Shown in pieces: positions 1 to 64,000 of a stretch of DNA of 64,000 nt; positions within the stretch are counted from its first letter, which is position 1; each line of letters opens with the position of its first letter. The notes under the pieces were generated by a model, which worked only from the letters and a program-made list of their open reading frames with translations, searched no databases and had not been told where the DNA came from. The stretch spans positions 434,001-498,000 of the forward strand of contig NZ_CP121446.1 of assembly GCF_030643905.1 (NCBI RefSeq), read 5' to 3'. The translations under genes and the position numbers were made by a program. This DNA comes from Flavobacterium sp. IMCC34852 (GTDB lineage: Bacteria > Bacteroidota > Bacteroidia > Flavobacteriales > Flavobacteriaceae).

Positions 1-1600
1 AGCAAAAAAAATATTCAATTCTCAAAAAAATGAAAGTTATGTTAACAGAGTAACATTAGACATTTTATTAACTCAATCATATGCTTGTGATTATCTAGGA
101 AGTAATAAAACTGCATTTGAGCTTTTAAAAAATAATGTAGCAAAAAGAGATTTGAGAATTAAGTACTTCTGCTACAATACAATTGCAAACAATTTATCAG
201 GTCTCAAGTTGCATTCTAAGTCAATAGAATACTATTTAAAAGCAGAAAAAAATAGTTCGAATAAGAGCCAGAGGTATACATTGTATAATAATATTGCTCA
301 TGAGTATATAAATTTAAAAAAACATCAAAATGCCATTTATTATTTATCAAAAATCTTATCATCAAAGTCTAACAAAAAAAAATTTCCTAATGAATATGCA
401 ATTGCTGAATCATTATTTGCATTTAATGAAATTGAATCAAAAAATAGTACTAAAGTTTTAGAATTAATAAGAGATGCTGATTCGATACTTTCGGTTACAA
501 ATAGCTTAAATGGATACAATTACAATTTGATAAATTTTTCGAAATTGTATAGTATCAAAGGAGATACTACCAAAGCAATTTATTTTGCCAAAAAAGCTTT
601 AATGGTATCTGAGAGTTATAAAAATCCAACAGATATCTTGCTCAGCCTAACTCAATTAATAAAAATAGATAAAAAAAATGCACATGAAAATGGATTAAAG
701 TATATTAAAGTAAATGACAGCCTTCAACTTAAGGAGCGTAGTTTCAGGGATAAGTTTGCACAAATGCAATTTGAAACAAATGAAATCAATCAACAAAAGG
801 AAGACGCTTTAAGACAAAAAGCAATTGTTGTAGCCATTGCAATCACAATTCTTATTATTTCCATCTTAATTTTCATCATTTCTCGACAAAGACTAAAACA
901 AAAAGAGCTTATATTAAAACAAGTAGAGCAAAAAGCCAACGAAGAGATTTTCCAATTAATGTTGGTTCAAAAAGCCAAAGAAGAAGAAGCAAGACAACAT
1001 GAAAAAAAACGAATCGGCAGAGATTTACATGACGGTGTTATGAACAGATTGGCCAGCACTCGCTTAAATCTTTCCTTGTTGTCGATTAGTCGTGATGATC
1101 AAACTATTGAAAATTGTTTAAATCACATACGCGACATTCAAAACATTGAAAAAGAAATCAGAAACATTGCCCATGATTTGAGCCAGGATTCACTATACGA
1201 TTTAGACAGTTTTGAACCTTTATTGAATAATTTATTGTCCAATCTAAACCAAACAAACATCACTCTTTTCAAATTGGAAATTAATCCTGACTTTAATTGG
1301 ATTAAACTTTCAAGCAATAAGAGAATGAATTTACTTCGCATTATTCAGGAAGCCGGCAACAATATTATTAAATATGCCAAAGCCCAAAAAGCAACCATTA
1401 GCTTTTTAATGGATGATAAAAATGCCTATCTTCTGATTGTTGATAATGGAATCGGATTTAAAAAGGGTGCTGTCCAAAAAGGCATTGGTATAAAAAACAT
1501 GAAACTTCGGGTAAAAATAATGAAGGGAAAATTTAACCTTACTTCAAAACACAACCTCGGCACTAAAATAAATATCTCCATTCCGCTAGACGAAGAATAA
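1..1600 (+). CDS. TPR sensor histidine kinase (5' end outside window)
   Basis: The reading frame is open from base 2, so the start lies upstream of the window; 532 codons are visible. The N-terminal part is helical, TPR-like repeats. One membrane segment lies at about nt 820-882, followed by a coiled linker. The dimerisation/phosphoacceptor motif is of the HisKA_3 (NarL/DegS) type, RDLHDGV, with the histidine codon at 1028-1030. An HATPase_c domain follows, with DNGIGF near nt 1438-1458. With a single visible membrane segment, the TPR part is expected in the periplasm. The linker resembles that of the kinase at 2279 (shared DILLSL, NDSLQ-like and FETNEI-like stretches), so the two are paralogues. 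No regulator follows directly; it may use the one at 4330 or one upstream. The sensor half is more AT-rich than the kinase half. Confidence 0.9.
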   Translation, partial: AKKIFNSQKNESYVNRVTLDILLTQSYACDYLGSNKTAFELLKNNVAKRDLRIKYFCYNTIANNLSGLKLHSKSIEYYLKAEKNSSNKSQRYTLYNNIAHEYINLKKHQNAIYYLSKILSSKSNKKKFPNEYAIAESLFAFNEIESKNSTKVLELIRDADSILSVTNSLNGYNYNLINFSKLYSIKGDTTKAIYFAKKALMVSESYKNPTDILLSLTQLIKIDKKNAHENGLKYIKVNDSLQLKERSFRDKFAQMQFETNEINQQKEDALRQKAIVVAIAITILIISILIFIISRQRLKQKELILKQVEQKANEEIFQLMLVQKAKEEEARQHEKKRIGRDLHDGVMNRLASTRLNLSLLSISRDDQTIENCLNHIRDIQNIEKEIRNIAHDLSQDSLYDLDSFEPLLNNLLSNLNQTNITLFKLEINPDFNWIKLSSNKRMNLLRIIQEAGNNIIKYAKAQKATISFLMDDKNAYLLIVDNGIGFKKGAVQKGIGIKNMKLRVKIMKGKFNLTSKHNLGTKINISIPLDEE

Positions 1601-1943
1601 TCTTTTTTCGTTTTCTAAAAAGATTACTGCCATAATGACTATTCCTTTTCCTTATGGAATTTTTATTTTCAAAAAGCTTAATTGACACTGCTGTGAAATA
1701 AGTTTATCAACACTTATACACAATTATCAACATTTTGGAGAAAATCGCCAAAATCATCCACCCGGATTTGACTATCATTCACTCACAAACGAGGTCATTC
1801 CACCATAAACACCAATATATATAGGGATTCACAGAGACATCCTTTTTAGTTTTACATCGTGAAAGTGTGAAAGCCCTCAAATCATTAAAAGCCCACACTT
1901 ATTAAAACGAAACAAAAACATTAACAATAAAAAGTCTCAAATT
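1601..1943. other. 343-bp intergenic region before the repeat peptide gene
   Basis: No convincing ORF is present. It holds three phased DnaA-box-like 9-mers (1704-1732), a weak -7-like box TAGTTTTA at 1847-1854, and a possible leader hairpin with arms AAGTGTG (1863-1869) and CACACTT (1894-1900). If the -7-like box is used, the peptide mRNA has a leader of about 80 nt containing that hairpin. No good terminator is visible after the kinase gene. Confidence 0.5.
1704..1732 (+). repeat. Three 10-bp-phased DnaA-box-like 9-mers
   Basis: TTATCAACA (1704-1712), TTATACACA (1714-1722) and TTATCAACA (1724-1732) are spaced exactly 10 bp apart, on one face of the helix. The middle copy fits the DnaA box TTATNCACA; the outer two differ from TTATCCACA by one base. 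They could bind DnaA or a dimeric regulator. Confidence 0.55.
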
Positions 1944-2189
1944 ATGAAAAAATTAGCAACAACATTCGGACTATTAGCTTTGATGCTTGTAGTTACATCT
2001 TTTACTACGCCAATAGAAACTGGCGGAAAACAAGATCCAACTCCGACTATGCTTACTTATGAAACTGGCGGAAAACAAGATCCAACTCCGACTATGCTTA
2101 CTTACGAAACTGGTGGAAAGCAAGATCCAACCCCGACCATGCTTACTTACGAAACTGGCGGAAAACAAGATCCAAGACCTTCAATGTAA
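1944..2189 (+). CDS. Secreted repeat peptide precursor (4 x 15-residue repeat)
   Basis: An 81-residue protein. Residues 1-22 form a signal peptide (two Lys, then a hydrophobic core LLALMLVV). The rest is a tandem repeat of ETGGKQDPTPTMLTY from residue 25: three exact copies and a shortened fourth ending DPRPSM and stop. Repeats 1-3 differ only at synonymous positions (Tyr tat/tac, Gly ggc/ggt, Lys aaa/aag, Thr act/acc), so the peptide seems to be under selection, not just the DNA. It has no cysteine, no lipobox and no recognised domain. It sits between two TPR histidine kinases, has its own strong terminator, and looks like a multi-copy peptide precursor. I do not recognise the family. A structural or surface repeat protein is the alternative. 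That it is translated is likely; its role is inference. Confidence 0.8.
   Translation: MKKLATTFGLLALMLVVTSFTTPIETGGKQDPTPTMLTYETGGKQDPTPTMLTYETGGKQDPTPTMLTYETGGKQDPRPSM
2016..2186 (+). repeat. 45-bp in-frame tandem repeat, 3.8 copies
   Basis: Units at 2016-2060, 2061-2105, 2106-2150 and 2151-2186 (short). Each encodes ETGGKQDPTPTMLTY or its start. There are no spacers, which excludes CRISPR. Confidence 0.95.
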
Positions 2190-2211
2190 ATTAAACATAT
2201 AGATAACATTT

Positions 2212-2242
2212 AAAACTATCGCATTAGCGATAGTTTTTTTTT
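2212..2242 (+). terminator. Intrinsic terminator of the repeat peptide gene
   Basis: An 11-bp perfect stem, AAAACTATCGC (2212-2222) with GCGATAGTTTT (2227-2237), loop ATTA, then a T run. It separates the peptide transcript from the kinase gene downstream. Confidence 0.9.
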
Positions 2243-2253
2243 GATATAATTTG

Positions 2254-2261
2254 TAGTTTTG
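2254..2261 (+). promoter_or_regulatory. Promoter -7 box of the second TPR kinase
   Basis: TAGTTTTG fits the Bacteroidota -7 consensus TAnnTTTG exactly, 17 bases before the TTG start at 2279. No good -33 TTTG is seen at the usual spacing. Confidence 0.5.
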
Positions 2262-2278
2262 GAGAAACTAACTAATAC

Positions 2279-4333
2279 TTGAAAACAAAACTTTTCTTTT
2301 CAATCATTTTAATTTCATTATTTTCTTGTTCAAAAAAGAATGAGAAAGAGAATACTAATTTAAAAATTGAAAGAAATGATAGTGTTGAAAAAATTTTAAA
2401 CCTATCAAAAAGCAAACCTTCTTTTTTTGAGAAAAAAAAATTAATAGACAAGGCTTATGAAATAGTTAGCAATGGAGATAATTCTTTGCAATCAAGAAAT
2501 TACTTATCAAAGATTATTTTTGAATACTATTATATAAATGACCTAGAAAGTGTTAACAACACTTCAAAATATCTATTAAAACTTTCAAAAAAGACAAACG
2601 ACTCAATTAATTTAGGGGTTGCATATAGAAGTAAAGCATTTTATTTTAAAAGTAAAAATGTTTTAGATAGTTCTTTTTACTATTATTTTAAATCCGAAAA
2701 ACTTTATCAAAATCTAAATGACCGTCTCAATCTAGCTAATGTATTACTAAACAAAGGAATGGTACAATACAAGGGAGGCAACAATTTAGGTGCTGAATTA
2801 TCCTTAACCAGAGCTCAAAATTTATTTAATGAGTTAAATGAACAACAAAAGTTATTTGAAACATTAATAGTCTTAGGAAATGTTTCAGAAGAACTAAAAG
2901 AATTTGACAAATCATTAATTTACCACACTAAAGCTTTAGAAAAAGCAAAAGAATTAGAAAAAGAATCTAAAACCCATCGTGAGGCAATCTGTTATAACAA
3001 TATTGGGTTTGTTTATGAAAAACTTAACGATTATAACAAGGCCATTCAGAATTTTAATTTAGGATTGAAAGACATAGGAATTAGAAAGGACCTTCCTGAT
3101 TTGTATGCTAACTTGCTTGACAATCTAGCATATTCAAAATTAAAAACAAATAAAACGGAAGGTCTTCCACAAATGTTTTATACTTCTTTAAAAATAAGAG
3201 ATAGTCTAAATTCAATATCTAATATTATAGTAAGTAATATACATTTATCTCAATACTATGCTTCAATTGGAAACATAAAAACCGCTGAAAAATACGCAAA
3301 GAATGCTTTAAAGATTTCAAGAACTTCAAAAACACCTATAGACATTCTATTATCACTTCAGCAAGCATCAGATGTTGACATCTCAAACGCATCAAATTAC
3401 AATAAAGAATATGTAAAACTAAGCGATAGCCTTCAAATTATTGAAAGGAAATCTAAGGATCGTTTTGCTAGTATTGAACTCGAAACTGAAGAAATCAAAC
3501 AAGAAAACCAAGGCCTAGCAGAAGCAAACAGAAACCTGTTATATTTCTTTGTAGTAACATTTATTGTTGTGGTGTTACTATTCGTCGTAAGAGCACAACG
3601 CGCCAGAACTCGTGAACTCCTTTACAAACAAGCCCAGCAAAAAGCCAATGAAGACATCTACAACCTTATGATGTCACAACAAGCTATTATTGACGAAAGC
3701 CGAAGTAAAGAAAAGAAACGTTTGGCACAAGACTTACACGACGGGGTTTTGGGCAGAATGTTTGGTTTGCGTTTAAACCTCGACAGCCTAAATTCAAGCA
3801 CAGAAGAAGATGCCGTTCAAAAACGTTTCGAATTGTTGAATGAACTCAAAACCATCGAACAAGACATTCGTGAAATATCACACGACCTAAATAGAGAAAA
3901 ACAAGTTTTAATTAATAACTTTGTCTCTATCGTTCATAATTTATTAGAAGAACAAAAGAACTCTTTTGAAGCCAATGTAACCTATTCTATTGATGAAAAT
4001 GTAGTTTGGGACAAAATAGGAAACGCTATTAAAATCAACTTGTACCGTATCCTACAAGAAGGATTGCAAAATATTAATAAATATGCCAATGCCTCTAACA
4101 TTGTCGTAAAAATCAAAGGAGACGAAGAAAATGTATATTTAAAAATCCAAGATGATGGTGTTGGATTTGATGTCAACAAAAAAAGCAAAGGAATCGGCAT
4201 GCAAAACATGATTTCGAGAACCCATGATTGTAAAGGTATTATCGATATTACCTCTAAAAAAGACGAAGGCACCAAAATAGTCATCACTATTCCAATTGAA
4301 ACCAAACAACCTGTAATAATACCACAAGAATGA
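2279..4333 (+). CDS. Lipoprotein-type TPR sensor histidine kinase
   Basis: 684 residues. TTG is taken as start because it is the only choice that gives the signal MKTKLFFSIILISLFSC, with lipobox Cys17. Residues about 30-390 form TPR-like helical repeats. A membrane helix spans about 419-438. HisKA_3 follows with KRLAQDLHDG and phosphoacceptor His487, then HATPase_c with N-box residues near 598-600 and DDGVGF at 625-630. The TPR sensor should face the periplasm. The stop overlaps the regulator's start (ATGA at 4330-4333), so the pair is translationally coupled. Codon and base use shift from very AT-rich (sensor) to normal near nt 3580, just after the membrane helix. It is paralogous to the kinase at 1-1600. 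Having both a lipobox and an internal membrane helix is unusual; the N-terminus may be lipid-anchored on the periplasmic side. Confidence 0.93.
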   Translation: MKTKLFFSIILISLFSCSKKNEKENTNLKIERNDSVEKILNLSKSKPSFFEKKKLIDKAYEIVSNGDNSLQSRNYLSKIIFEYYYINDLESVNNTSKYLLKLSKKTNDSINLGVAYRSKAFYFKSKNVLDSSFYYYFKSEKLYQNLNDRLNLANVLLNKGMVQYKGGNNLGAELSLTRAQNLFNELNEQQKLFETLIVLGNVSEELKEFDKSLIYHTKALEKAKELEKESKTHREAICYNNIGFVYEKLNDYNKAIQNFNLGLKDIGIRKDLPDLYANLLDNLAYSKLKTNKTEGLPQMFYTSLKIRDSLNSISNIIVSNIHLSQYYASIGNIKTAEKYAKNALKISRTSKTPIDILLSLQQASDVDISNASNYNKEYVKLSDSLQIIERKSKDRFASIELETEEIKQENQGLAEANRNLLYFFVVTFIVVVLLFVVRAQRARTRELLYKQAQQKANEDIYNLMMSQQAIIDESRSKEKKRLAQDLHDGVLGRMFGLRLNLDSLNSSTEEDAVQKRFELLNELKTIEQDIREISHDLNREKQVLINNFVSIVHNLLEEQKNSFEANVTYSIDENVVWDKIGNAIKINLYRILQEGLQNINKYANASNIVVKIKGDEENVYLKIQDDGVGFDVNKKSKGIGMQNMISRTHDCKGIIDITSKKDEGTKIVITIPIETKQPVIIPQE

Positions 4334-4995
4334 AAAGCCCTATCCAAATTTTAATCGTTGATGACCATCCGTTCATAATTGAAGCCTACAAAAATGCCAT
4401 CAATAAATACAGCCAAAATGGCTTCGAATTTGAAGTAACCCAAGCCAACAACTGTAAATCGGGTTACGAAAATATTGTAGAATCTTCGAAAAAATTTGAT
4501 ATCGCCTTTTTTGACATCAGCATGCCCGAATATGCCGAAAAAGGAATCTATTCCGGTGAAGATTTAGCCATGCTGATGAAAAGCGAAATACCGGCCTGCA
4601 AAATCATCCTTTTGACCATGCACACTGAGCTTTTAAAAATTAATAACATCATCAAAAACATCAATCCTAGCGGTCTAATCATCAAAAATGATTTAACCTT
4701 TGACGAATTGCTCTTTGCTTTCGATAAAATCATCAACGATGAAAGCTACTACAGCCAAACCGTTATCAAATTAGTCGGACAAGCCCAATACAACAACATA
4801 GAATTGGATGTATTTGATAAACAAATCCTTTTTCACCTATCAAAAGGAGTTAAAACAAAAGACTTGCCCACCTATATTCCGCTTTCTTTAAGTGCAATTG
4901 AGAAAAGAAAATTAAATATCCGAGAAATACTTGAAGTCGGTGGAGGAACCGATGTGGATTTGATAAGAGAAGCCAAAAATAAAGGTGTCATTTAA
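4330..4995 (+). CDS. Response regulator, REC plus LuxR-like HTH
   Basis: 221 residues. The N-terminal receiver domain has acidic pocket D11/D12, phosphoacceptor D62 in FFDISMP, T96 and K119. The C-terminal part, about 158-215, reads like a LuxR/FixJ helix-turn-helix (FDKQILFHLSKGVKTKDL, then SLSAIEKRK as the recognition helix), though it is more divergent than usual. It overlaps the kinase stop by four bases, so it is its partner. Two inverted repeats lie immediately downstream (5001-5038) and are candidate binding sites. The DNA targets are unknown; the repeat peptide gene is a plausible one by position only. Confidence 0.92.
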   Translation: MKSPIQILIVDDHPFIIEAYKNAINKYSQNGFEFEVTQANNCKSGYENIVESSKKFDIAFFDISMPEYAEKGIYSGEDLAMLMKSEIPACKIILLTMHTELLKINNIIKNINPSGLIIKNDLTFDELLFAFDKIINDESYYSQTVIKLVGQAQYNNIELDVFDKQILFHLSKGVKTKDLPTYIPLSLSAIEKRKLNIREILEVGGGTDVDLIREAKNKGVI

Positions 4996-5000
4996 CGATA

Positions 5001-5038
5001 TTACGGGAAACCGTAACCAAATATGCGGGAAACCGTAA
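5001..5038. promoter_or_regulatory. Two inverted repeats 22 bp apart, candidate operator
   Basis: TTACGGGAAACCGTAA at 5001-5016 (6-bp arms TTACGG/CCGTAA) and a near copy, ATGCGGGAAACCGTAA, at 5023-5038. The repeat period is 22 bp, about two helical turns, as expected for two dimer sites on one face. They follow the stop of the LuxR-like regulator directly and precede the structured segment 5045-5182. They could also be RNA hairpins in the 3' region. Confidence 0.5.
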
Positions 5039-5044
5039 TAACTC

Positions 5045-5182
5045 GAACAAGAACAATGACTAACTTAGCTGAATGATTTCAGGGTTAGTATTTGTAGAAT
5101 AAAGTAAGTAGTAAAAACTTCAAGCTACTGCTTAATTTACAAGACTTAGGGGGAAGCGATACTTTCGGGTATCGCTTTTTTT
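5045..5182 (+). ncRNA. Possible small RNA or structured 3' UTR
   Basis: A noncoding stretch ending in a strong terminator. It contains a two-part hairpin: ACTAAC (5059-5064) with GTTAGT (5084-5089), and inner stem CTGAA (5069-5073) with TTCAG (5078-5082). A second weak stem is AGTAG...CTACT around 5107-5130. A -7-like box TAGTATTTG lies at 5086-5094. It may be an independent small RNA under the regulator's control or the tail of the regulator mRNA. There is no match to a family I know. Confidence 0.3.
5154..5182 (+). terminator. Intrinsic terminator
   Basis: Stem AAGCGATAC (5154-5162) / GTATCGCTT (5169-5177), loop TTTCGG, then seven T on the plus strand. It ends transcription of the kinase-regulator unit or of the small RNA. 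Confidence 0.9.
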
Positions 5183-6227
5183 ATTCGCTTATGGCATCCC
5201 AACCGCGAGCTTTCAAAGGAATTTTGGTATTCGCTCTGGTAATTAAGTGCACCCCTTCACTTTCTTGGGTTAAATGACCTATCACCGTAAAGTTCGGATT
5301 GGCTTTAATTTTATCAAAATCTTCTAAAGCAATCGTAAACAGTAGTTCATAATCTTCACCGCCATTAATAGCCACCGTTGTCGAATCGATATTAAATTCC
5401 TCACAAACATTGATAAATTGTGGGTCGACAGGAATCTTTTCTTCGTACAAATTACAGCCAACATTACTCTGCTTACAAATATGAATAATCTCCGAAGACA
5501 ATCCGTCTGAAATGTCAATCATCGCCGTTGGCTTTACTTCCAGCTTTTCTAAAAGTTCTCTGATATCGGTTCTGGCTTCCGGTTTAAGTTGTCTCTCGAT
5601 TAAATAAGTGTACGCATCCAAATCGGGTTGGTTATTCGGATTGACCTGAAACACTTGCTTTTCACGCTCCAAAACCTGCAAGCCCATATAAGCCGACCCT
5701 AAATCGCCTGTGACTACCAATAAATCGCCATTATTAGCGCCATCTCTATACACAATTTCATCGCCATTCGCTTCTCCAATGGCCGTAATAGAAATAATCA
5801 ATCCTTTTTGAGACGAAGTGGTATCACCACCAATAACATCCACATTATAAAATTTGGCCGCCAAAGCAATCCCATCAAACAACTCTTCCAAAGCTTCCAA
5901 CGGAAAACGATTAGAAACCGCTACAGAAACGGTTATTTGTGTAGGTTTAGCATTCATCGCACAGATGTCGGAAACATTAACCACAACCGCTTTATAACCC
6001 AAATGCTTCAAAGGCATATAGGACAAATCAAAATGTACACCTTCAATCAACAAATCAGTAGAAACGACGACTTTTTTATCTTTAAAATCTAAAACAGCTC
6101 CATCATCACCTATGCTTTTTAAGGTCGAAGACTGTTTTACATCAAATTTTTTGGTCAGATGAGAGATCAAACCAAATTCGCCCAATTGCGATAAGGAAGT
6201 GCGTTGCGGTGTTTTATCTTCTAACAT
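5181..6227 (-). CDS. thiL: Thiamine-monophosphate kinase
   Basis: 348 residues, the normal length. It phosphorylates thiamine monophosphate to the diphosphate, the last step of thiamine cofactor synthesis, in the cytosol. Family motifs are visible: GDDGAV at 40-45, STDLLIEGVHFD at 56-67, NVSDICAM at 84-91 and GGDTT at 133-137 (metal and nucleotide binding), and DISDGLSSEI plus GGEDYELLF in the second half. The ATG at 6227 follows a -7 box at 6255-6248. It is monocistronic, convergent with the regulator upstream in the window and divergent from the sugar kinase. No TPP riboswitch is visible in the 100 bases before it. Confidence 0.96.
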   Translation of the reverse strand: MLEDKTPQRTSLSQLGEFGLISHLTKKFDVKQSSTLKSIGDDGAVLDFKDKKVVVSTDLLIEGVHFDLSYMPLKHLGYKAVVVNVSDICAMNAKPTQITVSVAVSNRFPLEALEELFDGIALAAKFYNVDVIGGDTTSSQKGLIISITAIGEANGDEIVYRDGANNGDLLVVTGDLGSAYMGLQVLEREKQVFQVNPNNQPDLDAYTYLIERQLKPEARTDIRELLEKLEVKPTAMIDISDGLSSEIIHICKQSNVGCNLYEEKIPVDPQFINVCEEFNIDSTTVAINGGEDYELLFTIALEDFDKIKANPNFTVIGHLTQESEGVHLITRANTKIPLKARGWDAISE

Positions 6228-6247
6228 AGTTGCTCCATTTTAAACGG

Positions 6248-6255
6248 CAAAGTTA
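6248..6255 (-). promoter_or_regulatory. thiL promoter -7 box
   Basis: Minus-strand TAACTTTG, an exact TAnnTTTG match, about 20 bases before the thiL ATG. Confidence 0.55.
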
Positions 6256-6327
6256 CAAAGTTTTTTAGCCATAGTTTGCACAGATTCTCGTTGATTATTT
6301 GCAACTTTATGGAAATAATTTTTTGAC

Positions 6328-7254
6328 ATGAAATCATATCAGATTGTAACCCTTACCCTAAATCCGTCTTTAGACAAAAGCACCCGTTTTACGGGATTAA
6401 TAGCAGAACAAAAAATTCGTTGTGACAAACCAAGATACGATGCCGGCGGTGGCGGAATAAATGTCTCTAAAGCCATTGCTAAACTAGGCGGCAATTCTCT
6501 TTGTATTCATACGTCGGGCGGTTCGGCAGGAAAAATGTTAGAGGAATTAGTCAATAAAGAAGACATTGAAAACCAAGTCATTCTAACTCAAAACTGGACC
6601 CGAGAAAATTTCATCGCTTTTGAAAACAATTCTAAGGCACAATATCGATTTGGATTTCCCGGAAATGAACTGTCGGAAGATGAAAAAGAAACCGTAATCA
6701 ACATCATCAAAAGAATAAAAACCACTTATTTAGTCCTAAGCGGAAGTCTAAATGAAGGCTTACCCTCCGATTTCTATCAAACAATCGCTGAAACCGCAAA
6801 AACTTCCGGAACAAAAGTAATTGTTGATACTTCAGGCGAAGCTTTGCAGAAAGTACTGGAAGAAGGTGTTTTTCTAATTAAACCCAATATTGGTGAATTG
6901 GCCAAATTAATCGGAGCGGAAAGATTAGCCTTACCCGAAGTAGAAAAAGCAGCCAAAACTTTAATCGATAATGGAAATGCCGAAATTGTAGTGGTCTCGC
7001 TTGGAGCACAAGGCGCCATTTTAGTTTCAAAAAACCAAACCGAATTCGTAGCTGCCCCAAAAGTAACAAAGAAAAGTACTGTCGGCGCAGGTGACAGCAT
7101 GGTTGGCGGAATGGTCTGGGCATTGTCACAAAACAAACCCCTAAAAGAAGTGATTCAATGGGGCGTTGCCTGTGGAACAGCAGCCACTATGAACGAAGGC
7201 ACCCAACTTTTCAAAAAAGAAGAGGCTGAAAAATTGTTTGAAGGAATGCAGTAA
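6328..7254 (+). CDS. PfkB-type hexose-phosphate kinase (1-phosphofructokinase family)
   Basis: 308 residues. A ribokinase/PfkB fold sugar kinase. The start (TLTLNPSLDK), the glycine-rich YDAGGGGINVSKAI and the C-terminal signature VGAGDSMVGG with catalytic base Asp256 place it in the 1-phosphofructokinase / tagatose-6-phosphate kinase / Pfk-2 group. The exact substrate (fructose 1-phosphate, fructose 6-phosphate or tagatose 6-phosphate) cannot be told from sequence alone. No PTS or sugar-transport genes are nearby, which argues against a dedicated fructose-PTS role and for a minor glycolytic Pfk-2-like enzyme. It stands alone, divergent from thiL. Confidence 0.88.
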   Translation: MKSYQIVTLTLNPSLDKSTRFTGLIAEQKIRCDKPRYDAGGGGINVSKAIAKLGGNSLCIHTSGGSAGKMLEELVNKEDIENQVILTQNWTRENFIAFENNSKAQYRFGFPGNELSEDEKETVINIIKRIKTTYLVLSGSLNEGLPSDFYQTIAETAKTSGTKVIVDTSGEALQKVLEEGVFLIKPNIGELAKLIGAERLALPEVEKAAKTLIDNGNAEIVVVSLGAQGAILVSKNQTEFVAAPKVTKKSTVGAGDSMVGGMVWALSQNKPLKEVIQWGVACGTAATMNEGTQLFKKEEAEKLFEGMQ

Positions 7255-7256
7255 CA

Positions 7257-7287
7257 AAAAACCCAATAACTTTCGTCATCGGGTTTC
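7257..7287 (-). terminator. lepA terminator
   Basis: On the minus strand AAACCCGAT pairs with ATTGGGTTT across a 10-base loop, followed by TTTTTT. It lies 40 bases past the lepA stop. Confidence 0.7.
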
Positions 7288-7326
7288 TCTGTATTTATCC
7301 TCTTCGTATTTTGTACCTCGTATTTT

Positions 7327-9123
7327 CTAGTCATTCAGTTTCAAAACTGCCATAAAAGCTTCCTGCGGAATCTCTACGTTACCCACCTGACGCATTCTCT
7401 TTTTCCCCTTTTTCTGTTTCTCTAACAATTTACGCTTACGCGAAATATCTCCACCATAACACTTCGCCGTAACGTCTTTTCTCAAAGCTTTAATGGTTTC
7501 ACGAGCGATGATTTTGGCCCCGATAGCAGCCTGAATCGGAATATCAAATTGTTGTCTCGGAATCAATTCGCGCAATTTCTCACACATTTTCTTTCCAATG
7601 TTGTACGCATTGTCTTCGTGAATCAAAGCCGATAAAGCATCAACTGAATTGGCGTTTAATAAAACATCCAGTTTAACTAATTTTGAAGCCCGCATTCCAA
7701 TAGGCGAATAGTCAAATGACGCATATCCTTTGGAAACCGTTTTCAAACGGTCATAAAAATCGAAGACAATCTCCGCCAATGGCATGTCAAAATTCAATTC
7801 TACACGCTCAGTGGTTAAATAAGTTTGATTGGTAATAATCCCGCGTTTTTCAATACACAAACTCATTACGTTACCCACAAAATCGGATTTGGTAATGATA
7901 GTTGCTTTGATAAACGGCTCTTCTACTCGGTCCAATTTTGAAGGTTCCGGTAAATCCGAAGGATTGTTGACTACTATTGGCGTATCGGGTTCTTTTTTGG
8001 TGTAAGCCAAATACGAAACGTTGGGTACCGTAGTAATCACCGTCATGTCAAACTCACGCTCCAATCGCTCTTGAATGATTTCCAAGTGCAACATGCCCAA
8101 GAATCCGCAACGAAAACCAAAGCCTAACGCAGCCGAACTTTCCGGCGCAAAAACCAACGAAGCATCATTCAACTGCAACTTCTCCATAGAAGAACGCAAA
8201 TCTTCGTAATCTTCTGTATCCACCGGATAAATCCCGGCAAATACCATCGGTTTTACATCTTCAAAACCAACAATCATATTAGTTGTTGGCGTTTTGGCAT
8301 CGGTAATGGTATCCCCAACTTTTACTTCTTTCGCCTCTTTAATTCCCGAAATCAAATACCCAACATCTCCCGTAGAAATGACATTCTTAGGCACTTGATT
8401 TAACTTCAAAGTTCCCACTTCATCCGCAAAATACTCATTTCCGGTAGCCATGAACTTTATTTTTTGTCCTTTCTTGATTTCCCCGTTTTTCACACGGAAA
8501 ATAACTTCAATACCACGAAACGGATTGTAAACACTATCAAAAATCAACGCTTGCAACGGTTCGTCTTTAGTGCCTTTGGGTGCCGGAATTTTTTCAATAA
8601 TGGCCGCCAAAATATTTTCCACCCCAAAACCGGTTTTCCCCGAAGCGTGAATAATATCTTCTAACTTACAACCCAACAAATCAATAATATCATCGCTCAC
8701 TTCTTCCGGATTAGCACTTGGCAAATCTACTTTATTCAACACCGGAATAATCTCCAAATCGTTTTCTAAAGCCAAATACAAATTGGAAATGGTTTGTGCT
8801 TGTATACTTTGTGCCGCATCAACAATCAAAAGCGCTCCTTCACAAGCAGCAATCGAACGAGAAACTTCATAAGAGAAATCTACGTGTCCGGGGGTATCAA
8901 TCAAATTCAAGATGTAATCTTCACCTTTGTATTTGTATTCCATCTGAATGGCGTGACTCTTAATGGTTATCCCACGCTCGCGCTCCAAATCCATATTGTC
9001 CAACAACTGGGCTTTCTCTTCACGAGCCGTAACAGTTTGAGTAGCACCTAGCAATCGGTCTGCTAACGTACTTTTCCCGTGGTCAATGTGTGCAATAATG
9101 CAAAAATTTCTAATATGTTTCAT
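7327..9123 (-). CDS. lepA: Elongation factor 4 (LepA GTPase)
   Basis: 598 residues, the standard length. A translation GTPase acting on stalled or mistranslocated ribosomes. G1 is AHIDHGKST (11-19), G3 DTPGHVDF (76-83) and G4 NKVD (130-133). The EF-G-like domains follow, and the LepA-specific C-terminal domain ends with [19 protein letters not shown] and PQEAFMAVL. It has its own terminator and no co-transcribed partner (lepB or similar) in the window. One intergenic repeat of the dispersed family lies between its start and the next gene. Confidence 0.98.
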
Positions 9124-9189
9124 GTAAACTTAATATTCCTTATTGGAAACCTGTAATGCTTCGCATTTCATCTTCGTAAATCTGTCCTT

Positions 9190-9256
9190 TTTGGGGCGTG
9201 TCCCTTCGGGCCAGGCTGTCCGCAGTACTAGGTACTTGCTCCCATCCTTCACGCAT
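9190..9256 (-). repeat. Dispersed intergenic element, copy 1
   Basis: GC-rich against the local background. Read on the minus strand it has GCGTGAAGGATGG, a small palindromic core around GTACCTAGTAC, then GCGGACAGCC and CCCGAAGGG. The GCGGACAGCC block corresponds to GTGGATAGCC in the copy at 29824-29905. It lies between the lepA start and the stop of the next minus-strand gene. Confidence 0.6.
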
Positions 9257-9321
9257 TTAATCCGCAAATATAAGTCAAAGTTTTGGATTGATTAAACACT
9301 AATCGGCAAAGCTTTTACAAA

Positions 9322-9349
9322 TAAAAAATGCTCCATTTAGGAGCATTTT
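9322..9349 (-). terminator. Terminator of the lipoprotein gene
   Basis: Stem AAAATGCTCC (9325-9334) / GGAGCATTTT (9340-9349). Read on the minus strand it ends in TTTTTTAT, just past the stop at 9352. Confidence 0.85.
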
Positions 9350-9351
9350 GT

Positions 9352-10509
9352 TTACAGATTTAAAATCACATGTTCGAGGATTAATTGGGAGTTCCCAATA
9401 TTCTCATTCGCATGATTGTGAAACGTGGTATAATAAATAGTGCCGCCGGTACCGGTACCGGTGCAAGAACCCAGCGTGTCGCCATGGGCTTGATGTGCCG
9501 GCCAACTAGAGGCATCAATAGTTATGGTTATTGGAGTGGATGAATTCTCATCGGGTTGATGACAAATGGTTATCCAATCGGAATTTTGAGGATTCCCTAC
9601 AGGGTTTCCAACCAAACTTGAATCAAAAAAACTATTGGTTTTGATCATCAAAGCTTCATTCGTTGTAGAATCTCTAACCAAAACTTCCCAAAAAGTTTCA
9701 TCTACCGAAATAATTTTTTGCCAAGAACCCAAATCGTATTCGATATCTAATGTTGAAAGTCCGATAGCGTTTGCCAGAGCTGTATTGGTAATGGAGGCAT
9801 TAAGGGTTCCCATATTGCCGGTGTTTGTTGAGCAAAGTGTTGCATCAGAAATAAACCCACCGGCATCGCCACACATAGTGCTATATCTGCTTCCTCCTAT
9901 TAAGTAAGCCACCGCCCAATCAGAAGCATATAAACTTCCACCATTGGTGACAAATTTAGCCAAATTAGTAGTAACCGTTGCATTATTCCAAATACCCCCT
10001 GATATTGATCCACAATTCAAAAAAATGATATCATACTCAGAAACTATATTGTAATCTGATAATTGGCTAAAAGTTATTGACTCTGCAACATATCCTAAGG
10101 AAGTTATGATGTCTTCTATACTGTCATAATTTCCGCTTACATAAGCAATTCTGGCCACTTGATCCAATCTGAGTAATGATTCTTCTAGTTGCTTGGTTTG
10201 GTTTTCTTCAACAACCACATCGATTTTTGTTCTGAAATTTGAACCATCTCCGGTTTGGATGTATACTTCTCGGTCACCAATTGGTGCATCCAATTCAAAA
10301 TCACCGGTTGCATTGGTGTAAGTATGATAAATATTATGGTCATCGTCAAAAGCAAAAACCAAAGCACCACCAACAGCCTTATGGGTATTAATCGTGGTTA
10401 CTTTACCTGTTAAGGTTCCTGTTTTTTCTCCTGAGGAATTGTTGTTGTCGTCACTACAGCTAACCAAAGTCAGCACCGACAAAAACAAAACTAGTAATTG
10501 TTTTTTCAT
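9352..10509 (-). CDS. Cell-surface lipoprotein, CarboxypepD-like plus GATase-like region
   Basis: 385 residues. Signal peptide with lipobox Cys18 (LTLVSC) followed by an acidic SDDNNNS stretch, as in surface-exposed Bacteroidota lipoproteins. Residues about 30-115 look like a carboxypeptidase-regulatory beta domain (GTLTGKVTTINTHKAVGGA). Residues about 117-215 resemble a class I glutamine-amidotransferase-like fold (IAYVSGNYDSIEDII, then YDIIFLNCGS and FVTNGGSLYASDW), with no clear catalytic triad. Near residue 315 a motif ICHQPDE...PAHQAHGDTLGSC matches the short Cys/His segment often found in secreted Bacteroidota proteins. No function can be assigned. It is a single gene with its own terminator. 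Confidence 0.8.
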   Translation of the reverse strand: MKKQLLVLFLSVLTLVSCSDDNNNSSGEKTGTLTGKVTTINTHKAVGGALVFAFDDDHNIYHTYTNATGDFELDAPIGDREVYIQTGDGSNFRTKIDVVVEENQTKQLEESLLRLDQVARIAYVSGNYDSIEDIITSLGYVAESITFSQLSDYNIVSEYDIIFLNCGSISGGIWNNATVTTNLAKFVTNGGSLYASDWAVAYLIGGSRYSTMCGDAGGFISDATLCSTNTGNMGTLNASITNTALANAIGLSTLDIEYDLGSWQKIISVDETFWEVLVRDSTTNEALMIKTNSFFDSSLVGNPVGNPQNSDWITICHQPDENSSTPITITIDASSWPAHQAHGDTLGSCTGTGTGGTIYYTTFHNHANENIGNSQLILEHVILNL

Positions 10510-10650
10510 GGTATAGTTTTTAATGAATTGATTTAAAGTTGACTAGAAATCAAATTTAATGTTTTTCTTATATAACATTTGGTTTTTTTGTAAATTTTTT
10601 CAGCAACTCGAAGATTAATAATCATTTAAGGGTTATTCGCAATAGATTTT

Positions 10651-10658
10651 TACCTTTG
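10651..10658 (+). promoter_or_regulatory. dusB promoter -7 box
   Basis: TACCTTTG, an exact TAnnTTTG match, 20 bases before the dusB ATG. Confidence 0.5.
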
Positions 10659-10678
10659 CAAAAAATTACATTCAAACC

Positions 10679-11671
10679 ATGCCCAAAATCGGCAACATCA
10701 TATTACCTGATTTTCCTTTGTTACTTGCGCCTATGGAAGACGTAAGCGACCCGCCGTTTCGCAGACTTTGTAAGTTGCACGGTGCCGATTTAATGTATTC
10801 TGAATTTATCTCTTCCGAAGGACTGATTCGCGATGCCATGAAAAGCCGAATGAAATTGGATATTTTTGATTACGAACGTCCGGTTGGCATTCAAATTTTT
10901 GGTGGTGATGAAGAAGCCATGGAAATGTCTTCCAGAATTGTTGATGCGGTCCAACCGGATTTGGTAGATATTAATTTTGGTTGTCCGGTGAAAAAAGTGG
11001 TTTGCAAAGGCGCCGGTGCCGGCGTTTTAAAAGATGTCGATTTGATGGTGCGCTTGACCAAAGCCGTTATCAAAGGAACCAATCTTCCGGTTACGGTAAA
11101 AACGCGTTTGGGTTGGGATGAAAATTCTATCAATATCGATGAAGTTGCCGAACGTTTGCAGGATATTGGCGTGCAAGCTTTGACCGTTCATGCGCGTACT
11201 CGTGCCCAAATGTACAAAGGCCATTCTGATTGGTCACACATTGCCCGCGTAAAAAACAATCCGCGTATCACGATGCCGATTTTCGGAAACGGAGATATTG
11301 ATTCGCCCGAAAAAGCTTTAGAATACAAAAACAAATACGGTTTAGACGGCATGATGATAGGGCGCGCTGCGATTGGTTATCCGTGGATTTTTAACGAAAT
11401 CAAACATTACTTCAATACCGGAGAACATTTGGCACAACCAAACATGAATGATCGAATTGAAGCGGCCAGAAACCATTTAATTTGGTCTATGGAATGGAAA
11501 GGAGAACGCTTAGGTATTGTAGAAATGCGCCGTCATTATACCAATTATTTTAAAGGAATTCACGGCTTTAAAGAATTCAAACAGCGATTGGTCACTACCG
11601 ATGATCACAATGCTTTACTACAAGTTTTTGAGGAAATTCGTGAGGCTTATGCCGACTACCAGTTTATTTAA
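10679..11671 (+). CDS. dusB: tRNA-dihydrouridine synthase
   Basis: 330 residues. An FMN-dependent reductase making dihydrouridine in tRNA D-loops. It starts with the family pattern LAPMEDVSDPPFRRLC. The catalytic cysteine is Cys102 in FGCPVKKVVCKGAGAG, FMN-barrel motifs include VKTRLGWDE and HARTRAQMYKG, and GNGDI and IGRAAIGYPWIF mark the phosphate-binding end. Assignment to the DusB subfamily (nifR3-like) rests on length and motif style. Its stop overlaps the stop of the convergent permease gene by four bases (11668-11671), so no terminator separates them. Confidence 0.95.
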   Translation: MPKIGNIILPDFPLLLAPMEDVSDPPFRRLCKLHGADLMYSEFISSEGLIRDAMKSRMKLDIFDYERPVGIQIFGGDEEAMEMSSRIVDAVQPDLVDINFGCPVKKVVCKGAGAGVLKDVDLMVRLTKAVIKGTNLPVTVKTRLGWDENSINIDEVAERLQDIGVQALTVHARTRAQMYKGHSDWSHIARVKNNPRITMPIFGNGDIDSPEKALEYKNKYGLDGMMIGRAAIGYPWIFNEIKHYFNTGEHLAQPNMNDRIEAARNHLIWSMEWKGERLGIVEMRRHYTNYFKGIHGFKEFKQRLVTTDDHNALLQVFEEIREAYADYQFI

Positions 11672-12867
11672 TCCAATAATTTTTTACTGACACGACTACT
11701 CGCAATCCAACTGGAAATAACGCCCAGTGAAACAATCGTCAAAAACACAATCACCACATTCTGAACACTAAAAACCACCGGATAGGCTAAGGTTTCGGTG
11801 ATCATCACCAAGTTAAATTGCTGTTGAATTACCACAACAATAATCCCCAAAAGTAACCCGATAATACCCCCAAAGACACTTAGTAAACTGCCTTGTAATA
11901 AAAATATTTTTTTCAAATCTTTGATTTCAGAACCCAAATTATAAAGTGTCTTCAAATTAGATTTTTTATCTAAAACCATCATAATCAGCGCTCCGATTAA
12001 GTTGAAAAGCGCAATAATGATGACCAAAGTAAAAATCAAATACACCGCAATATTTTCGGTGTTCAACATCTTGTACAAAGTCGCATTTTGCTGCGCTCTG
12101 TTTTTTACCGCTACTTTATTTTGAAAAAGCGTTTGAACATTTTCTATCACTTTCGCTTCATCAACATTTGGTTTTAGCTTAATCTCAAGCCCGGAAATCT
12201 GATTCGCTTTTAATTCTAATAAATATTGCGCTAAGTTCAAGTCGCAAAACACATATTTACTGTCCAAATCCTCACTTACAGCGTAGATTCCGGTTGGGAT
12301 TAACTTGGCTTTGTTAAAGGCTTCCGCTTCACTTTCGATGACTCCTTTTCCTTTTCTCGGCACATAAACTTCAAACGGATTATTGAAATCAAAAAGTCCT
12401 AATGACAATTTTTCGGAAATTCCATAGCCAATTACCACTTCAATCGTGTTGGGATTTAACCATTTTCCGTTGATTAAATTTTGATTTACTACGTTGGTTT
12501 TGGTAAAATTAGCGTCAACACCTTTTAAATAAGTCACTTGCTCTTTACCGTCAAAAAAGAAAAGTACACGCTCTTCAACAACTTTACTGTAAGAAGCAAC
12601 TCCTTCGAGGGTTTTGACTTGCTCTTCTTGCGCTGGTGAAATGACAAATGATTTTCCGGAAACGGGATTGACTTTTAAATCAGGGTCAAAGTCGTTGGAG
12701 AAGGACAAACTAAAAACCCGCAACCCGCTAAAAACAGAAAGCACCACAAACAAAGCCATGGCGCCTACAATAATTCCGACCGAAGCGATACCGGTAATAA
12801 TATTAATAGCATTGTTTTTACTTTTGCTAAAAAGGTATCGTTTGGCTATGTAAAGCGAAAAGTTCAA
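11668..12867 (-). CDS. ABC transporter permease, LolC/LolE (FtsX) family
   Basis: 399 residues. Four membrane helices: one near residues 20-50 and three near 275-300, 320-350 and 370-390, with a large periplasmic MacB-like domain between helices 1 and 2. This is the layout of lipoprotein-releasing permeases, which extract outer-membrane lipoproteins with the LolD ATPase. The start is TTG at 12867, one base after the rbfA stop; no ATG gives the conserved beginning NFSLYIAKRYLFSKSK. It is in an operon with rbfA. No LolD gene is in the window. Confidence 0.88.
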   Translation of the reverse strand: MNFSLYIAKRYLFSKSKNNAINIITGIASVGIIVGAMALFVVLSVFSGLRVFSLSFSNDFDPDLKVNPVSGKSFVISPAQEEQVKTLEGVASYSKVVEERVLFFFDGKEQVTYLKGVDANFTKTNVVNQNLINGKWLNPNTIEVVIGYGISEKLSLGLFDFNNPFEVYVPRKGKGVIESEAEAFNKAKLIPTGIYAVSEDLDSKYVFCDLNLAQYLLELKANQISGLEIKLKPNVDEAKVIENVQTLFQNKVAVKNRAQQNATLYKMLNTENIAVYLIFTLVIIIALFNLIGALIMMVLDKKSNLKTLYNLGSEIKDLKKIFLLQGSLLSVFGGIIGLLLGIIVVVIQQQFNLVMITETLAYPVVFSVQNVVIVFLTIVSLGVISSWIASSRVSKKLLD

Positions 12868-12868
12868 A

Positions 12869-13261
12869 TTAGAATTTCTTGCGTTTGTCTAAAAGGTCGC
12901 GGTTTTCAATCGGATTTTCTTTTCCGGCTAAGGCATTGTCAATTTTTTCAATATAATCCAACGAATCGTCGATATAAAAAGCCAAATTCGGCACTTTGCG
13001 CAATTGTAATTTTACTCTTTGCGATAAATCATGTTTAATCAAAGGCGCATTGGTTTTAATGGCTTCCAATAAATCTTTAGCTTTATCTTGTGGAAAAACG
13101 CTCAAATACACTTTGGCAATCGATAAATCAGTAGTCACACTTACTTTTGAAACCGAAATCACCAAGTTAGAAATACCGTTTTTACGCACTTCCCCTTGAA
13201 GAATATCTACCAAATCCTTTTGCAATACACTGCCAATTTTTTTCTGTCTGTTCGTTTCCAT
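12869..13261 (-). CDS. rbfA: Ribosome-binding factor A
   Basis: 130 residues from the ATG at 13261. Binds the 30S subunit and helps mature the 5' end of 16S rRNA. A KH-like fold protein with the typical start (TNRQKKIGSVLQKDL), a central VSVTTDLSIAKVYLSVFP strand pair and RKVPNLAFYIDDSLDYIEKID near the end. A longer frame from a TTG at 13276 exists, but that TTG lies upstream of the expected transcript start, because the -7 box is at 13273-13266; so ATG 13261 is chosen and the mRNA may be nearly leaderless. One base separates it from the permease gene. Confidence 0.95.
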   Translation of the reverse strand: METNRQKKIGSVLQKDLVDILQGEVRKNGISNLVISVSKVSVTTDLSIAKVYLSVFPQDKAKDLLEAIKTNAPLIKHDLSQRVKLQLRKVPNLAFYIDDSLDYIEKIDNALAGKENPIENRDLLDKRKKF

Positions 13262-13265
13262 GGGG

Positions 13266-13273
13266 CAAAAATA
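13266..13273 (-). promoter_or_regulatory. rbfA promoter -7 box
   Basis: Minus-strand TATTTTTG, an exact TAnnTTTG match, ending five bases before the ATG. It implies a very short or absent leader. Confidence 0.55.
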
Positions 13274-13310
13274 CAACTTTTAAATTTTTATAACGCCCAG
13301 AAGCGAAAGT

Positions 13311-13406
13311 TTTGGCATTTTCAGCCGTCCATTTTCCCGCTATTCGCTCTACTTCGTGCCACTACACACGAGCGAAGCGACTGCCGAAGGAATCGGGGCT
13401 AGAGAA
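13311..13406 (-). repeat. Dispersed intergenic element, copy 2
   Basis: Read on the minus strand it starts CTCTAGCCCCGATT and ends AGCGGGAAAATGGACGGC then AATGCC. Both ends match the copy at 21018-21090 while the middle is different. The core has arms like CTTCGCTC and GAGCG with a purine/pyrimidine-rich inner part. It lies between divergent rbfA and mce. Confidence 0.75.
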
Positions 13407-13452
13407 GAAACCATTTGAATTTTTATTAACTTTGTCATTCCAATCCACAATC

Positions 13453-13854
13453 ATGAGAAAAATTGAACATATAGGCATAGCCGTAAAAAGTTTGGAAACT
13501 TCCAACCTACTTTTTGAAAAACTGTTTGGAAATCCGCCTTACAAAGAAGAAGAAGTCGCCAGCGAAGGCGTAAAAACCTCCTTTTTTATGAATGGCCCAA
13601 ACAAGATAGAACTTTTAGAAGCCACGAATCCCGATAGCCCAATTGCCAAATTCCTGGAAAAGAAAGGCGAAGGCATTCATCACATTGCTTTTGATGTAGA
13701 AGATATTCTTTCTGAAATAGAACGCTTAAAAAAAGAAGGTTTCATCGTATTAAATGAAACCCCTAAAAAAGGAGCAGACAATAAACTAGTCGCCTTTCTT
13801 CACCCAAAAGGTACCAATGGTGTTTTGGTTGAGCTTTGCCAAGAAATCAGTTAA
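13453..13854 (+). CDS. mce: Methylmalonyl-CoA epimerase
   Basis: 133 residues from the ATG at 13453, the usual length. It interconverts (R)- and (S)-methylmalonyl-CoA in propionate/succinate metabolism. A VOC-fold protein with two beta-alpha-beta-beta-beta modules; likely metal ligands are His6 in IEHIGIAV, a His of GIHHIAFDVED (76/77) and Glu127 in LVELCQE. The frame is open further upstream through the dispersed repeat, but that extension is not protein-like. The mutase genes are not in the window. Confidence 0.95.
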   Translation: MRKIEHIGIAVKSLETSNLLFEKLFGNPPYKEEEVASEGVKTSFFMNGPNKIELLEATNPDSPIAKFLEKKGEGIHHIAFDVEDILSEIERLKKEGFIVLNETPKKGADNKLVAFLHPKGTNGVLVELCQEIS

Positions 13855-13861
13855 AAAATAG

Positions 13862-13892
13862 TTGCAACGAAACAAAAATAGTAGTAATATTG
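13862..13892 (+). promoter_or_regulatory. Promoter of the tRNA gene
   Basis: TTG at 13862-13864, a 20-base spacer, then TAATATTG (13885-13892), one mismatch from TAnnTTTG. The tRNA begins 70 bases downstream. Confidence 0.45.
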
Positions 13893-13961
13893 CAACCTCT
13901 AAATAAAGCCATGGCTTTATTCACTGAACTCCAAAACCAATAAAAGTCAGTGAAGTAAACC

Positions 13962-14035
13962 GGTCCTATAGCTCAGTTGGTTAGAGCACCTGACTCATAA
14001 TCAGGTGGTCCTTGGTTCGAGCCCAAGTGGGACCA
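13962..14035 (+). tRNA. tRNA with CAT anticodon (Ile2 or elongator Met)
   Basis: 74 nt cloverleaf. Acceptor GGTCCTA (13962-13968) pairs with TGGGACC (14028-14034), discriminator A14035, no encoded CCA. D-arm AGCTCAGTTGGTTAGAGC, anticodon stem CCTGA/TCAGG with loop CTCATAA and anticodon CAT at 13996-13998, and TPsiC loop GGTTCGAGCC. CAT can mean elongator Met or, after lysidine modification, Ile (AUA). Bases C4 and C5 in the acceptor stem match the TilS-recognised Ile2 pattern known from E. coli, so I lean to tRNA-Ile2. It is not initiator-like (no GGG/CCC anticodon-stem pairs). Confidence 0.93.
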
Positions 14036-14041
14036 CAAAAT

Positions 14042-14068
14042 AAAAACCTCTATTTAAGAGGTTTTTTT
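14042..14068 (+). terminator. tRNA terminator
   Basis: AAAAACCTC (14042-14050) / GAGGTTTTT (14058-14066), loop TATTTAA, T run. Confidence 0.85.
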
Positions 14069-14217
14069 ATTTAATAAAAAACTAAAAAGTCAAAAATACC
14101 GTTAATAGTTAGATGACTTTAATGTAATTTTCACAATAGAAATTTTAATTTGTGTTGTAATCTATACTTTTACACATTAAATTTCTATTAACTTGATTGA
14201 TTTAATAATTAATTTAT

Positions 14218-14247
14218 TTTGGTGATTAGATTTTTTTTATACTTTTA
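14218..14247 (+). promoter_or_regulatory. Promoter of the small proline-rich gene, near-leaderless
   Basis: TTTG (14218-14221), an 18-base spacer, then TACTTTTA (14240-14247). The transcript would start within a few bases of the ATG at 14254. The larger sequence TTTTGGTGATTA resembles TTTTGGCGATTA upstream of the gene at 62797. A second TATACTTTTAC copy lies at 14163-14173. Confidence 0.5.
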
Positions 14248-14253
14248 CGCACT

Positions 14254-14466
14254 ATGAAAATTGTCCCGAATAGAATTATTATCGTTCTGGCTGTGTTTTT
14301 GTTGCCGATAGCAAATGTTGTTGCGGCACCTGGACCACCACCGCCATCTACGCCGCCGCCGCCGCCTGGTCTACCATTGGATGGGGGTTTATTACTATTG
14401 ATGGCCCTTTCATTACTCTTCGGTTGTTATAAAATTTACCAATCAAACATAAAAAAAGCATCCTAA
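14254..14466 (+). CDS. Small secreted protein with a PID-CTERM-like tail
   Basis: 70 residues. Signal peptide about 1-24 (VLAVFLLPIANVVAA), a proline run (PGPPPPSTPPPPP), then GLPLDGGLLLLMALSLLF and a short basic end YQSNIKKAS. A secreted stub plus one C-terminal helix with LDGG just before it, ended by a basic tail, is the layout of the small Bacteroidota proteins described as PID-CTERM (sorting-tag type). The mature protein would be little more than the proline stretch. No sorting enzyme is visible here. The function is unknown; the assignment rests on motif likeness only. Confidence 0.8.
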   Translation: MKIVPNRIIIVLAVFLLPIANVVAAPGPPPPSTPPPPPGLPLDGGLLLLMALSLLFGCYKIYQSNIKKAS

Positions 14467-14485
14467 TGAAAAGGATGCTTTTTTC
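14452..14485 (+). terminator. Terminator overlapping the end of the small gene
   Basis: AAAAAAGCATCC (14452-14463) / GGATGCTTTTTT (14473-14484), loop TAATGAAAA. The stem starts inside the last codons and the loop holds the stop. It also lies near the 3' end of the convergent ribE. Confidence 0.9.
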
Positions 14486-14511
14486 TTTTAAAAATTCGTG
14501 CATTTTTAAAA

Positions 14512-15102
14512 TTATTGCTTCAAAGAATACAATCTGGCAACGTATTTTCCCACAACATCGAATTCAAGATTGATTTTTTTTCCAATTTGGAACGATTTAA
14601 AATTAGTATGTTCGTAAGTATATGGTATAATGGCAACACTAAATTCATTCTCTTTAGAATTAACTACTGTCAAACTCACTCCGTTTACCGTTATGGATCC
14701 TTTTTCAATAGTAATGTTGTTCAATTTGCTGTCGTATTCAAAAGTAAAATACCAACTGCCATTGGCTTCTTCAATTGATTTACAAATTCCTATTTGATCC
14801 ACATGACCTTGAACAATATGGCCGTCTAATCGGTCTCCTAATTTCATCGCGCGTTCTAAATTAACTAAATCTCCCGCTTTCCAATCGCCCAAATTTGTTT
14901 TTTCAATAGTTTCTCTTATGGCTGTTACGGTATAATCCTCATTATTTATGGCTACTACTGTTAAGCAAACCCCATTATGCGCCACACTTTGGTCTATTTT
15001 CAGTTCGTGTGTCAGGCTTGAAGAAACCGTAACATGAATATTGTCATAGTCTTTTTTTATTTCTTTTATTATTCCGAGGGTTTCAATTATTCCTGTAAAC
15101 AT
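14512..15102 (-). CDS. ribE: Riboflavin synthase, alpha chain
   Basis: 196 residues. Dismutates two 6,7-dimethyl-8-ribityllumazine to riboflavin. The N-terminus MFTGIIE is invariant in the family. Two internal lumazine-binding domains repeat the motif: HNGVCLTVV near 42-50 and VNGVSLTVV near 138-146, with GDRLDGHIVQGHVDQ joining them. It stands alone, divergent from pdxA by about 60 bases. No FMN riboswitch is visible in the short upstream spacer. Confidence 0.96.
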   Translation of the reverse strand: MFTGIIETLGIIKEIKKDYDNIHVTVSSSLTHELKIDQSVAHNGVCLTVVAINNEDYTVTAIRETIEKTNLGDWKAGDLVNLERAMKLGDRLDGHIVQGHVDQIGICKSIEEANGSWYFTFEYDSKLNNITIEKGSITVNGVSLTVVNSKENEFSVAIIPYTYEHTNFKSFQIGKKINLEFDVVGKYVARLYSLKQ

Positions 15103-15118
15103 TATGGTTTTATTTTAC

Positions 15119-15126
15119 TAAATTTG
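15119..15126 (+). promoter_or_regulatory. pdxA promoter -7 box
   Basis: TAAATTTG, an exact consensus match, 37 bases before the pdxA ATG. Confidence 0.5.
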
Positions 15127-15162
15127 CACTTCAAAATTAGCAATAAATAACCAGTCCTACTT

Positions 15163-16209
15163 ATGAAAAAAGCAGAAAATATAATCGTTGGAATTTCAAT
15201 AGGAGATTTAAACGGTATTGGAAGCGAAGTAATCCTTAAGACTTTTGAAGATGCCAGAATGCTGGAACTTTGCACGCCGGTTATTTTCGCTAATGTTAAA
15301 GTGCTTTCGTTTATCAAAAAAACTTTAGAATTAACGGCGCCATTACATGGTATTGATAAAATAGAGCAGCTGGTTATCGGAAAAATAAATGTCTTAAACA
15401 TTTGGCGCGAAGGAGTTGATTTGAACTTCGGAAACAACGATGAGAATGTTGGCAAATATGCCATAAAATCATTCATTGCCGCTACTAAAGCCTTGAAAGA
15501 AAACCACATTGATGTTTTGGTCACTGCCCCAATCAACAAGTACAACATCCAATCAGAAGACTTCAAATTTCCGGGACATACTGATTATTTAAACCAAGAA
15601 TTGGAAGGCAACGCATTGATGCTAATGGTTCAAGACAGTCTTAGAGTCGGACTTTTAACAGACCATGTTCCTGTAAATGAAGTGTCCAAACACCTAAATG
15701 AAAAATTAATCCTTCAGAAAATTGAAACCATCAAACAATCTTTAATTCAGGATTTTGGGATTACCAAACCTAAAATTGCGGTTTTAGCCTTAAATCCTCA
15801 CGCAGGAGATAATGGTGTGATCGGTAAAGAAGACGATGAAATTATCAAGCCAACACTCAAAAAATTATTCGATAAAGGCACTATGGTTTTTGGCCCTTTT
15901 GCCGCAGATGGTTTTTTTGGCAGTAACCAATATGAAAAATATGATGCCGTAGTGGCTACTTATCATGACCAAGGATTAATTCCGTTTAAAACGTTGTCTT
16001 TTGGGAATGGGGTAAATTATACAGCCGGTTTAAATAAAATAAGAACTTCACCGGATCACGGGACAGCTTATGAAATTGCCGGAAAAGGAATTGCCGATTA
16101 TAATTCGTTTAAGGAAGCTGTTTATACTGCCATTGACATCTATAATTCAAGATTTCAGTTTGAGGAAATCAGCAAAAATCCCTTGAAAACAAAAGAAAAA
16201 CAGTTATAA
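15163..16209 (+). CDS. pdxA: 4-hydroxythreonine-4-phosphate dehydrogenase
   Basis: 348 residues. An NAD-dependent oxidation in pyridoxal phosphate synthesis (DXP-dependent branch). Family motifs: GISIGDLNGIGSEVILK at the start, VTAPINKYNIQ, FPGHTDYLNQ with a metal-ligand His, ALNPHAGDNGVIGKED, and ATYHDQGLIPFKTLSFGNGVNYTAGL with further metal/substrate residues. The C-terminus holds TSPDHGTAYEIAGKG. A 53-base gap with the palindromic promoter region separates it from the DUF177 gene. Confidence 0.97.
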   Translation: MKKAENIIVGISIGDLNGIGSEVILKTFEDARMLELCTPVIFANVKVLSFIKKTLELTAPLHGIDKIEQLVIGKINVLNIWREGVDLNFGNNDENVGKYAIKSFIAATKALKENHIDVLVTAPINKYNIQSEDFKFPGHTDYLNQELEGNALMLMVQDSLRVGLLTDHVPVNEVSKHLNEKLILQKIETIKQSLIQDFGITKPKIAVLALNPHAGDNGVIGKEDDEIIKPTLKKLFDKGTMVFGPFAADGFFGSNQYEKYDAVVATYHDQGLIPFKTLSFGNGVNYTAGLNKIRTSPDHGTAYEIAGKGIADYNSFKEAVYTAIDIYNSRFQFEEISKNPLKTKEKQL

Positions 16210-16229
16210 ACAAAAAAATGTTCATAAGG

Positions 16230-16247
16230 TTATTGGAATTCCAATAA
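16230..16247. promoter_or_regulatory. 18-bp perfect palindrome over the -33 element
   Basis: TTATTGGAATTCCAATAA at 16230-16247 is a perfect palindrome. It covers the TTG at 16233-16235 that serves as -33 for the box at 16253-16260. This is the position of a repressor operator. The regulated genes would be DUF177, rpmF and possibly fabH-accB-accC. Confidence 0.65.
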
Positions 16248-16260
16248 TTTTATATCTTTG
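16233..16260 (+). promoter_or_regulatory. Promoter of the DUF177-rpmF unit
   Basis: TTG (16233-16235), a 17-base spacer, then TATCTTTG (16253-16260), an exact -7 match. A short hairpin CCCGA/TCGGG (16265-16269/16274-16278) lies in the leader. Confidence 0.7.
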
Positions 16261-16294
16261 CACTCCCGAAATGTCGGGTCAAATTGTTGTCTAG

Positions 16295-16834
16295 ATGAAA
16301 AGTACAAATGAATATTTAATTCCTTTTGTAGGGTTAAAATTAGGAAAGCATCAATTTGAATTTAAAATAAACAAAAAGTTCTTTGACGAATTTAGTTTTG
16401 ATGAATTCGAAAGTTGTGATATAACCGCTAGTGTGGTCTTAGAAAAAAAGACTACCCTGTTGGAAATCAACTTCAAGCACAAAGGAACCGTAAACGTTCC
16501 GTGCGACCTCACCGGAGAGTCATTTGATTTGCCCATCAAAGGGAAAATCAAATTGGTAGTCCAGTTTGGTGACGAATTCAACAACGATAATGATGAATTA
16601 TTGATATTGCCTCACGGTGAACATCAAATCGATTTATCACAATACATTTACGAAATGATTGTGTTGTCTATTCCGCAAAAAAGGGTTCACCCCGGCGTAA
16701 AAGACGGTACTTTACAAACGGAAGCATTGCAAAAACTAAATGAATTACAAGTTAAAGACGTCAAAGAAGTAAAAAAAGAAGATGATATTGACCCACGTTG
16801 GGACAAATTAAAACAACTATTAACGGATAAATAA
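16295..16834 (+). CDS. yceD: DUF177 (YceD-like) protein
   Basis: 179 residues. A protein of the DUF177/YceD family, almost always encoded just before rpmF (L32) and linked to 23S rRNA accumulation in bacteria and chloroplasts. The central beta-rich part carries HKGTVNVPCDLTGESFDLPIKGKIKLVV, where most bacteria have a CxR-type motif; the C-terminal region has the acidic LPHGEHQIDLSQYIYEMIVLSIPQKRVHPG pattern. A 9-base gap to rpmF shows co-transcription. It lies under the palindrome-bearing promoter. Confidence 0.9.
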   Translation: MKSTNEYLIPFVGLKLGKHQFEFKINKKFFDEFSFDEFESCDITASVVLEKKTTLLEINFKHKGTVNVPCDLTGESFDLPIKGKIKLVVQFGDEFNNDNDELLILPHGEHQIDLSQYIYEMIVLSIPQKRVHPGVKDGTLQTEALQKLNELQVKDVKEVKKEDDIDPRWDKLKQLLTDK

Positions 16835-16843
16835 TATAGTACA

Positions 16844-17038
16844 ATGGCACATCCTAAGAGAAAAACCTCGAAAACAAGAAGAGATAAAAGAAGAACTCAT
16901 TATAAAGCAACTGTTGCCCAAATCGCAACTTGCCCTATAACAGGTGAAGCACATTTATACCACAGAGCTTACTGGCATGAAGGTAAAATGTATTACAGAG
17001 GACAAGTAGTTATTGATAAATCAGTGGCTGTTGCTTAA
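16844..17038 (+). CDS. rpmF: Ribosomal protein L32
   Basis: 64 residues, the normal length. [20 protein letters not shown] is the standard N-terminus; [15 protein letters not shown] follows with only one cysteine, so it is the zinc-free type. A constituent of the large subunit. It sits between the DUF177 gene and fabH in the order common to bacteria, except that plsX is absent between rpmF and fabH. An intrinsic terminator follows. Confidence 0.98.
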
Positions 17039-17057
17039 TTAAGGTTTTTTTACAAAA

Positions 17058-17085
17058 CAAACTCTCACTATGTGGGAGTTTTTTG
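17058..17085 (+). terminator. Terminator between rpmF and fabH
   Basis: AACTCTCAC (17060-17068) / GTGGGAGTT (17072-17080), loop TAT, with a T run. One C-G pair is replaced by T-G. It likely allows partial read-through into fabH. Confidence 0.75.
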
Positions 17086-17194
17086 TTTTAATTAATTTTA
17101 AAATATCCAATCCTAATCCGCTTAGGTATAATTTTTTTTTGTAATTTCCACAACTTTTCGATTTCAAAAAATCGATGGGAAAAATACCATTTTT

Positions 17195-18196
17195 ATGACT
17201 ACAATTACAGCCGCAATTACCGCAGTTGGAGCTTATGTTCCGGAATTTGTACTCTCAAATCAAGTACTGGAAACCATGGTTGACACCAATGACGAATGGA
17301 TTACCACTCGCACCGGAATCAAGGAAAGAAGACTTTTAAAAGACAAAGGTAAAGGCACTTCGTATATGGCTATCAAAGCCGCTCAGGATTTAATTTCCAA
17401 AGCCAACATCAACCCCGAAGAAATCGACTTAGTCATTATGGCAACTGCGACTCCGGATATGCCGGTGGCTTCTACCGGTGTTTATGTCGCTACTCAAATT
17501 GGCGCTGTAAACGCTTTTGCGTATGATTTACAAGCCGCTTGTTCGAGTTTCTTATTTGGCATGTCTAATGCCGCAGCTTACATCCAATCAGGCAGATACA
17601 AAAAAGTGTTGTTGATTGGTGCTGATAAAATGTCCTCTATCATTGACTACACCGACAGAGCGACTTGTATCATCTTTGGAGATGGCGCTGGTGCAGTTTT
17701 ATTCGAACCAAATTATGAAGGTTTGGGATTACAAGACGAGTTTTTAAGAAGCGACGGAATCGGTAGAGAATACCTTAAAATTGATGCCGGCGGTTCAATT
17801 CTTCCTCCAACCGCTGAAACAGTTGCCAACGGACAACACTTTGTATTTCAGGATGGAAAAACCGTTTTTAAATATGCAGTATCTGGGATGGCTGATGTGA
17901 GTGAGAAAATCATGGAGCGCAACAACTTAACCAAAGATGATGTGAATTGGTTAATTGCCCACCAAGCCAACAAAAGAATCATTGATGCAACGGCCAGCAG
18001 AATGGGTGTAGACGAAGAAAAAGTATTGGTAAACATTCAAAAATACGGAAATACAACTTCAGCAACTTTACCTTTGTTGTTGAGCGATTTCGAAAATAAA
18101 TTTAAAAAAGGAGATAATTTAATTTTTGCAGCATTTGGAGGTGGATTCACTTGGGGTTCTATCTATTTAAAATGGGCATACAACAAACAACAATAA
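17195..18196 (+). CDS. fabH: 3-oxoacyl-ACP synthase III
   Basis: 333 residues. Condenses an acyl-CoA starter with malonyl-ACP to begin fatty acid synthesis; in this phylum it often takes branched starters. The catalytic triad is visible: Cys116 in LQAACSSFLFG, His in AHQANKRIIDA and Asn in KYGNTTSATLPL. It starts 110 bases after the rpmF terminator. A possible leader hairpin, CGATTT with AAATCG (about 17159-17174), precedes it. It is followed at 24 bases by accB and then accC. Confidence 0.97.
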   Translation: MTTITAAITAVGAYVPEFVLSNQVLETMVDTNDEWITTRTGIKERRLLKDKGKGTSYMAIKAAQDLISKANINPEEIDLVIMATATPDMPVASTGVYVATQIGAVNAFAYDLQAACSSFLFGMSNAAAYIQSGRYKKVLLIGADKMSSIIDYTDRATCIIFGDGAGAVLFEPNYEGLGLQDEFLRSDGIGREYLKIDAGGSILPPTAETVANGQHFVFQDGKTVFKYAVSGMADVSEKIMERNNLTKDDVNWLIAHQANKRIIDATASRMGVDEEKVLVNIQKYGNTTSATLPLLLSDFENKFKKGDNLIFAAFGGGFTWGSIYLKWAYNKQQ

Positions 18197-18220
18197 AACT
18201 AATTCTAAAACTAACTAATT

Positions 18221-18700
18221 ATGGATTTAAAAGAAATTCAAAACTTAATCAAATTTGTATCCAATTCCGGGGTTGCCGAAGTAAAGTTAGAAACAGGTGA
18301 TGTAAAAATTACTATCAGAACAACTCTTGAAGGAAATACACCTGATATTACTTATGTACAACAAGCGCCAATGCAACAAGCTATGGCTGCTCCTGTAGCC
18401 GCTGCTCCTGTAGCTGCCGCACCGGTTGCCGCTGCTCCTGCTGCTGATGACAATTCAAAATATGTTACTATAAAATCACCAATGATTGGAACATTCTACC
18501 GCAAGCCTTCTCCGGACAAACCGGTATTTGTGGAAGTGGGAAGTACTATCCAAAAAGGTGACGTACTTTGTGTGGTTGAAGCGATGAAGTTGTTCAACGA
18601 AATCGAAGCAGAAGTTACCGGTAAAATCGTTAAAATTTTAGTAGACGATATGTCGCCTGTAGAGTTTGACCAACCGTTATTCTTGGTAGATCCATCTTAA
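18221..18700 (+). CDS. accB: Biotin carboxyl carrier protein of acetyl-CoA carboxylase
   Basis: 159 residues. Carries the biotin that moves carboxyl groups between AccC and the carboxyltransferase. N-terminal [13 protein letters not shown] domain, an Ala/Pro-rich flexible linker built of repeated APVAA units (about 53-80), and a biotinyl-lipoyl domain with the modified Lys123 in VEAMKLFNE. In an operon with fabH and accC; the spacer to accC (113 bases) is one of the word-repeat hairpins. Confidence 0.97.
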
Positions 18701-18810
18701 TTTAGATCTCTAGATCATTAGATTACTACATTAGTTAGAAACTTTTTCTACAACCTAAGCAATCTAAGAAGTCTAACAAATCTAATTTGTCTAACAATCT
18801 AAATTAAAAA
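18701..18810. repeat. Word-repeat hairpin spacer (TTAGA / TCTAA), accB-accC
   Basis: The left half carries TTAGA words; the right half carries TCTAA at 18763, 18772, 18781, 18790 and 18798, a 9-bp period with one 8-bp step. The halves are complementary, so the spacer can fold into a long imperfect hairpin ending just before the accC ATG. Confidence 0.8.
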
Positions 18811-18813
18811 AAG

Positions 18814-20160
18814 ATGTTTAAAAAAATATTAATTGCCAATAGAGGGGAAATTGCGCTTCGCGTTATCAGAACCTGTAAAGAAATGGGCATCAAGACCGTG
18901 GCGGTTTACTCAACCGCCGATGCGGAAAGTTTACACGTAAAGTTTGCAGATGAAGCTGTTTGTATCGGACCACCGCCAAGTAATTTGTCTTATTTAAAAA
19001 TGGCGAATATCATTGCGGCGGCCGAAATCACTAATGCCGATGCCATTCATCCGGGTTACGGATTCCTTTCGGAAAATGCTAAGTTTTCTAAAATTTGTCA
19101 GGAACATGGTATCAAATTTATTGGGGCTTCACCGGAAATGATTGATAAAATGGGTGACAAAGCTACGGCGAAAGCGACCATGAAAGCAGCCGGTGTTCCT
19201 TGTGTTCCGGGTTCTGACGGTTTGTTAGAGTCTTTTGAAGAAGCACAAAGATTAGCCAAAGAAATGGGATATCCCGTGATGTTGAAAGCAACTGCCGGTG
19301 GTGGTGGAAAAGGAATGCGTGCCGTATGGAAACCCGAAGATTTATTAAAGGCATGGGAAGGCGCTCGTCAGGAATCTGCTGCGGCATTTGGAAATGACGG
19401 GATGTATATGGAAAAATTAATCGAAGAACCTCGTCATATTGAGATTCAAGTAGTGGGTGATTCTTATGGAAAAGCTTGTCACTTATCAGAAAGAGATTGT
19501 TCGGTGCAACGTCGTCACCAAAAATTGACTGAAGAAACGCCGTCTCCGTTTATGACGGACGAATTGAGAACTAAAATGGGTGAAGCCGCTGTAAAAGCAG
19601 CCGAATTTATCAAATACGAAGGTGCCGGAACGGTAGAATTCTTGGTGGACAAACACCGAAACTTCTACTTCATGGAAATGAATACCCGTATCCAAGTAGA
19701 GCACCCTATTACGGAACAAGTTATTGATTACGATTTGATTCGTGAGCAGATATTGGTAGCGGCCGGTGTGCCAATTTCGGGTAAAAACTATTTACCGCAA
19801 TTGCACTCTATTGAATGTCGTATCAACGCCGAAGATCCTTACAATGACTTCCGTCCTTCGCCGGGTAAAATTACCGTTTTACATGCGCCGGGTGGACACG
19901 GAGTGCGTTTGGATACACACGTTTACGCAGGGTATACGATCCCGCCGAATTATGACTCGATGATTGCCAAGTTGATTACAACCGCGCAAACCAGAGAAGA
20001 AGCCATCAACAAAATGAAACGCGCTTTGGATGAGTTTTACATTGAAGGTGTAAAAACGACCATTCCGTTCCACAGACAATTGATGGACGAGCCGGATTAT
20101 GTTGCCGGAAATTATACTACGAAGTTTATGGAGAGTTTTAAAATGAACGATCCGGAATAG
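18814..20160 (+). CDS. accC: Biotin carboxylase subunit of acetyl-CoA carboxylase
   Basis: 448 residues, the usual length. ATP-dependent carboxylation of the biotin on AccB. Starts [20 protein letters not shown]; the ATP-grasp glycine loop is [14 protein letters not shown], with later catalytic segments [30 protein letters not shown] and [18 protein letters not shown]. It is the last gene of the fabH-accB-accC unit and has a terminator. The C-terminal lid domain is complete. Confidence 0.98.
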
Positions 20161-20171
20161 ATAGAAAATGG

Positions 20172-20200
20172 AAGCCCAACTTGAGAGAGTTGGGTTTTTT
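20172..20200 (+). terminator. accC terminator
   Basis: CCCAACT (20175-20181) / AGTTGGG (20188-20194), loop TGAGAG, then TTTTTT. Confidence 0.85.
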
Positions 20201-20218
20201 GTTACATTTGTTTTAGTA

Positions 20219-20262
20219 CGGATTTGTAATCCGCGCTATCAGGTTGCAAATCGACGCTATCA
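20219..20262 (+). repeat. Two degenerate 22-bp units with a palindrome
   Basis: CGGATTTGTAATCCG (20219-20233) is a perfect 6-bp-arm palindrome. It is followed by CGCTATCA at 20234-20241, and ACGCTATCA recurs at 20254-20262 after GGTTGCAAATCG. The two halves look like diverged tandem copies. It lies just before an isolated AT-rich gene. Confidence 0.4.
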
Positions 20263-20291
20263 AATTTAAAGAAATACAAAATCAATTATAA

Positions 20292-20936
20292 ATGAAACCG
20301 TATTATATCTTAAAAAATAATTTGGATGATAAAATCGTAGGAAAGGATTATCCTCAAGTTGATTGTTTAACCATGCACCAAGCTCATTTAATTACTTCAT
20401 GGCATCTTTTTGATCCTAAGCCAAATCTTAAATTTGAATTGAAGAAAAGGGCTATCTTAACTGATGTGTTAAATGATATAACTATAGGTGGTGGTACAGG
20501 TTTTTTAATAACTAAAAAAACAAAAGAGATTCTTGAAAAATTTAATATAATGAGACATCAATATTTTAAATCCTTAGTGATTGATAAGAATAATGAATTG
20601 GAATATTATTGGTTGCATCTATCAGAACCCGATTTAACAAAATCATTAGATTACAAAAAAACCGTTTTCTATAGAACCGAATGGACTTTTAGGGAAGACC
20701 GAATCGAGTTAACTTCTTATGAACACTACCAAGATTTGAAAAGTAAAGACAAAGAAGCTTCATTTGGTGTAGAGATAGATAAGATTGCTTTATCAGAGTC
20801 TTTCGATAAAAATTTAGACCTATTTACTTTTTTGCCTTTTGATAATAACGTATATATTTCGGAAAGGTTAAAAGTAGCTATAGAAGAAAGTAATGTTACC
20901 GGGTTTAAAATAGAAAAAGCTCCTCATTTTATTTAG
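20292..20936 (+). CDS. Imm43/DUF1629-like immunity protein, orphan
   Basis: 214 residues, no signal peptide or membrane helix. The C-terminal pattern YISERLKVAIEESNVTGFKIEKAPHFI matches the ending typical of DUF1629/Imm43-type immunity proteins of polymorphic toxin systems (S.RLK.AIE...TGF). The N-terminal start PYYILKNNLDDKIVGKDYP also fits that group. No toxin gene is adjacent, so it would be an orphan. The gene is more AT-rich than its neighbours and stands alone between accC and an intergenic repeat, which suggests acquisition. The assignment is by pattern recall only. Confidence 0.6.
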   Translation: MKPYYILKNNLDDKIVGKDYPQVDCLTMHQAHLITSWHLFDPKPNLKFELKKRAILTDVLNDITIGGGTGFLITKKTKEILEKFNIMRHQYFKSLVIDKNNELEYYWLHLSEPDLTKSLDYKKTVFYRTEWTFREDRIELTSYEHYQDLKSKDKEASFGVEIDKIALSESFDKNLDLFTFLPFDNNVYISERLKVAIEESNVTGFKIEKAPHFI

Positions 20937-21017
20937 GTAGATTTTTATTAATACGACATGATTATTTGGATTTTCAAACCATGTCAAAACTAGTTTCCAA
21001 AAATTAAAACGGTTTAT

Positions 21018-21090
21018 CCTCTAGCCCCGATTGCAGCTGGCTACCTTGTAGCGCGGAAAGCGGGAACACGGACGGCAAGAATGCCCAAAC
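21018..21090 (+). repeat. Dispersed intergenic element, copy 3
   Basis: Starts CTCTAGCCCCGATTG and ends AGCGGGAACACGGACGGC then AATGCCCAAAC. The ends match the inverted copy at 13311-13406, with a much shorter and different core (CTACCTTGTAG). It lies between two convergent genes. Confidence 0.75.
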
Positions 21091-21110
21091 CAATCGCTCC
21101 TGATTAAAAA

Positions 21111-21142
21111 AACAAAGCCCAACTTTCTCAAGTTGGGCTTTT
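21111..21142 (-). terminator. Terminator of the S9 peptidase gene
   Basis: AAAGCCCAACTT (21114-21125) / AAGTTGGGCTTTT (21130-21142), loop TCTC. Read on the minus strand it ends in TTTGTTTTTTT, so it serves the minus gene. Confidence 0.85.
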
Positions 21143-21202
21143 CTATAGTGTTCTCAATACAATTCCGATAAATCGGAATCACTCGAACTAACGAATCTTA
21201 CG

Positions 21203-23104
21203 TTATAAAGTTTCTTTCAACCATTTGTAAAACTCACGTTGCCATACTAAGGCGTTTTGTGGTTTTAGCACCCAGTGGTTTTCTTCGGGGAAGAGCATGA
21301 AACGGCTTTTGATGCCTCGCAATTGTGCCGCTTGGAAAGCTTCTTGTCCTTGTCCGATAGGCACACGGTAGTCTTTTCCGCCTTGGATGATTAGGATAGG
21401 CGTGTTCCATTTGTCTACCATTTTAATTGGGTTGAATTCAGTATAGGCTTTTTGGGCATCGGCATTGTCTTTTTCCCAATAAGCGCCGCCGTGATCCCAG
21501 TTGTTGAAGAACACTTCTTCGGTGGTGCCATACATGCTTTCCAAATTGAAAACCCCGCAATGTGAAATAAACGTTTTAAAACGATTACCATGGATTCCGG
21601 CCAGGTAGAATACCGAATACCCGCCGTAGCTCGCTCCAACAGCGCCTAAACGTGCTCTGTCAACATAACTTTCGTTAGCCACGTCATCAATCGCCGAAAG
21701 GTAGTCATCCATTACTTGCCCGCCCCAATCTTTAGAGATTTGTTCGTTCCAAGCTTGTCCGTGACCATACATTCCGCGACGGTTTGGCGCCACGATTACA
21801 TAGCCTTGTGAAGCCATCAAAGAGAAGTTCCAGCGGAAAGAATAGCTTTGCGTCAATGGTGATTGCGGTCCGCCTTGGCAGTATAAAAGTGTTGGGTATT
21901 TTTTGGTTTTATCAAAATTCGGAGGGAGAATTAGCCAAACCAACATTTTCTTACCATCAGTGGTGGTTACATAACGTCTTTCGTATTTGGGTAAAGCCAA
22001 TTTGGCGTAGGTTTCGTCGTTGGTTTTGGTGAGTTGCAACCAGGTTTTTTTCTTGAAGTTATACGAATAGATTTCGGCCGCGTGGTTCATATCGGTGCGC
22101 GTTACGATGATATTATCGCCTGAGAAACCTACTAAATCATTCACGTCAAAATCACCTGAAGTAATTTGTCTAACCGTAACTGCAATTCGGGTTAAACCCG
22201 GGAAATTGACTTCGAATAAATGTTTGGCGCCATCAACCGCTGCGGTGAAATAGATTTTTTTACCATCGGCACTCCAAATGAAATTATCGACACTGCCGTC
22301 CCAATTGGCGGTTAGGTTCATATCGATGCCTTTGAAACGAACGATTAAATCGTTTTTATCGGCTTCGTAACCATCGCGTTTCATTTGCAACCAAGTTAAG
22401 TTTCCGGTTGGGGAAAACACCGGATTCATATCGTAACCCGGATTATTTTCGGTTAGGTTTTTGGTGGTTTTGGTTTCGAGATTGTATTCGTATAAATCGG
22501 TGTTGGTTGAAACGGCGTATGCTGTTCCTGCTTTCTTTTTGCAAACGTAAATGATGCTTTTGCTGTCCGGTGACCAAATGTAATCTTCATCGCCACCGAA
22601 AGGTTTTTGCGGACTGTCGTAAGGTTCGTTGGGCATGATGTCAATGCCTTTGGCTTTAGCTTTGTTTTCGGCGTAGAAAACGTGGTTGTGCGAACCGTTG
22701 TTCCAAGTATCCCAATGGCGGTAATCTAAACCGTTATAGACTTGGGCATCTGATTTGCTTAAATCGGAATAAATGTCTTTGCCTAATACATTTTCGGTTT
22801 TTACTTCTTGATTAGAAAGAATATATAAACCATCAGGAGAAACATTTTTGTCTGCCAATATTTCTTTGGTGTCAGCCACTTCTGTTGGTGTTCCGCCGGT
22901 TACCGGAATAGTATAAAATTTGGTATTCGATTTATTATCGGCTACGGATGGCGTCGCCACTTTATAGACTACCGATTTGCCGTCTTTAGAAAGGCCGAGC
23001 GAAGTTACTCTGCCGAGTTGCCACATGGTTTCGGGCGTCAATACTTGCTGCGCTGTTGCGTTTATGCTCATGGTACCGAGGATTATAAAAAAGATTTTTT
23101 TCAT
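21203..23104 (-). CDS. S9 family peptidase (prolyl oligopeptidase / DPP type)
   Basis: 633 residues with a signal peptide (IFFIILGTMSINATAQ). The N-terminal two thirds form a beta-propeller with repeated SPDG/WSPDSKSI/WSADGKKI blades. The C-terminal alpha/beta hydrolase has the nucleophile in GASYGGYSV, Asp in IQGGKDYRVP and His in EENHWVL. A periplasmic serine peptidase likely cleaving oligo- or dipeptides from secreted proteins or food peptides. A single gene with its own terminator. Confidence 0.93.
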   Translation of the reverse strand: MKKIFFIILGTMSINATAQQVLTPETMWQLGRVTSLGLSKDGKSVVYKVATPSVADNKSNTKFYTIPVTGGTPTEVADTKEILADKNVSPDGLYILSNQEVKTENVLGKDIYSDLSKSDAQVYNGLDYRHWDTWNNGSHNHVFYAENKAKAKGIDIMPNEPYDSPQKPFGGDEDYIWSPDSKSIIYVCKKKAGTAYAVSTNTDLYEYNLETKTTKNLTENNPGYDMNPVFSPTGNLTWLQMKRDGYEADKNDLIVRFKGIDMNLTANWDGSVDNFIWSADGKKIYFTAAVDGAKHLFEVNFPGLTRIAVTVRQITSGDFDVNDLVGFSGDNIIVTRTDMNHAAEIYSYNFKKKTWLQLTKTNDETYAKLALPKYERRYVTTTDGKKMLVWLILPPNFDKTKKYPTLLYCQGGPQSPLTQSYSFRWNFSLMASQGYVIVAPNRRGMYGHGQAWNEQISKDWGGQVMDDYLSAIDDVANESYVDRARLGAVGASYGGYSVFYLAGIHGNRFKTFISHCGVFNLESMYGTTEEVFFNNWDHGGAYWEKDNADAQKAYTEFNPIKMVDKWNTPILIIQGGKDYRVPIGQGQEAFQAAQLRGIKSRFMLFPEENHWVLKPQNALVWQREFYKWLKETL

Positions 23105-23153
23105 AGTGGTTTTTGTTTATTTAAAGGCTTAAAAATAGTAAATTATATCCATA

Positions 23154-23182
23154 AAAAAAGCCACCCTATATAGGATGGCTTT
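23154..23182 (-). terminator. Terminator of the TonB receptor operon
   Basis: AAAGCCACCCTA / TAGGATGGCTTT hairpin with one mismatch. Read on the minus strand it runs into TTTTTTTATGG, past the stop at 23205. Confidence 0.75.
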
Positions 23183-23204
23183 GTTGTAAAGGTTTAATTT
23201 AATA

Positions 23205-23648
23205 TTATACCTTTTGTAATTTCAGGTAAACCACTTCCCCTAAATCATCGGTGTAAGCGATAATGGCTTCGGTATAAGTTAGAGACACTATCGTTAGCGA
23301 TTTAGACTCTTCTTGTGTTGTTTCACCAACTTGAATGGTATAGTCTAATGTTACTATGGTTGAAAACCTATCGTAAGTGCCTTCAATTTTGTCGCTTACG
23401 CAAGGTTCTTCGGTAGTGTAATCGTTGCTTTCAAATGTAAAGTCGGAATTAAAAATATAATTGTCTTTACAATTTGAATTGTTCAAATAGTCTTGATACA
23501 AAATAACTCCTTGTGGAGATCTTGTCCCTTTCTGGATGATTTCCCAATTTCCGACCAAGTAATTTTGTTCTACAAAATCCTTTTCATCTTCGCCACAGGA
23601 AACAAAAGTCAGTGGTAGAAGAAATAATAAAGTGAGTAACTTTTTCAT
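23205..23648 (-). CDS. Lipocalin-like lipoprotein
   Basis: 147 residues from the ATG at 23648. Signal peptide with lipobox Cys18 (LTFVSC), then GEDEKDF. The body YLVGNWEIIQKGTRSPQG, then a beta-rich series ending IAYTDDLGEVVYLKLQK, fits the small lipocalin-like lipoproteins of this phylum. A longer frame overlaps the upstream gene and would bury the lipobox, so it is rejected. One base separates it from the DUF5689 gene, so it is the third gene of the TonB receptor operon. Confidence 0.85.
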   Translation of the reverse strand: MKKLLTLLFLLPLTFVSCGEDEKDFVEQNYLVGNWEIIQKGTRSPQGVILYQDYLNNSNCKDNYIFNSDFTFESNDYTTEEPCVSDKIEGTYDRFSTIVTLDYTIQVGETTQEESKSLTIVSLTYTEAIIAYTDDLGEVVYLKLQKV

Positions 23649-23649
23649 C

Positions 23650-25020
23650 TTATTGGGCATAAACTTCAATATTGTCAATTTGATAGGTCGATGTAATGTT
23701 ATTAGTTCCTCCAACATAACGGAAAGAAATGTAAACATTTCCGGAATATGAAGATAAATCTACATTACCTGAACTGGTAAAGTTAGTTGGGAAACTGGCA
23801 GTTTGAGCAGCAAAAGTAGCATTCAATTGTACCCAAGTTGCAGCATTTACAGCGGCAACAGTTCCTGCGCCATTATAGTCAGTTGAAATCCATACGGTAA
23901 CGGCTTCTCCATTAGCAAAACCAATTTTAGAGCCGAATCTTAAAAATTCACCTGTAGTGTTATCTAAGTTAATGGCCGGTGTAATTAATCGGGTATCTAC
24001 ATTATTTTCTGCCGGAGTAATTCCGAAAGGAGAAAACTGAGCGTATTTATTATTGCTGAAAATTCTGGCTTCCCATTTTTCGTTTCCTCCATTCATCGAA
24101 ACGTTTGACCAACCTGGTAGAGCTACATTTTGACCATTACCTGTACTTGAAATACTTTCAAAATTTTCTGAGAAAATTGGCACTAATCTTGGTCCGGTAA
24201 GTTGGATGTCATCTTCTGTTCTTGCCAAAAATTGATAATCTGTACCAAATTTTGTTAAGATTCCTCTAACTTTACCTCTACCCTGAGCTACCGGTTTAGC
24301 AGCAAAATTGGCAAAACTACTGGTTCTGAAAATAACCGAATTCCCTTCAGAATCCGTTAAAAGATGGTTTGTTGCGCCTCCTAAATCATTGGCTGAATTA
24401 TAGTAAGTACTTGTTATGGCTTGGTTAGAAAACTGAACGCCTTCAAGTTCAACTAAAGTATTGATATTAGCATCATTCAACAATTGCGGAATGGTTAACG
24501 TTCTTTTTAATTGATCTTCAGGAACAATAGTACAAGATTTATTAAGCGCAGTTCTGTATAAAGCCGGTGAAAGTCTTCCCACAGAAGGCGTATTAGAAGA
24601 ACTAACAAAAATGCCTCCGATTCTTTTTCCTCCGTTACTTAAATCAGTGTACAAATCTTTCATTTTGATTAACACTTTTCTACCCGGTTCAAAAGAAATA
24701 AAAGTAGAAGTTACATCAACCGGAACACTAAAAGCTGATGGTTGCGGTTGTGTTTGGGTTGGTAAAGTTTGGAAAGAAATCGTTTTGAAAAAGTTTCCGC
24801 CTTTATCAGAAGAAACCACATAAGCTTCAATTACATCATCTTGTAAATACTGAGTAACTGTAGAGCTGGCACTGATTTCAGATACCTCTTTAGTTTTTTG
24901 TAATGTAGTTTCAATACAATCAACTTGAGGAGTATCATATTCATCATCATTAATACAACTTGATGAAAAACTTGCTACAAAAGCTAGCGCAAGGATTGGT
25001 TTTAAAAATGTTGTTTTCAT
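23650..25020 (-). CDS. DUF5689 lipoprotein with a C-terminal beta domain
   Basis: 456 residues. Lipobox Cys22 (SFSSSC). Residues about 35-285 fit DUF5689 (surface lipoproteins paired with TonB receptors; DVIEAYVVSSDKGGNFFKTI and PVAQGRGKVRGILTKF are typical). Residues about 290-456 form a choice-of-anchor/jelly-roll-like beta domain (FSENFESISS, TPAINLDNTTGEFLRFGSK, YISFRYVG, TYQIDNIEVYAQ). It is probably the outer-membrane-surface substrate-binding partner of the TonB receptor gene upstream (18-base gap). Confidence 0.88.
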   Translation of the reverse strand: MKTTFLKPILALAFVASFSSSCINDDEYDTPQVDCIETTLQKTKEVSEISASSTVTQYLQDDVIEAYVVSSDKGGNFFKTISFQTLPTQTQPQPSAFSVPVDVTSTFISFEPGRKVLIKMKDLYTDLSNGGKRIGGIFVSSSNTPSVGRLSPALYRTALNKSCTIVPEDQLKRTLTIPQLLNDANINTLVELEGVQFSNQAITSTYYNSANDLGGATNHLLTDSEGNSVIFRTSSFANFAAKPVAQGRGKVRGILTKFGTDYQFLARTEDDIQLTGPRLVPIFSENFESISSTGNGQNVALPGWSNVSMNGGNEKWEARIFSNNKYAQFSPFGITPAENNVDTRLITPAINLDNTTGEFLRFGSKIGFANGEAVTVWISTDYNGAGTVAAVNAATWVQLNATFAAQTASFPTNFTSSGNVDLSSYSGNVYISFRYVGGTNNITSTYQIDNIEVYAQ

Positions 25021-25038
25021 ATGGTAATTTTATTTTTT

Positions 25039-27909
25039 TTAGAAATTAATATAGAAGTTGAAAAAGTAGGATCTTCCGAAACCGTAAAAATAACGTGGCG
25101 CAAAGGCTGGTGTTCCGCTTGAGACATCTTGGTTTAATTCTCTGTAATTAGCGTTTCTGGCCTGCTCAAATCCTCCGGTTTTGTATTGTACATCAAAAAT
25201 ATTATTTAATGTAGCAAACAATCCTAAAGTTACCGGATTTTTACCGGATATTCTCCATGATTTACCACCGGTTAAATTTACAAGGGTATAAGGATCAAAT
25301 TTTTCTTGTTTTAACAATTCATCCACGCGACTTTGGGTAGCTTCAGGAAATTGGAAACCATTAGCATCTGCAGGATTTCTTAAAAAGCTATTGGTTCTCA
25401 ATACAGAAGACACATCTAAATAAGTGTCGGCTAAATAATTCACATTAGCACCAACCCACCAAAACTTAGGATCACGGTATTCTAGACCTAAAGCATAAGC
25501 TTGTTGAGGAATACCGGGTTGTCTGTAGTTTTTAAGTTTAGACTCACCCAAATTCACTAAAGTGGAAAGACCTCTTGCGGCTCTTGCATCATCATTTAAA
25601 GTAACATTGGGATTATTATTGTAAGTATACTGACCATAAGAAGCGGCAACAGTAGCCTTGATTGTAGAAGTAATTTGGTATTCTAAACCAAGTTCAGCAC
25701 CAATGTTTAGTTTGTCTAATCCGGTTACAATCTCAGCCACAAAAGCATCTCCTCCATCACCATCATTATCTTCTAAAGCGCCTTCTGCGAAGAAGAATGA
25801 GGTTTCAGTAGCATCTTTAATGTTAGCGAAGAAACCTGTAAGTCTTGCTTTGAAAGTTGGTGTTTTAATTACGTAACTCATGTCAAGGTTAGATACCGTC
25901 TCGCTTTTCAAATTTCTGATTGGCGTATTGCTAAGTCTTGCATTGAAAAATACATTTCTCATTGAAGGAGCTTTAGACATGTACAATCCGTTAAAAGTTA
26001 AAAACTGTTTACCGGAGATTTTATAGGTCAAACCACCTTTAAATCCAAAATTGTCAAATTCAATTTTCTCACTTTTTCCAAATGAAGTAGTTGCATAGAT
26101 TCCGTTTCTGTACAAGCCTTCTCTTTGGTATGTTTTTCTGCTGAAAGATTGTCCTAAATAAAAATCAATCTTTTTATAAGTAAATTTAAATTGAGAAAAG
26201 GCATCAATGTGATCAGCATACAATTTGTAATTATAACCGTATTTATCGCCAACTCCTATTTCTCTATTTGGATTATTTAAATCCGGTTGTTGTGCTGAAC
26301 CTTCTTGGAAGGTATCAATATCTAAAAAAGAAGAACCTCCAAGTAAATCGGTCAATAATTGAAAATTACTGGAGCTCAAACGGCTGTAGCTAGCGCCTGC
26401 ATTCATAACAATATTATCGGACAATTGCGAACTTAAGATACTGTTAGCCACAAATAATTTATCTTCCGTTCTGTCTTCATAAAGCACATAAGAACTTCTG
26501 GTTGGTTCTCTTCCGATTTCATTACCGTTTTCATCAATAATTGGAGTGGTGTTTGCTCTATACATAGCATTCCAATCAATCTGTCTTTGGGTTAAAAACG
26601 GCGCATCCATTGCTCCTATCAAGTTAGGGGTAAACACACCGCCTAAACCTCCCGGTAAATAGGCTGAACTCGGAACAGTTTCCGGGTCATTATTGTATAA
26701 TGAAGAAAAATAGCTGGGTAAATTTTGGTAATAAGTAGGATCCGGATTAGCAGCATTCACAAAGTCTAATCTTGAGTTACCTATTTCGCCAAATTGATAC
26801 ATTACATTGGTGGTTAATTGTGTTTTATCACTCATTTTCCAGTAATGCGTTAACATATTAATAGGTTCTTCTATTTCTCTGTCGCGAGAATTTCTCTTTT
26901 TCCCATCTTGCCATCCCCAATATGAGTTGTATTTAATTCCGGCAATACTGGTAATTTCATCGGTATTTGAGGAGTTTCTCCCTCTTCTGTTTTGAGCATA
27001 AATACTAGTGAAGTTTAAACTGTGTTTGTCATTAAACTTCTTCTCAATACTGGCAAATACAGAATTTGCAGAATAATCCGTACCTTCAAAATAACCTTCT
27101 ACAGCCCAACGTCTTGAAGCTGAAATTACAAAAGCCCAACCGTCTTTATTCATCCCTGAAGCATGGGTAGCCATAGCTCTCCAATTATAATTGGTTTGGG
27201 TTCCCGCATAAGAAATACGGGTTCCTTTTCTGTAAATTGAAGCTCTTGTATTGATTTCTTGTGTTCCTAAAATCCCTCCAAAAGTATAATCTGATGGAGC
27301 TGAACCCATGGTAAACTCTTGGTTTCTGGTGGCATCATTTAAACCACCCCAATTTCCCCATTGTGGTCTGTTATCTAATAACTTGTTCATGGAAACCCCA
27401 TTAATCATAGTAGTTGAATATTCATTATCCAAACCTCTGATTCTAAAACGAGCCTGACCCCAATTGAAAGCCGCCGCCTGTTGGTATGTATCTCTGGAAG
27501 CTTGTAACAAACCGGCAGTGTTTTCAGAACCGCTGTTGTCATCTCCCAAGTCGTTTTCCAAAATGGTAATTAAGTTAATTTGTTGTTCAATTGTAATATC
27601 TTCTTCCAAAACTACAATTCCTAAATCTAACACTTTTCCGGCTTCTGTCTCAACAGTTAACAATTGGTCTTTGAATCCGGTGCTTTTAATTTGCAATAAC
27701 TGACTACCGCTAGGCACTTCTTTAAATACAAAAACACCGGTAACGTCTGTCAATACAGTGAGACTGGTGTTTTGAATAGAAGCAACAACATTTTGTAATG
27801 GCCTTTGTGTTTTAGAATCTACTACTTTCCCTGTAATTCCGGCGGTAGTTTGCGCAAAACCAAAAAACACTTGCATTACAAATAAAGTACTAATAACAAG
27901 TTTTTTCAT
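25039..27909 (-). CDS. TonB-dependent receptor with carboxypeptidase-like domain
   Basis: 956 residues. Signal peptide (VISTLFVMQVFFGFAQ), a CarboxypepD regulatory-like domain (GKVVDSKTQRPLQNVVASI), plug domain about 100-240, then a 22-strand barrel ending YFYGFGRSYFFNFYINF with the terminal aromatic. An energy-dependent outer-membrane importer. It starts the operon with the DUF5689 lipoprotein and the lipocalin-like lipoprotein, and diverges from a secreted endonuclease/exonuclease/phosphatase gene, which suggests uptake of nucleic-acid or phosphate-bearing substrates; this is inferred from context. Confidence 0.93.
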   Translation of the reverse strand: MKKLVISTLFVMQVFFGFAQTTAGITGKVVDSKTQRPLQNVVASIQNTSLTVLTDVTGVFVFKEVPSGSQLLQIKSTGFKDQLLTVETEAGKVLDLGIVVLEEDITIEQQINLITILENDLGDDNSGSENTAGLLQASRDTYQQAAAFNWGQARFRIRGLDNEYSTTMINGVSMNKLLDNRPQWGNWGGLNDATRNQEFTMGSAPSDYTFGGILGTQEINTRASIYRKGTRISYAGTQTNYNWRAMATHASGMNKDGWAFVISASRRWAVEGYFEGTDYSANSVFASIEKKFNDKHSLNFTSIYAQNRRGRNSSNTDEITSIAGIKYNSYWGWQDGKKRNSRDREIEEPINMLTHYWKMSDKTQLTTNVMYQFGEIGNSRLDFVNAANPDPTYYQNLPSYFSSLYNNDPETVPSSAYLPGGLGGVFTPNLIGAMDAPFLTQRQIDWNAMYRANTTPIIDENGNEIGREPTRSSYVLYEDRTEDKLFVANSILSSQLSDNIVMNAGASYSRLSSSNFQLLTDLLGGSSFLDIDTFQEGSAQQPDLNNPNREIGVGDKYGYNYKLYADHIDAFSQFKFTYKKIDFYLGQSFSRKTYQREGLYRNGIYATTSFGKSEKIEFDNFGFKGGLTYKISGKQFLTFNGLYMSKAPSMRNVFFNARLSNTPIRNLKSETVSNLDMSYVIKTPTFKARLTGFFANIKDATETSFFFAEGALEDNDGDGGDAFVAEIVTGLDKLNIGAELGLEYQITSTIKATVAASYGQYTYNNNPNVTLNDDARAARGLSTLVNLGESKLKNYRQPGIPQQAYALGLEYRDPKFWWVGANVNYLADTYLDVSSVLRTNSFLRNPADANGFQFPEATQSRVDELLKQEKFDPYTLVNLTGGKSWRISGKNPVTLGLFATLNNIFDVQYKTGGFEQARNANYRELNQDVSSGTPAFAPRYFYGFGRSYFFNFYINF

Positions 27910-27967
27910 AAATAAAATAAAATTAATTTTTTCTTTAGCTAAGTCTTAATCAAAACTTAACAGCCGA

Positions 27968-27975
27968 CAAATGTA
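27968..27975 (-). promoter_or_regulatory. TonB receptor promoter -7 box
   Basis: Minus-strand TACATTTG, an exact TAnnTTTG match, 58 bases before the receptor ATG. It leaves a leader of about 50 nt. Confidence 0.5.
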
Positions 27976-27995
27976 CATCTTTTAATAATATTATC

Positions 27996-28003
27996 TACTT
28001 TTG
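27996..28003 (+). promoter_or_regulatory. Nuclease/phosphatase promoter -7 box
   Basis: TACTTTTG, an exact match, 45 bases before the ATG at 28049. It is divergent from the receptor's box 20 bases away, so the two transcripts share a compact control region. Confidence 0.5.
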
Positions 28004-28048
28004 GCCCAAAGTTTGTAAAAAACTTGATATTAAATTAATACACCCTTT

Positions 28049-29149
28049 ATGAGAATTAAAAGTTTAATTGCGCTTTTCTTTGCCTTATTCGCAATTTCGG
28101 CGGCTAATGCACAAGCAAAAAAGTATAATATTCACACCGTAGCCTTCTACAATTTTGAAAACTTGTTTGACACCATTAACGGTTCAAATAACGACGAAGA
28201 ATGGCTTCCTAACGGAGCTCAAAATTGGACTCCTAAAAAATACAAGCAAAAATTACACAATTTAGCCAAAGTACTTTCCGAAATCGGAACCGGTGAAAAT
28301 CCAAACAATTCTCCCACCTTAATCGGAGGTTGTGAAATCGAAAACAGAGGTGTTTTAGAAGATTTAGTCAAAGAACCGTTACTTATTAATAAAGACTATG
28401 GTATCGTTCATTTTGACTCACCCGATAAAAGAGGAATTGATGTAGCCCTTTTATACCAAAAGAAACACTTCAAACCCACCAGTTTTAAAAATATTCCTTT
28501 ATTAATTTACAGAAGCCAAGAAGGAAAAACAGATAAAAAAGACAACGAAGAAACCACAGATGACAAAGCTGAAGCAGGAAAAGACGACCGAGTTTATACC
28601 CGTGACCAACTTTTAGTAACCGGTTTCCTTGATGGTGAAGAAGTAAGTATCATTGTCAACCACTGGCCTTCTCGCTCCGGAGGTGAAAAGAAAAGTGCTC
28701 CTTTCCGCGAAGCCGCAGGAAGATTGAACAGACAAATCATGGACTCCATTTTCAAAATCAACCCCAATGCCAAAATTATCACCATGGGTGACCTAAATGA
28801 TGGTAGTTACAACAAAAGCGTAAAAGAAGGCATTGGCGCCAAACGAAAAAAAGAAGACGTAAAACAATTCGGCATCTACAACCCTTTTGAAGAAATGTTT
28901 TATAAAGGAAATGCCACGCTATTCTATCGTGATGCCGGAGACATCTTCGACCAAATTATGGTGTCAGAAGCTTTAATCAAGCCTGATTATTCGTCTTTCC
29001 GATACTGGAAAGCCGGAATTTTCAACAAACCTTATCTCATAACTACTACCGGACAATACAAAGGTTATCCGCTGCGTCACAGCATGACTGAAATAGGATA
29101 CAGCGACCACTTCCCGGTTTATATCTATCTGATCAAAGAAGTAAAATAA
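28049..29149 (+). CDS. Secreted endonuclease/exonuclease/phosphatase family protein
   Basis: 366 residues with a signal peptide (ALFFALFAISAANAQ). DNase I-like fold: YNFENLFDTIN, catalytic Glu in GGCEIENRGVLEDL, NHWPSRSGG with catalytic His, TMGDLNDG (Asp/Asn), and the C-terminal SDHFPVYIYL motif. Probably a periplasmic or secreted phosphodiesterase/nuclease. A charged insert around residues 160-185 (KTDKKDNEETTDDKAEAGKDD) is lineage-specific. Divergent from the TonB receptor operon, it may liberate substrate for that receptor. Confidence 0.92.
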   Translation: MRIKSLIALFFALFAISAANAQAKKYNIHTVAFYNFENLFDTINGSNNDEEWLPNGAQNWTPKKYKQKLHNLAKVLSEIGTGENPNNSPTLIGGCEIENRGVLEDLVKEPLLINKDYGIVHFDSPDKRGIDVALLYQKKHFKPTSFKNIPLLIYRSQEGKTDKKDNEETTDDKAEAGKDDRVYTRDQLLVTGFLDGEEVSIIVNHWPSRSGGEKKSAPFREAAGRLNRQIMDSIFKINPNAKIITMGDLNDGSYNKSVKEGIGAKRKKEDVKQFGIYNPFEEMFYKGNATLFYRDAGDIFDQIMVSEALIKPDYSSFRYWKAGIFNKPYLITTTGQYKGYPLRHSMTEIGYSDHFPVYIYLIKEVK

Positions 29150-29154
29150 TTTTT

Positions 29155-29186
29155 TAAAAGTCTCGAGCCAATCGGGACTTTTTTAT
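29155..29186 (+). terminator. Terminator of the nuclease/phosphatase gene
   Basis: AAGTCTCGA / TCGGGACTT imperfect hairpin, loop GCCAA, then TTTTTTATTTT. Confidence 0.75.
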
Positions 29187-29216
29187 TTTATAACTTTACC
29201 TTTTATATTAAGAGGA

Positions 29217-29235
29217 GAATGTCCGGTGGACATTC
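29217..29235. repeat. Perfect 8-bp-arm palindrome
   Basis: GAATGTCC GGT GGACATTC (29217-29235), no T run. It lies 45-65 bases before the dioxygenase ATG and 25 bases before a TAACTTTA -7-like box, so it may be an operator or a short mobile palindrome. Confidence 0.55.
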
Positions 29236-29280
29236 GGTATTTTATTTTAATATATCGATAACTTTACAAGAAAAGCACTC

Positions 29281-29817
29281 ATGGCTGTAGCAAAACCCTT
29301 CAACCTCAACCAATGGATAAATGACAACCGTCATTTGTTAAAACCGCCCGTTGGCAACAAAAATTTATACGTTGATTCAGGTGATTATATCGTAATGATT
29401 GTAGCCGGACCCAACGCCCGAAAAGATTACCACTACAACGAAACCGAAGAACTCTTCTACCAACTCGAAGGCGAAATTACCGTTTACATCCAAGAGGAAG
29501 GAGAAAAGAAAGCCATGAAACTCTCCGCCGGCGATATGTTTTTATTGCCCGCCAAAGTACCGCACTCACCATCGCGTACCGAAAACTCGATTGGATTGGT
29601 AGTAGAACGCAAACGAAACGGAAAAGACATACCCGACGGCTTACTATGGTTTTGCGACCATTGTAACCACAAACTTTACGAAGTTTATTTCGAGCTAAAC
29701 GATATCGAAAAAGACTTTTTACAACATTTCAATCATTTTTACAATTCGGAAAAACTCAGAACCTGCGACAAATGTGGTACAGTAATGGAAGCCGATTCAA
29801 GATTTTCTTCAAAATAA
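29281..29817 (+). CDS. nbaC: 3-Hydroxyanthranilate 3,4-dioxygenase
   Basis: 178 residues. A cupin ring-opening dioxygenase of the kynurenine pathway, acting on 3-hydroxyanthranilate. Iron ligands His51, Glu57 and His95, and substrate residues Arg47, Arg99 and Glu110, are all present and match the numbering known from the Cupriavidus enzyme. The rubredoxin-like second iron site Cys125, Cys128, Cys162 and Cys165 is also intact. Followed by an ALDH gene after a repeat element; kynureninase and kynurenine monooxygenase are not in this window. Confidence 0.97.
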   Translation: MAVAKPFNLNQWINDNRHLLKPPVGNKNLYVDSGDYIVMIVAGPNARKDYHYNETEELFYQLEGEITVYIQEEGEKKAMKLSAGDMFLLPAKVPHSPSRTENSIGLVVERKRNGKDIPDGLLWFCDHCNHKLYEVYFELNDIEKDFLQHFNHFYNSEKLRTCDKCGTVMEADSRFSSK

Positions 29818-29823
29818 TTTTAA

Positions 29824-29905
29824 GGAGCTATTCCGGCTATCCACTATATCTTTTTATCCCGTTCAAAAAACGAGATAAAAAGGATGTCGTTCCTATCCGG
29901 GCTAA
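29824..29905 (-). repeat. Dispersed intergenic element, copy 4
   Basis: Read on the minus strand it starts TTAGCCCGGATAGG and ends GTGGATAGCCGGAA. The core is an imperfect palindrome (CTTTTTATC / GATAAAAAG arms around a GTTCAAAAAACGA loop). It resembles the other three copies in its ends. Confidence 0.7.
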
Positions 29906-29921
29906 TTTCAAAATAAACGAT

Positions 29922-29929
29922 TACTTTTG
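29922..29929 (+). promoter_or_regulatory. Aldehyde dehydrogenase promoter -7 box
   Basis: TACTTTTG, an exact match, with transcription expected to begin near 29935, before the ATG at 29957. This supports that start over the TTG at 29927. Confidence 0.5.
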
Positions 29930-29956
29930 CAATCACTAAAACAAACTAATATTACA

Positions 29957-31510
29957 ATGTCAACAATTGCGCAACAATTCGGCATGACCGAAGCCTTAGA
30001 AATACTGGGCGTAAAAGCCATAAACGAAGGAACATCCACCGGAAATAACCATTTTTCAAACGGAGAAATCTTGGAAAGTTATTCTCCCGTAGACGGACAA
30101 TTAATTGGAAAAGTAAAAACCACCACCGCAGCCGATTACGAAAAAGTAATGCAAACCGCCAGCGAAGCCTTCAAAACCTTTCGTTTAATGCCGGCGCCAA
30201 AACGAGGCGAAATCGTGCGTCAGTTTGGAGAAAAATTAAGAAAATATAAGGAACCACTTGGGAAATTGGTTTCCTATGAAATGGGTAAATCGTTACAAGA
30301 AGGTTACGGAGAAGTTCAGGAAATGATCGATATCTGTGACTTCGCCGTAGGTTTATCTCGCCAATTACACGGTTTAACCATGCACTCGGAACGTCCGGGT
30401 CACCGCATGTATGAACAATACCATCCGCTTGGAATCGTCGGGATTATTTCAGCGTTTAATTTTCCGGTAGCCGTTTGGTCTTGGAACACAGCTTTAGCTT
30501 GGATTTGCGGAGACGTTTGTGTTTGGAAACCCTCTGAAAAAACCCCTTTATGCGGAATCGCTTGTCAAAACATCATCGCCGAAGTATTGAAAGAAAACAA
30601 TCTTCCGGAAGGAATTTCTTGTTTAATCAACGGTGATTACAAAGTCGGAGAAATGATGACGCATGACAAACGTGTGCCATTAGTTTCTGCTACCGGTTCA
30701 ACCCGTATGGGTAAAATTGTAGCACAAGCTTGTGCGGCTCGTTTAGGGAATTCCCTTTTAGAATTAGGCGGAAACAACGCCATCATCGTAACGCCGGATG
30801 CCGATATCAAAATGACGGTTATCGGTGCGGTTTTCGGTGCGGTTGGAACAGCCGGACAACGTTGTACCTCAACCCGCAGATTAATCATACACGAAAGCAT
30901 TTATGATAAAGTAAGAGACGCGATTGTTGGTGCTTATGGTCAGTTGAGAATTGGAAATCCATTAGACCAAAACAACCACGTTGGACCTCTAATCGACACC
31001 CATGCGGTTGAATTGTACAACAAAGCTTTGAAACAAGTAGTCGCCGAAGGCGGAAAAATCTTGGTAGACGGCGGTGTGCTTTCGGGCGAAGGTTACGAAA
31101 GCGGTTGCTACGTAAAACCGGCGATTGCCGAAGCTCAAAATCATTTTGAAATTGTACAACACGAAACTTTTGCTCCGGTGTTATACTTATTAAAATATTC
31201 AGGTGATGTTCATGATGCTATTGCTATTCAAAATGGTGTGGCACAAGGTTTATCTTCTGCGATTATGACCAACAATTTACGTGAAGCCGAAGCTTTCCTT
31301 TCGGTAGCAGGTTCTGATTGTGGAATTGCCAATGTAAACATCGGAACTTCAGGTGCTGAAATCGGTGGTGCTTTTGGTGGTGAAAAAGAAACCGGTGGCG
31401 GACGCGAATCAGGTTCTGATGCTTGGAAAGTGTATATGAGAAGACAAACCAATACTATCAACTATACGACTAGTTTGCCATTGGCGCAAGGCATTAAATT
31501 TGATTTGTAA
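29957..31510 (+). CDS. Aldehyde dehydrogenase, ALDH7 (antiquitin) type
   Basis: 517 residues from the ATG at 29957. NAD-dependent oxidation of an aldehyde to the acid. The Rossmann part, Glu269 in LLELGGNNAIIV and the catalytic Cys303 in GTAGQRCTSTRRL fit the ALDH7/alpha-aminoadipic semialdehyde dehydrogenase group, not ALDH1 or ALDH8. The natural substrate is probably 2-aminoadipate semialdehyde (lysine breakdown). Its place after the 3-hydroxyanthranilate dioxygenase allows a role with 2-aminomuconate semialdehyde, but the motif set points to ALDH7. Confidence 0.92.
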   Translation: MSTIAQQFGMTEALEILGVKAINEGTSTGNNHFSNGEILESYSPVDGQLIGKVKTTTAADYEKVMQTASEAFKTFRLMPAPKRGEIVRQFGEKLRKYKEPLGKLVSYEMGKSLQEGYGEVQEMIDICDFAVGLSRQLHGLTMHSERPGHRMYEQYHPLGIVGIISAFNFPVAVWSWNTALAWICGDVCVWKPSEKTPLCGIACQNIIAEVLKENNLPEGISCLINGDYKVGEMMTHDKRVPLVSATGSTRMGKIVAQACAARLGNSLLELGGNNAIIVTPDADIKMTVIGAVFGAVGTAGQRCTSTRRLIIHESIYDKVRDAIVGAYGQLRIGNPLDQNNHVGPLIDTHAVELYNKALKQVVAEGGKILVDGGVLSGEGYESGCYVKPAIAEAQNHFEIVQHETFAPVLYLLKYSGDVHDAIAIQNGVAQGLSSAIMTNNLREAEAFLSVAGSDCGIANVNIGTSGAEIGGAFGGEKETGGGRESGSDAWKVYMRRQTNTINYTTSLPLAQGIKFDL

Positions 31511-31526
31511 TTCATCTAACTGTTTT

Positions 31527-31563
31527 AAAAAGAGCGTTCTGATTTTATCGGGACGCTTTTTTA
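31527..31563 (+). terminator. Terminator of the aldehyde dehydrogenase gene
   Basis: AGAGCGTTC / GGGACGCT hairpin with one G-T pair, loop about 10 bases, then TTTTTT. Confidence 0.65.
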
Positions 31564-31588
31564 GTTTTATTCTAAATTAGTTTGAAAA

Positions 31589-31619
31589 TTTTGACGGCTA
31601 ACAAAAAGCACTATTTTTG
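31589..31619 (+). promoter_or_regulatory. Strong promoter of the first short ORF
   Basis: TTTTG (31589-31593), an 18-base spacer, then TATTTTTG (31612-31619), an exact -7 match. Transcription should begin near 31625. Confidence 0.7.
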
Positions 31620-31642
31620 CTGCGAATTTAAAAACGAAAACA

Positions 31643-31726
31643 ATGCATTTTATTAAATCGACATACATACAGCTAGGAGATGGAAGTAATTTTCCATGTC
31701 GGGGTTTTGGGTTGGATAAAGTGTAA
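31643..31726 (+). CDS. Short ORF 1, 27 residues (or a small RNA)
   Basis: ATG at 31643, 27 codons and TAA: starts MHFIKSTYIQLGDG and ends CRGFGLDKV. No signal peptide. It contains one Cys and no repeats. It lies 18-25 bases after a predicted transcript start and ends before a strong terminator. An ATGGAA/TTCCAT hairpin (31680-31697) lies inside. A small peptide or a noncoding RNA that happens to have an ORF are both possible. Confidence 0.4.
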   Translation: MHFIKSTYIQLGDGSNFPCRGFGLDKV

Positions 31727-31758
31727 TTAGCGATAAAACTAATTTCAATATAAATAGT

Positions 31759-31787
31759 AACCCGAAACTGAAAGTTCGGGTTTTTTT
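31759..31787 (+). terminator. Terminator after short ORF 1
   Basis: AACCCGAA (31759-31766) / TTCGGGTT (31775-31782), loop ACTGAAAG, then a T run. Confidence 0.9.
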
Positions 31788-31795
31788 ATGTCATC

Positions 31796-31882
31796 ATGGA
31801 AAATATAAAAACAATTAACGCAAGAACATTACAAATGATTCTTAAACCAATTAAATTTTCAGAAACGGAAGTACTGCTTTAA
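31796..31882 (+). CDS. Short ORF 2, 28 residues (or a small RNA)
   Basis: ATG at 31796 and 28 codons: starts MENIKTINARTLQMILKP and ends FSETEVLL. The stop lies in a perfect hairpin TACTGCT (31872-31878) / AGCAGTA (31884-31890). A second very strong terminator follows at 31908. No -7 box is visible between the first terminator and this ATG. The frame starts only 8 bases after the T run of the first terminator, so it may be reached by read-through. A leader-peptide/attenuator reading is possible. Confidence 0.35.
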   Translation: MENIKTINARTLQMILKPIKFSETEVLL

Positions 31883-31907
31883 CAGCAGTATTGTATAGCA
31901 TTATCAT

Positions 31908-31940
31908 GCCCGATTCTGGATTCAGAATCGGGCTTTTTAT
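31908..31940 (+). terminator. Terminator after short ORF 2
   Basis: An 11-bp perfect stem GCCCGATTCTG (31908-31918) / CAGAATCGGGC (31923-31933), loop GATT, then TTTTTATTT. The strongest hairpin in this region. Confidence 0.9.
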
Positions 31941-32013
31941 TTATAAAAAACTCAAAAAATAATCAATGAATAACTAAACAACAAACTGAAACAAGCTCAG
32001 TTAAACCAATGAA

Positions 32014-33417
32014 ATGAAAACAACGGTAACAACAATGATCAACAACTCCGCTACCAAGCCAAAATCTGCTTTTACGCAGTTGGTGGAGCGATTGTATGCA
32101 GAAAAGACAAACACTATCGGTAATCAAGGGACTTTGGCCTCTGTGATAGGTACTTGTTTTGCCTCAATGAGTCAAGTGCAACACACCTGGAAAAGAGCCG
32201 CTTTTCGCGATATGTTGTTGCATCTTGAAGCTCAAGGTTGTTATGCCTTGTTGAGAGATGAAGTTTACATTACTACTTTGGCTAACATCGCCGCTTTTGG
32301 CAACAAACTGGTACGCGAAATCGACACTTGGGAAAAAGAGTCTTTTGTGGCCGAAAACCAAATCAGTGCTTTAATCAAGCATTGCTTTGCGCGATATGAA
32401 GTGCCTGAGTTTTTGGAAAGTGTTTTCTATGGTGACCATAAAATACAAATGTTGTGGTATGTTCAATTGGGTCGAGGTGAAAGTGTTTTGAGTTTGAGTG
32501 GTTTCCCGGTAAAGTTTACCAAAAAAATGGCTCATGAGTTTAAAAAAGCACCAGCCAGTTATACTGTGGAACGAGCCATAAGATGGGCACAAACCAAAGG
32601 TTACGGCGCTACTGATTTGATGGCTGAGACCTTGGCTTGGAGTACTTTGTCCGAACATTTCGAAAATGAAGATTTTTGGATCACTGTAATCGCCTTTTTT
32701 GCTAAGTTCGAGGAATTGCCTTATGCTAAAGTACAAGAAGTTTTGTCTTATATCAAAGTACAATTTGAAGCCGACAAAACCTATGTTATGAAAGGCAGAA
32801 CCTGGGAAGCTTTGGTAAAACAATCTGACGATTGGCATGCGGAATATTATAAAAGAATGCATGCCTTGAACAGAGCAGAATGGACAACCAGCCCTATAAA
32901 AGGTTTTAGAAAAAGTACCGTTGAAAATGAAAAAAACATTGAGTACTACATCATCGAATTGGTGAATTCTGAAGCTTTATATGAAGAAGGTTACGAAATG
33001 AGCCACTGTGTTGCTGAATATGAATATGAATGTATCGAAGGTAGAGCGGCTATCTTCTCCTTGAGAAAAAAAGTTGCCGAAGTGGTAGAAACTTTGGCTA
33101 CGCTTGAAGTCGAATTGGCTATAAAAACCATTGTTCAGGCAAAAGCCAAATACAATGAAGCCATCTCAAAAGAAGCCCATGAGATAGTAACAGCATGGGC
33201 TACTATAGAAAAATTGACTTTAGGTTTTGATGAGTGCGGAGATTTCTATGCCGAAGAGCATGAAGTTCATTTCCCAGCTGAGGCACGAGCTGTTCAATAC
33301 AATGCGCCACAAAATAACTATAGGGCGCAAAGAACAAACCATGGAGAAATCAACTGGAAATTTGTTCTTTTTGTAGTTTTCTTGGTCTTCAAAGCCTGTA
33401 GTGCTTTGAATAGATAA
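32014..33417 (+). CDS. PcfJ-like protein
   Basis: 467 residues. Residues about 300-395 fit the PcfJ-like domain known from conjugative plasmids and mobile elements: EGYEMSHCVAEYEYECIEGRAAIFSLR (HCV motif at the His/Cys), then LEVELAIKTIVQAKAKYNEAISKEAHEIVTAWA. The N-terminal 280 residues are helical (AFTQLVERLYAE, ITTLANIAAFGNK) and not recognised. A short hydrophobic C-terminus (FVLFVVFLVFKAC) may be a membrane tail. No other conjugation genes are nearby, so it is a solitary chromosomal copy. It is preceded by the short-ORF region and ended by a terminator. PcfJ function is poorly known. Confidence 0.8.
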   Translation: MKTTVTTMINNSATKPKSAFTQLVERLYAEKTNTIGNQGTLASVIGTCFASMSQVQHTWKRAAFRDMLLHLEAQGCYALLRDEVYITTLANIAAFGNKLVREIDTWEKESFVAENQISALIKHCFARYEVPEFLESVFYGDHKIQMLWYVQLGRGESVLSLSGFPVKFTKKMAHEFKKAPASYTVERAIRWAQTKGYGATDLMAETLAWSTLSEHFENEDFWITVIAFFAKFEELPYAKVQEVLSYIKVQFEADKTYVMKGRTWEALVKQSDDWHAEYYKRMHALNRAEWTTSPIKGFRKSTVENEKNIEYYIIELVNSEALYEEGYEMSHCVAEYEYECIEGRAAIFSLRKKVAEVVETLATLEVELAIKTIVQAKAKYNEAISKEAHEIVTAWATIEKLTLGFDECGDFYAEEHEVHFPAEARAVQYNAPQNNYRAQRTNHGEINWKFVLFVVFLVFKACSALNR

Positions 33418-33448
33418 AAAAAGAGTCCCAATTTTCGGGACTCTTTTT
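33418..33448. terminator. Bidirectional terminator, PcfJ-like and PhnA genes
   Basis: AAAAAGAGTCCC (33418-33429) / GGGACTCTTTTT (33437-33448). It can serve both convergent genes. Confidence 0.85.
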
Positions 33449-33465
33449 GATTTTAAAAAAATAAT

Positions 33466-34041
33466 TTACTTCGTTTTCTTCACATACTGCGTCAAAATCA
33501 CTATGTGTTGTCCTTCGACTCTGCCTTCTATTTGTTCGGCGTTGTCCCAAACTACTTTAATATTGTGAACCGCTGCGCCTCGTTTTGCGGTAAAATTGGC
33601 GCCTTTTACATCCAAATCTTTAATTAACACCACAGAATCGCCATCAAATAATAGATTGCCATTGCTGTCTTTATGCACAATTTTTCCTTCTTCGTCTTCC
33701 CCTTCACCTGTGGCTTTCGCCCATTCTAATGCCTCTTCATCTAAATACATCATATCCAGCAAATCGTGGTTTTTTAATCGGGCTAACATGCGCCAAGAAA
33801 CAATTTGCACCGGCAAATTTTCATTCCACATGCTGTCACTCAGACCGCGCCAATCGTTAGGATTGGTAGTATCAGGATTATCAATTTGGTCTTTTAAATT
33901 TTTGGTGATTAAAATACAGTTTTCAGGAACATCCTCGGTTTTGGGTGCTACCAAATACACTACTAAATTCTCTTCACTTCCGCTGATTTCACATTTCGAA
34001 CCGCTTCTGTCTTTTAATCTTTTTTCTGTAACAATACTCAT
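33466..34041 (-). CDS. PhnA domain protein
   Basis: 191 residues, cytosolic. The C-terminal 70 residues have the PhnA pattern (SNGNLLFDGDSVVLIKDLDVKGANFTAKRGAAVHNIKVV), and the N-terminus CEISGSEENLVVYLVAP belongs to the longer Bacteroidota variant. The E. coli relative's role in phosphonate metabolism was never confirmed; no phn cluster is present here. An SH3-like beta barrel is expected. Separated by a convergent terminator from the PcfJ-like gene. The name carries no proven activity. Confidence 0.85.
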   Translation of the reverse strand: MSIVTEKRLKDRSGSKCEISGSEENLVVYLVAPKTEDVPENCILITKNLKDQIDNPDTTNPNDWRGLSDSMWNENLPVQIVSWRMLARLKNHDLLDMMYLDEEALEWAKATGEGEDEEGKIVHKDSNGNLLFDGDSVVLIKDLDVKGANFTAKRGAAVHNIKVVWDNAEQIEGRVEGQHIVILTQYVKKTK

Positions 34042-34059
34042 TAGGTTGGGCTTAAATTA

Positions 34060-34554
34060 TTATAGGTTGAACGAGGCACCAATAGTAAACACAAATTGGT
34101 TGTTGTAGTTTTCAAATCCGTTTACATCGGTATCATATCTGGCTAAAGGCACATTGGCTTCGGCAAACATCCCGAATCCATTGGTAAAAAAGTATCTCGC
34201 ACCAAGATGCCCACCAAAATTTCGCAAACCTAAATTCAATCCCGGATAAACATCCATTTTCGGATCTAATTTTAAAACGTTACCAATATTGGCATTGAAA
34301 CGCACTTTCAAATCGGCTCTGTCTTCAAAACGAGGCTTAAAACCTGCTATTTCATTAGCATTGAGCATATAACCGGCCACAATTCCGAAAGACATATTTT
34401 CGCCCATTCCAAAATCTGCCGAAACACCAATTCCGGTTCCACCATCTTGAATGGTCATGCCTACTTGACCTTTAACATCTCCTTTACCTTTAAAAGCTTG
34501 AGCATTGACCAAACTTACCATAGCCAAAGCTATTATTGTGATTATTTTTCTCAT
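34060..34554 (-). CDS. Small outer-membrane beta-barrel (DUF6646-like)
   Basis: 164 residues, cleavable signal peptide (IIALAMVSLVNAQ). The body alternates Gly/aromatic beta strands (VGMTIQDGGTGIGVSADFGM, SFGIVAGYML, GLNLGLRNFGGHLGARYFF, AEANVPLARY) and ends in FVFTIGASFNL, an aliphatic-Asn-Leu end of a barrel. Eight strands are likely. It resembles the small barrel family DUF6646 of Flavobacteria, by recall. A -7 box TATATTTG lies 20 bases upstream. Confidence 0.78.
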   Translation of the reverse strand: MRKIITIIALAMVSLVNAQAFKGKGDVKGQVGMTIQDGGTGIGVSADFGMGENMSFGIVAGYMLNANEIAGFKPRFEDRADLKVRFNANIGNVLKLDPKMDVYPGLNLGLRNFGGHLGARYFFTNGFGMFAEANVPLARYDTDVNGFENYNNQFVFTIGASFNL

Positions 34555-34573
34555 AATAAATTAAATTAAAGTG

Positions 34574-34581
34574 CAAATATA
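34574..34581 (-). promoter_or_regulatory. Promoter -7 box of the barrel gene
   Basis: Minus-strand TATATTTG, an exact match, 20 bases from the ATG. Confidence 0.5.
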
Positions 34582-34620
34582 AACCATTAGAAAGTACTAT
34601 TTTGTAGAATTAATTTGAAA

Positions 34621-35358
34621 TCAATTCCTGCCTTTTTCGTTAAAATACAATTCGTTTAAAGGTTCGCTTTGCCAAAATTCTTTTGTATTCACATCCATAA
34701 TCGTCAACGGACCTTTAAATGCTGCACCGGTATCCACATTCCAAACACAAGCTTTTTGCACCGGAATGGTTTCTCCGATTCGCGTGACCGGTGTGTGACC
34801 AATGTAAACCTCTTCATATAAAGTCAGCCGTCTAGGATACAGCCAACTGTCTTTTGCAATGGTTTCATCCAACGACAAAGCAGTTTCCCAAAGCGTTCTG
34901 TCCCAATAAAATAATTTGGGGAAATATTCATAATTGATCCCATTCATATTGGTAAATCCGGCATGGATAAACAAGCGATTTTGGTCGTCGTGGTAATAAT
35001 TCAGCAATGATTTCAAAAAACCGATATGCTGTTTTTTGGTAGCTTCGCTTACTTTTTCATAAGCCAAAATTGTAGCTTCGCCACCGTGTTTGAACCACAT
35101 TTTTTCATCGAAATTCTTAGTGTTTCCTTCCAACCAATCCAACAACAATTCGTCATGATTACCTTTGATGAAAAAGCAATTTTGTTTTTGTTGCAAATCC
35201 ATCAAATAGTCAATTACTTGTGGTGATTCGCTCCAACCATCTACATAATCGCCCAGAAAAATTAAAGTGTCTTCTTGGGTTACTTTGGCTCTTTCCATAA
35301 TTTGATGCAGCGCTCTCAAACCCCCGTGAATATCGCCTATTACTAATATTCTACCCAT
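34621..35358 (-). CDS. Calcineurin-like metallophosphatase
   Basis: 245 residues. Metal-binding motifs of serine/threonine-type phosphoesterases: GDIHG (8-12), GDYVDGW, GNHDE and HAGF, with the later His in YIGHTPVTR. A two-metal phosphatase, likely of protein or diadenosine polyphosphate substrates (ApaH/PrpA-like group). It overlaps the preceding AlbA-type gene by eight bases, so the two are coupled. Confidence 0.9.
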   Translation of the reverse strand: MGRILVIGDIHGGLRALHQIMERAKVTQEDTLIFLGDYVDGWSESPQVIDYLMDLQQKQNCFFIKGNHDELLLDWLEGNTKNFDEKMWFKHGGEATILAYEKVSEATKKQHIGFLKSLLNYYHDDQNRLFIHAGFTNMNGINYEYFPKLFYWDRTLWETALSLDETIAKDSWLYPRRLTLYEEVYIGHTPVTRIGETIPVQKACVWNVDTGAAFKGPLTIMDVNTKEFWQSEPLNELYFNEKGRN

Positions 35359-36502
35359 TTGCTTGGTTGTATTTCATTTTTCTTAAAATGCGCATCGCTT
35401 CTTTGAAACTTAGATAAACATTGGCTTTCTTCTGTCCTTTTAAAAAAGGCTTGGCATCGATTAGTTTTTGTTTGGCTTCCTCAAAACCATTCAAATAACA
35501 AATCATCAAAGTAGAAGACAAAAACTCTAAATCTTTTTCTTCTCGCTCCGACAAAGTAATGCTTTTTTGCAATTTATTAATCAATGCTAAATTAGAATTA
35601 TAAATGTGATGTAACATTTTTTTGTTGTATGCCGGCGGTTCAAAGAGCATTTTGGTTTCCATTTTGTAGTAGCCATTGTCAAAAAAATGAATCGTCAATT
35701 GTTCCAAAGGATAAAAACTAGTTTTATCGTTTAATCCAAGCGGTACGTGTTCAATAATCGTAAAACTGTGGTCGTCATACTGAATGGAAACCACATCCAA
35801 TGCCGAATAAAACAGCTTTATTTGTTCATTAATGAGTTCAATATCAACTCTTGAAAGATAAGTGGTGTCTCTGATTTTTTTCGGAATACCGGCCCAACAA
35901 ATCACAAACAATTCCTTGAAAACTCTGTATTTAGAAGGCATATCGCCGTGTCGCACATTCATAAAATCCATCACGCCATCTAAAGTGTGAGCAATACTGT
36001 TTCTCGAATTATTTTCTATTCGTATAACTGTTTCAATATTTTGTTTGGAATACGGAACCTTATCTTCGGTAGGCATCGAATTACTTCCGACTCTAATAAA
36101 AACGGTATTGGCCAAAATGGTATGAATGTTTTTCCTAAAAAAAGAAGTTTTATGCTTGGGTTTTATCGTAACCAAACCAACTACTTTGTCTTTGGGTAAA
36201 TTGGGAAAAGGAACGTTTTCGTATTGAATCTTAGGCGGATTTTCCAAATAAGCATTGACCAAATTCTGAATCCGACTGTCGTCAAAAAAATCATCGCCCA
36301 GAATTTCATTGTCCTGATCTTCAACTCCAACCACGATATATGAATTGTTAGAAGGATTGGAATTAGACAAAGCACAAATGTGTTTTAAAAACTTGGCTTT
36401 CCCTTCTTTGGTGTGCAAATTTAACTGTCGCTTTTTGTCATAAAAACTACACTCATCGTTGTGAGCTAATAGGTTTTTGATAAGAAGACGTTTGTTGATC
36501 AT
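35351..36502 (-). CDS. AlbA_2-domain (Schlafen-like) protein
   Basis: 383 residues from the ATG at 36502 (the longer frame begins at an unlikely TTG). Residues about 15-165 have an AlbA-type DNA-binding/divergent-AAA pattern: ECSFYDKKRQLNLHTKEGKAKFLKHICALSNS, SYIVVGVEDQDNE and FRKNIHTILANTVFIRVGSNS. The C-terminal part is not recognised. Such proteins are transcription regulators or stress effectors. It is preceded by a word-repeat hairpin and overlaps the phosphatase gene. The role is unknown. Confidence 0.75.
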   Translation of the reverse strand: MINKRLLIKNLLAHNDECSFYDKKRQLNLHTKEGKAKFLKHICALSNSNPSNNSYIVVGVEDQDNEILGDDFFDDSRIQNLVNAYLENPPKIQYENVPFPNLPKDKVVGLVTIKPKHKTSFFRKNIHTILANTVFIRVGSNSMPTEDKVPYSKQNIETVIRIENNSRNSIAHTLDGVMDFMNVRHGDMPSKYRVFKELFVICWAGIPKKIRDTTYLSRVDIELINEQIKLFYSALDVVSIQYDDHSFTIIEHVPLGLNDKTSFYPLEQLTIHFFDNGYYKMETKMLFEPPAYNKKMLHHIYNSNLALINKLQKSITLSEREEKDLEFLSSTLMICYLNGFEEAKQKLIDAKPFLKGQKKANVYLSFKEAMRILRKMKYNQANG

Positions 36503-36504
36503 AG

Positions 36505-36575
36505 TTAAGTACGATTTACAAAGTACGAAGTACAAAGTAAAACTACTTCAAACTTCGTACTTCAAACTTCGTATT
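36505..36575. repeat. Word-repeat hairpin spacer (AAGTACGA / CTTCGTAC)
   Basis: On the plus strand, purine-rich words AAAGTACGAAGTAC are followed by complementary ACTTCAAACTTCGT repeated twice (14-bp unit). The halves can pair over about 30 bases. It lies between two co-directional minus genes, just upstream of an ATG. Confidence 0.8.
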
Positions 36576-36576
36576 T

Positions 36577-37443
36577 TTAAGGTACTTTATTCCCCATACT
36601 TTCGGTCCAAATGGCAAACCAATCTTCTTGTTCCAATGGCAACTCCGTGGCTTTCATTAAGGCTTGAATTCGGGCAACATTGACTGTTCCGGCAACGGGA
36701 ATAACTTTCGCCGGATGTTTTAAAATCCACGCTAATAAAATCGTATCCGAACCAAAATGGTATTTCTTTACCAATTCGGCCAATAGTTTTTTCAAGCGTC
36801 TGGTTTGTTCAATATCTTCACGGAAAACCGTTCCCAATGGATTCCAACTCATCGGACGAATATTATGCAATTGCATATAATCAAAACTGCCGTCTAACAT
36901 CGCTTCGTAATGTGTGGCTGAAAATTGGATTTGATTATAACTGATTTCCGTTTTTTGTCGAATCAATTCAGTTTGCCAAGCCGTGAAATTGGACAGTCCA
37001 AAATCGATAATCTTGCCTTCTTTTTTGAGCTTTTCAATGGCTTCCGCAATTTCATCAGCAACCATTAACGGACTAGGACGATGCAACAACAACACATCCA
37101 AATAATCGGTTTGGAGATTTTTCAATGAATTTTCAACCGACCAAATGATATAATCTTTGGAATAGTCGTAGTGTTTGATTTTGTTGTTTCTTCCATTCAA
37201 ATGTTGGATGCCGCATTTTGAAATCAACTGAAAATTTTTTCTGTCTATTTTACTTTGGGCGAAAGCCTTGCCGAAATCAGCCTCTGTAGTGTAGTCACCA
37301 TAAATATCGGCATGGTCAAAAGTGGTGATTTGGTTTTCGATACAAAGCTGTATCAAATGTTCCATCTCTGAAGTATTGAGTTTTTTATCCCAAATACCCC
37401 AATTCATGGTTCCGGCAATTATGGGTGAAAGTTTGGTCTGCAT
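36577..37443 (-). CDS. Aldo/keto reductase family oxidoreductase
   Basis: 288 residues, TIM barrel, NADPH-dependent. Conserved Asp/Tyr/Lys/His of the family: FDHADIYGDYTTEADFGKAF (catalytic Tyr in IYGDY), ISKCGIQ (Lys) and DVLLLHRPS (His). The C-terminal GSDTILLAWILKHPAKVIPVAGTVNVARIQALM is typical of the YdhF-like group. The substrate cannot be told. It precedes the AlbA-type gene on the same strand. Confidence 0.9.
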   Translation of the reverse strand: MQTKLSPIIAGTMNWGIWDKKLNTSEMEHLIQLCIENQITTFDHADIYGDYTTEADFGKAFAQSKIDRKNFQLISKCGIQHLNGRNNKIKHYDYSKDYIIWSVENSLKNLQTDYLDVLLLHRPSPLMVADEIAEAIEKLKKEGKIIDFGLSNFTAWQTELIRQKTEISYNQIQFSATHYEAMLDGSFDYMQLHNIRPMSWNPLGTVFREDIEQTRRLKKLLAELVKKYHFGSDTILLAWILKHPAKVIPVAGTVNVARIQALMKATELPLEQEDWFAIWTESMGNKVP

Positions 37444-37695
37444 TTTTATCTTTTTTAAGTGATGTATTGAAACTATTTTTGGCTTTTTGTCCTTTGGAAA
37501 ATTTTCTTATTTTGCCGCCGAAAATCAAGAAAACAGATTAGGTCTTAAAATTATAAAAAGAAAATCATAAATCATCCTTAAAATTGGGATGTTTTCTAAA
37601 GTTTTAACGCATTATTAACATCGCCTAACCTAATAAATTTTCACTTTTGAAATGTTAAAATTATAACGAACACACACTAGAATAAACCAATCACT

Positions 37696-38700
37696 ATGGA
37701 AGAAAATGGTACTGCTTTAGATATCAGAGCAATTAATGCAAAAATAGAACATGAAAGTGCTTTTATCGAATTGTTGACAATGGAAATCAATAAAGTCATT
37801 GTAGGTCAAAAGCACATGGTAGAGCGATTGTTAATTGGTCTTTTAGGACAAGGGCATATTCTTTTGGAAGGTGTACCGGGTTTGGCCAAAACCTTAGCCA
37901 TCAATACCTTGTCACAAGCGGTTCACGGTAGTTTCAGCCGTATTCAGTTTACACCCGATTTATTACCGGCCGACGTCATTGGAACCATGATTTACAATAT
38001 TAAAGCCAATGATTTTTCTATAAAAAAAGGACCGATTTTTGCCAACTTCGTGTTAGCCGATGAGATTAACCGTGCGCCGGCCAAGGTACAATCGGCTCTT
38101 TTAGAAGCGATGCAGGAAAAACAAGTAACGATTGGCGATACGACTTTCAAATTAGACAAGCCGTTTTTAGTTTTAGCTACCCAAAATCCAATCGAACAGG
38201 AAGGAACTTATCCGTTACCGGAAGCACAAGTCGATCGTTTTATGCTAAAAACCGTTATCGATTACCCAAAAATTGAAGAAGAACGAATGGTCATTCGTCA
38301 AAACCTAAAAGGGGCTTATGAAAAAGTAAACCAAGTGGTTTCGGTGGAACAAATTTTACGTGCCCAAGAAGCGGTCCGTGAAGTGTACATGGACGAGAAA
38401 ATCGAAAAATACATTTTAGATATCATCTTTGCTACCCGAACTCCTGAAAAATACAAACTGGAAAGTCTAAAACCACTTATAGGGTTCGGTGCTTCGCCTC
38501 GTGGAAGCATCAACTTGGCGACTGCTGCCAAATGTTACGCTTTCATCAAGCGTCGCGGTTACGTAATTCCGGAAGATGTTCGCGCGGTTGTACACGATGT
38601 ATTGCGCCACAGAATAGGGGTTACTTATGAAGCCGAAGCTGAAAACATTACTTCCGTTGACATCATCAACAAAATTGTGAACGAAATTGAAGTGCCTTAA
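37696..38700 (+). CDS. MoxR-type AAA ATPase
   Basis: 334 residues. Walker A in the MoxR form GVPGLAKT (59-66), Walker B LADEINRAPAKVQSALLEAMQE, sensor region ATQNPIEQEGTYPLPEAQVDRF and the lid domain. A chaperone-like ATPase acting with VWA proteins. It opens the eight-gene Bat unit. The 250 bases upstream have a weak promoter-like region and no other gene. Confidence 0.95.
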   Translation: MEENGTALDIRAINAKIEHESAFIELLTMEINKVIVGQKHMVERLLIGLLGQGHILLEGVPGLAKTLAINTLSQAVHGSFSRIQFTPDLLPADVIGTMIYNIKANDFSIKKGPIFANFVLADEINRAPAKVQSALLEAMQEKQVTIGDTTFKLDKPFLVLATQNPIEQEGTYPLPEAQVDRFMLKTVIDYPKIEEERMVIRQNLKGAYEKVNQVVSVEQILRAQEAVREVYMDEKIEKYILDIIFATRTPEKYKLESLKPLIGFGASPRGSINLATAAKCYAFIKRRGYVIPEDVRAVVHDVLRHRIGVTYEAEAENITSVDIINKIVNEIEVP

Positions 38701-38702
38701 AA

Positions 38703-38780
38703 TTAGCTTTTAGCAATTAGCTTTTAGCAGTCAGCACCATACTGAACGCTAATGGCTGAACGCTAATAGCTGAACGTTAA
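38703..38780. repeat. Word-repeat hairpin spacer (TTAGC / GCTAA), moxR-DUF58
   Basis: AGCTTTTAGCAATTAGC words on the left, GAACGCTAATGGCTGAACG and a second GAACGCTAATAGCTGAACG on the right. The right arm stops a few bases before the next ATG. The halves are imperfectly complementary. Confidence 0.75.
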
Positions 38781-38783
38781 AAA

Positions 38784-39650
38784 ATGGAAACCAAAGACCT
38801 TCTCAAAAAAGTTCGTAAAATCGAAATCAAAACCCGAAGATTGAGTGATCATATCTTCTCGGGCGAATACCACACGTCATTCAAAGGGCGCGGTATGACG
38901 TTTTCGGAAGTGCGTCAGTACCAATTTGGCGATGATATTCGTGCCATCGATTGGAATGTGACCGCGCGTTACAACGAACCGTATGTCAAAGTTTTTGAGG
39001 AAGAACGCGAATTGACCATGATGTTGATGGTAGACATTTCGGGTTCGGAAAGTTTTGGAACCAAAAACCAACTGAAAAGTGAAATCGTAACCGAAATTGC
39101 AGCCACCATGGCGTTTTCTGCGACGCAAAACAACGATAAAATAGGTTTGATTTTATTCTCAGACCAAATCGAATTGTACATTCCGCCCAAAAAAGGAAAA
39201 TCACACGTATTGCGTATCATTCGTGAGCTGATTGAATTCCAACCAAAAAGCAAACGAACCGATTTGTCGCAAGCTTTGAAGTTTTTATCAAGCACACAGA
39301 AGAAAAAAGCAATTGTTTTTGTGATTTCAGATTTTATGGTCGAAGACGATTACGAAAAAACACTTAAAATTGCTGGAAAGAAACACGATATCACGGGCGT
39401 CAGAGTTTACGACATTCGCGAAGAAAAAATGCCGAATATTGGTATGGTGGAAATGGAAGATGCTGAAACCGGAGAAGTTTTGGTAGTCAATACCGGTTCA
39501 AAAAAAGCACGTTTGAGCTACGAAAAACAATACCAAGACAAAGTAAATTATTTTAAAGATATTTTCTCCAAATGTGGCTCTGGAACCGTGAATACGCGAG
39601 TGGATGAAAGTTATGTAACCAAATTATTAGGCTATTTTAAATCGAGATAA
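38784..39650 (+). CDS. DUF58 (VWA-like) protein of the Bat operon
   Basis: 288 residues, soluble. The DUF58 signature FSEVRQYQFGDDIRAIDWNVTARYNEPYVKVFEEE is followed by a metal-binding MVDISGSES (Asp84, Ser86, Ser88) of a degenerate von Willebrand A fold. Partner of the MoxR ATPase. Followed after 6 bases by the signal-peptide membrane protein. Confidence 0.95.
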   Translation: METKDLLKKVRKIEIKTRRLSDHIFSGEYHTSFKGRGMTFSEVRQYQFGDDIRAIDWNVTARYNEPYVKVFEEERELTMMLMVDISGSESFGTKNQLKSEIVTEIAATMAFSATQNNDKIGLILFSDQIELYIPPKKGKSHVLRIIRELIEFQPKSKRTDLSQALKFLSSTQKKKAIVFVISDFMVEDDYEKTLKIAGKKHDITGVRVYDIREEKMPNIGMVEMEDAETGEVLVVNTGSKKARLSYEKQYQDKVNYFKDIFSKCGSGTVNTRVDESYVTKLLGYFKSR

Positions 39651-39656
39651 GAAAAA

Positions 39657-41294
39657 ATGAAAAGGAAGTTTGCACTGTTTTTAAGCTTATTATCGATGGT
39701 ACTTTGGTCACAACCCAAGGTGACAACTGCTGTTAATACGAATAAAAACAAAATCGGCGCCGAGTTTAAACTTACCTTAAAAACCGATGTCGATACTTTG
39801 TCCAAAGTAAAATTCCCGGAAAGTAAATTTTTTGGTGCTTTGGAAGTGATTCAATCCTATAAAATTGACACGGTAAAAAAAGGCGCTCGCTACGAGTTAA
39901 TCAAAAAATACGGTCTAACAAAATTTGATTCCGGAACCTATACCATCCCAAAAGTACCCGTTATCATCAACGGCAAAACGGTTTTTTCAGACAGTATTAA
40001 AGTGGTAGTGAATGATGTCAAGGTCGATACCTTAAAGCAAAAAATGTACGACATCAAAGACATCGTTAAGGTAGAAAGTCCGATGGGCACTTGGTGGATT
40101 TACGTTTTGATTGCTTTGCTGATTGCCATTGCCGGATTTTTGGTTTACCGATTCATCAAAAAAATTCAAACCAAAGAAAAAGTCGAAGTGATTGTGTTCA
40201 AAACACCAATCGAAAAAGCCACAACACTTTTACAACAATTAGAAAGTAAAGGGCTTTGGCAAAAAGGAGAAATCAAAAACTATTACTCGGAACTAACTGA
40301 TATTGCGCGTAATTATATTGAAGAAGAAATTCACATTCCGGCTATGGAAAGTACGACTTCGGAACTTATTGAAGGATTGCGAAAAGCCGCCAAACAAAAG
40401 AAACTAAAGCTTTCCAATGAAACGGTTGAAAACCTCGAGAAAGTATTGCAACAAGCCGATTTGGTCAAGTTTGCCAAAGTAAAACCGCTTGATTTTGAAA
40501 TTGAAGAAGATAAAAAACGCATCTCCAATTCGATAGTAACCATTCACAAATCGATTCCGGAAGTAGTTGAAGAAGATGATGAATTGGCGCTTTGGAACGA
40601 ACAACAAAAAGAATTGGCCCGTTTGCAAAAGCTCAAAAAACAAAAACGCGTCAGAATCATTACGACCATAGGAATCGTAATAGGAATGATACTGATTGCT
40701 CTTGGTGGCTTAATTTATTTCAAAGGATTTGATTATGTCAAAGACAATCTGATTGGTCATCCGACTAAAGATTTGGTAGAAGGCGAATGGGTTTATAGCG
40801 ATTACGGAAATCCGGCAGTGAAGCTTGAGACTCCAAAAGTCTTGAAACGCATTGATGTTACTAAAGGGCTTACCCAAAAAGCTACGGATATGGTTAAGGA
40901 GATGAACACCTTTACTTACGGTAGCATGATTGACAATTTTTATATTGTGGTAAGTACAACCGAATTCAAGCAGGAAATACCAACTCCTGATTTAGACAAA
41001 GTGGCTGAGGAATCATTAAGAGCTTTAGAAAAACAAGGTGCCACCAATATTATTGTCAAAACAGATGATTTTGATACCCAAAAAGGCATTTCGGGCAGAA
41101 GAGCCTACGGAACAATGACTTTTGTTGACAAAATCAATGACAAATCAACCAAATTGTATTACGAAGTATTGATTTTCGCGCAAAGTCAAGGTTTCCAACA
41201 AATCATGATTATGCATGAAGAAGGCGATAAATATGGCAAACAAGTTACCGAAAGAGTTTTAAATTCGGTTGAATTACAAACACCGGCACAGTAA
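39657..41294 (+). CDS. Bat operon membrane protein (BatD-like start)
   Basis: 545 residues. Signal peptide (ALFLSLLSMVLWSQ), a first periplasmic beta domain about 20-130 resembling the beginning of BatD, a membrane helix near 147-165 (WWIYVLIALLIAIAGFLVYRF), a cytosolic segment 170-325 rich in charged helices (LLQQLESKGLWQKGEIKNYY, the DUF4381-like YSELTDIARNYIEEE), a second helix near 335-350 and a 190-residue C-terminal domain. The C-terminal part is not recognised; it may be an extra periplasmic domain. One base overlaps the next gene (TAATG). Confidence 0.85.
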   Translation: MKRKFALFLSLLSMVLWSQPKVTTAVNTNKNKIGAEFKLTLKTDVDTLSKVKFPESKFFGALEVIQSYKIDTVKKGARYELIKKYGLTKFDSGTYTIPKVPVIINGKTVFSDSIKVVVNDVKVDTLKQKMYDIKDIVKVESPMGTWWIYVLIALLIAIAGFLVYRFIKKIQTKEKVEVIVFKTPIEKATTLLQQLESKGLWQKGEIKNYYSELTDIARNYIEEEIHIPAMESTTSELIEGLRKAAKQKKLKLSNETVENLEKVLQQADLVKFAKVKPLDFEIEEDKKRISNSIVTIHKSIPEVVEEDDELALWNEQQKELARLQKLKKQKRVRIITTIGIVIGMILIALGGLIYFKGFDYVKDNLIGHPTKDLVEGEWVYSDYGNPAVKLETPKVLKRIDVTKGLTQKATDMVKEMNTFTYGSMIDNFYIVVSTTEFKQEIPTPDLDKVAEESLRALEKQGATNIIVKTDDFDTQKGISGRRAYGTMTFVDKINDKSTKLYYEVLIFAQSQGFQQIMIMHEEGDKYGKQVTERVLNSVELQTPAQ

Positions 41295-42292
41295 TGAAAG
41301 AAGTGAGTTTTTTAAATCCTGAATTTTTCTGGTTGTTTTTATTACTTCCGGCAGCCATCGCTTGGCAGTTTTGGAAAAGAAAACAATCAGTCACATTAAA
41401 GATCAGTTCGGTCAGAGGTTTTAAAGCTGAAAAATCATTATTGGCTAAACTCAAACCATATTTGTTTGTATTGCGATTATTGGCATTGAGTTCTTTGATT
41501 ATTGCGATGGCACGACCACGAAAAGTAGACATCAGCAGCCAAACCAAATCGACCAAAGGCGTTGATATTGTCATGGCGATTGACGTTTCCGGAAGTATGT
41601 TGGCCAAAGATTTAAAGCCCAACCGAATGGAAGCTTTGAAAAAAGTAGCCGCTAATTTTGTCGATGGCAGACCCAATGACCGCATCGGAATTGTAGTTTA
41701 TGCCGCCGAAGCTTACACCAAAACACCGGTCACCAGCGACAAAGGAATCGTTCAAGATGCTATTCGTGGAATTAGATACGATAATGTGTTACAAGACGGA
41801 ACCGGAATAGGAATGGGATTGACCACCGCAGTGAATCGTTTGAAAGACAGTAAAGCCAAAAGCAAAGTGATTATTCTCTTAACGGATGGTGTTAATAATT
41901 CCGGATTTATTGAACCCGAAACCGCTTCGCAAATTGCCAAAGAATACGGAATCAAAGTATACACGGTCGGAATCGGAACCAATGGCGATGCGATGTCGCC
42001 TTATGCTTATGCGCCCAACGGCGGATTTTTGTTCCGAATGATGCCGGTAGAAATTGATGTTGACTTGTTGCAAACCATTGCTAAAAATACCGGTGGAAAG
42101 TATTTCAGAGCCAACAACAACAGTAAATTGGAATCCATTTATAACGAAATCAATAAACTGGAAACCACCGAAATTCAAGAGTTGAAATTTTACGATTACG
42201 ACGAAAAATTCAGACCTTTTGTTTGGATTGCCGGCATCTTGCTCTTGTTAGAATTCGGATTGCGAAATACCGTTTATAGAAGTTTTATATAA
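41294..42292 (+). CDS. batA: VWA membrane protein BatA
   Basis: 332 residues. Two N-terminal membrane helices (about 11-27 and 56-72), a VWA domain with MIDAS DVSGS (Asp97, Ser99, Ser101), ending in a helix near 308-325. A Bat protein of the aerotolerance operon; periplasmic/cytosolic placement is debated. It is spaced from batB by a word-repeat hairpin. Confidence 0.93.
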   Translation: MKEVSFLNPEFFWLFLLLPAAIAWQFWKRKQSVTLKISSVRGFKAEKSLLAKLKPYLFVLRLLALSSLIIAMARPRKVDISSQTKSTKGVDIVMAIDVSGSMLAKDLKPNRMEALKKVAANFVDGRPNDRIGIVVYAAEAYTKTPVTSDKGIVQDAIRGIRYDNVLQDGTGIGMGLTTAVNRLKDSKAKSKVIILLTDGVNNSGFIEPETASQIAKEYGIKVYTVGIGTNGDAMSPYAYAPNGGFLFRMMPVEIDVDLLQTIAKNTGGKYFRANNNSKLESIYNEINKLETTEIQELKFYDYDEKFRPFVWIAGILLLLEFGLRNTVYRSFI

Positions 42293-42358
42293 TTACGAAT
42301 TAAAAGAATATCATGTCAAAAAATTTAATTCATAATTTAAAATTCATAATTCACAATT
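42292..42358. repeat. Word-repeat hairpin spacer (AATTA / TAATTCATAATTC), batA-batB
   Basis: AATTACGAATTAAAAG on the left and AATTCATAATTTAAAATTC, then ATAATTCACAATT, on the right. Repeated CATAATT words, ending at the start of batB. Not a strong hairpin; pairing is AT-only. Confidence 0.6.
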
Positions 42359-42362
42359 GAAT

Positions 42363-43400
42363 ATGTACGAGTTAGAAGAAAAAGGATATTTGTATTTCTT
42401 GATTGCCATTCCGGTATTGGCGATGCTTTTCTTGTATGTACAATATTGGAAAAGAAAAAAACAACGCGAATTTGGCGATACGGATTTGCTCAAAAAATTG
42501 AGTCCGGAGAAATCTGTTTTCAAACCGATTTTGAAATTGGTGGTGTTTCTTTTGGCTTTAACTTGTTTGATTATTGGTTTAGTCAATCCAAAAATGGGAA
42601 CCAAATTAGAAACCGTAAAAAGAGAAGGTATCGATATTGTTTTCGCCATCGACGTTTCTAAAAGTATGTTGGCCGAAGACGTAGCGCCAAGCCGATTAGA
42701 GAAAAGCAAACAACTGGTTTCCCAAATCATCAACAACTTAGGTAGTGACCGTATAGGAATTGTAGCTTACTCCGGCAGTGCTTTCCCGGTTTTACCGATT
42801 ACAACCGATTACAGTGTGGCAAAAATGTTCCTGCAAGGCATGAATCCCGGTATTATTTCGGCCCAAGGAACTTCGATTGACCAAGCGATTAATTTGGCCA
42901 CAACATTCATTGACAAAAAAGACAAAACCAACAAACTTTTAATCATCATCAGCGATGGTGAAGACCATTCCGAAGCTTCTTTGGATGCTGCAGAAGAAGC
43001 TAAAAAATTAGGTTTAAAAATCATTACTATTGGTGTCGGAAGTGAAAAAGGCGGACCCATTCCGTTGAAACGAAATGGTGTCGTGCAAAGTTTTCAAAGA
43101 GACCAAAATGACGAAGTAGTAATCACCAAAAGAAATCCTGAGGTTTTAAAACAAATTGCCAAAGCAACCGGTGGCGGTTATGTCGATGGCAATTCAACCA
43201 AAACTGTTTTAGATTATGTGAAAAATGCTTTAGACAATATCCAAAGAACCGAGTTTGAAAGTACCCAAATGTCGGATTTCAAATCGCAGTTCCAATGGTT
43301 TTTGGGTTTTGGATTTTTCCTTTTGTTTTTGGATGTTTTCCTGTTAGAGAAAAAAACCAAATGGGTTGAGAAGATGAATTTATTTAATGAAAAAGAATAA
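42363..43400 (+). CDS. batB: VWA membrane protein BatB
   Basis: 345 residues from the ATG at 42363 (a TTG six bases earlier would add two residues). Same layout as BatA: helices near 9-27 and 57-73, MIDAS DVSKS (Asp97, Ser99, Ser101) and a C-terminal helix near 310-330. It ends directly at the ATG of the next gene (TAAATG), a sign of strict co-translation. Confidence 0.93.
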   Translation: MYELEEKGYLYFLIAIPVLAMLFLYVQYWKRKKQREFGDTDLLKKLSPEKSVFKPILKLVVFLLALTCLIIGLVNPKMGTKLETVKREGIDIVFAIDVSKSMLAEDVAPSRLEKSKQLVSQIINNLGSDRIGIVAYSGSAFPVLPITTDYSVAKMFLQGMNPGIISAQGTSIDQAINLATTFIDKKDKTNKLLIIISDGEDHSEASLDAAEEAKKLGLKIITIGVGSEKGGPIPLKRNGVVQSFQRDQNDEVVITKRNPEVLKQIAKATGGGYVDGNSTKTVLDYVKNALDNIQRTEFESTQMSDFKSQFQWFLGFGFFLLFLDVFLLEKKTKWVEKMNLFNEKE

Positions 43401-44147
43401 ATGAAAAAAATAGTTCTCTATAGTTTACTCCTGATTTCCTTTTTGGCGAAAGCCCAAAAGAAGGAAAAAGACAGTAATTTGCCCAAAGGAAACGAAGCAT
43501 TTCTCGAAAAAAAGTATGCCGATGCCGAAGCGGAATACCGAGTATCAACATCCAAATACCCCAAAAAAGCTATTGCCCCTTACAACTTGGGCAATGCCGT
43601 TTACCGTCAAAATCATAACGAAGAAGCCAAATATCATTATGCCAAAGCTTTAAAAAATGCCAAAACTAAAACCGAAAAGCACTTGGCTTATCACAATATC
43701 GGTAACACTTTGATGAAGAATAAAGATTATTCCGGCGCAGTTCAAGCTTATGAAAATGCTTTGAGAAACAATCCGGCTGATGAACAAACCCGTTACAACT
43801 ATGCTTTGGCCAAAAAATTTCTAAAAGACAATCCGCCTAAAAAAGACGACGACAAAAGCAAAGACAAGAAAAACCAGAAGGAAGACGAAAAGAAAAACAA
43901 AGACAAGGACAAAAAGGACGATAAAAACAAAGACCAAAACCAAGACCAAAAAGGTCAAAATGATAAAGACAAAAAAGACGGCAAAGACAAAAACCAAGGA
44001 AAACCGCAACCACAACCCGGTGGCGTATCAAAACAGCGCTTACAAAATTTACTGGATGCGGTGAACAACGAAGAGAAAAAGGTTCAAGATAAAGTCAACA
44101 AACAAAAAGTTCACGCCAATCCTAAAAAAACAGAGAAAGACTGGTAA
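43401..44147 (+). CDS. batC: TPR protein BatC
   Basis: 248 residues. Signal peptide (YSLLLISFLAKAQ), about three TPR units (38-125, NAVYRQNHNEEAKYHYAKAL and NIGNTLMKNKDYSGAVQAYENALRNNP), then a very long Lys/Asp/Gln-rich tail (about 150-210; KKDDDKSKDKKNQKEDEKK-like) likely disordered, and a short helix at the end. The charged tail is unusual in length. A partner of BatA/B and BatE in the operon. Confidence 0.88.
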   Translation: MKKIVLYSLLLISFLAKAQKKEKDSNLPKGNEAFLEKKYADAEAEYRVSTSKYPKKAIAPYNLGNAVYRQNHNEEAKYHYAKALKNAKTKTEKHLAYHNIGNTLMKNKDYSGAVQAYENALRNNPADEQTRYNYALAKKFLKDNPPKKDDDKSKDKKNQKEDEKKNKDKDKKDDKNKDQNQDQKGQNDKDKKDGKDKNQGKPQPQPGGVSKQRLQNLLDAVNNEEKKVQDKVNKQKVHANPKKTEKDW

Positions 44148-44182
44148 TCAATTTGAAAATGATTTAATTTGAAAATTTGAAA

Positions 44183-45988
44183 ATGAAACCGAAGGTTCAC
44201 AAACACAAAAAAATATCATCTGTGAGTAAACGGATTCTAATACTATTGCTGTTAATTACCAATGCACTAATGGCTCAAGTCCAGTTTGAAGCCAAAGTGA
44301 GTAAGAATACTTTGGGCATCAATGAAAGATTGCGCATTGAATTCACCATGAATGCTGATGGCGATAACTTTGTACCACCGGCTTTTGAATCCTCAGGTTT
44401 CAGAGTAGTTGGCGGTCCGAGTCAATCCGTTAGTCAGTCTTGGGTTAATGGTAAAAGTTCCTTCAACAAATCGTATATCTACATTTTATTGCCCACTCAA
44501 AAAGGGAATCTGACCATCAAACAAGCTTCCATAGAAATTAACGGACAGATATATAAAACTTCACCCGTAAAAATCAATGTGACCAATGCGGTACAATTGC
44601 CTAAAGATCCAAACGAAGCACCGGCAGTAACCGCGGATGAAAATATTTACTTGGTCGCCGATATTTCTAAAGTCAATCCCTACCTCAACGAGCCGATTAC
44701 GGTGGTTTACAAATTGTACTTTAGCTACAATATAGGGATTTCCAATTGGCGCGAATTGAACAAACCCAAATACAATGATTTTTGGTCGCAAAATATCGAT
44801 ATCAAACAACTCAAAGCCGAAGACGGCATGTTCAAAGGCGAACGCTATCGCTATGTAGTTTTGAGAAAAACGGTACTTTACCCGCAAAAATCGGGCAGAT
44901 TAGAAATTGAACCGCTTTCCTTGGATATTGATTGCCAGGTTCCTACTAACCGAAGAAATTTTTGGGGACAACCTTTGATGGTAGAAGACAGCAAACGCGT
45001 TTCAGCCGGAAGCAAAATCATCAACGTAAAACCATTGCCCGAAGCCGGAAAACCGGAAGATTTTTCGGGTGCTGTGGGTCAGTTTAATTTTAAAGTCAAC
45101 CCTTCTAAAACAACGCTTAAAAACGGAGAATCACTTGAATTAACGGTAAGCGTAGTTGGAAAAGGAAACTTAAAACTATTCTCGTTACCAAAACCCGTTT
45201 TGCCTTCAGCCTTGGAAATGTATGATCCGGTACACGATGAAAATGTATCCACACCACTAACCGGAATGACAGGAAGAATAACCGACAAATACACTATCAT
45301 TCCGCAATACAAAGGCAATTACCAAATCAAGCCAATTAAGTTTACGTATTTTGATTTGGCCTCAGGAAGATACAAAACCCTTTCGTCCCAACCTATAACC
45401 ATTAATGTGATGGATGGACCAAGTGTGGCTTCGGGTGAAAAAACCAATGCCAATGAAGTCGCCAAAAATAAAGTAGAAGTCGCCAAAGCATTTGCCTTCA
45501 ACAAGCAAAAAACGACTTTGAAATCAATGGAAAAAGAAGATTTCTTGGGTTCAGGATTGTTCTATTCTTTGGTGTTTTTACCTTTTTTAGCCATCCCATT
45601 ATTGATTGTCGGCAAACGAAGAAAAGAAGCATCAGACAAGGATGTGGTTGGTAACAAAATCAAAAAATCAAATGCGTTGGCTAAGAAATATTTGGGCGAT
45701 GCCAAAAAACATTTGGGGCAAAAAGAACCGTTTTATATAGCTTTGGAAAAAGCGTTACACAATTTCCTAAAAGCCAAATTGAACATAGAAACTTCGGATA
45801 TGAGTAAAGAAAAAATAACCGAAATTCTAACCTCAAGAAATGCACAACCGGAAACCATTGCTGACTTTATAGCTTTAACCGAAAACTGTGAATTTGCCAG
45901 ATATGCACCGTCTTCGGAAACAGCTATTCTGCAAGATTATGATAAGGCTGTGAGTATTATTTCAGCATTAGAAAAACAAATAAAATAA
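44183..45988 (+). CDS. batD: Oxygen tolerance protein BatD
   Basis: 601 residues from the ATG at 44183. N-terminal basic start then a signal peptide/helix (ILILLLLITNALMAQ), then BatD beta domains (FEAKVSKNTLGINERLRIEF, VYKLYFSYNIGISNWRELN, GKGNLKLFSLPKPVLP), one membrane helix near 455-475 (GLFYSLVFLPFLAIPLLIVG) and a cytosolic helical end. The two-residue-longer TTG start is unlikely. The family is linked to aerotolerance and stress; the mechanism is unknown. Confidence 0.9.
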   Translation: MKPKVHKHKKISSVSKRILILLLLITNALMAQVQFEAKVSKNTLGINERLRIEFTMNADGDNFVPPAFESSGFRVVGGPSQSVSQSWVNGKSSFNKSYIYILLPTQKGNLTIKQASIEINGQIYKTSPVKINVTNAVQLPKDPNEAPAVTADENIYLVADISKVNPYLNEPITVVYKLYFSYNIGISNWRELNKPKYNDFWSQNIDIKQLKAEDGMFKGERYRYVVLRKTVLYPQKSGRLEIEPLSLDIDCQVPTNRRNFWGQPLMVEDSKRVSAGSKIINVKPLPEAGKPEDFSGAVGQFNFKVNPSKTTLKNGESLELTVSVVGKGNLKLFSLPKPVLPSALEMYDPVHDENVSTPLTGMTGRITDKYTIIPQYKGNYQIKPIKFTYFDLASGRYKTLSSQPITINVMDGPSVASGEKTNANEVAKNKVEVAKAFAFNKQKTTLKSMEKEDFLGSGLFYSLVFLPFLAIPLLIVGKRRKEASDKDVVGNKIKKSNALAKKYLGDAKKHLGQKEPFYIALEKALHNFLKAKLNIETSDMSKEKITEILTSRNAQPETIADFIALTENCEFARYAPSSETAILQDYDKAVSIISALEKQIK

Positions 45989-45996
45989 GTAGCAAC

Positions 45997-46740
45997 ATGA
46001 ACAAAATACTCTTTATATTGCTATTCGTAACCCAAATCATTTGGTCACAATCAACTTTTGAAAAAGGCAATCAATACTATCAAAAAGAAAACTATCAAGC
46101 TGCCATAAACAGTTTTGAAAGCATACTAGAATCCGGAAAAGAATCGGCTGAAGTTTATTTTAATTTGGGCAATGCTTATTACAAATTGCATAAAGTTGCT
46201 CCGGCCATTTACAATTATGAAAAGGCGTTGTTATTAAATCCGAATGACGAAGAAATCAAAACCAACTTAGATTTCGCCCGAAAAATGACCATCGATGATA
46301 TCAAAGTTATTCCGAAAGTCGGGTTCCAAAAACTGATTTCCGATTTTACTTCGAAATATTATTATGATACTTGGGCATGGATAGCAGTAACTTTTGCATT
46401 TTTGTTTTTAGCTTTTTTTGCAGGATATTATTTTTCGGAAAAAACCATCTTAAAACGCATTTTCTTTTTTGGAATGTTTGTTTGGTTGGCCGGAATCGGG
46501 CTTAGCGCAGCATCCGGATTTTATGAAAAAAACAGAATAGACAATGAAAAGCCTGCCATCATTTTTGCCGAATCTACTGCTTTAAAAAACGAACCCAAAG
46601 TGAACAGTCCGGATGCCACCGTGTTACACGAAGGAACCAAAGTTTACATCTTAGAAAGCATTGCCAACTGGAAAAAAGTAGAACTCACCGACGAAACTTC
46701 GGGTTGGATTGAGGATAGTGCGATTAAGGAAATTAAATAG
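45997..46740 (+). CDS. batE: TPR/SH3 protein BatE
   Basis: 247 residues. Signal peptide (ILFILLFVTQIIWSQ), TPR pair (20-90), two membrane helices near 128-145 and 155-172, and a C-terminal bacterial SH3 domain (VLHEGTKVYILESIANWKKVELTDETSGWI). The last gene of the Bat unit; nine bases after batD. The stop lies three bases from a convergent small gene, with no visible terminator. Confidence 0.9.
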   Translation: MNKILFILLFVTQIIWSQSTFEKGNQYYQKENYQAAINSFESILESGKESAEVYFNLGNAYYKLHKVAPAIYNYEKALLLNPNDEEIKTNLDFARKMTIDDIKVIPKVGFQKLISDFTSKYYYDTWAWIAVTFAFLFLAFFAGYYFSEKTILKRIFFFGMFVWLAGIGLSAASGFYEKNRIDNEKPAIIFAESTALKNEPKVNSPDATVLHEGTKVYILESIANWKKVELTDETSGWIEDSAIKEIK

Positions 46741-46743
46741 TTA

Positions 46744-47061
46744 TTATTTGAAGCCTGTTGGCATATTTTGATAAGCAATTAGCGCAAAAACAATATGTGT
46801 TATTAAAATAATTAAACCTGCCTTTTTGATGCTTTTTTTATTTTTATCCAATATTAAACCGTAAAGCGGATATTGAATCAACAATATCAAAATAACAAGA
46901 ATATTAATTTCATCAAATAAATTTAAGATTAAGCACGGAAAAGGAAAAGTAAAAAACAATAACTCATAATAACCGTGACCACCACCAATTACCATAAAAT
47001 TTATTACCAAGAGAAGTAGTCCAATTATCGTTAATCTTCCAGTCCATTTTAAATCTTTCAT
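46744..47061 (-). CDS. Small membrane protein, unknown
   Basis: 105 residues with three hydrophobic stretches (about 10-28, 45-68, 82-98). MKDLKWTGRLTIIGLLLLV begins and a KNKKSIKKAG loop lies between helices 2 and 3. I do not recognise a family. Own promoter (-7 at 47092-47085) divergent from the next gene. Confidence 0.75.
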   Translation of the reverse strand: MKDLKWTGRLTIIGLLLLVINFMVIGGGHGYYELLFFTFPFPCLILNLFDEINILVILILLIQYPLYGLILDKNKKSIKKAGLIILITHIVFALIAYQNMPTGFK

Positions 47062-47084
47062 AACTGTTATTATAATTTAAATAT

Positions 47085-47092
47085 CAAAGATA
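47085..47092 (-). promoter_or_regulatory. Promoter -7 box of the small membrane gene
   Basis: Minus-strand TATCTTTG. Paired with an identical divergent box at 47111-47118, so the pair forms an inverted repeat. Confidence 0.55.
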
Positions 47093-47110
47093 AAAGAAAT
47101 ACCAACTTCT

Positions 47111-47118
47111 TATCTTTG
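47111..47118 (+). promoter_or_regulatory. Promoter -7 box of the 118-residue gene
   Basis: TATCTTTG, an exact match. The leader of about 50 nt is a word-repeat spacer. Confidence 0.55.
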
Positions 47119-47127
47119 CAAACTAGT

Positions 47128-47171
47128 TTTGAATTAGCTTTTAATTCATAACTCATAATTCATAACTCAAA
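47128..47171. repeat. Word-repeat spacer (AATTCATAACTC) in the leader of the 118-residue gene
   Basis: TTCATAACTCATAA then TTCATAACTC repeats, with an upstream AATTAGCTTTTAATT that can partly pair. It ends five bases before the ATG. Confidence 0.55.
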
Positions 47172-47173
47172 AA

Positions 47174-47530
47174 ATGTCAAGAGACGAACAATTAAAACAA
47201 CGCTGGGACAAAGTCGTGACCATTCTTTCCAATCAATTTGCCGAAGGAGATTTGCTCGACTTAGACGCCATTATATACTTAATCGGAGTACAAGAACTCG
47301 GAAAAGTGCACCAAACTTTTAAAAAAGACGAAAAACTCAACCTGATGCACATCGCCATCTGTCGTTTGCTCGAGCCTTATGGTTACTACGAATTTGACTA
47401 TGTTGACAAAGAAGGTTGGCCTCATTACAATGTCAAAGAAGCATTACCGCCGTTAAAAGCAGGAGAACAATCGGTTTTGATGAAAGAAGCGATTGTGAAC
47501 TATTTTCTGGAGAGAGAAGTTATTGATTAG
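47174..47530 (+). CDS. Conserved hypothetical protein
   Basis: 118 residues, no signal peptide or membrane segment. Begins MSRDEQLKQRWDKVVTILSNQF, with the helical segment LLDLDAIIYLIGVQELGKVHQTFKKDEKLNLMHIAICRLLEPYGYYEF. It looks like a small conserved Bacteroidota protein. I cannot assign a function. Own promoter; the next gene is pheS. Confidence 0.8.
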   Translation: MSRDEQLKQRWDKVVTILSNQFAEGDLLDLDAIIYLIGVQELGKVHQTFKKDEKLNLMHIAICRLLEPYGYYEFDYVDKEGWPHYNVKEALPPLKAGEQSVLMKEAIVNYFLEREVID

Positions 47531-47566
47531 TTGAAAAAACTCTAAACCTTAAACTCTAAACTCGCA
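47530..47566. repeat. Word-repeat spacer (CTCTAAACCTTAAA)
   Basis: CTCTAAACCTTAAACTCTAAACTCGC has the CTCTAAAC word twice. No clear left arm. It precedes the pheS promoter. Confidence 0.45.
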
Positions 47567-47575
47567 ACAAATCCC

Positions 47576-47583
47576 TAAATTTG
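47576..47583 (+). promoter_or_regulatory. pheS promoter -7 box
   Basis: TAAATTTG, an exact match, 20 bases before the pheS ATG. Confidence 0.5.
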
Positions 47584-47602
47584 CACCTTCAAAGTACGAC
47601 CG

Positions 47603-48622
47603 ATGATAGATAAGATTAAAGAACACATAGAAGAAGCTAAAGCCTTCAATACCAAAAACAAAGAAGCTTTAGAAAATTTCCGTATCAAATATTTGGGCAG
47701 CAAAGGCTTGTTGAAAGAGCTGTTTACCGAATTCAAAAATATCCCGAACGAACAGAAAAAAGACTTCGGACAAGTCATCAATACTCTGAAAGCTGTTGCG
47801 GAAGAAAAAGTAAAAGCCATACAGGAAGAATTGGAAAGCAAAGAAGAAGTCAAAGGTTTCTATGGCGATTTAACGCGTCCGGCAGAACCAATTACTATTG
47901 GCTCTCGCCATCCGATATCTATTGTAAAAAACCAAATCATTGATATTTTCTCTACCATCGGATTCAACGTTTCCGAAGGTCCGGAAATCGAAGACGATTG
48001 GCACAATTTCACCGCGTTGAACCTTCCGGAATACCATCCGGCGAGAGATATGCAAGACACCTTTTTCATCCAAACCAATCCCGATGTGTTGTTGAGAACG
48101 CACACTTCATCGGTTCAGGTGCGTTATATGGAAAACAACAAACCGCCTATCCGAACCATTTCCCCGGGAAGAGTTTTCAGAAATGAAGCCGTTTCTTCGC
48201 GTTCACACTGTATATTTCATCAGGTTGAAGGTTTATATATTGACAAAGATGTTTCGTTTGCCGACTTAAAGCAAACGCTTTTGTATTTCACCAAAGAAAT
48301 GTTCGGCAAGTCGAAAATCCGTTTGAGACCAAGTTATTTCCCATTTACTGAGCCAAGCGCTGAAGTTGATATTTATTGGGGATTAAAAACAGAAACCGAT
48401 TACCGCATTACCAAAGGAACCGGTTGGTTAGAAATCATGGGCTGCGGAATGGTTGACCCGAACGTTTTGAAAAACTGTGGTATTAACCCAGAAGAATACA
48501 ATGGTTTCGCTTTTGGTATGGGAATCGAGCGCATCGCTATGTTATTGTACCAAATCGGCGACATCCGAATGTTCTATGAAAACGACGTTCGTTTCTTGGA
48601 GCAATTCAAGTCGAGTATATAA
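47603..48622 (+). CDS. pheS: Phenylalanyl-tRNA synthetase alpha subunit
   Basis: 339 residues. A coiled N-terminal arm ([35 protein letters not shown]), then the class II core: HPI...[14 protein letters not shown], motif 2 [23 protein letters not shown] and motif 3 [16 protein letters not shown]. The beta subunit (pheT) is not adjacent, which is common in this phylum. Followed by a word-repeat spacer and a small gene. Confidence 0.98.
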
Positions 48623-48624
48623 AT

Positions 48625-48682
48625 AAAAGTCAAAAGGGATAAGGGAAAAGACACAAGAACTTTTACTTATCCCTTATCCCTA
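48625..48682. repeat. Word-repeat hairpin spacer (AGGGATAAG / CTTATCCCT)
   Basis: AAAGGGATAAGGGAAAAG (48633-48650) pairs with CTTTTACTTATCCCTTATCC (48660-48679). It ends five bases before the next ATG (48687). The same word occurs in the spacer at 53865-53926. Confidence 0.85.
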
Positions 48683-48686
48683 AAAA

Positions 48687-49094
48687 ATGAAAGCAGACAT
48701 CACCATCCCTAAAGTAGAAAACGTATTCCTGGCCGCCGTTCAGGAATGGAGCGATGACTTTATGGAAAAGGTTTGGTATGTGTATTTGATTAACGACTCC
48801 GACTTCGATTTAGACTCTGTAATGGTCGTTTCTAAAGCTTTTGGTACCATTGCCGGGGAAATGAAAAAAACATCGCTCTTGCGCCACGCATTTATGCAAG
48901 TGCCATCAGTTTCTGCTGTAAAAATAGAAATGGTGGAAAAAAGTGTTTTGGAACTCAACAACGAGTTTATGGTCACCTATTTTATCGGGAATACTTTGTA
49001 CGACAAAAAATTCACTTTCCGCAAAAACATGATTAACGAACGCGCCACCGAAGAAGTGCCGATATTGTTTGTTAATGGTGTAATCGTTAGATAG
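48687..49094 (+). CDS. Conserved hypothetical protein
   Basis: 135 residues, no signal peptide. Mixed alpha/beta (ADITIPKVENVFLAAVQEWSDDFMEKVWYVYLIND), acidic. Not recognised. It is co-directional with pheS, separated by the hairpin spacer, and convergent with the next genes (3-base gap). Confidence 0.75.
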   Translation: MKADITIPKVENVFLAAVQEWSDDFMEKVWYVYLINDSDFDLDSVMVVSKAFGTIAGEMKKTSLLRHAFMQVPSVSAVKIEMVEKSVLELNNEFMVTYFIGNTLYDKKFTFRKNMINERATEEVPILFVNGVIVR

Positions 49095-49097
49095 GTA

Positions 49098-49313
49098 TTA
49101 TTTGCCTTGGCGCTTTATCTTTTCTCTCCAACCCATATAGCCTAAAAAGAAAATACCCATAGCTATAAAACTAGCGGCTCGAAAATAAAAATCTCCTGAA
49201 GAAAATTGTACGGCTAAAGGCTTTTCCTTAATCTCAAACAAAGTCATAAAGGCGGTCATAAATATTCCCCAAAACAAACCGTATTTCAATTGGTACTTCC
49301 AACGCTCGCTCAT
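49098..49313 (-). CDS. Small membrane protein, unknown
   Basis: 71 residues with two hydrophobic segments (about 11-27 and 45-61) and a basic C-terminus (WREKIKRQGK). Not recognised. One base separates it from gpsA, so it is translated from the same mRNA. Confidence 0.7.
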   Translation of the reverse strand: MSERWKYQLKYGLFWGIFMTAFMTLFEIKEKPLAVQFSSGDFYFRAASFIAMGIFFLGYMGWREKIKRQGK

Positions 49314-49314
49314 C

Positions 49315-50310
49315 TTAATCTAATTTTTCGGTTAGTTTTTTGAATACTTTTTTGGCTTCTTTGCCTTCGTATAAAACTTCATATACCGCATCAATAATTG
49401 GGGTTTTGGCCTTGTATTCTTGATTTAATTTATAAGCACTTTTTACGGCGTAATAGCCTTCGGCTACCATGCTCATCTCGTGCTGTGCTGCCTGTACCGT
49501 ATAACCCTTGCCAATCATGTTACCAAACATACGGTTTCTGGAAAATACGGAATAACCGGTTACCAATAAATCGCCCAAATAAGCCGAGTTATTGATGTTT
49601 CGTTTCATCTTATGGACTTTGCGGATAAACTTTTTCATCTCGCGAATGGCATTGCTCATAATCACCGATTGAAAATTATCGCCATAACCTAAACCGTGGG
49701 CAATTCCGGCGGCAATCGCATAGATGTTTTTCAGCATCGCGGCATATTCAGTTCCAATGATATCATCGGATATTTTGGTTTTAATAAAATGACAGCTCAA
49801 GTTATTAGCCACTACTTTAGCTTTTTGGGGATCTGCACAGGCGATAGTCAAATAAGATAATCTTTCTAAAGCCACTTCTTCCGCATGACATGGACCGGTA
49901 ATCACCCCAATATTATCATATGGAATTTTAAACTCTTTGTGAAAATGTTCCCCTACAATTAAAAACGTCTCCGGAACAATTCCTTTAATGGCAGAGAAAA
50001 TCACTTTGTCTTTTAAATCAACGGTTAGTTTCTCCAATTCCTTACTAAGGAATGCCGAAGGAATAGCAAAAATTAAATAATCTGCGTAAGCAATCGCTTC
50101 ATTAATATCGTTGGTCAATCTGAGTTTTTTGATATCAAACTCAACAGAACTTAAGTAATTAGGATTATGTCTTTCTGCTTTTAAATGGTCAATGGCAGAT
50201 TGGCTTCGCATGTACCAGGCAATTTCGTCTAGATTAACACAAAGCATTTTAGCAATGGCTGTAGCCCAACTTCCGCCACCAATAACCGCAAATTTTGGAG
50301 ATTCATTCAT
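49315..50310 (-). CDS. gpsA: Glycerol-3-phosphate dehydrogenase (NAD(P)+)
   Basis: 331 residues. Reduces dihydroxyacetone phosphate to sn-glycerol 3-phosphate for phospholipid synthesis. Rossmann motif GGGSWATAIAKML (7-19), GPCHAEEV, the catalytic Lys in the KNIYAIAAGIAHGLGYGDN segment, and the NIGVITGP pattern. Cytosolic, the first gene of a pair with the small membrane gene. Confidence 0.96.
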   Translation of the reverse strand: MNESPKFAVIGGGSWATAIAKMLCVNLDEIAWYMRSQSAIDHLKAERHNPNYLSSVEFDIKKLRLTNDINEAIAYADYLIFAIPSAFLSKELEKLTVDLKDKVIFSAIKGIVPETFLIVGEHFHKEFKIPYDNIGVITGPCHAEEVALERLSYLTIACADPQKAKVVANNLSCHFIKTKISDDIIGTEYAAMLKNIYAIAAGIAHGLGYGDNFQSVIMSNAIREMKKFIRKVHKMKRNINNSAYLGDLLVTGYSVFSRNRMFGNMIGKGYTVQAAQHEMSMVAEGYYAVKSAYKLNQEYKAKTPIIDAVYEVLYEGKEAKKVFKKLTEKLD

Positions 50311-50529
50311 GAATAGTAACTTTTAGCAAGCCCAAAAATACTCAATTTTAAATGATAAAAGCGGAACTATTTCAATTAGAAAAACAAACAAATACTCAAA
50401 GCTATTGCCCGATAAATTATAATAAATAAATATTATTCTTACTAATAAACTATTTTTATGCCGTTTGTCGTTTTTTTTTGCGACTTACAGATGATGTTGC
50501 TAGATTAGTAGTCCCAAATCTTTAATAAT

Positions 50530-51111
50530 ATGAAAACAAAATTACTTTACCTTTTTGTTGGTGCCTTAGCACTGACATTTGCAGCCTGTGAAAACGAAAG
50601 CACCACAGAAGATCATCAATCAAAAAACGCTGGCAACACACCTACAACAGCAAACACGGTCGAGTTAACTCCGTGTACTGTTGCCGATCTTATGGCAGGT
50701 CAGAATTATGACTCCGGTGATTTAAGTGTCTACTTTGATTTAGATAATGTATATGTTGAATATACGACAACCGGTAATTGGTTTATTAGGAAATCGCATT
50801 TATATGTAGGCGATACCCAATTAATTCCCAGAAATAACAGCGGTAATCCAATTCCGGGTCAATTTCCTATAAACAACAATCATGCTAACGGAACGCAAAC
50901 CATAACTTATACCATTCCTAAAACAAATTTACCCGAATGTTTTGCAATAGCTGCTCATGCCGAAGTATATCGCATGCAAAATGGTATGGTAGTACAAACA
51001 GAAACAGCTTGGGCTTCCGGTCAAAGATTTACGCCAAGAAATTGGGCTACGTTCTTTACTGTTTGCCAATCTGATTGCTTTGACATAGAAGATTATTATT
51101 TTGGCAATTAA
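50530..51111 (+). CDS. Paralogous lipoprotein 1
   Basis: 193 residues, lipobox Cys20 (ALTFAAC). The mature beta-rich body is aligned over its length with the next gene: TPCTVADLM, SGDLSVYFDLDNVYVEY, IRKSHLYVG, LIPRNNSGNP, IPKTNLPECFAIAAHAEVYRMQNGMVVQTETAW and CQSDC. Conserved cysteines suggest disulfides outside the cytosol. Family not known to me. It shares the leader AGTCCCAAATCT with the paralogue. Confidence 0.82.
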   Translation: MKTKLLYLFVGALALTFAACENESTTEDHQSKNAGNTPTTANTVELTPCTVADLMAGQNYDSGDLSVYFDLDNVYVEYTTTGNWFIRKSHLYVGDTQLIPRNNSGNPIPGQFPINNNHANGTQTITYTIPKTNLPECFAIAAHAEVYRMQNGMVVQTETAWASGQRFTPRNWATFFTVCQSDCFDIEDYYFGN

Positions 51112-51130
51112 TCAAAAAAAATAAACTGTA

Positions 51131-51158
51131 AAAACCGTCCAATGGGCGGTTTTTTTTT
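51131..51158 (+). terminator. Terminator of lipoprotein gene 1
   Basis: AAACCGTCC / GGGCGGTTT with one mismatch and loop AAT, then T8. Confidence 0.8.
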
Positions 51159-51409
51159 GGCCTCATAAATACGACTGCAACTCAACTAAAATTTTAAGCC
51201 TATAAAAACAGCAAGAAAAAACATCCTTTTGTATTTATTCCTACTAAATTTTAAACAATCTGAATCTATAATCTTGTTAAAAAAAAGAGGTTAAAAAATT
51301 AATTATCGTATTATATTTCTTATTTTTATTGTTAATTTGTGCATTTCATCGATTATTTTGTGCTTTTTGTAGATAACTTTATACTTTAGCAGTCCCAAAT
51401 CTACAAATT

Positions 51410-51970
51410 ATGAAAACAAAAATTTTATCCCTATTTCTTGGTGTATTCACCATTACTTTGACTTCATGTGAAACTGAAAACAGTTCAGATCAAAGTACAG
51501 CTTCCAGACAAATTGCTCCGGTAGCCAACAGTGTTAATGTAAGCGAACTATCTCCATGCGCTTATACAGAGCTCATCGCCGATCAACGTTATGATGCCGG
51601 AGATATCAAAGTTTATTTTGATGCTACTAATGTTTACGTAGAATACCAAGCCAGCATCAGTTGGTTAATTAGAGAAACCCATTTATTCATAGGAAAACAG
51701 AATATGATTCCTTTGAATCGTTATGGTTCACCTAATCCGTCATTATTCCCAATCAGCGAAAGTTTTGAAGGTGGTACTGAAGCAGCTATCTACTCTTTAC
51801 CAAGAGCAGGTTTGCCAAAATGCTTTACCATATCAGCTTTTGCAGTGGTAAATCGTCTTCAAAACGGTTCAGTGGTTCAAACAGAATCTGCTTGGTCAGA
51901 AGGTGTGCGTTTTAACCAAGAGAGCTGGGGAATGTTCTTTGACGTTTGTCAATCAGACTGTTCCAACTAA
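51410..51970 (+). CDS. Paralogous lipoprotein 2
   Basis: 186 residues, lipobox Cys20 (TITLTSC). A clear paralogue of gene 1: SPCAYTELIADQRYDAGDIKVYFDATNVYVEYQ, IRETHLFIG, MIPLNRYGSPNP, LPRAGLPKCFTISAFAVVNRLQNGSVVQTESAW, CQSDC. A tandem duplication. It has its own leader and terminator, so expression is separate. Function unknown; surface or periplasmic. Confidence 0.82.
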   Translation: MKTKILSLFLGVFTITLTSCETENSSDQSTASRQIAPVANSVNVSELSPCAYTELIADQRYDAGDIKVYFDATNVYVEYQASISWLIRETHLFIGKQNMIPLNRYGSPNPSLFPISESFEGGTEAAIYSLPRAGLPKCFTISAFAVVNRLQNGSVVQTESAWSEGVRFNQESWGMFFDVCQSDCSN

Positions 51971-52010
51971 TTAGAATTGATTAAATAATTATAAACCTTT
52001 AACTTTGTTT

Positions 52011-52041
52011 AAAAGCCTTCCAATCTCGGAAGGCTTTTTTA
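52011..52041. terminator. Bidirectional terminator, lipoprotein 2 and alcohol dehydrogenase
   Basis: AAAAGCCTTCC (52011-52021) / GGAAGGCTTTT (52028-52038), loop AATCTC. The plus strand has the stronger T run. Confidence 0.88.
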
Positions 52042-53208
52042 TTAATAGCTCATTTCAACTATAGCCTTAACTTTTTCCAAAGTAACGTTTTGTTTTTCGC
52101 CTAACGCTTTCCAACCTCTTTCATCAAAACGATTGACAATAAAATCCGCTGTGTTTTCATAATTCGTTGTGTTTTCTGAGAGCTTGGTTTTCATACCCAT
52201 TTGATGGAAAAAATCAACGGTTTTCTCAATGGCTTTCTCCGCTTTGTCTTCTACTGAATTGCCTGTGATATTCCAAACTCTTTCTCCATACTGCGCCAAT
52301 TTCTCTTTTTTGGTTTCAAATAAAACGCGGTATAAATTGGGTCCAATAATAGCCAACGTTCTGGCGTGGTCGATTTCATACAAGGCCGTTAATTCGTGAC
52401 CAATCATGTGCGTTACCCAATCACTCGGAACACCTTTTTGGATTAAACCGTTCAAGGCCATGGTGGCACACCACATATAATTGGAGGCCAACTTATAGTC
52501 GGAAGGATTTTCCACAACACTTGGCCCGATTTCAATTAAGGTTTGCAAAATGCTCTCTGCGAATCGGTCCTGTAATAAAGCATCATGCGGATAGGTTAAA
52601 TATTGTTCCATCACGTGAGTAAAAGCATCGACAACTCCGTTTTGGATTTGCCTTTTAGGTAAAGATGCAATCACTGTTGGATCGCAAATAGAGAATTTCG
52701 GGAACAAAGCACTGCCTCCTAAAGTTAACTTTTCCTGAGTGGCTTCAATGGTAACCACAGCGCCCGAATTCATTTCACTTCCCGTAGCCGGCAAAGTCAA
52801 TACTGTCCCGAAAGGAATCACTTTGGTTACATCAGTAAACAGTACTTTTTTCTTTAAAATCTCAATGGGATTGCCTTCATAATTAACTGCGCCCGATATG
52901 AATTTTACACCATCTATCACGCTTCCGCCACCAACGGCTAAAACAAAAGTAATCTTTTCTGCTCTGATGATTTCCACCGCTTTCATCAAGGTTTCAAATC
53001 TAGGATTGGGTTCGATTCCGCCAAATTCGATTACTTCAAAACCGTCTAAAGCGGCTTTTACCTGATCATAAACACCATTTTTAAAGATGCTGCCGCCGCC
53101 GTATGCCAGTAAAATTTTGGCCTCTTTCGGGACTAAAGTGGTTAATTTTTGTGTTTGTCCTTTCCCAAAAACGTATTGGGTAGGATTGTATAAATCGAAG
53201 TTTAACAT
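52042..53208 (-). CDS. Iron-containing alcohol dehydrogenase
   Basis: 388 residues, group III, NAD(P)H-linked reduction of aldehydes. NAD site YGGGSIFKNGVY and VGGGSVIDGVKF; iron ligands in DAFTHVMEQYL and HMIGHELTALYEIDHARTL. Closest in style to the YqhD/BDH-like butanol dehydrogenase group. A -7 box precedes it. Ends at the bidirectional terminator. Confidence 0.93.
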   Translation of the reverse strand: MLNFDLYNPTQYVFGKGQTQKLTTLVPKEAKILLAYGGGSIFKNGVYDQVKAALDGFEVIEFGGIEPNPRFETLMKAVEIIRAEKITFVLAVGGGSVIDGVKFISGAVNYEGNPIEILKKKVLFTDVTKVIPFGTVLTLPATGSEMNSGAVVTIEATQEKLTLGGSALFPKFSICDPTVIASLPKRQIQNGVVDAFTHVMEQYLTYPHDALLQDRFAESILQTLIEIGPSVVENPSDYKLASNYMWCATMALNGLIQKGVPSDWVTHMIGHELTALYEIDHARTLAIIGPNLYRVLFETKKEKLAQYGERVWNITGNSVEDKAEKAIEKTVDFFHQMGMKTKLSENTTNYENTADFIVNRFDERGWKALGEKQNVTLEKVKAIVEMSY

Positions 53209-53228
53209 GGTAATTTGTTTTAGTGGTA

Positions 53229-53236
53229 CAAATTTA
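53229..53236 (-). promoter_or_regulatory. Alcohol dehydrogenase promoter -7 box
   Basis: Minus-strand TAAATTTG, an exact match, 21 bases before the ATG. Confidence 0.5.
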
Positions 53237-53276
53237 CAAAAGCGTCAAACGAACAAGTGGTAAAACTATGTTAAGT

Positions 53277-53858
53277 TTACTTTCGGTAAAAGTTATTGTG
53301 GTCTAAATATTCCCAAACATTGTGAGGCAATAATGGGCGAATATTTTTTTTGTTTTTGATTCCTTCTCGAATAAACGTAGCCGAAATTTCAACTATCGGC
53401 GCATCGATTTTGTGAATTCTCGGATGGTTTTTTAAAGCTGAATTTTCGACTTCTTCCGAAACTCTGGGGTAAATATAAATATCGTGATGTTGTAAAATAT
53501 ACTCGTAGTTTTTCCACTTGTGAAAGGATTTCAAATTGTCTTCGCCCATGATTAAAGAGAACTCATGTTGCGGATATTTTTCCATCAAATGCGCTAAAGT
53601 ATTTACGGTATAATTCGGTTGCGGCAATTTAAATTCGATGTCGGAAGGTTTGATTTTCGGATAGTCTTCGGTGGCCAATCTTACCAAATGCAACCGTTGA
53701 TAATCATCTAACAAAGTGTTTTTCTGTTTCAACGGATTGTGTGGCGTTACTATCATCCAAATTTGCTCCAAATCCGAATGCTCGGCCATATGATTGGCAA
53801 TAATCAAATGCCCAACATGGATAGGGTTAAAGGTGCCGAAATATAAACCAATTTTCAT
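53277..53858 (-). CDS. nadD: Nicotinate-nucleotide adenylyltransferase
   Basis: 193 residues from the ATG at 53858. Adenylates nicotinate mononucleotide in NAD synthesis. The nucleotidyl-transferase HxGH is His14-Val-Gly-His17 in GTFNPIHVGH, and the C-terminal signature ISATFIREGIKNKKNIRPLLPHNVWEYL. A longer frame runs back through the word-repeat spacer but that part is not protein-like. In line with gmk and yicC on the minus strand. Confidence 0.95.
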   Translation of the reverse strand: MKIGLYFGTFNPIHVGHLIIANHMAEHSDLEQIWMIVTPHNPLKQKNTLLDDYQRLHLVRLATEDYPKIKPSDIEFKLPQPNYTVNTLAHLMEKYPQHEFSLIMGEDNLKSFHKWKNYEYILQHHDIYIYPRVSEEVENSALKNHPRIHKIDAPIVEISATFIREGIKNKKNIRPLLPHNVWEYLDHNNFYRK

Positions 53859-53864
53859 CTTTAC

Positions 53865-53926
53865 AGGGATAAGGGATAAGGAATAAGGCATAAGAAACTT
53901 ACTTATCCCTTTTCCCTAATCCCTTG
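53865..53926. repeat. Word-repeat hairpin spacer (AGGGATAAG / CTTATCCCT), gmk-nadD
   Basis: Plus strand: AGGGATAAGGGATAAG and GGAATAAGGCATAAG, then ACTTATCCCTTTTCCCTAAT. In the direction of transcription (minus) the pyrimidine-rich arm ends about 6 bases before the nadD ATG. It uses the same word as the spacer at 48625-48682. Confidence 0.85.
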
Positions 53927-53930
53927 TTGC

Positions 53931-54500
53931 TTATTTTACAAATTCTTTCACCAACTCATACGCTTCCGCTTTGGCGACATCCAAATCATAATTTTTGATG
54001 ATGGTATCAAATTGTGGTGCAGTGGCTAATTCTACGTGGGCTTTGGCGATACGCATATTGATTTTTTCATCGCTTTCGGTAGAGCGCTCTTTTAAACGGC
54101 GTTTGAGCTCGTCAACACTGGGCGGTTTGACAAAAACTGCCAATGTTTCTTCGGGAAACTTGTGTTTGATACGCAATCCTCCGGCCACATCAATGTCGAA
54201 AATTACGTTTTTGCCTTTGGCCCAAATGCGTTCTACTTCACTTTTTAAAGTGCCGTAAAAATTATCGCGATACACTTCTTCCCATTCGATAAAATCCTCG
54301 GCTTTAATGTGTTTTTTGAAGTCTTCAATCGACATAAAATAGTAATCTTTGCCGTGTTCTTCCTGTCCTCTCGGTTCACGAGTTGCAGCCGAAATAGAGA
54401 ATTCTAAGTTCAACTCCGGTTGCGCTAATAAATGTCTTACTATGGTGGTTTTCCCCGAACCGGATGGCGCTGAGAATACTAATAATTTTCCTTTGTTCAT
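53931..54500 (-). CDS. gmk: Guanylate kinase
   Basis: 189 residues. GMP to GDP. P-loop SAPSGSGKTT (10-19), GMP-binding AATREPRGQEEHGKDYYF and IEWEEVYRDNFYGTLKSEVE, and the lid RRLKERSTESDEKINMRI. In the yicC-gmk-nadD run. Confidence 0.97.
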   Translation of the reverse strand: MNKGKLLVFSAPSGSGKTTIVRHLLAQPELNLEFSISAATREPRGQEEHGKDYYFMSIEDFKKHIKAEDFIEWEEVYRDNFYGTLKSEVERIWAKGKNVIFDIDVAGGLRIKHKFPEETLAVFVKPPSVDELKRRLKERSTESDEKINMRIAKAHVELATAPQFDTIIKNYDLDVAKAEAYELVKEFVK

Positions 54501-54540
54501 TGTTGTTAGCAGTTAGCTGTCAGCTTAGAGCTTAAAGCTT
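54501..54540. repeat. Word-repeat spacer (GTTAGC / AGCTTA), yicC-gmk
   Basis: TTAGCAGTTAGCTGTCAGC and AGCTTAAAGCTT words that pair in part. A short, weak member of the spacer class. Confidence 0.5.
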
Positions 54541-54541
54541 T

Positions 54542-55402
54542 TTATAATACATTTAAAACCTGTTCCTTAATCTTCTCCAACTCATCTTTCATCATCACGA
54601 CCAATTTCTGCATTTCGGAATGGTTTGATTTTGAACCCATGGTGTTGATTTCTCTACCCATTTCCTGAGTGATGAAGCCTAATTTTCTTCCGTTGGCTTC
54701 GGTTCCGGCTAAGGTTTCTATGAAATAATTTAAGTGATTTTCCAAACGCACTTTCTCTTCGGTGATGTCGTATTTTTCGAGGTAAAAAATCAATTCTTGT
54801 TCGAAACGATTCTCGTCTACGTTTTCTTTTAATTCATCTAAAGCTGTTCTCAATCTTGTTTTAACCGTTTCCACTCTTTCGGCATCATAAGCAACCGCAT
54901 TGTTCATCAACGTCATGATATTGGCAATGCGATGCAAAAACTCTTTTTCCAATGAAACGCCTTCGTCCTTGCGAAACTGAGCAATATTTTCCAAAGCTTC
55001 GTCAATCACGGTTTGAATTTGCTTCCATTCGTTTTCGTCAATTTCGTCGCGCTCGGTTTTCAAGGCATCGGGCATTCTGACGGCCATTTTCATCAATTCG
55101 GTCTCATCGGCATTTGGGATTACGGCTTTCATTTGGTTGATATATCCTTTGACAATCGGCACATTGATTTTAGAAGAAGTTTCTTCGCCGGTTACCTCAA
55201 CATAGAGTGAAAAATCAATTTTTCCGCGTTCTAATCGTTGTGAAATTTGGTTGCGCAAACCGAGTTCCATTTCTCTGAAAACAGAAGGCATACGCGTGTT
55301 TAAATCCAAACCCTTGCTGTTTAGCGATTTGATTTCTACGGTAATTTTTTTGGTTGGTAATTGCAAAGTCGCTTTCCCAAAACCGGTCATCGATTGTATC
55401 AT
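54542..55402 (-). CDS. yicC: YicC family protein
   Basis: 286 residues, typical length. N-terminus IQSMTGFGKATLQLP and C-terminus MGREINTMGSKSNHSEMQKLVVMMKDELEKIKEQVLNV are the family signatures. Described as an endoribonuclease that acts on small RNAs in some bacteria. Own -7 box; a word-repeat spacer lies between its start and the DMT transporter. Confidence 0.95.
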   Translation of the reverse strand: MIQSMTGFGKATLQLPTKKITVEIKSLNSKGLDLNTRMPSVFREMELGLRNQISQRLERGKIDFSLYVEVTGEETSSKINVPIVKGYINQMKAVIPNADETELMKMAVRMPDALKTERDEIDENEWKQIQTVIDEALENIAQFRKDEGVSLEKEFLHRIANIMTLMNNAVAYDAERVETVKTRLRTALDELKENVDENRFEQELIFYLEKYDITEEKVRLENHLNYFIETLAGTEANGRKLGFITQEMGREINTMGSKSNHSEMQKLVVMMKDELEKIKEQVLNVL

Positions 55403-55422
55403 TCGTGTAATTTAATAGACTT

Positions 55423-55430
55423 CAAATATA
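55423..55430 (-). promoter_or_regulatory. yicC promoter -7 box
   Basis: Minus-strand TATATTTG, an exact match, 20 bases before the ATG. Confidence 0.5.
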
Positions 55431-55437
55431 AATAAAA

Positions 55438-55494
55438 GTAATTAGTAATTGGTGATTAGTAATCAGCATCTTCAACAAGAATAATCGCTAATCG
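55438..55494. repeat. Word-repeat hairpin spacer (TAATTAGTAATT / CGCTAATCG), before yicC
   Basis: GTAATTAGTAATTGGTGATTAGTAATC on the left and AATAATCGCTAATCGTTAG on the right. Here the hairpin lies upstream of a promoter, not directly before the start codon. Confidence 0.65.
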
Positions 55495-56382
55495 TTAGTT
55501 GCTCTTTACTTTTTTGGTAACCAAATAAACGCCGACAAATATTAAACTTGCCGATACCAATTTAACCCAAGTCAGTTGATCTTTGCCTAAACTCATAGCG
55601 AAGATGGTTGCAAAAAGTGGTTGGAGATAAATAAAAACGGCTACGGTTGTCGGCTTCAATTCCCGCATGGAAACTAAGTTGAACAAGTAAGTAAAGAATG
55701 TGGTAAACACGATTACAAAACCAATTTCCCACAGGATTGTTACAGGAATGCTTTGCCATTGAATTTCCTGATATTCGCTCCAACCAAAAGGAATGACCAT
55801 TAGTAAACCAAAAGTGTAAATCCATTTGACAAAGGTAAAAGCGTTGTATTTGTCCATTAGTTTTTTAACGATTATCAGGTAAAAACCATAGGAAACGGCG
55901 TTAATAAAAACAAGGAAATTACCCAAAGAAGCATTCGTAGCATTGCCCATTGATTTGCCATATAAAATGAGAAAAGCAGTTCCGAAAAGGCCGAGCAGAA
56001 TCCCTATGATTTTCCGAATTTCCATACGCTCTTTCATGATGATGGCGGATAAAATCAGAACAATAATCGGTGTGGTTACCATAATCACTGCCGAAGAAAT
56101 AGGCGAGGTATAACTCAATCCTTTGAAAAAGGTGAGCATGTTTAAAGCTACGCCAAAGAAAGCTGCCACAATAATTCTTGGAAAATCTTGTCGTTGGATT
56201 TTTTCTTTTGGACCAAAAAAAGAAACCAGCCAAAATAAAATCGTAGCTCCAAAAACCCTAAGCAAAATAAACCCGTATGGTTTTACGTAAGTTGGCATAA
56301 CATCTTTAGCAATCGTAAACGATACCCCATAAATCAGCGAAACCATTGTTGCTGCCAATAAGGCCCAATCGCGCTTACTCAT
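55495..56382 (-). CDS. DMT/EamA family transporter
   Basis: 295 residues, ten hydrophobic helices in two EamA halves (about 5-135 and 145-290), with the PLFATIFA and GVYLVTKK ends. Metabolite exporter/importer of unknown substrate. Starts eight bases inside the end of the ArsC-like gene; the two are coupled. Confidence 0.9.
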   Translation of the reverse strand: MSKRDWALLAATMVSLIYGVSFTIAKDVMPTYVKPYGFILLRVFGATILFWLVSFFGPKEKIQRQDFPRIIVAAFFGVALNMLTFFKGLSYTSPISSAVIMVTTPIIVLILSAIIMKERMEIRKIIGILLGLFGTAFLILYGKSMGNATNASLGNFLVFINAVSYGFYLIIVKKLMDKYNAFTFVKWIYTFGLLMVIPFGWSEYQEIQWQSIPVTILWEIGFVIVFTTFFTYLFNLVSMRELKPTTVAVFIYLQPLFATIFAMSLGKDQLTWVKLVSASLIFVGVYLVTKKVKSN

Positions 56383-56731
56383 TCGACAAAAAATCTATGG
56401 CTTGTTGTACTACTTTTGGGCTGTTGCCCACAAATATTTTACCATTGGCAATGATTACCGGACGCGACAAAAACGTATAGTGTTCCAAAATGTATCTCTT
56501 GAAATCAACTTCCGAAAGCTTTTCCTCTTTTAAACCCATTTCTTTATAAAGCGTAGCTCTTTTGCTGAAAAGTGCTTCATAACTGCCCGCCATTTGTGCC
56601 ATTTCATCGACTTGCTTTACCGTCATCGGTTCGGTTTTAATGTCTTGCAGTTGAAAAGAATCTAAATTGGGCAACGATTTTAAAATGCGTTGACACGTAC
56701 TGCAGGTTTTGAGAAAGTATATTTTTCGCAT
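56375..56731 (-). CDS. ArsC/Spx-family protein
   Basis: 118 residues from the ATG at 56731. N-terminal KTCSTCQRILKSL with the CxxC at positions 10-13; a Spx/ArsC thioredoxin-like fold, ending SRPVIIANGKIFVGNSPKVVQ with the cis-Pro region. Arsenate reductase or Spx-like regulator cannot be separated. It overlaps the transporter gene. A -7 box lies upstream. Confidence 0.88.
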   Translation of the reverse strand: MRKIYFLKTCSTCQRILKSLPNLDSFQLQDIKTEPMTVKQVDEMAQMAGSYEALFSKRATLYKEMGLKEEKLSEVDFKRYILEHYTFLSRPVIIANGKIFVGNSPKVVQQAIDFLSNE

Positions 56732-56757
56732 GATTAAAAGATTAACTATTCGGTTCA

Positions 56758-56765
56758 CAAAAATA
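56758..56765 (-). promoter_or_regulatory. ArsC-like gene promoter -7 box
   Basis: Minus-strand TATTTTTG, an exact match, 27 bases before the ATG at 56731. Confidence 0.5.
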
Positions 56766-56809
56766 CGCGGTTATTGAATGGCAAATTCGTATTTTTATCA
56801 AAAAAAATT

Positions 56810-57265
56810 ATGGACGCATCATTCAAAATCTGGGAAACCAACCGACAGTTATATCTCAAATTAATCAACAACTATTCTTTGGAACAACTAAACAAAATTC
56901 CTGAAGGATTCAGCAATAATTTGGTTTGGAATTTAGGCCATATCATTGTGGCGCAACAAGGTTTGGTTTACCGTCTTTCGGGATTGCCAATCAATGTTAG
57001 TGACGAAATGAATGAAAAGTACAGAAACGGTTCTAAACCAACAGGAACCACAACACAAGCCGAATTAGACGAGCTGAAAATGCTTCTTTTTTCACTTTTG
57101 GAACAAACCAAAGAAGATTTTGCGGCCGGAAAATTTGTTACTTACAATGAATATACAACCGGAACCGGATTTCATTTGGCCAATATAAAAGACGCTATAG
57201 AATTTAATAATTATCATGAAGGATTGCATTTTGGTTTTATGATGAATATTCGAAAATTTATATAA
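56810..57265 (+). CDS. DinB family protein
   Basis: 151 residues from the ATG at 56810. Four-helix bundle with metal-binding His in NLGHIIVAQQ, Y-N-Y/H in NNYHEGLHFGFMMNIRK. Probably a metal-dependent thiol transferase/hydrolase-like enzyme of unknown substrate. A promoter-like box TATTTTTA (56790-56797) precedes it; the earlier TTG at 56774 would lie upstream of this box. Confidence 0.88.
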   Translation: MDASFKIWETNRQLYLKLINNYSLEQLNKIPEGFSNNLVWNLGHIIVAQQGLVYRLSGLPINVSDEMNEKYRNGSKPTGTTTQAELDELKMLLFSLLEQTKEDFAAGKFVTYNEYTTGTGFHLANIKDAIEFNNYHEGLHFGFMMNIRKFI

Positions 57266-57268
57266 AAT

Positions 57269-57305
57269 AAAACATCCCAAACATATTATTCGTTTGGGAT
57301 GTTTT
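57269..57305. terminator. Bidirectional terminator, dinB and YoaK-like genes
   Basis: A 14-bp perfect stem AAAACATCCCAAAC (57269-57282) / GTTTGGGATGTTTT (57292-57305), loop ATATTATTC. Confidence 0.92.
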
Positions 57306-57310
57306 ACACT

Positions 57311-58102
57311 TTAAGAAGCTACTGATTCTTCTTTTCCTTTTTCCATTCTGATGACATTATCAAAATTGAGTCGTATTAATTTTCTTTGATGCCAATACAT
57401 TTTCAGTTTGAGTTTTGACAAATCGTAAATAATGATTACAATCAAGACTAAACTTACTAAATAGAACATTTTGAAGTTCAAATAAACATAAGTAAACCCG
57501 GCGGTGATCGCACCAATCAAATAGAAAGCGGTGATGTAAAGCAACAATTTGGCTCTTCCTTTTAAGGCTTCATTATTGCGGAATTCTTTTTTGGTAAACA
57601 TCGAAAAAAGAATACCTAAATCAGTGGTTGTTCCGGTTAAATGGGTTGTTTTGACCGTGAAATTTGAAATGCTGGCGGTTAAACCGTTTTGTAAACCCAT
57701 GGCGAAAAGCATAAGTGCTAACAATATTTCGGTTTCGGCCAAAGTTTCTTTATAAAAGTATTCTCCATAAAACCCAACCATCATCAAACAAATGATTTCC
57801 AAAATAAGCGGAATTGAATGCGCGATATAACTGTTCTTTTGATTGAGGTGAATGACAAATAAATTGGAAACAAAACTCCCCAAAAAGAACAAAAATATCC
57901 AGGAAAAAACGACTGCAATTTGGTACAAGTTTCCTTTGACAATTTCGGCGGCTAAAATGGCATAATGTCCTGTTACGTTAGAAGAAAAAGAAAAGAACAG
58001 CAACAGCGAGCCAATATTAACCATACCGGCAGAAAATGCGGATAATGTCCCTAGCTTTATATTGTCTGAGAGTGATCGGCTATTACTATATTTTCTGAGC
58101 AT
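57311..58102 (-). CDS. YoaK/DUF1275 family membrane protein
   Basis: 263 residues, six hydrophobic helices. Start SRSLSDNIKLGTLSAFSAGMVNIGSLLLFFSFSSNVTGHYAILA with the N-V-TGH motif, then GLQNGLTASISNFTVKTTHLTGTTTDLG, which fits the family. Function unknown. It is the last of three co-directional genes (USP, lipocalin-like, YoaK) in a tight row. Confidence 0.88.
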   Translation of the reverse strand: MLRKYSNSRSLSDNIKLGTLSAFSAGMVNIGSLLLFFSFSSNVTGHYAILAAEIVKGNLYQIAVVFSWIFLFFLGSFVSNLFVIHLNQKNSYIAHSIPLILEIICLMMVGFYGEYFYKETLAETEILLALMLFAMGLQNGLTASISNFTVKTTHLTGTTTDLGILFSMFTKKEFRNNEALKGRAKLLLYITAFYLIGAITAGFTYVYLNFKMFYLVSLVLIVIIIYDLSKLKLKMYWHQRKLIRLNFDNVIRMEKGKEESVAS

Positions 58103-58103
58103 A

Positions 58104-58568
58104 TTAATTTACTTTTTCAAATGTTAAACGGGCAATTCCTCGAGTATGAGCACTGGTATCAAAGTTTAAAATGAGTTTGTCATTTTCAAGTTCGGTCAGA
58201 CTGTAATGTTCGATGTTGTTGTTGTCGTATTTTAATTCCAAAATATTTCCTCTTCCTTTAATATTCCAAGTAATTTCTTTGGTGTAATTCTCTCCTTTTA
58301 AAATGAGTTTCCCATTGGGACAAAAAATCCATTTTTCAGCTTTGTGAATTACCAAATCTTGTCCGGCTATATCTTTTATATAACTCGAATCATTGTCCTC
58401 ACTCGCTTTGGAAGAAAAAGTTTTTATATCGGCTTTTTCATATTCCCAAGCCAATTCTTTCCATTCACCTTCTATAATCATCTCGGGACTTTTGGCCATA
58501 CTGATGAGTGTTATAAAAAGAAAAATACCGAGACCAAAAAAGCTTAGGTATCTTATCCATATTTTCAT
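58104..58568 (-). CDS. Lipocalin-like small membrane-anchored protein
   Basis: 154 residues. One N-terminal hydrophobic segment (LSFFGLGIFLFITLISMA), then a beta-rich segment with EGEWKELAWEYEKADIK and RGNILELKYDNNNIEHYSLTELENDKLILNFD (a lipocalin-4-like pattern). Not recognised firmly. A 1-base gap to the YoaK-like gene and 15 bases to the USP gene. Confidence 0.75.
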   Translation of the reverse strand: MKIWIRYLSFFGLGIFLFITLISMAKSPEMIIEGEWKELAWEYEKADIKTFSSKASEDNDSSYIKDIAGQDLVIHKAEKWIFCPNGKLILKGENYTKEITWNIKGRGNILELKYDNNNIEHYSLTELENDKLILNFDTSAHTRGIARLTFEKVN

Positions 58569-58583
58569 AAAGCGATTTTTAAA

Positions 58584-59081
58584 TTATCCCATAGAAATCT
58601 GATTCATAAAAACCTCTGCAATTTTTCCTTTTTCCGGAATGATGGTGTTGAACCCTGAGTCGATTTTGATTACTTGAACTGAGCATTTATCTATAAAACG
58701 CGACAAATCAAAACTATTTTTGTTGCTTAAAACCGATTTGTTATCTGTAGTGAAAATTTGTTCTACTTTATTGCCTTCCAAATAATTTTCGAACGCAGAC
58801 AAATTGTAACCAGTGAATAAATCTATTCGCAATGAACTTATTTGAGAATCAAACTTGTTTTTTATTACTTCACAAGCTTCTTCAAATTCGGGATTGGTTA
58901 ATGACTCAATCTGTTTGGCTTTAGAATAAAATAGCAAGTCTCTAATAGAATCGCTCAAACTAATACCGTGAACCAATAGGATATCAAAAGTTTGCATTCC
59001 TTGGTTATTTACTAAAATCGACTTTAAAACATTTAGTGAGTTTACGGTGAAATCTGTCGGAATTAAAATTGTTTTTCTCAT
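58584..59081 (-). CDS. Universal stress protein-like protein
   Basis: 165 residues, soluble. MRKTILIPTDFTVNSLNVLKSIL begins like UspA-family ATP-binding folds. The rest (FDILLVHGISLSDSIRD, VQVIKIDSG) is divergent. First of the three-gene unit. The region before it has a -7 box and five phased direct repeats, so it is likely controlled by the two-component system next door. Confidence 0.78.
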   Translation of the reverse strand: MRKTILIPTDFTVNSLNVLKSILVNNQGMQTFDILLVHGISLSDSIRDLLFYSKAKQIESLTNPEFEEACEVIKNKFDSQISSLRIDLFTGYNLSAFENYLEGNKVEQIFTTDNKSVLSNKNSFDLSRFIDKCSVQVIKIDSGFNTIIPEKGKIAEVFMNQISMG

Positions 59082-59110
59082 AGCTTATAAATCTTTATTG
59101 TTTACAGATA

Positions 59111-59118
59111 CAAAGCTA
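59111..59118 (-). promoter_or_regulatory. USP-operon promoter -7 box
   Basis: Minus-strand TAGCTTTG, an exact match, 30 bases before the ATG. The five ATTAGAA-type repeats begin 10 bases upstream. Confidence 0.6.
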
Positions 59119-59128
59119 GAGGAGCGAA

Positions 59129-59199
59129 ATTAGAGTGCTCTTAATTTCAGATTAGAATGTTATTAGAATTGGACAAATGAGATTAGAAAGAGATTAGAA
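59129..59199 (-). promoter_or_regulatory. Five phased direct repeats, candidate OmpR-type activator sites
   Basis: On the minus strand TTCTAAT occurs at 59199-59193, 59188-59182, 59168-59162 and 59157-59151, and CTCTAAT at 59135-59129. Steps are 11, 20, 11 and 22 bp, i.e. paired half-sites with 4-bp gaps, as for PhoB/OmpR-type regulators. The last site lies where an activator would contact the -33 region. Confidence 0.65.
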
Positions 59200-59235
59200 A
59201 ACCTTAATAATTCGTTAATTTATTGAAAAACTGTG

Positions 59236-60615
59236 TTATACGGCTTCGGGTTTCCAAGTTGGTATGGTGATTTGAACCGTTGTTCCTTGTTCTTGTACAG
59301 AGTTGACAAAAATTTTACCATTGTGCATTCTAAGGATGTTTCTGGTTAAGGGTAAACCAATGCCGTAGCCTTCATAATTTTTGGTATTAGAAGCTCTGAA
59401 AAACGGATCATAAATATATTGTATTTCGTCTTCGGGAATTCCTATTCCGGAATCATTAATCACAATATAAACGAAATCATCCGAAGCGCCTATAGAAACG
59501 GTTACGGTATTAAAATCAGAATATTTACATCCGTTACTAATGATGTTACTGAATGCCAAATGCAACAGTTGCGTATTTCCGTTTACCTTTAACTTCATTG
59601 GATTTTCGGGTAACAGTTCCATGTCGAGATAAATCTTATTCTTGCTGTTCATGCTTTCCAGATTTTCTTTCACATCCCATAAAAGCTGGTCGATTCTGAC
59701 TTTATCAAATTTTTGAACTTTCCCGTTAAAACCTGTTTGGGCTAAGAACAATAGCGCTTTGGTTTTGTTGTCCAATTTTTCTGCTTCTTGTAAAATGATT
59801 TTCAGCGATTCTATGTAATCTTCGGCTTGTCTTGGCTTTGACAAAACCACATCGGTTTCGCCAATAATAGCCGTCAATGGCGTTCTCAACTCATGTGAAG
59901 CATTGCTGATAAAGTTGTTTTGGGTTTCAAATGACGTTTCAATCCTGTCTAACATATTGTTAAAAGTCATGGTCAATTGATTAAGCTCGTCGTTGGTATT
60001 GTTTTCGTTCAGTCGCAAATGCAAATTCTCAGAACTGATTTCTTTTACCTTTTCGGTGATGGCAGAAATTGGCTTGAAAATATTTTTAGAAAAGTAAAAA
60101 GCGATGTATAACAGAATTAATGAAGCAATTCCCATAGCAAACAAAAGTGTATTGATGAGATTTTTAGCCTGATTGATTTCGAAATAATTCTCTGCTGCTG
60201 TTATCACAATAAAATCACCTGCCTTTGATTTATAGCGAATGCCTTTGTATAAATATTGCTTAGTGACAAACTCTGCGCTTCCATTTTTAACAGCATCGCT
60301 AAAAAATCTTTGGCTTATGCCAACTTTCTTAGCTTCTGCCTTAATGTCTAATTTATCGTTAATTGGAATAAAAAAATCTTTTTCATGAGGTAGTTTTTCC
60401 GTGGCCTCATTATCCATTAACAAATTTTTACTAAGTGATTTGGCATCAATATTTTCTCGGGCCACTTTATTGGCTCTGGCTTCGAGTAATTTAAACAAAT
60501 AGTTTTCGGAGTAACTCGAAACGGAATAATAGATAAACAAACTGAAAAGAAATATAACAACCAAAAATGGAATTAAAAACAACAACGCGGTTCTTGAGCT
60601 TCTCTTCATCTGCAT
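59236..60615 (-). CDS. HAMP sensor histidine kinase
   Basis: 459 residues. Two membrane helices (about 9-30 and 152-176), an extracytoplasmic loop of about 120 residues, a HAMP (about 177-230), HisKA with NASHELRTPLTAI and phosphoacceptor His241, and HATPase_c with NIISNGCKYSDF, DSGIGIPEDE and YEGYGIGLPLT. Sensor of unknown signal. Co-transcribed with the regulator at 60628 (12-base gap). ATG at 60609 would shorten it by two residues. Confidence 0.95.
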   Translation of the reverse strand: MQMKRSSRTALLFLIPFLVVIFLFSLFIYYSVSSYSENYLFKLLEARANKVARENIDAKSLSKNLLMDNEATEKLPHEKDFFIPINDKLDIKAEAKKVGISQRFFSDAVKNGSAEFVTKQYLYKGIRYKSKAGDFIVITAAENYFEINQAKNLINTLLFAMGIASLILLYIAFYFSKNIFKPISAITEKVKEISSENLHLRLNENNTNDELNQLTMTFNNMLDRIETSFETQNNFISNASHELRTPLTAIIGETDVVLSKPRQAEDYIESLKIILQEAEKLDNKTKALLFLAQTGFNGKVQKFDKVRIDQLLWDVKENLESMNSKNKIYLDMELLPENPMKLKVNGNTQLLHLAFSNIISNGCKYSDFNTVTVSIGASDDFVYIVINDSGIGIPEDEIQYIYDPFFRASNTKNYEGYGIGLPLTRNILRMHNGKIFVNSVQEQGTTVQITIPTWKPEAV

Positions 60616-60627
60616 AAACTTTGCTTT

Positions 60628-61338
60628 TTAAATATTATCACTTTCTCTCAATACATAACCCATTCCAATGATAGTATGAATGATTTTCTCTTCAGATTTG
60701 GCGTCTACTTTTTTTCGTAAATAATTGACATATACATCGACTACATTGGTGCCTAAATCATAATCAATTCCCCAAACCGCATCCAGAATATCCTGTCGCG
60801 ACAATACTTTTTTCTTGTTCTTGATAAAAAACAACAGCAATTTGTATTCTGTAGAAGTTAAAGAGATTTCCTCGTTGGCACGAATCACTGTTTTAGTGTA
60901 ATCATTGACCGTTAAGTCTCCAAAAAAATAGGTGTCTTTATCATTTACAGCCGTTTCAGAAGTTAATGATTTGCCTTTGGAGCGTCGGATAAGTGTTTTA
61001 ATTCGGGCTACTAATTCGATAAACTTAAATGGTTTTACCAGATAATCATCCGCACCATTTTCCAATCCTAAAACTATATTTTCTGAAGTTCCTAAAGCAG
61101 TTAAAAAAAGTATGGGTACAAATTGGTTTTCAATTCTAATGGCTTTGCAGACCTCTAAACCGTTCATTTCGGGCAACATGATGTCCAAAATGATTAAATC
61201 AAAAGTATTGTCTAAGGCCAATTGTAAACCGGTCTTGCCATCAAAGGCAACACTAACTTCAAATCCTTCTTCTGACAGTCCTTTTTTAATAAATGAAACA
61301 ACATGGGCTTCGTCTTCAACCAAAAGTATTTTTTTCAT
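60628..61338 (-). CDS. OmpR-family response regulator
   Basis: 236 residues. Receiver with E8/D9, phosphoacceptor Asp52 (LDIMLPEMNG), T80 and Lys102 (VKPFKF). C-terminal winged helix (about 140-230; ISLTSTEYKLLLFFIKNKKKVLSRQDILDAVWG). Partner of the HAMP kinase. The nearest site fitting this class is the direct-repeat array at 59129-59199. Confidence 0.95.
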   Translation of the reverse strand: MKKILLVEDEAHVVSFIKKGLSEEGFEVSVAFDGKTGLQLALDNTFDLIILDIMLPEMNGLEVCKAIRIENQFVPILFLTALGTSENIVLGLENGADDYLVKPFKFIELVARIKTLIRRSKGKSLTSETAVNDKDTYFFGDLTVNDYTKTVIRANEEISLTSTEYKLLLFFIKNKKKVLSRQDILDAVWGIDYDLGTNVVDVYVNYLRKKVDAKSEEKIIHTIIGMGYVLRESDNI

Positions 61339-61427
61339 GAATAGTGTAAAAGATGTTTTCCGGAAAGTTGCTCTAAAAATTTAACATCATTGATCTTCGC
61401 AAATTAAAAAAAATCGCCCGAAGTTAA

Positions 61428-61435
61428 TACCTTTG
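61428..61435 (+). promoter_or_regulatory. PLP-enzyme promoter -7 box
   Basis: TACCTTTG, an exact match, 20 bases before the ATG. Confidence 0.5.
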
Positions 61436-61455
61436 TAACCTAATTTTAACGCAAA

Positions 61456-62598
61456 ATGAAATTCAACACCAAAGTCATACATGGCAATCAACACCATGAA
61501 GAAGTAACCGGAGCGGTAATGCCGCCGGTATTTCAAACCTCAACATACGCACAAGTTTCACCCGGAAAACCCGTTGGTGATTACGAATATTCTCGTGCGG
61601 CAAATCCAACCCGTCAAGCTTTAGAAGATGCCTTAGCCAGTATTGAAAATGGTGCACGCGGCTTAGCTTTCGCCTCAGGATTAGCGGCAACCGATTGCTT
61701 ACTCCGTCTTTTCAAAGCCGGAGATGAAATCATTGCGATGGACGATTTATATGGTGGAACGTATCGTTTGTTTACCCGCTTGTACAACAACAGCGGTATT
61801 AAATTCCATTTTGTGGACATGAATGATATGGCTAAATTTCAGTCATTGATTAATGAAAATACGAAGTTGGTTTGGGTAGAAACGCCTACCAATCCGTTGA
61901 TGAAATTGGCTGACATTGCCGAAATAGCAAAAGTCACTAAAAAACACGACATCCTTTTTGCGGTAGACAATACTTTTGCCACGCCTTATTTGCAAAAACC
62001 ATTGGATTTAGGTGCTGATATCGTAATGCATTCGGCGACGAAATATTTAGGCGGACACAGTGATGTAATTGCCGGTGCTTTGATTATAAAAGATAAAGCT
62101 TTGGGCGATGAATTACATTTTAAACAATTTGCGACCGGCGGTACATTGGGTCCAATGGACAGTTTCTTGGTTTTACGCGGCATCAAAACCTTACATTTAA
62201 GAGTACAAAGACACTGTGAAAACGGAGAAAAAGTGGCCCAATTTTTAGCCAATCACCCTGAAGTAGACAAGGTATTTTATCCCGGATTGCCCGACCATCC
62301 TTTTCATGACATTGCCAAAAAACAAATGAGTGGCTTTGGCGGTATGGTTTCGTTTACTTTCAAATCAGGAAAAAAAGAAGATGCGATTTCATTTTTGGAA
62401 AAACTAAAAGTATTCACTTTGGCCGAATCCCTTGGCGGAGTTGAATCTTTGGCGAATCATCCTGCTTTAATGACACACGCTTCGATTCCGGAAGACAAAC
62501 GAAAAGAAGTTGGGATTACTGACGATTTAGTACGTTTAAGCACCGGTGTGGAAGACATTGATGATTTGCTGGCTGATTTAGAACAAGCTTTTAGGTAA
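61456..62598 (+). CDS. Cystathionine gamma-synthase / gamma-lyase type PLP enzyme
   Basis: 380 residues. The PLP lysine is Lys196 in SATKYLGGHSD. Start of the family: THVIHG-like (KFNTKVIHGNQHHEEVTGAVMPPVFQTSTY), with DNTFATPYLQKPLDLGADIVMHS and ESLGGVESLANHPALMTH near the end. The Cys/Met metabolism fold covers MetB, CGL and MGL; the EYSRAANPTR and GGVESL segments fit CGS/CGL. The direction (synthesis or breakdown) cannot be told. Confidence 0.94.
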   Translation: MKFNTKVIHGNQHHEEVTGAVMPPVFQTSTYAQVSPGKPVGDYEYSRAANPTRQALEDALASIENGARGLAFASGLAATDCLLRLFKAGDEIIAMDDLYGGTYRLFTRLYNNSGIKFHFVDMNDMAKFQSLINENTKLVWVETPTNPLMKLADIAEIAKVTKKHDILFAVDNTFATPYLQKPLDLGADIVMHSATKYLGGHSDVIAGALIIKDKALGDELHFKQFATGGTLGPMDSFLVLRGIKTLHLRVQRHCENGEKVAQFLANHPEVDKVFYPGLPDHPFHDIAKKQMSGFGGMVSFTFKSGKKEDAISFLEKLKVFTLAESLGGVESLANHPALMTHASIPEDKRKEVGITDDLVRLSTGVEDIDDLLADLEQAFR

Positions 62599-62616
62599 AG
62601 TAATTCAGAAATAATA

Positions 62617-62646
62617 AAAAGCCGGAAGAAAACTTCCGGCTTTTTT
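62617..62646 (+). terminator. Terminator of the PLP-enzyme gene
   Basis: AAAAGCCGGAAG (62617-62628) / CTTCCGGCTTTT (62633-62644), loop AAAA, T run. Confidence 0.9.
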
Positions 62647-62796
62647 GTAAATTCTATCGAAAATAAATGTTTGTATTTATAAGAAAAATTATGTTTTTTT
62701 AATTATTATATGTATTTTATCGATTATTTATGTTGTTTTGGCGATTATTAAAATTCTTTATTTAAGTTTATACTACATAATTTAAAAACCAGCCCC

Positions 62797-63036
62797 ATGA
62801 AAACAATTAACCTAAAAACCGCTTTTAAACTTTCCCTTTTGGCACTGATACTATGCAGCACAAAGGTTTTTTCATTCACAAAGATACCTAGTGAAGCGAG
62901 TTCTAAAGGGAGTGAGTCAAGAACTTGTTTTGTAAACAAAGCAACAAAGTCGTCAAAAACAGCTTCCAAAACTTACTCTACAACTTCTAAAGGCTATGCC
63001 ATGCAATCTAAAGCAAAGAAATTTTTTAAAAAGTAA
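62797..63036 (+). CDS. Small basic secreted protein
   Basis: 79 residues. Signal peptide about 1-26 (LSLLALILCSTKVFS), mature part very basic and rich in Ser, Thr and Lys (SSKTASKTYSTTSKGY, ending SKAKKFFKK). One Cys in the mature part (RTCFV). Not recognised. Upstream it shares TTTTGGCGATTA with the small gene at 14254 (TTTTGGTGATTA) and ATCGATTATTT with the lipoprotein gene at 51410. Ends in a bidirectional terminator. Confidence 0.75.
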   Translation: MKTINLKTAFKLSLLALILCSTKVFSFTKIPSEASSKGSESRTCFVNKATKSSKTASKTYSTTSKGYAMQSKAKKFFKK

Positions 63037-63079
63037 CCTCTTAGCCTTGCTAAGATGAAAGCATTATTTAAAGTTTACA

Positions 63080-63109
63080 AAAAAAGTCCTGAATGCTCAG
63101 GACTTTTTT
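63080..63109. terminator. Bidirectional terminator
   Basis: AAAAAAGTCCTGA (63080-63092) / TCAGGACTTTTTT (63097-63109), loop ATGC. Confidence 0.88.
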
Positions 63110-63128
63110 TATGCTATTTACCAAAAAA

Positions 63129-64000
63129 TCAGAATCCGTAATTTACGCCTATTCCTATAACCTGACGGGTTTGAAATCCGGCAAAGGCATTATCGTCATA
63201 AATGGTTTGGAAGGCAAAATTGGTGGTCAAGTATTTGTTGACCTTCATTACAATATTTAAAGTATAATCGATATCAATATTATAAGGATCTTCCAGATAA
63301 TTGGTATAAGAATTAAAAATGTTTTCGGCGGTTACATTTTCCATCAAATTGAATTTGTAATAAGCATTTACTGCAGCACCAAACTCATATCTTGAAGATT
63401 CTCCCATAGCCACCCCAAAAGCTGGACCAAGTTCTGTAAAATGAGGGTGAACCACAATCACTTTTGAAGTAGCAGGCGCGACATTTATTTTAAAATTATC
63501 GCTTTTCTTCCACATCATACCCGGTCCGAATTGGGTGTAAGCGGGTGAAAAGAAATGTGATATTTTAACCGTATTGTCGGCAGGATCAAATCCTGAGTCA
63601 AGTTGGGTTTTAAAATTAAAAAAGAAAGAATAGTACCATTCGCCTGATGCTTTTTTCCCTAATAAAGAATTGAATTCTATTCTGTCATCTGTTTTTTGAA
63701 GGTCTTGGTCTTTGATTTTGGTCAACCCATAATTAGCAAAAAACTTGTTGTCCCATGTCCAAGTATCACTTTTATAATTAAAATCATATTTTACGCCCAT
63801 GTTTCCGGAAATACTGCTTTGTCCACCAGCTAACCAATTGTTAAAACTGGCTTGATTGGCCAAGAAAGTAAAAACGCCTTTCTTCTCCCAACCGTTGGGC
63901 TTTTCTTCTTGAATTTTAGCAATTGTTTCTTCCGTTTTCTTTAGTAATTCTTTTTCACTGACTTGAGAAAATATAGTGTTGGCAGATAAAAGTAACCACG
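63129..64000 (-). CDS. DUF3078 outer-membrane protein (start outside window)
   Basis: 290 residues visible; the frame stays open to base 64000 and the visible N-terminal end is the last part of a signal peptide (LLLSANTIFSQ). DUF3078 features: GWEKKGVFTFLANQASFNNWLAGGQSSISG, then beta strands (FFANYGLTKIKD, SGEWYYSFFFNFKTQL, SHFFSPAYTQFGPGMMW) ending FAGFQTRQVIGIGVNYGF. An outer-membrane barrel of unknown cargo. A TTG at 63863 is not the true start. Confidence 0.88.
   Translation of the reverse strand, partial: WLLLSANTIFSQVSEKELLKKTEETIAKIQEEKPNGWEKKGVFTFLANQASFNNWLAGGQSSISGNMGVKYDFNYKSDTWTWDNKFFANYGLTKIKDQDLQKTDDRIEFNSLLGKKASGEWYYSFFFNFKTQLDSGFDPADNTVKISHFFSPAYTQFGPGMMWKKSDNFKINVAPATSKVIVVHPHFTELGPAFGVAMGESSRYEFGAAVNAYYKFNLMENVTAENIFNSYTNYLEDPYNIDIDYTLNIVMKVNKYLTTNFAFQTIYDDNAFAGFQTRQVIGIGVNYGF

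Follow-up and report, generated by a model that had tools for sequence, protein, structure and literature searches.

A gene encoding 81 residues at positions 1944-2189 of the window (the whole stretch of 64,000 nucleotides analysed, from Flavobacterium sp. IMCC34852) is probably the precursor gene of a peptide pheromone, with the TPR sensor kinase encoded immediately downstream, HK2, as the receptor. The peptide is very likely to be the ligand of HK2, as judged from sequence comparison across the genus; on evolutionary grounds this link comes near to being demonstrated. Its active form is fairly likely to be a released short unit, and we lean towards an action between cells. The pheromone-precursor interpretation put forward in the sequence-only reading is supported overall by gene linkage, by selection on the repeat unit and by co-variation of peptide and sensor in close pairs; release, processing and hearing by other cells are what we infer from these results.

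Organization of the peptide gene and the kinases in the window

The genes of the locus and their features are as follows.

1..1600, + strand: HK1, a paralogous TPR-HisKA_3 kinase (Pfam), 5′ end beyond the window; full length of 669 aa in L031 at 8592-10601
1944..2189, + strand: peptide precursor gene, 81 aa, ATG start, read as an ORF; member of a genus-wide family
1944..2012, + strand: conserved leader MKKLATTFGLLALMLVVTSFTTP, predicted signal peptide or signal anchor (sequence alignment)
2016..2186, + strand: four unit copies with likely active core TGGKQDPxPxM and linker LTYE (core/linker comparison, putative boundaries)
2212..2242, + strand: intrinsic terminator between the peptide and kinase genes (hairpin and T run in the sequence)
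2279..4333, + strand: HK2, TPR-HisKA_3 sensor kinase, 684 aa, candidate receptor (Pfam TPR, HisKA_3 and HATPase_c)
4330..4995, + strand: response regulator with a receiver domain (Pfam Response_reg), NarL/UvrY-like along its length; NCBIfam matches below cut-off

Re-reading of the sequence agreed with the original observation of an 81-residue secreted repeat ORF at 1944-2189 between two TPR kinases. Tandem Repeats Finder gave a period of 45 for the gene, with 3.6 copies, 93% matches and a score of 285, the top score of the 13 rows obtained in the window. Copies 1-3 (2016-2060, 2061-2105 and 2106-2150) all encode one and the same 15-mer; their DNA differs at five sites, 5/5 of them synonymous; the five synonymous changes noticed earlier were thus confirmed at the DNA level. 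Copy 4 (2151-2186) is ETGGKQDPRPSM. The terminator ascribed to the repeat gene was also recovered, as a hairpin and T run at about 2212-2242, and the flanking kinases with their coupled regulator are real, HK2 being recognised by Pfam through its TPR, HisKA_3 and HATPase_c domains and the regulator lying at 4330-4995. The peptide matched no family above cut-off in Pfam and NCBIfam. The 81-aa product consists of leader and units alone, so that an outer-membrane export domain would not fit in. In an alignment of 16 family peptides (A1), all 7 invariant columns fall inside the leader. Elsewhere in the window, short tandem repeats with a period of 14 in all cases were seen at 36507-36573, 38701-38780, 42327-42358 and 47142-47169.

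HK2 has a predicted periplasmic sensor (residues ~18-415), a hydrophobic helix (~419-441) and the kinase beyond. The topology deduced from sequence places the sensor between a lipobox-like N terminus and the hydrophobic helix, and it is predicted not to be cytoplasmic; the lipobox-like cysteine, C17, is invariant in an alignment of 15 sequences. The AlphaFold model of residues 22-415 has a pLDDT of 91.8, and the predicted fold is Rap/NprR/LGN-like, a shared fold that does not show function. The NCBIfam FimS model (NF053520) matches residues 187-444 with 49.4 bits, far under its cut-off of 600, and HK2 was not accepted as a FimS equivalog. When a kinase profile was searched through the phylum, with four candidates scored per genome, matches at E<=1e-40 were found in at least 29 of 296 genomes, all of them Flavobacteriaceae. 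In one locus (L279), HK2 is split over two frames.

Linkage of the peptide gene and the TPR kinase in Flavobacterium

A first search of 60 relatives with the window peptide gave mostly weak matches, the best ones being alike in the leader. After the leader, most species carry a different tandem unit (EIGGRSQVPSF, NIDGGSRQIKTDNIA, LVGGASAGGNKKVD, IIGQGATGGNMKVD, DEGGTRRIKTDTYTSS); in the relatives compared, the leader is conserved and the repeat unit is lineage-variable. A profile built from 16 peptides of this kind (A1) was run on 249 Flavobacterium genomes and matched 145 of them at E<=3.3e-7; at E<=1 it matched 209, many chance matches included. In the 104/249 genus genomes where a strong match was missing, the peptide is absent or unrecognisable, and other small ORFs occupy its place. 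A family-wide search of 299 genomes gave strong matches only in the two Flavobacterium genomes. Extension of the leader family beyond the genus was rejected, the three matches in other genera (2.7e-4 to 5.8e-4) being placed in frames of 135-730 aa. Two more weak profile matches were seen in the window's own genome (G000:C1:1811498 and 2982679).

The locus was read in 116 of the 145 matching genomes, the window's genome included. In stretches that are long enough to show it, the genes usually stand in the order GlyRS, LytTR response regulator, peptide, TPR-HisKA_3 kinase, response regulator and, convergent to these, ThiL. The TPR kinase lies 13-328 bp downstream of the peptide gene in 113/116 loci, the remaining three being cut off by contig ends, and the response regulator 1.5-2.8 kb downstream in 109/116. 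Within the DNA stretches examined, LytTR is present in 109 of the 116 loci, ThiL in 94 and GlyRS in 90. A reverse search starting from the kinase found the peptide at 74 of 80 named loci; at the six others, the kinase begins less than 300 bases from the start of the available DNA. With the gene read in 116 genomes of the genus and the kinase downstream of it in 113, the observation exceeds chance. Absence or unlinking of the repeat gene, which the sequence-only reading had named as grounds for giving up the proposal, was not what was found where the family exists. Between LytTR and the peptide gene, the window's genome has an additional regulator (RRup) and kinase (HK1). Several public records name the peptide '3-oxoacyl-ACP reductase'; its sequence gives no ground for this name, which is apparently a spread annotation error. 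The Flavobacterium locus, or part of it, also occurs in metagenome bins that bear the titles Nitrotoga, Rhizobium, Bifidobacterium and Sphingobacterium (L248, L266, L313, L316); these bins are probably wrongly titled or mixed.

Only GlyRS, LytTR, peptide, kinase, response regulator and ThiL were seen in the compact loci, L046 and L048 among them, and we recognised no gene for an exporter, a protease, a modifying enzyme or immunity between GlyRS and ThiL of such loci. The lack of a recognised exporter, modifying enzyme or immunity gene there makes it very improbable that the units are antimicrobial, bacteriocin-like peptides with two-component genes that regulate them or confer immunity. An arms race would also suit the fast turnover between lineages, but the part that co-varies with the peptide (see below) is the TPR sensor half of the kinase.

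Selection on the repeat unit

Arrays were bounded by DNA identity and not by protein identity, so that protein conservation is not favoured by the procedure. By this criterion a tandem array was found in 84/116 precursor genes and none in the other 32. Between successive copies of the 84 arrays there are 627.2 synonymous and 128.8 nonsynonymous differences over 2252 and 7072 sites, respectively, which corresponds to a pN/pS of 0.065 between copies within one gene. Thus, the unit has been kept at the protein level during divergence of its copies in DNA, and near-identical units under purifying selection, as in a multi-copy precursor, occur in 84 of the 116 genes.

To divide the unit, residues kept in the last, truncated copy were called core and the rest linker. 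Amino-acid changes were found in 35 of 1682 comparisons in the core and in 23 of 338 in the linker, and hence are rarer in the core. These counts come from 47 of the 66 arrays having >=2.6 copies (in nine the tail is out of register and in ten the array length is a whole unit multiple), and three of the counted arrays (L037, L109, L141) are obviously phase-shifted. The core/linker contrast suggests proteolytic release of the units. Alternatively, the intact repeat protein could be a CpxP-like modulator or a surface or adhesive protein that touches the sensor, its units never being released. There are precedents for small periplasmic proteins that partner kinases, and repeats can serve avidity. 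This alternative is nevertheless improbable in view of the rarity of changes in the core, of a copy number that runs from one unit to about seven among the genus precursors, and of the like C-terminal motifs in separate small precursors at seven other loci (L323, L330, L331, L333-L335, L338), which point to a short unit as the active form.

Co-variation of the peptide and the sensor half of HK2

HK2 was compared in 40-residue blocks with its counterparts in seven close relatives (G185, G094, G233, G211, G170, G088, G105). Within residues 1-400 the blocks are 16-62% identical; in blocks 441-680 of the same relatives identity is 68-100%, and the regulator is 83-96% identical. As a control, another TPR kinase of the same genome, matched in 5/8 genomes searched, was compared in three relatives, where its first ten 40-residue blocks are 45-100% identical and 28/30 reach >=62%.

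The relation of peptide to sensor was measured in 20 close pairs independent of one another (kinase distance <=0.10). The more alike the peptides of a pair are, the higher is the identity of its sensors (rho 0.77, p=6.4e-5); identity of the kinase half shows no such correlation (rho 0.19, p=0.43). At kinase-distance cut-offs of 0.12, 0.15 and 0.20 the peptide-sensor rho is 0.77, 0.74 and 0.66. With two of the 20 pairs left out of the classes for their intermediate peptide similarity, sensor identity is 0.72-0.99 in the similar-peptide pairs (n=8) and 0.37-0.72 in the dissimilar-peptide pairs (n=10), and median kinase identity is 0.93 in both. G233 and G211, for example, have the common unit IGGSKTPxLGNG and sensors that are 89% identical; compared with HK2 of the window, their sensors are 38% identical each and their kinase halves 91-93%. 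A partial Mantel test over all 108 loci gave 0.19 for peptide-sensor and 0.19 for peptide-kinase and hence no discrimination between the halves, so that the discrimination comes from the close pairs.

The variation is not concentrated in the groove of the solenoid. Entropy is 2.07 at the concave (ligand-side) TPR positions and 2.13 at the convex ones (P=0.38), hence no greater on the ligand side, and between kinases with different peptides the concave positions change less than the convex (0.40 vs 0.49). Diversification of the groove only was rejected on this comparison; the variation is spread across the whole sensor.

The co-evolution with the sensor half that had been suggested for examination was thus found, both in the close pairs (rho 0.77 vs 0.19) and in the J49 tract described below. 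As in a pherotype, a polymorphic peptide co-varies in the close pairs with the sensor half of a kinase whose other half is conserved. Such joint change of peptide and sensor half next to parts that vary little is the mark of a peptide language, in which each lineage would recognise its own signal. Slippage in a neutral low-complexity gene that merely lies next to a fast-evolving kinase, with no functional link, could account for the arrays, since arrays of such length expand by slippage and TPR sensors can drift. It is hardly credible against the low pN/pS within arrays, the difference in correlation between sensor and kinase halves, and the conserved sensor blocks of the control TPR kinase in the three relatives.

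Probable exchange of the peptide and sensor tract with Flavobacterium sp. J49

Flavobacterium sp. J49 (L238), found through a separate search, carries the units ESGGKQDPRPTMLTY, ETGGKQDPRPTMLTY, ETGGKQDPTPTMLTF and ETGGKQDPRPSM, which are of the window's repeat type. Between J49 and the window, dS in HK2 residues 0-360 is 0.00-0.09 per 60-residue block, rises to 0.27 in 360-420 and is 0.67-1.27 across the kinase. The neighbours have dS values of 1.08 (response regulator), 0.75 (LytTR), 1.34 (RRup) and 2.03 (HK1). The DNA around the leader, the terminator and the sensor start is near-identical and the repeats are reshuffled; dS of the peptide gene, 0.59, exceeds that of the sensor half. The simplest account of this pattern would be a recent interspecies transfer of the peptide-plus-sensor tract. 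A near-identical sensor half amid diverged neighbours points to peptide and sensor as a mobile cassette, the two probably moving together. Sensor pS is below kinase pS in other same-peptide pairs as well (0.48 and 0.80 in G157/G123; 0.17 and 0.35 in G063/G071), and likewise in some different-peptide pairs, synonymous sites being near saturation in most pairs. Since dS is near saturation in the eight pairs of the dN/dS comparison, the exchange claim is based on J49, and no further transfers are claimed.

A periplasmic self-signal has also to be considered, in which the precursor or its fragments would bind to HK2 of the producing cell and inform it about secretion, proteolysis in the periplasm or the state of the envelope, with no signal going from cell to cell. 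Ligand and sensor would both be periplasmic, the 81-aa product leaves no space for an outer-membrane export domain, and HK2 itself has a lipobox-like cysteine. But an internal cue explains poorly why there are many different units with matching sensors, and gives little reason for the exchange of tracts between species. We therefore consider the self-signal unlikely and retain the pheromone precursor with HK2 as its receptor.

The upstream kinase HK1

In 13/116 loci, the DNA stretches examined show another kinase gene on the upstream side of the peptide gene. The sequence-only reading had proposed a pheromone precursor with two receptors. The part concerning the downstream kinase stands, HK2 co-varying with the peptide; the part concerning the upstream kinase does not. 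HK1 of the window and HK1 of J49 are 20-43% identical in 6/7 60-residue sensor blocks, despite the common peptide type. With such strong divergence, HK1 was rejected as a co-receptor for the window peptide, and on the sequence comparison it is probably an extra kinase with another ligand. In several of 15 loci, HK1 follows a fast-changing secreted-type ORF of some 116-149 aa (L031 8092-8541; about -909 to -460 relative to the window), whose product is a possible partner of HK1.

Candidate control elements of the peptide and kinase genes

Candidate control elements were located on both sides of the peptide gene.

1755-1770, 1776-1791 and 1796-1811, no strand assigned: three direct-repeat boxes, candidate LytTR operator, period 20-21 bp, recurrent upstream of the peptide gene
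1847..1855, + strand: TAGTTTTAC, candidate -7 element of the peptide promoter, recurring in many of 26 upstream regions
2254..2261, + strand: TAGTTTTG, candidate -7 element of a separate promoter for the kinase gene, with similar sites after the hairpin in many downstream regions

Both TAGTTTTAC and TAGTTTTG are named candidate -7 elements by the Bacteroidota consensus. The hairpin and T run between the peptide and kinase genes are present in all 19 downstream regions compared. The middle box occurs with 0-2 mismatches of 17 in 65/116 loci, and one shuffle per locus never gave fewer than five. In the genome, a perfect match to it was found only at this locus, and there are nine sites with two mismatches; the backward control pattern gave seven matches, about equal to these nine. 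Direct repeats spaced by about two helical turns are the binding sites of LytTR proteins. The direct-repeat boxes, together with the LytTR gene upstream, suggest direct LytTR control of the peptide gene: a LytTR regulator is predicted, and likely, to act through the boxes at 1755-1811, and would most likely be the LytTR response regulator encoded farther upstream.

Short secreted ORFs upstream of other TPR kinases

Of the 104 genus genomes that have no strong peptide match, 53 (>=98% complete, best E above 1e-3) were searched, and an HK2-type kinase was still present in 45. At 29 of 30 HK2-like loci without the peptide family (L318-L347), another short secreted-type ORF lies <=350 bp upstream. 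The background for this test is 19/303 other genes, or 16/232 for those having a 250-bp gap upstream. Many of the substitute ORFs end in K-x-D or similar. Six loci (L330, L331, L333-L335, L338) have two separate precursors with like C-terminal motifs, e.g. TPIIIIKRD, and L323 has several tandem precursors ending in DPIIIPKKD. Substitute secreted-type ORFs are also in tandem in L343. The same filter applied to 14 further loci, three of the own genus (L373, L374, L386) and 11 of other genera of the family (L375-L385), gave an upstream secreted-type ORF in 14/14, that of L380 looking spurious. The 29/30 substitute ORFs indicate that this arrangement extends beyond a single gene family. Three tandem HK2-like kinases were seen in each of two genomes without the peptide family (G236:C1 729015-735634 and G096:C1 711538-718339).

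Upstream of a second TPR kinase of the window's genome (G000:C1:2533955-2535598) lies a lipobox peptide that contains DTGGQ and a run of prolines, the region of both being G000:C1:2533955-2535814 (L194, L208). A profile of DTGGQ-type peptides matched 20/249 genomes of the family at E<=1e-5, and 105 at E<=0.01, many of these in long frames and probably by chance. Peptide and TPR kinase occur together in 23/30 such loci, other genera of the family included; the exceptions have the kinase only (L211), the peptide only (L210, L226, L229) or neither (L231, L233, L237).

On balance, we favour the existence in Flavobacteriaceae of a whole undescribed class of TPR-HisKA_3 kinases, each paired with an upstream short secreted precursor, with cassettes passing between species and with copies supplied by tandem repeats, tandem genes or two like-ended precursors. 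If this is true, it would suggest peptide sensing by other orphan periplasmic TPR kinases of the Bacteroidota as well, FimS included.

Proposed mechanism

In the mechanism we propose, the Sec leader would take the precursor across the inner membrane, and proteolysis would release several copies of one short peptide (about TGGKQDPxPxM in the window). The peptide would bind the periplasmic TPR solenoid of HK2 and alter phosphotransfer to the NarL-like response regulator, and the LytTR regulator would set the precursor level via the direct repeats of the promoter. Peptide and sensor half would constitute a specificity cassette (pherotype), fast-diversifying and exchangeable between species, the leader, promoter, kinase half and regulator staying near constant while the cassette diversifies. 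Here processing, release, binding, signalling direction, LytTR control and phenotype are what we infer.

The peptide-HK2 loci make it possible to ask directly what the periplasmic TPR kinases of Bacteroidota detect, as they offer a predicted ligand sequence for each kinase, matched natural receptor variants and a natural exchange. Among the matches listed from the full-text literature, with subscription papers and preprints mostly outside it, none by its title or the start of its abstract concerned a peptide pheromone system of such kind in Bacteroidota.

Comparison with known systems

By analogy, the peptide-HK2 system may work like the ComCD and Agr pherotype systems with different parts. 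ComC/ComD-ComE and Agr of Firmicutes likewise have a linked precursor, sensor kinase and regulator, with a LytTR regulator present, and likewise show co-variation of peptide and sensor half, a conserved kinase half and exchange of specificity between strains or species. In contrast to them, the present system is Gram-negative, has a TPR-HisKA_3 kinase rather than a multi-TM HPK10 kinase, and has a tandem-repeat precursor with a Sec-type leader, no processing or export partner being recognised in the compact loci; moreover, its LytTR protein is not the regulator whose gene adjoins that of the kinase.

RRNPPA receptors (Rap-Phr, NprR-NprX) are cytoplasmic and need re-import of the peptide. The TPR receptor fold is alike, as predicted for HK2, but the TPR part here would be periplasmic and is fused to a histidine kinase. 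Multi-copy precursors such as yeast alpha-factor and those of neuropeptides also have near-identical selected units, short linkers and a secretion leader; the present precursor differs in being bacterial and in carrying none of the known processing signals. FimS of Porphyromonas gingivalis is a periplasmic TPR sensor kinase whose signal is stated to be unknown and for which its authors suggest a polypeptide (PMC11053733); it resembles HK2 in combining a periplasmic TPR sensor with a membrane-bound kinase.
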